Shown piece by piece: positions 1 to 22,917 of a DNA stretch of 22,917 bases (its first letter is position 1; every line of letters begins with the position of its first letter). The stretch spans positions 1 to 22,917 of the forward strand of contig DBDL01000151.1 in assembly GCA_002293545.1 (NCBI GenBank), given 5' to 3'. The notes beneath the pieces are model-generated. The model ran no database searches. It worked only from the letters and a program-made list of their open reading frames with translations, and was not told the origin of the DNA. Position numbers and translations under genes: made by a program. Origin of the DNA: Lachnoclostridium sp. UBA933 (GTDB lineage: Bacteria > Bacillota > Clostridia > Lachnospirales > Lachnospiraceae).

Positions 1-52
1 TATATTCTGTTATTACAACACGGATATGCAAATCCCCTGTATGCATTCCCAT

Positions 53-138
53 GGGTGTGTCTGAAAACTCATTCCTGTCATCTGAACACCCCACTTGCGG
101 GATATCCATCTGACAAAAAGCAGTTTTCAGACACACCC
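53..138. repeat. 86-bp unit with 17-bp perfect terminal inverted repeats
   Basis: The 17 bases GGGTGTGTCTGAAAACT at 53-69 recur as their exact reverse complement at 122-138. The 52 bases between them hold no reading frame of note. A shorter inner pair (TGTCA near 76, TGACA near 111) could extend the folded stem. Transposon-like terminal repeats around a short non-coding core suggest a miniature inverted-repeat element or the fused ends of a deleted insertion sequence. I see no clear target-site duplication, since the flanks differ. No transposase is present in the window. Confidence 0.55.
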
Positions 139-519
139 TAATATAAAAATTGAGTTTTGAATCCTGATTTACTGTTTCTTCATGAAGCAATTATGAGTTT
201 TGCTTATGCTGTTATTTTATCATATTTCGTTCAATTTCTCAATATAATTTGGTAAATTTGGTAGATTTAACATATATTTGTATATTTGTTTTGCTTATCT
301 AAATAAAATCCCTATTAAAATGATATTCCTTCTATTTTTCAGTTTTCATATCATTCTTGTTTCATATATTTTTTCATATTTGGAAGATTCAACATCTGTT
401 CTGTACTGATATGTATTCATACTTTCGTTAAAAAACTGGGTAGGATTTCCCTTTCAGATAATGAAAACCGCCCCGTAACATTACGATTAATTCCCATTCA
501 GGATTTGTAAAAGCAAGCA
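139..519. other. AT-rich intergenic stretch without a recognisable gene
   Basis: The stretch is strongly AT-rich, with many runs of T and A, especially around 180-430. I find no reading frame with a ribosome site, no tRNA or rRNA, and no clear terminator. A short GGGTAGGATTTCC near 438-455 resembles the inner part of the palindrome that starts at 520, so debris from repeat elements may be present here. Confidence 0.5.
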
Positions 520-761
520 AATAAGCATCTATGCTGCCAAGGGGTCTGCGCTTTCCCTGCCTTGTAAGAATTTTGTCATGAATTACGCAATCGGCAAATT
601 ATATACAGCCGAGAAAGTATCTCTGTTTGAGCAACGCATAAGCGTTGCGAGTTTGGATACTTTCCCGGCACGCCTTGTATATGATTTACCGATTGCATAA
701 TTCATAAAAATTCCTACCCGGCAGGGAAAGCGCAGACCCCTTGGCAGCATAGATGCTTATT
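520..761. repeat. 242-bp near-perfect palindromic element
   Basis: The outer 41 bases (521-561) match the reverse complement of 720-760 exactly. The inner arms remain alignable with only scattered mismatches and small gaps. The centre is a tight stem, GCAACGC (631-637), ATAA, GCGTTGC (642-648), flanked by AGAAAGTATC and GATACTTTC. A transcript from either strand would fold into one long hairpin. It lies 42 bp beyond the spoVAE stop, so the spoVA transcript may run into it. There is no T-run typical of a rho-independent terminator. From memory, similar motifs around GAGC...GCGAGTTTGGATACTTTC recur between genes in Lachnospiraceae genomes, which fits a dispersed non-autonomous element. I cannot count copies here. 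Confidence 0.7.
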
Positions 762-790
762 GGACTTAGCAGCATAGAATCTTATTGAAC
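744..790. repeat. Two 22-bp direct repeats, 25-bp period, at the palindrome edge
   Basis: The 22 bases at 744-765 and 769-790 agree at 19 of 22 positions; both begin GCAGCATAGA and contain CTTATTG. The first copy is the outer end of the right arm of the palindrome at 520-761. The second lies just outside it, next to the spoVAE stop. This looks like a duplicated element end, from slippage or from nested insertion. Confidence 0.55.
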
Positions 791-802
791 CCTTTCAAAC
801 CC

Positions 803-1159
803 TCACCCTTTCAACTTAGGTTTAAACACCAAACTCGCCAAATACCCCAGAATCAACGCCGCCGCAATCCCCACGGCTGTTCTTTCCAACCCCCCGTAAA
901 ACAACCCGATGAATCCCTTTGTATCGACAGCCTTTCTTACGCCCTCAAACAAAAGATGTCCGAATCCGATCAGCGGTACCGTTGCCCCTGCCTTTGCCCA
1001 ATCGGCAAAACGTTCATAAAGCCCCAATATGCTTAAAATAGCTCCGGTACAAACCAAACCCACCATAATTCTGCCGGGAAGTAATTTGGTGTGATCCATG
1101 ATAACTTGCACAACAGCACATATCGCACCTCCGATGACAAAGGAAATAAGGTAATCCAT
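803..1159 (-). CDS. spoVAE: Stage V sporulation protein AE (SpoVAE, AEb type)
   Basis: This is a 118-residue membrane protein of the SpoVA complex, which moves dipicolinic acid (Ca-DPA) across the inner spore membrane during sporulation and germination. The length matches the B. subtilis AEb protein. It is largely hydrophobic: an N-terminal helix begins at MDYLISF, a second hydrophobic stretch is at about 33-46, a conserved-looking GATVPLIGFG lies near residue 60, and a last helix sits near 92-112. That central motif resembles GAGTLVPITGFA in the neighbouring SpoVAC, and the two proteins are known relatives. I chose the ATG at 1159 because AGGAG stands 8-9 bases upstream. The frame stays open further upstream, but that part runs into the spoVAD coding region. 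It is the last gene of the cluster, 68 bp after spoVAD. No spoVAF follows. Confidence 0.93.
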   Translation of the reverse strand: MDYLISFVIGGAICAVVQVIMDHTKLLPGRIMVGLVCTGAILSILGLYERFADWAKAGATVPLIGFGHLLFEGVRKAVDTKGFIGLFYGGLERTAVGIAAALILGYLASLVFKPKLKG

Positions 1160-1227
1160 AGAATAAACTCCTTTCTGCATAAAATGCCATTCATTCGCTG
1201 TGACAGCAATTGGTATGGTATGCTGTC

Positions 1228-2286
1228 TTAATATGACACACTTTCTTCTGCCTGCATCATAACCGCATGAGCAATACCCGGTACGGAATTCCCCTGATGA
1301 AAGCTGACTTTTGAAAGAAGTGCTCCGGTTGGAACAAATAAAACTCTTTTCCATGTACCCTTTCGCATCTTATTTAAAATATATCCGCACAATGTGATGG
1401 CACAGCATCCGCATCCGCTCCCTCCGGCATTGGTTTCCTGTATATCGTTATGGTAGATTTCTGTTCCGCAGTCCATCTGCCGTCCGGATATATCGTATCC
1501 GAACCCTTTCATCATATCCGCCAATATCTGCTGCCCGATGATTCCTAAATCACCGGTGATTATTTTATCATAATAATCCGGTCCGATTCCAAAATCCTTG
1601 AAGTTGGATAAAATAGCACCGCAGGCTGCGGGAGCCATACAAGCACCCATGTTCATAGAATCTTTAATACCGTAATCGGTAATCGTTCCGGTGGTAATCC
1701 CGACAATTCTTACATAGGAAGTTTCCTTGCGCACCCATTTCCCTTTACTGCTCGCCAACACCACTGCTCCGCTCCCTGTCACAGTCCATGAGGAAGAAAG
1801 AGGGTGTTGGTTTCCGTATGCCAACGGAAAACGGAATTCCTTCTCCGCACTTGCAAAGTGACTGGAGGTAAGTGCAATAATGTAATCGGAATAACCGCCG
1901 TCAACAAGCATAGACGCAATCGCCATGGATTCTCCCATTGTAGAACATGCTCCGTAAACGCCGAACATGGGAATATTCAAATTCATAATTCCGAAAGAAG
2001 TGGCAATTAACTGACCCAGTAAATCACCGGCTATCAGATACCGTATATCCTGTGGTTCCAATCCCGCTTTCTTAATTGCGATATCTGCGGAAATATGCTG
2101 CATCCTGCTTTCAGCTTCCTCCCATGATTTTGCTCCGAACATCGGATCTGTTTCAATCATATCATAGTATCTTCCAAAGGCACCGTTTCCTTCTTTTTCC
2201 CCGGCAACACTTGAGTTCCCGATAATATACGGCGGATCCTCAAAAACGGCACTTCTCATCCCTATTTGTTTTCCTCGTTCTGTCAT
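1228..2286 (-). CDS. spoVAD: Stage V sporulation protein AD (SpoVAD)
   Basis: This 352-residue protein has a thiolase-like fold. In Bacillus, SpoVAD is the SpoVA subunit known to bind dipicolinic acid, and it sits on the spore inner membrane. Family marks visible here include GVYGACSTMGES (the thiolase cysteine region, near residue 112), TGSGAVVLA in the middle, and SGCGCCAITLCGYIL near the C-terminus. The length is close to the 338 residues of B. subtilis. The ATG at 2286 has GGGAG upstream; a second ATG nine codons in is less well placed. The gene lies between spoVAC, with an unusually long 147-bp gap, and spoVAE. I see no broken motif. Confidence 0.95.
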   Translation of the reverse strand: MTERGKQIGMRSAVFEDPPYIIGNSSVAGEKEGNGAFGRYYDMIETDPMFGAKSWEEAESRMQHISADIAIKKAGLEPQDIRYLIAGDLLGQLIATSFGIMNLNIPMFGVYGACSTMGESMAIASMLVDGGYSDYIIALTSSHFASAEKEFRFPLAYGNQHPLSSSWTVTGSGAVVLASSKGKWVRKETSYVRIVGITTGTITDYGIKDSMNMGACMAPAACGAILSNFKDFGIGPDYYDKIITGDLGIIGQQILADMMKGFGYDISGRQMDCGTEIYHNDIQETNAGGSGCGCCAITLCGYILNKMRKGTWKRVLFVPTGALLSKVSFHQGNSVPGIAHAVMMQAEESVSY

Positions 2287-2433
2287 CTGTGTTTCTCCCG
2301 TCTGAATTTGGTTTTCCGCTGACTTTGTATAAACAATTCTGTATGGTAATGTATTAATTCTGTAAAGATTTTTATTATAGGATTTTGTTGATTTTGTATC
2401 GTTACGAATATAAGATTTTTGCAGGAATTTCCA

Positions 2434-2934
2434 TTATAAAATGCCGCTGATTCTGCATAACCAATAAATAAGTCCCAGTAACCAACTGCTGAATAAACCG
2501 TACAATATAACCGGACCCGCAATTGTGAAAATCTGACTCCCTACGCCGAAAACCTGTCCTTCTTTCTTGAATTCAATCGCTGCCGAAGCAATGGAATTTG
2601 CAAAACCGGTAATGGGGACTAAGGTACCCGCACCGCAAAACTCCGCAAGTTTCGGGTAAAGATTAAAACCTGTCAGCAATACGCTGATCAGTATTAAGGT
2701 TACAGTATTGTAAAGTGCCGCGGTTTCTTTATCAAATCCCAGACTCATATACCATGTATGAATCGCCTGACCCAGCACACAAATCAGCCCGCCGACAATG
2801 AAAGCCTTGCATAGATTCCACAGCCAGCTTTTTTTCGGGGTGTTTTCTTTTACATATTGATTGTATTTTTCATCACGCTTCACACTGTCGGTTTCCGAAA
2901 TCACCTGACCGATATCCATTTTATCTTTTTCCAT
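2434..2934 (-). CDS. spoVAC: Stage V sporulation protein AC (SpoVAC)
   Basis: This 166-residue membrane protein belongs to the SpoVA dipicolinate channel. In Bacillus, SpoVAC behaves as a mechanosensitive channel. After a charged N-terminus of about 35 residues come hydrophobic segments near 42-58 (AFIVGGLICVLGQ), 74-90 and 130-162, with GAGTLVPITGFANS between them. B. subtilis SpoVAC has 150 residues. The start is the ATG at 2934, preceded by GGACAGGAGGAAGAA. Upstream in-frame ATGs at 2988 and 2971 fall inside a 17-bp tandem repeat and are probably not used, although AGGA-like stretches precede them. Confidence 0.93.
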   Translation of the reverse strand: MEKDKMDIGQVISETDSVKRDEKYNQYVKENTPKKSWLWNLCKAFIVGGLICVLGQAIHTWYMSLGFDKETAALYNTVTLILISVLLTGFNLYPKLAEFCGAGTLVPITGFANSIASAAIEFKKEGQVFGVGSQIFTIAGPVILYGLFSSWLLGLIYWLCRISGIL

Positions 2935-3017
2935 TTCTTCCTCCTGTCCCGTATCCTTTGCCGTCCCGCATTTTCCTCTGTCCTGCATTCTCCGCTGTCC
3001 TGTATCCTTTGCCGTCC
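2931..3017 (-). repeat. 17-bp tandem repeat forming the spoVAC leader
   Basis: Read on the minus strand, four exact-length 17-bp units follow one another at 3017-3001, 3000-2984, 2983-2967 and 2966-2950. Each begins GGAC(A/G)G and ends with an ATG- or ATA-like triplet. Units 1 and 4 differ at a single base. A fifth, partial unit (2949-2931) carries the real spoVAC ribosome site and ATG. Every unit is thus a degenerate copy of the spoVAC translation start region, GGACAG, purine-rich AGGA-like stretch, ATG. Repeat number could alter initiation of spoVAC through slippage. Confidence 0.85.
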
Positions 3018-3056
3018 CGCTTATTCTATTATCAACTATGTTTTATTATGAATGGA

Positions 3057-3467
3057 TTAATAAAAGAACTGGAATAATGTACCCAGCAATTTCCCGACCG
3101 CAATACTTAAAACGATATATGCCAGTCCGCCGTTAAGCTTAATCCGCATTGTGAAAACGGGTATTACCCGCAGCACCTCCACCAGTGCCATTGCCAGACA
3201 TCCTACAAAAATACCCGCAAACAGTCCGTAAAGACATAATCCGATTACCCCGGCAGGTATATTCATCGAAAAAACTATAATAATATTTCCTAAGGTCCCT
3301 CCTAAAATAATGGCATTTTCATATTTTTTGATATGGACTGCCGTATCGGTTCTTGCCGCCATCCGGGGAACGATTGTCAGCATTGTGATAAATGCAAAGA
3401 CGCCGGCTGCTACAATCGCGCCTGCGGATAATCCAATAACGGCAAGCACAAAATACTTAATTAGCAT
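3057..3467 (-). CDS. spoVAB: Stage V sporulation protein AB (SpoVAB)
   Basis: This 136-residue integral membrane protein is encoded in the spoVA operon. Its role within the dipicolinate transport complex is less defined than that of AC or AD. At least four hydrophobic segments can be seen (residues about 4-28, 46-64, 66-88 and 108-133), with the loop PRMAARTDTA after the first. The length fits the 141 residues of B. subtilis SpoVAB. The start is set by GGGAGGG, located inside the end of spoVAA, followed by TTG ATG. The ATG at 3467 is given; the TTG at 3470 has even better spacing. The start overlaps the spoVAA stop by 11 bp, which implies translational coupling. Confidence 0.9.
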   Translation of the reverse strand: MLIKYFVLAVIGLSAGAIVAAGVFAFITMLTIVPRMAARTDTAVHIKKYENAIILGGTLGNIIIVFSMNIPAGVIGLCLYGLFAGIFVGCLAMALVEVLRVIPVFTMRIKLNGGLAYIVLSIAVGKLLGTLFQFFY

Positions 3468-4083
3468 CAATGGCGGTACCCTCCCTGGATTCATTCTTGA
3501 TCATGGCTTTATTGATTTCTTCTTCGTAGGCACGCATTTCAACCTGAATCGGTGTCGGATCATTTTTCGCTTCTTTTCTTCTGAAATGATTGTAAAATAC
3601 AATAATACCAATCGGCAGCCCCATTGCATAAGCAAACTCAAGAATCGTGCCGCCCTCACTTTCCTTTCCCATAATCAATTGATATATCTTGTCAAATACT
3701 GTTGCCACGCTGACATCTTCATTAAATGTCATAATCGTAAACGCCGCGCCGAAAAATGAAACCAAACACACAAATATTACTTTGAAATATTCTTTCCCCT
3801 TACTGATCCGGGAACCGTTACGATACTCTACGACAAAATCACATTCACCGATATTTTCTATTTCTGCCTCCGGAGCCGCCCGGTGTATTGCCTCATATAC
3901 TTTGAGTATGGAAAACACCGATTTCTTTTTATTGTCATTGCTTAGTTTATAAAATGCCTCTTTATCAAGCTGCTTAATCAGACTTTTATTTGACGAGTAC
4001 AGCTTAGCGACATCTTTTAACACAATATTTTTTTTGTATACGATTACATTCTGTTCTGCTTTTACATAAACGATATCTTTCAT
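3457..4083 (-). CDS. spoVAA: Stage V sporulation protein AA (SpoVAA)
   Basis: This 208-residue protein is the first of the spoVA operon. Its soluble N-terminal part of about 90 residues begins MKDIVYVKAEQNVIVYKKN and resembles the SpoVAA N-terminal domain. Two membrane helices follow (about 100-122 and 148-168), then a charged tail. B. subtilis SpoVAA has 206 residues. Two in-frame ATGs are four codons apart. The ribosome site GGAGGG overlaps the first, so the second, at 4083, is chosen. The gene sits 118 bp after sigF, beyond a terminator, so it likely has its own promoter. SpoVA operons are usually under sigma-G; I could not find a convincing sigma-G box. Confidence 0.9.
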   Translation of the reverse strand: MKDIVYVKAEQNVIVYKKNIVLKDVAKLYSSNKSLIKQLDKEAFYKLSNDNKKKSVFSILKVYEAIHRAAPEAEIENIGECDFVVEYRNGSRISKGKEYFKVIFVCLVSFFGAAFTIMTFNEDVSVATVFDKIYQLIMGKESEGGTILEFAYAMGLPIGIIVFYNHFRRKEAKNDPTPIQVEMRAYEEEINKAMIKNESREGTAIDAN

Positions 4084-4141
4084 ATGACCCTCCATGAGTC
4101 TTTTTTCGTAAACGGACAGGCAAGGACTTTCCTAATGAAAT

Positions 4142-4170
4142 AAAAAGGCATGACGATTTCATGCCTTTTA
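4142..4170 (-). terminator. Rho-independent terminator after sigF
   Basis: The arms AAAAGGCATGA and TCATGCCTTTT are perfect complements around a 5-base loop, followed on the minus strand by a T-rich TTTTATTTC. It separates the spoIIA-sigF unit from spoVA and explains why the two can be expressed at different stages. Confidence 0.9.
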
Positions 4171-4201
4171 GTAATTTCCAAAATCACTTTTTTTATACGA
4201 T

Positions 4202-4915
4202 TTATGATAACTTTTCTCTCATTTGCAGCAATATTTTTTTTTCTAAACGCGATACCTGAACTTGTGATATCCCCAGCTTCTTTGCAATATCCGTCTGTGT
4301 TTTTTCTTGAAAGTAACGCATATATATGAGCTTTCGCCCCGTATCGTCCAAAGCCTCCATCACCTTGCGGATCGCCAGCCGGTCTACGAGCTCCCCCTGC
4401 TTATCCCCACGCTCCTCAATCTTATCCATAAGAAAAATGGGACTTCCATCTCCCTGATAGATGGTTTTATTGAGCGACTCAACCTCGCTTACCGCGTCCA
4501 GCGCCATCAAAACATTTTCGGCAGGAACACTGATTTCTTCTGAAATCTCATTGATTGTAGGCGTCCTGCCAAGTGCCGCCGCCAATTGATCGGTTGCCGC
4601 TTTTGCTTTTAGTGCCACATCTTTTAAAGATCGGCTTACTTTTATCATGCCGTCATCCCGAAAAAAACGTTTGATTTCTCCGGTGATCATCGGAACGGCA
4701 TAGGTCGAAAATTTTACGTCATAATGAAAATCAAATTTATCAATTGCTTTCATCAAACCGATTGCCCCAATTTGACAAAGATCCTCTGTTTCATGTCCTC
4801 TGTTTGCAAAACGCTTTACAATACTGTATACAAGTCTTATATTATCATTAACCAGTTGTTCTCTCGCCTCTTTATCCCCTTCCTGTGCCAATTGAATTAA
4901 TTCCATGGTATCCAT
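4202..4915 (-). CDS. sigF: RNA polymerase sigma-F factor, forespore specific
   Basis: This is a 237-residue sigma-70 family factor that directs the first forespore-specific transcription. Region 2 is clear: LVNDNIRLVYSIVKRFANRG, then EDLCQIGAIGLMKAIDKFD and FSTYAVPMITGEIKRFFRD. Region 3 follows (VALKAKAATDQLAAALGRTPT), and region 4 holds the helix-turn-helix TQTDIAKKLGISQVQVSRLEKK. SigG is very similar. The placement directly after spoIIAA-spoIIAB, and followed by spoVA as in Bacillus, decides for SigF. The ATG at 4915 has AAGGG upstream; an ATG three codons later is possible. The gene lies 48 bp after spoIIAB. SigF is held inactive by SpoIIAB until SpoIIAA is dephosphorylated. Confidence 0.96.
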   Translation of the reverse strand: MDTMELIQLAQEGDKEAREQLVNDNIRLVYSIVKRFANRGHETEDLCQIGAIGLMKAIDKFDFHYDVKFSTYAVPMITGEIKRFFRDDGMIKVSRSLKDVALKAKAATDQLAAALGRTPTINEISEEISVPAENVLMALDAVSEVESLNKTIYQGDGSPIFLMDKIEERGDKQGELVDRLAIRKVMEALDDTGRKLIYMRYFQEKTQTDIAKKLGISQVQVSRLEKKILLQMREKLS

Positions 4916-4963
4916 GCAGCTTTTCCCTTTCCGGACATTCGTCTAAAACAATCAACACGATTG

Positions 4964-5395
4964 CTAAGCGCTATAAATTGTCTTTACCATCTTGACCTTT
5001 GTCCCTTTTCCGGGCGACGAAATCACATCCAGCTCATCCATAAAAGCTTCCATAAAGGCAAATCCCATTCCCGACCTTTCCCATTCCGGTTTTGAGGTAA
5101 AAAGCGGCTCCATTGCCTTTTCAATATTTTCAATTCCCACTCCCTGGTCGGATACCTCAATATGTAAATGATTATCTCTGATTTTGCACTCCATCTTTAT
5201 TTTACCGTCATCCTTATTGTTGTATCCGTGAATGATTGCATTGGTTACTGCTTCGGATACCGCTGTTTTGACATCGGCAATTTCCTCAAGCGTCGGATCC
5301 AGACAGGTCATAAATGCCATGACAACCATACGTGCAAATCCTTCATTTTCCGAAATACTGTTAAATGTTATACTAAATTCCTTGTGTTTACGCAA
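4964..5395 (-). CDS. spoIIAB: Anti-sigma-F factor and serine kinase SpoIIAB
   Basis: This 143-residue protein of the GHKL ATPase fold binds and blocks SigF and phosphorylates SpoIIAA. The ATP-binding motifs are in place: EAVTNAIIHGY (N box), VSDQGVGIEN (G1 box) and RSGMGFAFMEAF (G2 box). B. subtilis SpoIIAB has 146 residues and aligns from its first residues, including ENEGFAR against the Bacillus QNESFAR. I set the start at the TTG at 5395 because GGAAGGAG stands 8 bases before it. The frame is open to a TTG at 5413, but that codon overlaps the ribosome site. It is the middle gene of the spoIIA operon, 43 bp after spoIIAA. Confidence 0.95.
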   Translation of the reverse strand: MRKHKEFSITFNSISENEGFARMVVMAFMTCLDPTLEEIADVKTAVSEAVTNAIIHGYNNKDDGKIKMECKIRDNHLHIEVSDQGVGIENIEKAMEPLFTSKPEWERSGMGFAFMEAFMDELDVISSPGKGTKVKMVKTIYSA

Positions 5396-5438
5396 TCTTA
5401 TCGCTCCTTCCAAGAGGCATATTTCACCTCGGTTCCAT

Positions 5439-5780
5439 TTATTTTAAACTCTCTAAAGCACTTTCCAATGTCGGATATTTGGGGATCAATTGATATACCC
5501 CGGACATTGAAAAGATACGGTCAATTCTTCTCTCAATACAGGAAACCGCAACCTTTCCTCCAAAAAACCGCACTTTCCGGTAGCGTCCCATAATCATTCC
5601 GATACCGGAGCTATCCATAAAACCAACTCCCTTAAAATCAAAAATAATATTGTGAATGCTTCCGCAATCAATTTTATCATCTATTTCCTTCCGGATTTCT
5701 CCTGCCAGATGATGATCCACTTCCTTTTCCAAAAACAAAATCATCGTCGTGCCTTTCTGTTCTGATCGATATCCTTTCAT
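5439..5780 (-). CDS. spoIIAA: Anti-sigma-F factor antagonist SpoIIAA
   Basis: This is a 113-residue STAS-domain protein. Unphosphorylated SpoIIAA displaces SigF from SpoIIAB; SpoIIAB phosphorylates it and the phosphatase SpoIIE reverses this. The phosphorylation motif FMDSSGIGMIMGRY is present. With the chosen start the second serine is residue 58, the same number as the phosphoserine of B. subtilis SpoIIAA. The ATG at 5780 is preceded by AAAGGAGGGAAT, an excellent ribosome site. An in-frame ATG 11 codons upstream (5813) lacks one. It is the first gene of the operon. A terminator hairpin ends only 40 bp upstream. Confidence 0.96.
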   Translation of the reverse strand: MKGYRSEQKGTTMILFLEKEVDHHLAGEIRKEIDDKIDCGSIHNIIFDFKGVGFMDSSGIGMIMGRYRKVRFFGGKVAVSCIERRIDRIFSMSGVYQLIPKYPTLESALESLK

Positions 5781-5820
5781 ATTCCCTCCTTTCATGACTC
5801 CATACAGGCTCATTTTATAG

Positions 5821-5864
5821 AAAAAACCTACAACAGACTCTTTGTTTCATCATCTGTCGTAGGT
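5821..5864 (-). terminator. Rho-independent terminator between the TPR gene and spoIIAA
   Basis: On the minus strand ACCTACGACAGA pairs with TCTGTTGTAGGT (12 bp, one G-T pair) around a 15-base loop, followed by TTTTTTC. It ends transcription of the zinc-ribbon/TPR gene. Because it is so close to spoIIAA, a spoIIA promoter upstream of it would place the hairpin in the spoIIA leader. Confidence 0.9.
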
Positions 5865-5944
5865 TTATCATTCACTTTAAATTTTCAGTTACCATCATCT
5901 GTAAAATACCCGAATCCGGTATCGGGAAAACGGCACACCGGGAA

Positions 5945-7423
5945 TTAATCTGTCGGCTCTGGTGTATCCGATGCTTTCGGGGAAGCAGATGGTTTCATGG
6001 TAGCATTCGGATCGTCATCTGCGTAATCCGCTATCTGGTCCTCACTGACGCCAAGCTCACGCAGCCTGCTTTTTGCTTCGGCTGCACGCGATGTCGTATC
6101 ATCCACTGCCAACACCTTTCCATAATAATATTTTGCCAGTTTCTTTTTATTCTGCTGATGATACGTTCTCCCCATAAAATACAAGACATCCTGATTGAGC
6201 GGATCTGCGGATAATGCCGCCTCAAAATCCTTTAAAGCCCCTTCATAATCCCTTTGGTTATACTTGGTGTTCCCCGACTCAAATATCGCTTGAATATCTT
6301 CTTCGGTCAAATCCTTTGAAATTAACTTATACAATGACTTTGCGTCTTTATTCTTGAAGTCTGACGCTTTATATCCGATAACACATGTGGTTGCTTCCAC
6401 AAGTTTATTATCTATATAAAGTCCGACTCCTTTTAATAATTGCTCATAAGCAGTCAATACTTCTTCATCCTCACTGCTTTTTTCCGCATCTTTATTCATC
6501 TGTTTGATGTCTGCCTCTAAATCACTGACTTTTTTGTTGGCATCCGCAAGCTCTGTTTCTCTCTGCGTCAATTCCTTTTGTATCATATCCGCATCTCCGG
6601 CGGTATGATCCATACGGCTTTCCAGTGTCGGACGAATCAAAAACAGCGTAACCAAAACACCCATTACGATTCCAATCATTACATTGACGAAAGGTACCCA
6701 TAGACGTTTTTCTTCCTGATAAGACCCTACCGGCGTCACATTTTCAAGAGAGTTCTTCGTCGGTTTCTCGGCTGCCGCCGGCTGTTTCTTTTGTTTTTCC
6801 ACCGGTCTGACAAACTCCCCGACCTCCATCATATAACGCAGTGTCGTTGTATTGCTGTAGTCAATCGTTCTGGCTTGTCTTAAACATTTGTGTGCTTTTT
6901 GATACTCCTTCGTTTTGATATACAACAGCGCCAATAATTGCTGGGCACGTACAAACTTGGGGTTTAAGGTAACCACCTTCTTAAGCTGTATAATTGCCAG
7001 ATCATCATTTCCGGTCTTGGCGGAATTCAATGCGGCATTGTATTTTTTGATTGTCTGACCAATCAATTCTAATCCGGTAGGATTCTTCTGGATCATATTG
7101 ATATAACGATCCGCATCATTTGCCCCCTGCTGTAAATACTTGGAAATCACCCACTCGCTGAGTGCGCTGGCGGTTTCCCCCATTTCGTTTAAAACCAAAC
7201 CAAGCAGATTCCTGGCATTGGTGTTATGCTTATTAAATTCTAAACTTCTGCGAAGCGTTGCAATCGCTCCGGACAGATTTCTTACGATCGCCTGCTCTAA
7301 ACCAATATTATAATATGCATTGGAAATTCTGCATAAATGCCTGACTACCGATAAATCTTGTCCACATATATTGCAACGGTTTAAATTATCTTTTACAATT
7401 CCATCACATCTCGGACACTTCAT
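5945..7423 (-). CDS. Zinc-ribbon and TPR protein with one membrane helix
   Basis: This 492-residue protein begins with a zinc ribbon, cysteines 3, 6, 17 and 20 (CPRC...CNIC). Residues about 31-200 form TPR-like helical repeats. A linker with lysine/proline-rich sequence leads to one membrane helix at 242-263 (WVPFVNVMIGIVMGVLVTLFLI). A coiled coil spans about 278-315, and TPR motifs return at 375-445 (YEGALKDFEAALSADPLNQ is typical). The tail is rich in Asp, Pro, Ser and Thr. The lysine-rich side before the helix suggests the N-terminal half is in the cytoplasm and the C-terminal half outside. The ATG at 7423 starts immediately after the stop of the 47-residue gene. Function unknown; a scaffold for a membrane complex is a reasonable guess. 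Confidence 0.85.
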   Translation of the reverse strand: MKCPRCDGIVKDNLNRCNICGQDLSVVRHLCRISNAYYNIGLEQAIVRNLSGAIATLRRSLEFNKHNTNARNLLGLVLNEMGETASALSEWVISKYLQQGANDADRYINMIQKNPTGLELIGQTIKKYNAALNSAKTGNDDLAIIQLKKVVTLNPKFVRAQQLLALLYIKTKEYQKAHKCLRQARTIDYSNTTTLRYMMEVGEFVRPVEKQKKQPAAAEKPTKNSLENVTPVGSYQEEKRLWVPFVNVMIGIVMGVLVTLFLIRPTLESRMDHTAGDADMIQKELTQRETELADANKKVSDLEADIKQMNKDAEKSSEDEEVLTAYEQLLKGVGLYIDNKLVEATTCVIGYKASDFKNKDAKSLYKLISKDLTEEDIQAIFESGNTKYNQRDYEGALKDFEAALSADPLNQDVLYFMGRTYHQQNKKKLAKYYYGKVLAVDDTTSRAAEAKSRLRELGVSEDQIADYADDDPNATMKPSASPKASDTPEPTD

Positions 7424-7567
7424 CTATACATTCCCCTTTGTTTCAGTTATCAGTTCTTTCACAATATCGGTAACATCTGTCAATGTATTTTTATTTACAA
7501 CTTCCTCTACCTGCTCCACATCTACACTGGGTTGGAATTTTTCTAACTCTTCCTCAAAATTAATCAT
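7424..7567 (-). CDS. Small acidic protein, 47 residues, unknown function
   Basis: The product begins MINFEEELEKFQPSVDVEQV and is acidic, mostly helical, with no membrane segment or cysteine. I chose the ATG at 7567 because GAGGAGGAGAGG lies just before it. A longer frame of 61 codons exists but would place that ribosome site inside the gene. The stop codon TAG abuts the ATG of the zinc-ribbon/TPR gene (TAGATG), so the two are almost certainly co-translated and may work together. I do not recognise the family. Confidence 0.75.
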   Translation of the reverse strand: MINFEEELEKFQPSVDVEQVEEVVNKNTLTDVTDIVKELITETKGNV

Positions 7568-7633
7568 CTGTGCCTCTCCTCCTCTTTTTTGATATATATA
7601 GTTGATCATTATTGTCTGATGTACTGCTTTAAC

Positions 7634-7655
7634 GGCAATGCAAATTATTATTGCC
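7634..7655 (-). promoter_or_regulatory. Inverted repeat GGCAAT-N10-ATTGCC in the leader
   Basis: Perfect 6-bp arms are separated by 10 bases, just downstream of the predicted -10 box of the 47-residue gene. It could be an operator or a small leader hairpin. Six-base arms are short, so chance is possible. Confidence 0.35.
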
Positions 7656-7665
7656 TGTATATCTA

Positions 7666-7694
7666 ATAATAAACACTTTTTTCATAAAATGCAA
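7666..7694 (-). promoter_or_regulatory. Sigma-A promoter for the 47-aa/TPR unit
   Basis: On the minus strand TTGCAT (7694-7689), a 17-base spacer and TATTAT (7671-7666) match the housekeeping consensus in 9 of 12 positions with ideal spacing. Transcription would start near 7658, about 90 bases before the first ATG. Confidence 0.6.
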
Positions 7695-7912
7695 GTAGGA
7701 ATACATCGCAATTTACGACTTTTTTCAATTTTCCTAATGAAGCGGCACAGGGGGATGGTTTGAGATATGGAACGTGCGTTGTATTTTCTTCACTTTTATT
7801 CTTTGGTATTTAATATATTGACCGAGCATAGTAATAGAAAGAAGCATATATGTATTTCCGGGGAAATGAACTTTTATAAACTCTATCATATCTATGTAAG
7901 GAGCGAATCGGC
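7695..7912. other. Intergenic space between divergent transcription units
   Basis: This is the rest of the roughly 345-bp space between the minus-strand 47-residue gene and the plus-strand radical SAM gene. I find no convincing promoter for the radical SAM gene; TTGACC near 7830 has no matching -10 box at proper spacing. A 52-codon plus-strand frame (7767-7925) ends inside the radical SAM start and is doubtful. Confidence 0.4.
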
Positions 7913-8941
7913 ATGGCCAACATAATGGTAACTGAGGTATGCAATCTTCACTGTCCCTACTGTTTTGCCGGGGAATTTGTAAACAAAACGCCAAAGGAGA
8001 TGACGCTTGATGACTTTCGCACGGCACTTGATTTTGTGCTGGGCGACGGAACGAAGAATCAAGTCGGTATTATTGGCGGAGAGCCAACGCTTTATACGTA
8101 CATAAACGAAGCAATGCACATCGTGATGAACGACCGGCGGTCATTTTATGCCGTACTCTTTACAAATGCCGTGCCGCTTGAGAGGCTTGATCCGGAAATA
8201 CTCAGGAACCCGAAACTCCATATGCTTGTAAATTGCAATTCTCCTATAGATATGGGAGAAACCGCTTTTGAAAAAATGCGGCATAATCTGCTGTGCTTTA
8301 AAAATGAGTACGGGGGCGGGAACCGCTTTCATCTCAGTGTCAATATCTACAAGCCGGACTTCGACTATTCCTATCTGTTCCCTCTTTTGGACGATTTTTC
8401 TTTTAACATGATACGTATCTCTATCTCCGTGCCTCAGAAAGGCAATCTAAACGGAAAAATGCCGCTTGAATACTTTAAGGAAATGAAGCCCGTCACAATC
8501 CGCCTGATTAAGGATATGCTGCACCGCGGCGTTGTGCCGCAGTTTGACTGCAACTTTATCCCTCCGTGTGTGTTCACGTCCGACGAGAGAGAAGAACTTT
8601 TAAATACGAAAAGCAAGATGCAAAAATCTTTTGATAAGGGGCATCTCCCTTGGTATTGGGAGCAAGCCATATTCTGCGAACGATATAACTGCTCACCTGT
8701 CATAGATATTCTTCCTGACTTGCGCACAATACGGTGCTTCGGTCTTTCAGAATACACCAAACAGAACATAAACGATTTCAGCAGCATTAGTGAGTTAAGG
8801 CGGCACTATGAATTTACCGTAGACAGACCTGCGTCCGAGATATGGACTGATGATGCCTGTTCCGGCTGTCACCGCCGCCAAAACGTAAAATGCAGCGGCG
8901 GCTGTCTGTTATTCAAAGCGGATCGTATCGCGATCCGGTAA
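7913..8941 (+). CDS. Radical SAM protein with SPASM-like C-terminal cysteines
   Basis: This 342-residue enzyme cleaves S-adenosylmethionine with a [4Fe-4S] cluster held by CNLHCPYC (Cys 10, 14, 17). GGEPTL at 55-60 is the SAM-binding GGE motif. The C-terminal part carries Cys 255, 260 and 275, then CSGC-N7-CSGGC (316, 319, 327, 331), close to a SPASM/twitch domain for extra clusters, though with a seven-residue gap where five is usual. Such enzymes commonly modify ribosomal peptides or partner proteins; the substrate here is unknown and no convincing precursor gene is next to it. The ATG at 7913 has AAGGAG nine bases upstream, and the short N-terminus before the cluster motif is normal. It is the only long plus-strand gene, surrounded by minus-strand genes, which suggests insertion or transfer. 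Confidence 0.88.
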   Translation: MANIMVTEVCNLHCPYCFAGEFVNKTPKEMTLDDFRTALDFVLGDGTKNQVGIIGGEPTLYTYINEAMHIVMNDRRSFYAVLFTNAVPLERLDPEILRNPKLHMLVNCNSPIDMGETAFEKMRHNLLCFKNEYGGGNRFHLSVNIYKPDFDYSYLFPLLDDFSFNMIRISISVPQKGNLNGKMPLEYFKEMKPVTIRLIKDMLHRGVVPQFDCNFIPPCVFTSDEREELLNTKSKMQKSFDKGHLPWYWEQAIFCERYNCSPVIDILPDLRTIRCFGLSEYTKQNINDFSSISELRRHYEFTVDRPASEIWTDDACSGCHRRQNVKCSGGCLLFKADRIAIR

Positions 8942-8959
8942 ATCACAAATACATGCCGG

Positions 8960-11659
8960 TCAGGAAAATCTTTTCAACTGCTGCCTGAGCTGTTCCATCA
9001 TTTTCTCATACTTCTCAAGCTTCTGCTTTTCTTCTTCCAGTTTCGCCGCCGGCGCCTTACTTACAAAATTAGGATTGTTAAGCATGGCATGAGAACGCTT
9101 TAACTCATTTTGCAGCTTTTCTTCTTCTTTTTTAAGCCGGGCAATTTCCTTTTCCGCATCTATCAGATCGGCAAACGGAATAAATATCGTACCGCCGGAA
9201 AAGATGACGGATACGGCATCCTGTTCTATCCCGGATTTATCGTTCCTGACAACCACTTCACTTGCCGATGCAAGAGCAGCAAAGAATACTTTACTGCGGG
9301 TAAAGACGCCTTGTATCTTTTCATCCTCGGAAATGATGAAGGTCTTTGCCTTTTTCGTCCGCGGAACATTCATTTCAGCGCGCAAGTTCCGGATTCCTTT
9401 TACCGCTTCTTTTATCAGTTCAACGGATTGTTCTTCCTTTTCAAAATCCCACAATTCATTTCCGTTTTCATCTTTCAGGGGAACCGGCCAATCGGAAATC
9501 ATAATGGATGGTTTTTCTTTCCCCTCATTGATATCGGACTTCATGAGCGTACAATATATTTCTTCGGTGACAAACGGCATAAATGGATGAAGAAGCTTCA
9601 GGGCATTGAGCAGGACAGTTTTCAGCGTATGTAACGCCGCCGCTTTTGTTTCGTCGGTTTCCGCATACAAACGCGGTTTCACCATTTCGATATACCAATC
9701 ACAAAATTCTTCCCATATGAAATCATTGATTTTCTGTACGGCAATTCCCAACTCATAGGATTCCATATTCTTTGTTACTTCTTTTATCAGACGATTCATT
9801 CTCGATAAAATCCATTGATCCGCTTCCATTACGGAATTTCCGGTTTTCGGATTAAAACTGCCGTCCGCACTTATGCCGGACTGCGTCAGGTTCATCATGA
9901 TAAAACGGGAAGCATTCCATACTTTGTTGGCAAAATTCCGGCTTGCTTCTACCCGTTCCCAATAAAAGCGCATATCATTTCCGGGAGAATTTCCGGTGAT
10001 CAGAGTAAAACGGAGAGCATCCGCTCCGTATTTTTCGATCACTTCAAGCGGGTCAATTCCATTCCCCAATGACTTGCTCATTTTCCTGCCCTGTGAATCC
10101 CGTACCAGACCGTGAAGCAATACGGTATGAAACGGCCGCCTGCCCATCTGCTCATATCCGGCAAACATCATACGGATGACCCAGAAGAATATAATATCAT
10201 AACCTGTTACAAGTACATCGGTCGGATAAAAATAATCCAGCTCCTTTGTCTTTTCGGGCCAGCCAAGCGTCGAAAACGGCCAGAGTGCCGAACTGAACCA
10301 GGTATCCAAAGTATCTTCCTCTTGCATAAGATGCGTATCACCACATTGGGGACATTTCTCCGGTGCGGTTTTCGCAACGGTTATTTCCCCGCACTTGGCA
10401 CAGATGTAAGCGGGAATACGGTGTCCCCACCACAATTGCCTTGAAATACACCAGTCCCTTATATTATCTGTCCAATTAAAAAACAATTTTTCCATGCGTT
10501 TGGGATACAGCTTGATATCACCGTTTCTAACCGCCTCGGCAGCAGGGCGGATCAGCCGGTCCATTTTCACAAACCATTGCGGTTTGATTAACGGTTCGAT
10601 TGTCGTATGACAGCGGTCATGCATACCGACGTTATGGGAATGCGGTTCCGTTTTTACAAGGAGCTTCAAAGCTTCCAAATCGGCTATGATTGCTTTTCTT
10701 GCCTCATAACGGTTCATTCCCTCATATTTCCCGCCGACAGCGCCTATTGTGGCATCATCATTCATGATATTGATTTCCGGTAAATCATGACGTTTCCCTA
10801 CTTCAAAATCATTCGGGTCATGCGCGGGCGTTATTTTAACAACTCCGGTTCCGAATTCTTTGTCAACATATTCATCCGCTATAATAGGAATTTCCCGCTC
10901 CGTCAACGGAAGAAGCACTGTTTTCCCAACCAGTGACCGATACCGCTCATCCGCCGGATGAACGGCGACCGCCGTATCTCCCAGCATGGTTTCCGGTCTG
11001 GTCGTAGCGATTTCAACAAACCGGTCAGTACCGGCGATGGGGTACTTGATATGCCAAAAATGCCCGTCCTGTTCTTCATGGGTTACTTCCGCATCAGATA
11101 TGGATGTCCGGCAGACCGGACACCAGTTAATGATACGGGACCCTTTATAGATATAGCCTTTCTCGTATAAATCCGTAAAAAACTCCAATACCGCGTCCGA
11201 ACATCCCTCGTCCATCGTGAAACGCTCTCTGTCCCAGTCACAGGAGGAACCCATCTTTTTCAGCTGCTTAATAATGCGGCTGCCGTATTCGTCCCTCCAT
11301 TGCCATGCGCGCTCCAAAAATTTCTCGCGTCCGAGTGCTTTCGGGTCAATTCCTTCGGCTTTCAACTGCTCAATGATTTTCATTTCCGTAGCAATACTTG
11401 CATGATCGGTTCCGGGCTGCCATAAGGTATTGTAGCCCTGCATCCGCTTAAACCGTATTAGAATATCCTGCATCGTATTATCCAACGCATGTCCCATATG
11501 AAGCTGTCCGGTTATATTGGGCGGCGGGATTACTATCGTAAACGGCTTTTTGGACTCATCCGCTTCCGCATGGAAATATTTCTCGTCCATCCATTTTTGA
11601 TAATGCCGTTCCTCAATATCCGACGGATCGTAGTTTTTCTCCAGTTCTCTTATCATCAT
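8960..11659 (-). CDS. valS: Valyl-tRNA synthetase
   Basis: This 899-residue class I aminoacyl-tRNA synthetase charges tRNA-Val and edits mischarged threonine. The HIGH signature is HMGH at 54-57 within PPPNITGQLHMGH, and the KMSKS loop is at 526-530. The zinc-type cysteines CAKCGE...CPQCGD lie in the middle. After the anticodon-binding helical domain comes the C-terminal coiled coil typical of ValS (EKEIARLKKEEEKLQNELKR). Length and order are normal. The ATG at 11659 overlaps the stop of the carbonic anhydrase gene by 4 bp (ATGA); a second ATG follows directly. There is no T-box leader in front, which is uncommon for a Firmicute valS. It ends 18 bp from the convergent radical SAM gene. Confidence 0.97.
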   Translation of the reverse strand: MMIRELEKNYDPSDIEERHYQKWMDEKYFHAEADESKKPFTIVIPPPNITGQLHMGHALDNTMQDILIRFKRMQGYNTLWQPGTDHASIATEMKIIEQLKAEGIDPKALGREKFLERAWQWRDEYGSRIIKQLKKMGSSCDWDRERFTMDEGCSDAVLEFFTDLYEKGYIYKGSRIINWCPVCRTSISDAEVTHEEQDGHFWHIKYPIAGTDRFVEIATTRPETMLGDTAVAVHPADERYRSLVGKTVLLPLTEREIPIIADEYVDKEFGTGVVKITPAHDPNDFEVGKRHDLPEINIMNDDATIGAVGGKYEGMNRYEARKAIIADLEALKLLVKTEPHSHNVGMHDRCHTTIEPLIKPQWFVKMDRLIRPAAEAVRNGDIKLYPKRMEKLFFNWTDNIRDWCISRQLWWGHRIPAYICAKCGEITVAKTAPEKCPQCGDTHLMQEEDTLDTWFSSALWPFSTLGWPEKTKELDYFYPTDVLVTGYDIIFFWVIRMMFAGYEQMGRRPFHTVLLHGLVRDSQGRKMSKSLGNGIDPLEVIEKYGADALRFTLITGNSPGNDMRFYWERVEASRNFANKVWNASRFIMMNLTQSGISADGSFNPKTGNSVMEADQWILSRMNRLIKEVTKNMESYELGIAVQKINDFIWEEFCDWYIEMVKPRLYAETDETKAAALHTLKTVLLNALKLLHPFMPFVTEEIYCTLMKSDINEGKEKPSIMISDWPVPLKDENGNELWDFEKEEQSVELIKEAVKGIRNLRAEMNVPRTKKAKTFIISEDEKIQGVFTRSKVFFAALASASEVVVRNDKSGIEQDAVSVIFSGGTIFIPFADLIDAEKEIARLKKEEEKLQNELKRSHAMLNNPNFVSKAPAAKLEEEKQKLEKYEKMMEQLRQQLKRFS

Positions 11660-12261
11660 TTGAATTTCACTTCTCCCGACTCAATATCATAATAGGCACC
11701 GATTGTTTTTGCACCCATCTCTTTCACGATTTCATTTTCTTGGATTTTCTTAACGACACTGTCAATATTCGAGTGGATTGCTTCGTCAACATCACCGCAC
11801 CCCGATATTTCCGGTGTAATTTCATCTATAATCGTTTTCAAATTACTTGGGTACTCACCGCCCTGAAACGCTCCGGTCACAGCTCCGCAGCAGCTATGCC
11901 CGACGACGACAACCAACGGTGACTTTAAATGCTCCACCGCATATTCAATGGAACCTAACGCAGTGGAATCCGCAATGTTGCCGGCATTCCGAATGACAAA
12001 AATATCTCCGAGCTTATGATCGAAAAATATTTCCGGAGAAACACGGGAATCCGAACAAGTCACAATAATCGCAAACGGTTTTTGCCCGCTCTTTAATTCC
12101 GCCCTGTCTTCCGCATTGGTATTCCTTGCAATTGTTTTTTCCTCCAGATATCGTTTATTCCCGTCTTTCAGATACTGTAACGCCGTTTTCCAGTCACTGA
12201 CCAACTCACCGGGATTATGCACATTTACTGTTACGTTTTCATTATTTATCACTTTGCTCAT
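11656..12261 (-). CDS. Beta-carbonic anhydrase
   Basis: This 201-residue zinc enzyme interconverts CO2 and bicarbonate in the cytoplasm. The zinc ligands of the beta class are visible: Cys69 and Asp71 with Arg73 in CSDSR, then His122 and Cys125 in GHSCCG. The segment FVIRNAGNIA and the C-terminal strand IGAYYDIESGEVKF are also typical. The ATG has AAAGGA nine bases upstream and is preceded by a good sigma-A promoter. The gene overlaps the valS start by 4 bp, so both are expected on one mRNA and coupled in translation. The bicarbonate may serve carboxylases; nothing here names a partner. Confidence 0.95.
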   Translation of the reverse strand: MSKVINNENVTVNVHNPGELVSDWKTALQYLKDGNKRYLEEKTIARNTNAEDRAELKSGQKPFAIIVTCSDSRVSPEIFFDHKLGDIFVIRNAGNIADSTALGSIEYAVEHLKSPLVVVVGHSCCGAVTGAFQGGEYPSNLKTIIDEITPEISGCGDVDEAIHSNIDSVVKKIQENEIVKEMGAKTIGAYYDIESGEVKFK

Positions 12262-12297
12262 TGTTTATCATCCTTTCAAAATAAATATTTGCTTTTT

Positions 12298-12325
12298 ATT
12301 ATATCACATCCAACTGATTCCGCAA
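12298..12325 (-). promoter_or_regulatory. Sigma-A promoter for carbonic anhydrase-valS
   Basis: On the minus strand TTGCGG (12325-12320), a 16-base spacer and a perfect TATAAT (12303-12298) lie about 37 bases before the carbonic anhydrase ATG. The leader is too short for a T-box. Confidence 0.75.
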
Positions 12326-12371
12326 TACTAAGTTCTGCGGGATTGATTTCTGATAAAAAACAAAATAACAA

Positions 12372-12425
12372 AAACCGGAAAACACGGGTCTGAAAGCCAA
12401 ACATCAACCCCATACTTTCCGGTTT
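12372..12425 (-). terminator. Terminator of the chemotaxis receptor gene
   Basis: AAACCGGAAA and TTTCCGGTTT are perfect 10-bp arms 29 bp downstream of the receptor stop. The long loop contains a further GGGT/ACCC pair. On the minus strand the stem is followed by TTTTGTTATTTTG. Confidence 0.85.
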
Positions 12426-12453
12426 ATTATATTACAAGTCCTTCACTGACAAA

Positions 12454-14151
12454 TCAGCTCATATCTACTTTAAACTTGCTGATCAGTTCATTCAAATTCT
12501 CTGACTGTGCAAACAGTTCTTCACTTGTTGCCGAACTTTCCTCCGCAATTGCCGAGCTGTCCTCGGTTGCCTGTGCAATCTGGTCAATTGCCCTGGTAAT
12601 TTCGGTCATCGAAGAAGCCTGACCCTGCAATGATTTGCCGCTTTCATTCACTGCGGTAACAATTCCCGTAATGCTTTCCAATACTTGATTTAAGAATTCT
12701 GACGTTTCCGCTACTACTTCATTTCCCTTTTGGATTTCATCAATGGATACCTTAATCAAATCCCTTGTATTGTTGGCTGCTTCCGCACTCTCGGTCGCTA
12801 ATTTGCCGATTTCGTTCGCAACAACCGCAAATCCTTTTCCTGCTTCTCCTGCTCTTGCCGCTTCAATCGAAGCATTCAGTGATAATAAATTCGTCTGAGA
12901 AGCGATTTCTTCAATACTTCCGATAATCATTTCGATTTGGCTTGATGTACTGCTGATATTTTCCATAGCAGCCACTACTTTTTCCATCCGTTCCTGACTC
13001 ATCTTAGCATCATTTCCGACTTTTTGTACATCTTTACCGACTTCAACCGCCGTATCCGCATCCTTTAAAACACTGCTTGATACTTCATTCACAGTAGCCG
13101 TAAGTTCTTCGACCGAGCTTGCCTGATTGGTTGCACCCTCTGCCAAGCCCTGTGCGCCTTCCGACATGTTCTGCGCACCTTCCTGAACCTGAACCGAGGC
13201 TTCTTTGATTTGAGCCATCGTACTGTTAAGGTTCGTCTTAATCAATCGCAGCGCTTTCAAAATCAATTGGAACTCTCCGATATAGGAGCTTTCATTTTTG
13301 GTCAAATGCACCAGATTCCCGCTTCCGATTTCTTCTAAGTAGTTCTCAATATCCGGAATAATGATCTTGAATAAATTGATTAATTTACCCAGACTGCCCG
13401 CCAGCATACCGAACTCATCCTTTGATTCATATGTAATCTCAACATCCAAATTACCGGTTGACATTTTTTCCGCCGCTTCCCTTAGTTCTTCCATCGGAGG
13501 AACCATCATGCGGGTGAGTAAACGTGCAAAGAATATTGTCATCAGTAAACTAAGTGCGGCTATAACAGCTACTGCAATAATCAAACCGATACCGAGCATG
13601 TTTGAAGTTTCATAGGCATTTTCTGCCTGCTCATCCTGATAATCCCCCATTTCAATCAATGCATCCAAAAGGGGCTGTACGTTCGGCATATAATCTTCAT
13701 AATATGCCCTTAACGCTTCTTCCTGATCCGATGCCTCCAATGCGTCCATCACCTTTTTTCTTCCCGGTGCAACCGCATCGGATGCCGTCTGTATTCTGTC
13801 CAATAATTCTGCCGCACTGGAATTTTCCTTTAAGAAATCCCGCTGAACACCTTGATTTTCCATATCTTCATTGGCTGTTTCCAGATAACTGCTGATGTTC
13901 ACCTTATTATCTGTCGTTGCCGCCATCAAAAGATTTCTCAGTGTTGACTGCACGTCACGCCGGTATATCAAAGCTGCCTCAACGTTCCTGTACGGTGTTT
14001 CATAAAAATACGTCATCTCCGAATTAAGTATCAAAACCCCAATAACCGAAACGGCTACTGAAATTAAAAAACTTACAATGATAATGATAAATGCCCTGTT
14101 CAATTTCTGTCCGATTTTTAAATTCTTAAACATTTTGCTCATTTCCTGCAT
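12454..14151 (-). CDS. Methyl-accepting chemotaxis protein
   Basis: This 565-residue transmembrane receptor signals to CheA/CheW and so steers the flagella. A membrane helix at about 20-42 is followed by an outer domain of roughly 140 residues that is mainly helical (four-helix-bundle type), a second helix at about 185-209, a HAMP domain to about 265, and a long cytoplasmic coiled coil. The conserved hairpin tip is clear ([22 protein letters not shown], given here in part as [18 protein letters not shown]). No CheR-docking pentapeptide is at the C-terminus. The start is uncertain: the ATG at 14151 is only 3 bases after AGGAGG, and ATGs at codon 4 and codon 7 ([11 protein letters not shown], the usual beginning) are as likely. 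The ligand is unknown. It follows the four-gene unknown operon but seems to have its own promoter. Confidence 0.94.
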
Positions 14152-14190
14152 CTTCCTCCTGTGTTATATTTGTATTTATCACACTTAAAA

Positions 14191-14220
14191 CGATACAAAT
14201 TATATCAACGATTTATATCG
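14191..14220 (-). promoter_or_regulatory. Extended -10 promoter inside a palindrome, before the receptor gene
   Basis: On the minus strand CGATATAAAT, 10 bases, then ATTTGTATCG form an inverted repeat with 9 of 10 paired positions. TGATATAAT, an extended -10 box, lies in it (TATAAT at 14204-14199). No good -35 box is seen. A protein bound to the palindrome would cover the promoter, so this is a candidate operator for the chemotaxis receptor gene. It lacks a T-run, so it is not a terminator for the gene before it. Confidence 0.45.
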
Positions 14221-14236
14221 TACTTGTGTATCTATT

Positions 14237-15307
14237 CTAACTCATTTTGGCTTTTTTGTCAATAAAAAATCGTATTCTTTGCCTTTTTTCATTGAGGTGA
14301 TGCCGTACTTCAACCATTTCTCGCGGGTCTGCCAGTGCTTCTGCCTGAAAGTACCATATTTCACAATCTTTTACTCCCAGTTTTTCCATTTCCCGTATCA
14401 GTGCGTCGTGGTATTCTTCCAGCAGCCTTGTGCTTTCATACTGCATTGCCATTTCTTTTTTCATTTGCTTGTATTGATCACAGACATACTCCAATTCCAT
14501 ACTGTTTCGTACGTCATACTTACCACATAAATAATCAATCAGCTTAACGGAATTTACATATTTAATCTTCGTCCGGTTAATCAGCAGTACCGCACGCTCC
14601 CGTTTTTTATTTGTTATGGCGGTAAACCTCCGGTTTCTATAAACCTCATACAATATAAACGAACAAATCAGCAGACCGAATGCAATCACACCCAGAAACG
14701 GCTTCGTTATGTCAATATCATAGAGCCTTTCTAAGGTAAAAAGAAATAGAATCAGTGCTGCCAAAATAATCATCATACTTTTTGCCAGTGTTCTCAAGGT
14801 TTTTTGCTTGGCAACCGTATCTTTCTGCTTTCGCTGAAGGGATTTCTTTTCCATATTTAATCTGCTCAGGTCACTTTTCACATCCGCGAGAAAGGCTTCT
14901 TCCTTTTTCAATGAATCCCTATCCTTTTCTATCGTATCTTCATGCGCTTCCAGCGCATTTTTCTGGCGGTCCGTGATTTTGTACTTCTGTTTCTGCAAGC
15001 GGTTTCTCTCTTTGAATAAATCATAAATCCCTCTTGCTATGTCTGTTACCAGTTGTCTGTCCTCCTCAGGAGCCATATCAATCAACTGGATATCCTTCAA
15101 GTAAGATGTGACCTTCCCGTATTCATGCTTTAAGGATTCCAAGGTCATATCTTCCAAATTGTTCTGAAAGGATTTTTCGTCCTCCGCAGCACCCTTTTGC
15201 CTGCTTGCTGATAACCCCGCTTCTTCTAACGGGTCCCCGCTGCTTTCCTGATTGTCTTCCATAAAACCAACTTGTTCCGATATCTTTTTTTTCTTAAAGG
15301 GCCACAT
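14237..15307 (-). CDS. Coiled-coil protein with two membrane helices, unknown function
   Basis: This 356-residue protein begins MWPFKKKK, followed by an acidic, low-complexity stretch to about 45. A long charged coiled coil covers about 100-175 (lysine/glutamate rich). Two membrane helices at about 178-193 and 203-222 form a hairpin, and a second helical, charged domain of about 130 residues ends the protein. Both large parts are probably in the cytoplasm. The ATG at 15307 comes one base after the stop of the preceding gene, with AAAGG 12 bases upstream. A TTG three codons earlier is too near that ribosome site. It is the last gene of the four-gene unit and its only clearly membrane-bound product, so it may anchor the others. 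I do not recognise the family. Confidence 0.82.
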   Translation of the reverse strand: MWPFKKKKISEQVGFMEDNQESSGDPLEEAGLSASRQKGAAEDEKSFQNNLEDMTLESLKHEYGKVTSYLKDIQLIDMAPEEDRQLVTDIARGIYDLFKERNRLQKQKYKITDRQKNALEAHEDTIEKDRDSLKKEEAFLADVKSDLSRLNMEKKSLQRKQKDTVAKQKTLRTLAKSMMIILAALILFLFTLERLYDIDITKPFLGVIAFGLLICSFILYEVYRNRRFTAITNKKRERAVLLINRTKIKYVNSVKLIDYLCGKYDVRNSMELEYVCDQYKQMKKEMAMQYESTRLLEEYHDALIREMEKLGVKDCEIWYFQAEALADPREMVEVRHHLNEKRQRIRFFIDKKAKMS

Positions 15308-15308
15308 A

Positions 15309-16076
15309 CTATACAAATGCCTTTCTTAACTTATCTTTGCTTATCGTTTCAAAATCTTCACTGACAGGAGAGGAAGCTCCTGCATTTTCTGCCAACTTAA
15401 CATCCCGGATCATTTTTTTGCAGTCCTCCGGTAAAAATCCCATTGCCATAGCTTCTGCCTCAAATGTCTTTTTATCCTCTTCAATTAAAAGCACATACAA
15501 ATAATGTCTTGCCGATTCTTTATTATGATTCCTGATATATGCTTCTTTAAAATAATCGGAAGACTCACGGAATGAGGATACATAGAAAAGGGATATCGCC
15601 AGATTATGAAGAATATCTCCGTATTCCTCCGTTGAAAAATTAACGGCAAAGCTGCTTTTCAACAGCTTCTTATACAGCACGGAGGCTTTTCCGTATCTCC
15701 CGTATTTCAAATAGTTATCCGATTTAATTTTCATTCGGGTATGATACGGAAGATTTATAATATTGTCCAGTATCTTTGTAACCGAACGGATTTCCTTTTC
15801 CCGGTAATAATCAGAAGCGCACAATACGGTCACTACGATATCTTTCAAATCCGGTGTTTCGGTTTCCAGCAGCTTTTCGCATTTATTTGCCAACAACGGA
15901 TGTTTGATTTCATCCCGCACCCATGCAACCAGCTCCGGTGTAAAAAATTCTTCTGTTACCGCATAGATATTTTGATAAATATAATAACACAATTCCTCCA
16001 GTGAATAAAGCAATGTGTCCGAATAAGGTACATTATACGGCAGATCCGCCGTTTTCCCCGTGCATAAAATAAACAT
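15309..16076 (-). CDS. Helical-repeat (TPR-like) protein, unknown function
   Basis: This 255-residue soluble protein begins MFILCTGKTADLPYNVPYSD. Residues about 105-210 look like TPR repeats (NYLKYGRYGKASVLYKKLLK and DILHNLAISLFYVSSFRESS), with a flexible tail. The ATG at 16076 has GGAGG eight bases upstream. A TTG seven codons earlier lies upstream of that site and is unlikely. The gene lies 42 bp after the Hsp70-like gene and 1 bp before the coiled-coil gene, so it belongs to the same operon. TPR proteins often bind Hsp70 tails, which makes a co-chaperone-like role thinkable, but no such tail motif is visible in the neighbour. Confidence 0.8.
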   Translation of the reverse strand: MFILCTGKTADLPYNVPYSDTLLYSLEELCYYIYQNIYAVTEEFFTPELVAWVRDEIKHPLLANKCEKLLETETPDLKDIVVTVLCASDYYREKEIRSVTKILDNIINLPYHTRMKIKSDNYLKYGRYGKASVLYKKLLKSSFAVNFSTEEYGDILHNLAISLFYVSSFRESSDYFKEAYIRNHNKESARHYLYVLLIEEDKKTFEAEAMAMGFLPEDCKKMIRDVKLAENAGASSPVSEDFETISKDKLRKAFV

Positions 16077-16118
16077 GCCGTGTCCTCCGCAAAACAAATC
16101 TTCCCAGAAAGATCCGTA

Positions 16119-17327
16119 TTATTTCGTCGTAATAATCTTTTCCCAAACCCGGTTGGAAGAAGGTTTAAAATTACCAAACCCCTTATCCTTGATTGTAACA
16201 ATGCATGTTTTCATATCCGAAAACCGGATTCTTACACCGATTCTTGCCATCCGCTCCGTTCTTCCGTGTATTCCGTCCAATGTTATCATATGCTCTTTCG
16301 TTTCTCTCCGCAGTACATGCGTTACTTTCACGGTCAGTTCTTCTTCTCCGTCCGGAATCAGGTCAAACTCCCGCTCCGCCTGATACCATGGTGTTCCCGC
16401 TTTCACAAGATAAATCTCTTTCATTCCGGCATCTGCATAGACATTCGTTGTTATATGTACCTGTATTCTTTCGTCATCCAGATATACAAATTCTTCGGCG
16501 GTTCCCCGTTCCGACAATTCCCTTGCCGCATAACAGGCACCGCTTACATATAAATTTTTTCCGACAAATACCCGTCTGCCGGTACAAAGCTTTTGAAATA
16601 CTTTTGCCGCCCAATCTCCGTCAAAACCGCTTCCGGTCATGTACAATGCGGAAATCATCTGCCTGTGGATCGCACTCCTTACCAAATTTTCAAATACAGC
16701 TCCTTTGTCTATTTTCCCGTCCTCTTCATCTTCACATATTTCCATTGATTCCGTATAATCCCGTTTTTTTATGCCAATCAAAATCGGACTGCGCCGCCGC
16801 TCGATATTCATTTGATAATAGAATAACCCTTTTTCATCATATTCAAACATTCCGACATCACTGATCCAGACATCCTTTTCCTGACACAATGTAAAATATA
16901 AATAACTCTGCTTATGGTCGATTACGGCAACGCGGTCTTTTCCGATTCCGATTTTCTCCAGCGCATCGAAGATAACACGGACGAATTCACGCTCTCCTTC
17001 TTCGACCGTAATCACAAGCTGCAAAATTGTTTCACCCGGATACTCTTTTCTTACCGCAGAAAGTGTTTTGCGAAAAAAATAGGAAAGCAAATCAACCTCA
17101 TTCATCTTTTTATCCTGATAAAAAATAGGTTCCCCTCTTCGGACAGACGAAAGAAATCCTGTTATTTTCTCTGTACCGGACGGTATGGTTATGGCTGTTT
17201 CCAAAAAGGCATCCGCACTCTCATCCCCTGCTCCGATAATAACCGGTTCTCTTTTTTTCTCATCATAAACAGCAATCTGTGTTCGTTCATCACATAAATC
17301 ATATCCTACCAAAAGACTTCTTTCCAT
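16119..17327 (-). CDS. Hsp70-like actin-fold protein (DUF5716-like), lidless
   Basis: This 402-residue protein has the order of an Hsp70. LLVGYDLCDERTQIAVYD (5-22) corresponds to the phosphate-1 loop of DnaK (GIDLGTT type). WISDVGMFEYDEKG (154-167) corresponds to the phosphate-2 loop, with the glycines partly lost. LYMTGSGFDGDW and VGKNLYVSGACYAARE (228-270) correspond to the adenosine loop and the C-terminal part of the nucleotide domain. Residues about 300-390 resemble the beta substrate-binding domain: AGTPWYQAEREFDL, then GVRIRFSDMKTCIVTIKDKG, close to the Hsp70 pattern ending in AKDKG. No alpha-helical lid follows, and the nucleotide domain is about 100 residues short. ATP binding is uncertain because several phosphate-loop residues differ. 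The ATG has AGGAG five bases before it. I recall the family as DUF5716; this needs a profile search. Confidence 0.8.
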   Translation of the reverse strand: MERSLLVGYDLCDERTQIAVYDEKKREPVIIGAGDESADAFLETAITIPSGTEKITGFLSSVRRGEPIFYQDKKMNEVDLLSYFFRKTLSAVRKEYPGETILQLVITVEEGEREFVRVIFDALEKIGIGKDRVAVIDHKQSYLYFTLCQEKDVWISDVGMFEYDEKGLFYYQMNIERRRSPILIGIKKRDYTESMEICEDEEDGKIDKGAVFENLVRSAIHRQMISALYMTGSGFDGDWAAKVFQKLCTGRRVFVGKNLYVSGACYAARELSERGTAEEFVYLDDERIQVHITTNVYADAGMKEIYLVKAGTPWYQAEREFDLIPDGEEELTVKVTHVLRRETKEHMITLDGIHGRTERMARIGVRIRFSDMKTCIVTIKDKGFGNFKPSSNRVWEKIITTK

Positions 17328-17358
17328 AGTATCTCCTAATTATGCACGCGTTTTTGCA

Positions 17359-20300
17359 TTACAACGGCTTGAATAATTTTTTTGCCAGTGTTTCATATGT
17401 TTTATACTGACGGCATGCTTCTTCATACCCATCCCGGCTGCCTGCTTTCCGGCAGGCGGACATTTGATTGACAACCGTGAAAAAACTTCTTCCCTGCGGG
17501 CTGTTTTCCAGTTTCATCGGCAGGGGTTCCGTACTTTTTCCGGTTTCTTCTTCGATCACCTGATAGGTAAAGGTTTCCCCTTCAAATACCATTACTTCCT
17601 TTACAAAGATACCGGCATAGATATTACGCATCCCTTCTGTTGTCACATTACCTCTTTCATCTGTTGTTTTCACATTGACGGCGTATTTGGTATCGGAAAA
17701 ATGCTGGACCACATACATGCTTTGCAATTCATACGGCAGCTCTATTTTACCGGAAAACCGCTGCATAAACCGCATGACAATCCCTTCCTTTACCAGACGG
17801 CTGATATGGTAATCCGCAAGCTTATATTGTTCTTCGGTTAAACTTGTGCGTTCACTGTAGTATTTTATCAGTGCCAATATAATAATGGTATTTTCTTCAT
17901 AGATGCTTTCGTGTTTAAAAATTTCAAATACTTCTTCCGATATTTTATAACGGTCCGTCACATATCCGTATGCCGTATAATTTTGAAACGCCCTTGCCAA
18001 AAGACGGTTTTCCCCCGTTTTATTGTACTCACAAAACAGCGGATAAAAACGCTCCGGACGCTCGCCCGCAAACAACACCTGTGCCAAAAGCCTTTCTTTC
18101 GCCTGTTCATCCGGTAAAATCCCTTGTTTCTCTGCATTTTCATATATTTCCAGCAAATCATTTGTCTTTCCCATATAATGACGTACCAGATAAGAAACCG
18201 TCCATTCATTACGATATCCGTCCCGGAATAATTGATAACATAACCGTTGGGAAAACAGTGTGTTTTCTTTTTCTTCGTTACGCACATACCACGTTGCAAG
18301 CGTCAGACCGGCATCCCTTCCGTGTTTGTTCACTCCGTATTTTTCAAGCATTCGGTATGCTTTCTCATAAAAACTGTGTTTTACAAATGACGGGAAACAC
18401 TCTGCTCTCCATTCCGGTTTCAGATACTCCGGATCAATACGCTCCAAAATCTGAACCAGAAATTCATCTTCCTGATGATTCACCGCATACTGATACAAGG
18501 CATACAGCACCCTGCCCAGATAGGCGGGACACAGGATTCCATCTTTTGCCGCCATATCATACAGGATCGCGTCACTCATCGTCACCACCTGCCCGAACTC
18601 CAGTCCGGACAATAGATATAAAAGTAAATACGGATGACTGGAACCGTTTTCAAAGCAATTCACCGCAAACCTTTCCGGGTGCACCAACGGCTCTAAGGTA
18701 TGTTCGATGACCGCAAAGCAATGCTGCTCACGGTCAGTAAAAATAATCCGGGCATTCGGGGTATAGATATCAACCAATGCCTTACCGGAAACCAAAGGAT
18801 AACTTTCCTCTCTTCCGGACTCCGGGTGAATCACCTGTACGCTCTCCATATTGGGATTATCGCATGTTAATAAATGTTTAAACATGACATACGGAAGATT
18901 TCCCGCCACTTCTCCCCTGCAATCGGTTTTGCCGATGATCATTTCATAGATCACCCCCAAGTCGCGGCTAATGCTGTGTGCTTCTAATTTTTTCAAGGCA
19001 AACTCACGAATCGCTTCACTGTACGCCCTGAAATTCTGCGGGCGGTCCATCCGCTCGGACAGCACGGTTGCATACAGATATGCCTTTACTGAATCATTCA
19101 AATGATTCTCATATTGAAAATAAGAAATCACCGACTGCGGAATCCGTATTCCCGCGTCCGGCTTTAGCGTATTCATATAATATTCAAATAAATCAATAAT
19201 CCGAAGACACTTTTTCACTCCCAGCGAATACCATGAAAAATGCTTTCGTTCCGACATTTCATTTCGTATCAAATAACTGCATACACTTTGCAGCGTACCG
19301 TCCAATTGGTATTTTTCATACTGTATCGCAAGACACCGGAGCAACACGAACGAAAAGAATTTTGTACTTTCTGTCAGATAACCCAATGTTTCGGCAAACT
19401 CCCTGTCAAACATATTTTCTTTTAATCCATAATAAATAACCGGAATCGTACAGCCGTCCAGCCGATGGATCAGCGAGCTGTCCTGACGGTAGATACGGAC
19501 TGCTTCCATATATAAAAACGGACTGCTGCACCCTTCCTTGATATGACTTTCTATTTCCTCCAAAACCATCTGCCTGGGTAACGTTTCATACTCGGTGCTG
19601 ATTTTTAAAAGGAAATAAAAAAGTACCCAATGATGATAACCGTTTTCATAATAATAACGAATCTCTTTTATAATACTGCTTCTTTCCTCTTCCTCCGGAA
19701 TGTATAAAAACTTAAAATAACAACCCGCCAAATAGGTCAAAACCGTATTTAACCCCGCACCAAGCTCCGGCTTTTCCATTTTATCTATATTCAGTATAAA
19801 TTCATCTGCCGTTTCTTCCCCATCCCCGACCGTATCCGGTGTTTTTACAAGATAATACCCGCGGATGAAAAACATAAGAGGGTCTTTACAGCCTTTCAAG
19901 CCTGCCATTGCCGCTTTCATATTACGGCTGAATTCTCTTTTTGATATCTTGTCGAGTTCAAATAAAATAATATTCCGGATAAAGGCATGGCAGCACTTTT
20001 TCTGACGCAATCTCTTCTTCCGTTCTTCTTCCAAAGCCGCTTTATGCATCTCAACCGTAACGATTTTTCTCTCATACGGGGATTCCAGTATGATTTTACC
20101 GGTATGCTTCCCCCCCGCGATTTTTGAGCCGTCAACTACAAACGGCAGATTCAGGGTCTGCCCGATAAAATCATCCGTCCACAAGACGATATGTTCCGGA
20201 ATGATCGCTTCATGAGTAACAGAAATCTTGATTCCGACCGATCCCCATGTATTAATCGTCAGTGTCAATACATCTTCAATCTCATGATCTTCCAGCTTAC

Positions 20301-20901
20301 AAATATATGTATTACGGCGGACGGAAAAACGAATCGGTTCTTTTTTATCAAACACCGCCAAAAATTCTTCCATCGCTTGTAATTTAGTATTATATGCCGT
20401 TAGTTTTCGGTAAAGAACTCTTCCCGCCTCATTATCCGCCAAAAAAACATGTTCAAATTCATCGGAATGAAAGAGTCTTGCGCCTTCTTCATAATCGGAC
20501 CGAATCCTCTCCATCAGGGTGATATCATTGTCAATAATGCCCTGTTCATCTTTCAGCACCGGACGAATCACATCAATTCGATAAGGAAGATCCGCCTGCC
20601 CGCAATCCGTAATGATATGCAGTATCCCCTCCATAATCTCACCCGGTCTTTTCTCTCCGGCAGATACCGTAAAACTGATTTTATTCTCCATCCCGTCAAA
20701 AACAGGAAGAAAAGGTATGATATATTCATCGGCACAAATAAAACCTTTCACTTTTGTTCCTGCCGAATTGCAAACCGTAAACGAAACATTTTCCTCTTTC
20801 CCTGCCACGACAAAAAGCCGCAGGTATTTTTCTGATATTTGCAGCTTCACTGTTCCGTGATTCATTTTTCCTTTTGCCAAGGCAACAATTCGTTCCTTCA
20901 A
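17359..20901 (-). CDS. Very large beta/helical-repeat protein (DUF5717-like)
   Basis: This protein of about 1180 residues is the first gene of the four-gene unit. The first ~300 residues look beta-rich, like stacked immunoglobulin-type domains (KLQISEKYLRLFVVAG; GKHTGKIILESPYERKIVTV). A long all-helical region from about 310 to 1040 has an irregular repeat pattern (many FLL, YLY and RCLAIQYEKYQ-like helices). A beta-rich end begins at about 1048 (GKIELPYELQSMYVVQHFSD) and finishes with a helix (ACRQYKTYETLAKKLFKPL). No signal peptide or clear membrane helix is seen, so it is probably cytoplasmic. I place the start at the TTG at 20901 because AGGTGA stands five bases before it; the GTG at 20910 overlaps that site. 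It lies 31 bp before the Hsp70-like gene. I recall the family as DUF5717 from Lachnospiraceae; the role is unknown. Confidence 0.85.
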   Translation of the reverse strand: MKERIVALAKGKMNHGTVKLQISEKYLRLFVVAGKEENVSFTVCNSAGTKVKGFICADEYIIPFLPVFDGMENKISFTVSAGEKRPGEIMEGILHIITDCGQADLPYRIDVIRPVLKDEQGIIDNDITLMERIRSDYEEGARLFHSDEFEHVFLADNEAGRVLYRKLTAYNTKLQAMEEFLAVFDKKEPIRFSVRRNTYICKLEDHEIEDVLTLTINTWGSVGIKISVTHEAIIPEHIVLWTDDFIGQTLNLPFVVDGSKIAGGKHTGKIILESPYERKIVTVEMHKAALEEERKKRLRQKKCCHAFIRNIILFELDKISKREFSRNMKAAMAGLKGCKDPLMFFIRGYYLVKTPDTVGDGEETADEFILNIDKMEKPELGAGLNTVLTYLAGCYFKFLYIPEEEERSSIIKEIRYYYENGYHHWVLFYFLLKISTEYETLPRQMVLEEIESHIKEGCSSPFLYMEAVRIYRQDSSLIHRLDGCTIPVIYYGLKENMFDREFAETLGYLTESTKFFSFVLLRCLAIQYEKYQLDGTLQSVCSYLIRNEMSERKHFSWYSLGVKKCLRIIDLFEYYMNTLKPDAGIRIPQSVISYFQYENHLNDSVKAYLYATVLSERMDRPQNFRAYSEAIREFALKKLEAHSISRDLGVIYEMIIGKTDCRGEVAGNLPYVMFKHLLTCDNPNMESVQVIHPESGREESYPLVSGKALVDIYTPNARIIFTDREQHCFAVIEHTLEPLVHPERFAVNCFENGSSHPYLLLYLLSGLEFGQVVTMSDAILYDMAAKDGILCPAYLGRVLYALYQYAVNHQEDEFLVQILERIDPEYLKPEWRAECFPSFVKHSFYEKAYRMLEKYGVNKHGRDAGLTLATWYVRNEEKENTLFSQRLCYQLFRDGYRNEWTVSYLVRHYMGKTNDLLEIYENAEKQGILPDEQAKERLLAQVLFAGERPERFYPLFCEYNKTGENRLLARAFQNYTAYGYVTDRYKISEEVFEIFKHESIYEENTIIILALIKYYSERTSLTEEQYKLADYHISRLVKEGIVMRFMQRFSGKIELPYELQSMYVVQHFSDTKYAVNVKTTDERGNVTTEGMRNIYAGIFVKEVMVFEGETFTYQVIEEETGKSTEPLPMKLENSPQGRSFFTVVNQMSACRKAGSRDGYEEACRQYKTYETLAKKLFKPL

Positions 20902-20939
20902 AACACTCACCTGTATTATTGGTTTTGGGTCGTAGGGTT

Positions 20940-20969
20940 ATTATATCACTTTTTGTCGTAATTTAGCAA
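20940..20969 (-). promoter_or_regulatory. Sigma-A promoter of the four-gene operon
   Basis: On the minus strand TTGCTA (20969-20964), an 18-base spacer and a perfect TATAAT (20945-20940) with an extended TGA before it. Transcription would begin near 20932, about 30 bases before the TTG start. Confidence 0.7.
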
Positions 20970-21088
20970 GTCAGAAAAATTTTTTAATATTCTTTTACCG
21001 TCCTGATTTTTTTGCGGAATGATTCGATATATATAGTAAGAGTACACTTTCTTCTTTTTCATATGGCGGGCACACGGAGGTGATTGTC

Positions 21089-21334
21089 ATGAAAATGTTA
21101 TATAATTCACATGTTGTTCAACCGGTTGCAAAGACAGGAGGGACACTGACAGGGACGTACGGAAGCAATAATGAAAGAGGGCAGGCAGACAGTGGATTCC
21201 GTGACTTTTCTCAAATTATGAAAGAGAAGAAAGAAGAACAAAAGTTGTTGGGTTATGAAAAATCACAACCGGGATCCCCTATCAGCTTCTATAACAGGGA
21301 AGCACAAGTCTTCTTTCTATTGAAAAAGAACTGA
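21089..21334 (+). CDS. Orphan 81-residue protein, unknown function
   Basis: The product begins MKMLYNSHVVQPVAKTGGTL, is polar with a lysine/glutamate-rich middle (FSQIMKEKKEEQK) and ends in AQVFFLLKKN. There is no membrane helix, signal peptide or cysteine. The gene is credible because a perfect GGAGGTGA ribosome site lies five bases before the ATG and a strong terminator begins at its stop codon. A GTG three codons upstream overlaps that ribosome site. It is transcribed away from the DUF5717-like gene. The weak promoter candidate TTGCGG/TAGTAA near 21014-21041 is not convincing. The F-S-Q-I-M-K-E piece loosely resembles short flagellar export proteins, but I would not assign a function. Confidence 0.7.
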   Translation: MKMLYNSHVVQPVAKTGGTLTGTYGSNNERGQADSGFRDFSQIMKEKKEEQKLLGYEKSQPGSPISFYNREAQVFFLLKKN

Positions 21335-21358
21335 GGTCATAATGACCTCGGTTTTTTT
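21333..21358 (+). terminator. Rho-independent terminator of the 81-residue gene
   Basis: GAGGTCA, TAA, TGACCTC form a perfect 7-bp stem, followed by GGTTTTTTT. The stem begins within the stop codon region of the gene. Confidence 0.95.
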
Positions 21359-21367
21359 CCTATGGGA

Positions 21368-21390
21368 AAAAGTTTGCTTTGCAAACTTTT
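21368..21390. repeat. Perfect 10-bp hairpin AAAAGTTTGC-TTT-GCAAACTTTT
   Basis: A perfect inverted repeat with a 3-base loop lies just after the terminator of the 81-residue gene. It ends in T on both strands, so it could act as a back-up terminator in either direction. It precedes the promoter of the predicted small RNA by 16 bp. Confidence 0.6.
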
Positions 21391-21406
21391 AGGCTGCGTT
21401 TTTTCA

Positions 21407-21435
21407 TTGACATTTTGAAAGTGCTGTCATATAAT
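21407..21435 (+). promoter_or_regulatory. Perfect consensus sigma-A promoter
   Basis: TTGACA (21407-21412), exactly 17 bases, TATAAT (21430-21435): 12 of 12 consensus positions with ideal spacing. Nothing in the following 100 bases is a protein gene on this strand, so it drives a short RNA. Confidence 0.88.
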
Positions 21436-21441
21436 ATGCTT

Positions 21442-21535
21442 AACGGGACAGCCGGGGGATAGTCTTCTCTATCCGTTCCGGTGAAATAAAGCAAAAAATA
21501 GCGTTTGTTTGCCAAAACATGGGACGCTATTTTTT
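21442..21535 (+). ncRNA. Predicted ~94-nt small RNA, possible antitoxin RNA
   Basis: The ends are inferred: transcription should begin 6-8 bases after TATAAT, near 21442, and stop at the hairpin 21493-21535. The 5' part folds as CCGG, GGGATAG, loop TCTTCT, CTATCC, GTT, CCGG (about 21452-21481). A short A-rich linker follows, then the terminator stem. It has no ribosome site or reading frame. I do not recognise a known RNA family: it lacks the marks of 6S, SRP RNA or the usual riboswitches. Its 3' end is complementary to the last codons and 3' end of the peptide gene at 21527-21634 on the other strand, the arrangement of txpA/RatA-type type I toxin-antitoxin loci. Confidence 0.65.
21493..21535. 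terminator. Bidirectional terminator shared by small RNA and peptide gene
   Basis: AAAAAATAGCGT (21493-21504) and ACGCTATTTTTT (21524-21535) are perfect 12-bp complements around a 19-base loop. T-runs are present in both directions. The peptide gene stop codon lies within the stem. Confidence 0.88.
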
Positions 21536-21634
21536 ATACTTTAAATATCCAAGTATTACAAACACTAATCCAATTACTCCCACAACAACGCTTATCGTAT
21601 TATGTATCACTGTAATCGTTTCATATGTGTTCAA
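21527..21634 (-). CDS. 35-residue membrane peptide, candidate type I toxin
   Basis: The peptide starts MNTYETITVI (if the TTG at 21634 is the start), has one hydrophobic helix of about 20 residues (SVVVGVIGLVFVILGYL) and ends YLKYKK. M-(S/N)-TYE, a single helix and a lysine tail are the pattern of the holin-like toxin family (Hol_Tox, TxpA-related), known to me from Firmicute type I systems; such toxins disturb the membrane when not silenced by an antisense RNA. The start is the weak point: TTG has no good ribosome site, and a TGATATTAT extended -10 box lies directly before it. It begins 51 bp after the purF stop, so it could also be read from the purF transcript. Confidence 0.5.
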   Translation of the reverse strand: MNTYETITVIHNTISVVVGVIGLVFVILGYLKYKK

Positions 21635-21684
21635 TCTATAATATCAGCAGTATTCTATCGTTTTGAGGAGCAGGCAAATACACC

Positions 21685-22917
21685 TTACTCCTCTTTCGGC
21701 GGCTCCACCGGATAATTCCCCGAAAAACAGGCATCGCAATAACCGGTATCTCCGCCGATCATTTCATGCAGCCTCTCTCCGTCCAAAAATCCCAGGGAAT
21801 CCGCATCAATCAGTTTACATATTTGTTCAATCGTATTGTTATAAGTAATCAACTGGTCGCAGCTTGGCACATCCGTACCGAAGTAACACGGATAAAGAAA
21901 CGGCGGCGAACTGATTCTGACATGAACTTCCTTTGCCCCGGCGCTTTTCAGCATACGAACAATATGTTCGCTCGTTGTTCCGCGGACAATCGAATCATCC
22001 ACCATAATGACACGTTTATCTTTGATTACTTCTTTCATCACATTCAGTTTGATTTTGACACTGGATTCTCTCGCCGACTGTTTCGGCTTGATAAATGTCC
22101 TTCCGACATATCCGTTTTTTACAAAAGCCGTTCCGTAGGGAATCCCTGTTTCCTCGGCATAACCCATAGCCGCGGCGTTGCCCGAATCGGGTACGCCGAC
22201 GACGATGTCCGCTTTTGCCGGATGCATCTGCGCCAGTATTTTTCCCGCCATAATACGGGAGTTGTATACGCTGATTCCGTCTATGTAACTGTCGGGTCTT
22301 GCAAAATAAATATATTCAAAAATGCATTTTCTGATTTGATTTCCGCACAGTGTTGTATCCGAGGACATGCCTTCCTTGGTTACCGTTACAATTTCTCCGG
22401 GAAGGACATCCCTGACAAATTCCGCGCCGACTGCGTCCAAGGCACATGTTTCCGACGCAAAGATATAGGTATTGTCGCGCTTTCCGATACACAGCGGCCG
22501 AAACCCAAACGGATCCCTTGCCCCGATCATCTTGCGCGGACTGGCAATCACCATGGAGTATGCACCGTGTATTTTCGTCATGGCGTTTCGGACTGCCTCC
22601 TCTGCGTTTCTTGTGTTCAGCCGTTCTCTGGCAATATGATATGCCACAACCTCTGAATCCGCTTCCGTCTGAAAAATCGCTCCGGTACGTGCCAGTTCCT
22701 CCTTAAGCTCCCTGCCGTTTGTCAGGTTTCCGTTATTCGCCAGAATGAGTGTTCCTTTGATATAATTGATAACAAGCGGCTGTACGTCCTGACGGCTCTC
22801 TTTCTCCGCCGCAGAGTACCTGACATGCCCCAATCCGATATTCCCGTGAAGACTGTCCCTGTTTTCCTCCGAAAACACTTCGGTAATCATGCCAAGTCCC
22901 TTATAGGAATCCACCGC
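21685..22917 (-). CDS. purF: Amidophosphoribosyltransferase (PurF), N-terminus outside the window
   Basis: PurF makes phosphoribosylamine from PRPP and glutamine, the first step of purine synthesis. About 411 residues are present; the frame is open to the window edge, and the first ~55 residues, including the catalytic Cys1, lie outside. The glutaminase part shows LGHVRYSAAEKESRQDVQPL and ILANNGNLTN. The PRPP loop is VIMVDDSIVRGTTS. The four cysteines that bind a [4Fe-4S] cluster in B. subtilis PurF have counterparts: RKCIFEYIYFARP, FLYPCYFGTD and YCDAC near the C-terminus, so this is the Fe-S type. No terminator directly follows the stop; the first is at 21493-21535. Confidence 0.96.
   Translation of the reverse strand, partial: AVDSYKGLGMITEVFSEENRDSLHGNIGLGHVRYSAAEKESRQDVQPLVINYIKGTLILANNGNLTNGRELKEELARTGAIFQTEADSEVVAYHIARERLNTRNAEEAVRNAMTKIHGAYSMVIASPRKMIGARDPFGFRPLCIGKRDNTYIFASETCALDAVGAEFVRDVLPGEIVTVTKEGMSSDTTLCGNQIRKCIFEYIYFARPDSYIDGISVYNSRIMAGKILAQMHPAKADIVVGVPDSGNAAAMGYAEETGIPYGTAFVKNGYVGRTFIKPKQSARESSVKIKLNVMKEVIKDKRVIMVDDSIVRGTTSEHIVRMLKSAGAKEVHVRISSPPFLYPCYFGTDVPSCDQLITYNNTIEQICKLIDADSLGFLDGERLHEMIGGDTGYCDACFSGNYPVEPPKEE

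Follow-up and report, generated by a model that had tools for sequence, protein, structure and literature searches.

What do four adjacent genes do of which one is found in nearly every sampled member of a bacterial family, and which all carry either a placeholder name or no name at all? The window, that is, the whole stretch of DNA analysed here, is a contig of 22,917 nucleotides from Lachnoclostridium sp. UBA933 (Lachnospiraceae). Four minus-strand ORFs stand in a row from position 20901 to 14237 and encode DUF5717, DUF5716, a TPR-like protein and a membrane coiled-coil protein. The preliminary description had read them as one operon, with gaps of 31, 42 and 1 bp, behind one good promoter, and had given DUF names to the first two products and none to the other two. 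The gaps and the common strand are exact, and Pfam confirmed the naming, while none of the four products exceeded the NCBIfam cut-offs. The promoter claim holds in part: a plausible promoter-like site, TTGCTA-18-TATAAT with TG before the -10 element (20940..20969, minus strand), exists, but it is a consensus match only and such sites are no commoner in the window (29) than in shuffled sequence (mean 25.6, sd 5.7). Hydropathy indicates transmembrane segments in the coiled-coil protein only, so the four-protein set looks cytoplasmic with a single membrane anchor.

The surroundings were also inspected. Directly behind the operon lies a methyl-accepting chemotaxis protein (MCP) gene (12454-14151), which possesses its own promoter-like site, TTGACA-17-TAGAAT (14262-14234), and was not a conserved neighbour in the relatives' loci compared. 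On the other side, positions 20970-21684, up to purF, contain short ORFs only, where many relatives carry, upstream of DUF5717, a mostly divergent class I/II aminotransferase gene, recognised by profile and confirmed by Pfam in two loci (L025:3511-4677 and L101:11068-12216). The gap between purF and DUF5717 also holds a perfect consensus promoter, TTGACA-17-TATAAT (12/12; 21407-21435, plus strand), oriented away from the operon. In the window and in 5 of 52 other Lachnospiraceae loci, valS follows DUF5716 at a distance of at most five genes; by Pfam it also lies behind the coiled coil in two loci of sister families (the other families of the order). Its product in the window (8960-11659) shows a rubredoxin-like zinc-ribbon match over the cut-off at residues 418-440 (E 4.7e-8). 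The Rfam search of the window returned no match.

The first protein, DUF5717 (17359..20901, minus strand; 1180 aa), begins with a TTG codon at 20901, which fits the homologues, as M-K/R-E-K begins most relatives at the same residue. Pfam detected DUF5717_N (E 1.6e-195) and a C-terminal DUF5717 domain (6e-57), with scores of 652 and 193.6 against a gathering cut-off of 25. In the predicted model (pLDDT 86, pTM 0.59), a first Ig/ASH-like beta sandwich (20533..20844, about residues 20-123) and a second Ig/ASH/PapD-like domain (20041..20328, residues 192-287) are followed by an alpha solenoid (17512..20031, residues 291-673 and 746-1060), with one beta domain inserted at 675-738 and a terminal one at 1063-1130. 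The model bears out the earlier view of a large scaffold member built of helical repeats. Foldseek matches of the Ig part include ciliary central-pair proteins, but query TM-scores of 0.07-0.09 confine the likeness to Ig/ASH domains. HYDIN and CEP192, which are ASH/PapD-like scaffolds, and the chaperone-usher protein PapD share the fold alone, and nothing points to a shared function or origin. With DUF5716 and DUF5717 as queries, a sequence search of solved structures gave nothing up to E 1. Three profile matches to DUF5717 elsewhere in the phylum (E 5e-5 to 1e-3) were taken as chance because none of 12 cluster profiles matches their neighbourhoods at E 0.1. In one clade without the coiled coil, represented by nine loci, about 80 residues of the solenoid are gone (window residues about 757-840); as 14 other coiled-coil-less rows keep this stretch, it was dismissed as a binding site for the coiled coil.

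The second protein, DUF5716 (16119..17327, minus strand; 402 aa; Pfam score 334.3 against a gathering cut-off of 34.7), had been regarded as an Hsp70-like switch. Its fold confirms the Hsp70 likeness, with an actin-like nucleotide-binding domain (NBD) followed by a substrate-binding beta domain (SBDbeta), the architecture of the Hsp70 superfamily. The switch could not be upheld. The phosphate 1 and phosphate 2 motifs of the ATPase are missing; for phosphate 1, the strict pattern was found in none of 52 DUF5716 sequences and the looser DxGxG[TS] in one. The spacing from phosphate 2 to the adenosine motif is 64-82, against 137-186 in the other Hsp70 classes. Judged from these sequences, subdomain IIB is missing from DUF5716, and the four other Hsp70 classes keep this lobe, which PMC10825016 describes as the one moved by exchange factors. 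The C-terminal helical lid is missing too, the window protein finishing in a beta strand (residues 394-400 of 402). DUF5716 may nevertheless bind nucleotide. The third gene (15309..16076, minus strand), with an ATG behind GGAGG, encodes a protein of 255 aa with a weak TPR_2 match under the cut-off. The fourth (14237..15307, minus strand; 356 aa) is indeed a coiled-coil protein with a membrane hairpin, as had been proposed: two hydrophobic segments (hydropathy maxima 2.41 and 2.28) lie in mid-chain (14642..14788, minus strand).

We further focused on the conservation of these genes. DUF5716 is present in 293 of 299 Lachnospiraceae genomes, each of another genus (243 of the 246 near-complete ones), and nearly all of its carriers have one copy. 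Across the phylum it was found in 5 of 398 genomes, all Lachnospiraceae and including that of the window. Within the order, 94 of 196 genomes have DUF5717_N; 22 of them are Lachnospiraceae and 72 belong to other families. Three of the six genomes without DUF5716 keep DUF5717, one as a whole gene (G542), one at a contig end (G494) and one as three short frames (G524). Gene order was compared in 53 loci (the window, 32 others, and 20 chosen for long contigs), with Anaeromicropila populeti and Mobilisporobacter senegalensis among the organisms. The loci were found through DUF5716, so its presence is given by construction and that of the other genes is not. DUF5717 and DUF5716 adjoin in 52 loci, the remaining one being cut by a contig end; DUF5716 and the TPR gene adjoin in all 53, including one with an overlapping TPR ORF (L008); the coiled coil comes next in 37, is cut off in one (L012) and is absent there in 15. 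Among 46 further loci, DUF5717 was found in 43, two of the three absences being contig ends, and the TPR gene in 45. L222 has DUF5716, TPR and coiled coil, with no DUF5717 found in 4.7 kb upstream; L215 has DUF5717 and DUF5716, with no TPR gene detected in 2.9 kb downstream; and in L225 DUF5717 is split into two ORFs.

The conserved unit of an Hsp70-like member, a scaffold and a membrane coiled coil is supported by the locus comparisons. As far as the contigs extend, DUF5717, DUF5716 and the TPR gene keep their order in the 53 loci, and two of the 46 further loci are exceptions. The coiled coil belongs to part of the family only: of 77 Lachnospiraceae genomes, 20 of which had been picked for long contigs, 29 gave a match at E 1e-8 or better and 48 none, while all three sister-family genomes gave one. 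Co-conservation falls short of proving one complex.

The main finding could not be seen from the single sequence on which the four-gene reading was based: in the sister families, DUF5717 stands at the head of a larger Hsp70/GrpE/VWA cluster. We surveyed 40 loci from 38 genomes of these families, selected from DUF5717 hits, and extended 15 of them downstream. The order is DUF5717, Hsp70-A (about 559 aa), GrpE, Hsp70-B (about 523 aa), Hsp70-C (about 546 aa), Hsp70-VWA and TPR (about 387 aa), and some loci add the coiled coil and valS. In 30 of the 40 loci, DUF5717 comes as two ORFs, of about 400 and 900 aa, with the cut not far past the second Ig/ASH/PapD-like domain; in two genomes (G728, G738) the two ORFs lie on different contigs. 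The GrpE domain ends a longer protein, mostly of 560-645 aa, and for the GrpE fusion the sources name Defluviitalea raffinosedens, D. phaphyphila and Epulopiscium sp. Hsp70-A was counted in 31 of the 40 loci, GrpE in 29, Hsp70-B in 24, Hsp70-C in 23 and VWA in 17 (one of these being a canonical DnaK, in L122); the 15 extended loci gave A 15, GrpE 15, B 14, C 15, VWA 14, TPR 14 and coiled coil 6. The nucleotide loops are intact in Hsp70-A, Hsp70-B is a degenerate Hsp70, and Hsp70-C is a second intact one. Scaffold and Hsp70 are separable, because in 9 of the 40 loci no Hsp70-A adjoins DUF5717; eight of them belong to one family (f144), some are contig-end cuts, and in G738 Hsp70-A adjoins the other DUF5717 piece (L135). 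Each of 12 sister genomes (12/12) carries two GrpE proteins, a canonical one (E 6.4e-44 or better) and that of the cluster (2.7e-9 to 1.0e-15), and 13 of 13 Lachnospiraceae genomes checked have the canonical GrpE. Extra GrpE hits appeared in G402 (three strong ones in all, at 6% contamination) and, under the cut-off, in G657 and G222.

The window's proteins have counterparts in this cluster. The coiled coil matches that of the sister families at a profile probability of 100% (E 2.7e-45), and the TPR proteins match at 99.9% (E 1.9e-32). Another TPR set from the same loci reached 20% against the Lachnospiraceae TPR set and 94% against the sister-family set, so general TPR likeness is not negligible in the latter comparison. 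In a tree of 74 Hsp70-type sequences (from 150), all 16 DUF5716 sequences fall together (SH-aLRT 97), and their group joins Hsp70-B of L097, a full cluster, at 99; classes A and C form one group each (100 and 99), D is held at 91, and B needs two changes. Motif counts of class D include the canonical DnaK of L122. Since the tree is unrooted and the method issued a long-branch warning for these rows, we only infer that the ATPases were lost in Lachnospiraceae. The opposite course, in which an old four-gene unit acquired the Hsp70s, GrpE and VWA, is left some room by the same lack of a root, and counts cannot separate gain from loss. However, DUF5716 is without a lobe that the four other classes keep, which marks it as the trimmed state, and it groups with a member of a full cluster, so that we hold such a late enlargement to be improbable.

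We therefore favour, at a probability of roughly 60%, the reading that a dedicated Hsp70 chaperone machine belongs to this order and that the operon is its reduced version in Lachnospiraceae. What would remain in this family are the scaffold, DUF5716 and the TPR protein, with the coiled coil in some members. The Hsp70 core fold and the substrate-binding beta domain persist in DUF5716, but nucleotide-loop motifs, lid and the lobe gripped by GrpE have gone; it would have no nucleotide cycle and would serve either to clamp peptides or as a structural subunit. The DUF5717 solenoid and the TPR protein would hold it, DUF5717 holding the TPR protein as well, and its SBDbeta may dock clients through fast and weak binding of the kind known from yeast Ssz1. 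In members that have the coiled coil, the likely site is the inner face of the membrane, with the coiled coil recruiting the set. Clients may then move on to the housekeeping DnaK.

Compared with DnaK/GrpE/DnaJ, the operon is without nucleotide-loop motifs, lid, subdomain IIB, GrpE and J protein. Ssz1 is a non-canonical Hsp70 belonging to the eukaryotic ribosome-associated complex (RAC); it binds ATP without hydrolysis and has a J-domain partner, and PMC7083937 reports weak, fast peptide binding by this lidless protein. The NBD of DUF5716 is reduced further, and a J domain was not found in the four operon products; by analogy, DUF5716 would work like Ssz1 without being a member of the Ssz1 type. 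A rival reading is an adaptor role, in which DUF5716 and the scaffold gather clients for the housekeeping DnaK/GrpE/DnaJ, as Ssz1 in RAC does for Ssb. The absent J domain speaks against it, as does the window's own assembly (G000), where GrpE and a full-length DnaK were not found and Hsp70 was represented by two partial hits; but this assembly is 92.6% complete and the missing genes may be an assembly gap. We consider the adaptor possible, at clearly less than even odds.

The preliminary description had also suggested, as a possibility, a role in envelope, spore or motility assembly. Among 77 genomes with DUF5716, 27 are without SpoIVA over the cut-off, 37 without flagellin and 16 without either, so a role of the whole operon specific to spores or flagella is not supported. 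The motility guess is echoed by one gene: the coiled coil tracks flagellin. In the 61 genomes scored for both (one without DUF5716 left out), 23 have coiled coil and flagellin, none the coiled coil alone, seven flagellin alone and 31 neither (Fisher p 5e-11, kinship ignored). The loci added later contributed three flagellin genomes with the coiled coil (G504, G495, G506), one without it (G507), two with neither (G492, G501) and one that was unreadable and dropped from the count, since its contig stops behind the TPR gene (G510); thus 26 of 26 coiled-coil genomes bear flagellin, against 23 of 23 before, and eight flagellin genomes are without the coiled coil. Two trees were made, and the second, with 48 scored genomes, implies five changes of the coiled coil and nine of flagellin; the five independent contrasts run in the same direction 4.5 times on average and never in the opposite one, giving a median p of 0.0625 (range 0.0625-0.25) in a test where significance needs at least six contrasts. 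Three loci were left out of the trees, and three more, whose DUF5717 sequence is missing, were out of the first and in the second. We regard this association as a lead, not a result. No such link to sporulation was seen for the coiled coil (against SpoIVA, p 0.41).

These data bear on two further readings. In one, tentatively held, the operon performs ATP-independent scaffolded assembly: the pseudo-Hsp70 would be a passive clamp on the ASH/solenoid scaffold, and in flagellated cells the coiled coil would adapt it to their needs, which may include the construction or positioning of flagella or chemoreceptors. The other is a non-chaperone structural assembly at the inner membrane face, with DUF5716 as a frozen actin-fold subunit and the coiled coil as link to flagella, chemoreceptors or envelope in flagellated species. 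The Ig/ASH-like and solenoid domains of the scaffold and the confinement of the coiled coil to flagellin genomes agree with it; nevertheless, the 37 genomes without flagellin, the eight with flagellin alone, the tree-controlled p value and the relatives of DUF5716 in a GrpE-equipped Hsp70 cluster make it rather unlikely.

The nearest published systems found are the GTPase-centric GAP1-N2 systems (Kaur et al. 2020, PMC7159879), which carry HSP70, GrpE and FNIII-TPR proteins, are proposed to act near the membrane, and share with our loci the Hsp70, GrpE, beta-sandwich and TPR parts. Such a part list would also suit a phage-defence or conflict system, and sister-family Hsp70-C and Hsp70-D match the candidate-defence model PDC-M61B in part (E 8.7e-11 and 4.4e-7). 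Together with the hits of the TPR protein to PrimPol and PDC-M71B (both about 4e-6), these are the four PADLOC hits of seven sister-cluster proteins; each covers part of its model, and they probably reflect general Hsp70/TPR likeness. The four window proteins gave PADLOC matches of E 0.018 or worse, and no TRAFAC GTPase, GAP1 or tubulin domain was found among the operon and cluster proteins given Pfam scans. Moreover, PMC7159879 describes mobile systems with variable neighbourhoods, whereas the operon is nearly universal in Lachnospiraceae, nearly always single-copy and kept in order. A defence role thus appears extremely improbable.

In the open-access literature searched by word, DUF5717 appears nowhere and DUF5716 in a single paper with an unrelated title; the signature-protein papers listed gave nothing on the operon, and neither the operon nor the cluster is described in what was searched.

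Lachnospiraceae rank among the major families of gut bacteria. DUF5716 is nearly universal among those sampled, yet two genes of its operon bear DUF names and two are nameless. The comparison with the sister families amounts to a natural experiment: an Hsp70 system has seemingly lost its ATPases and its GrpE, along with the lobe held by GrpE. What an Hsp70 fold does without a nucleotide cycle, and what purpose the machine serves, can now be tested.
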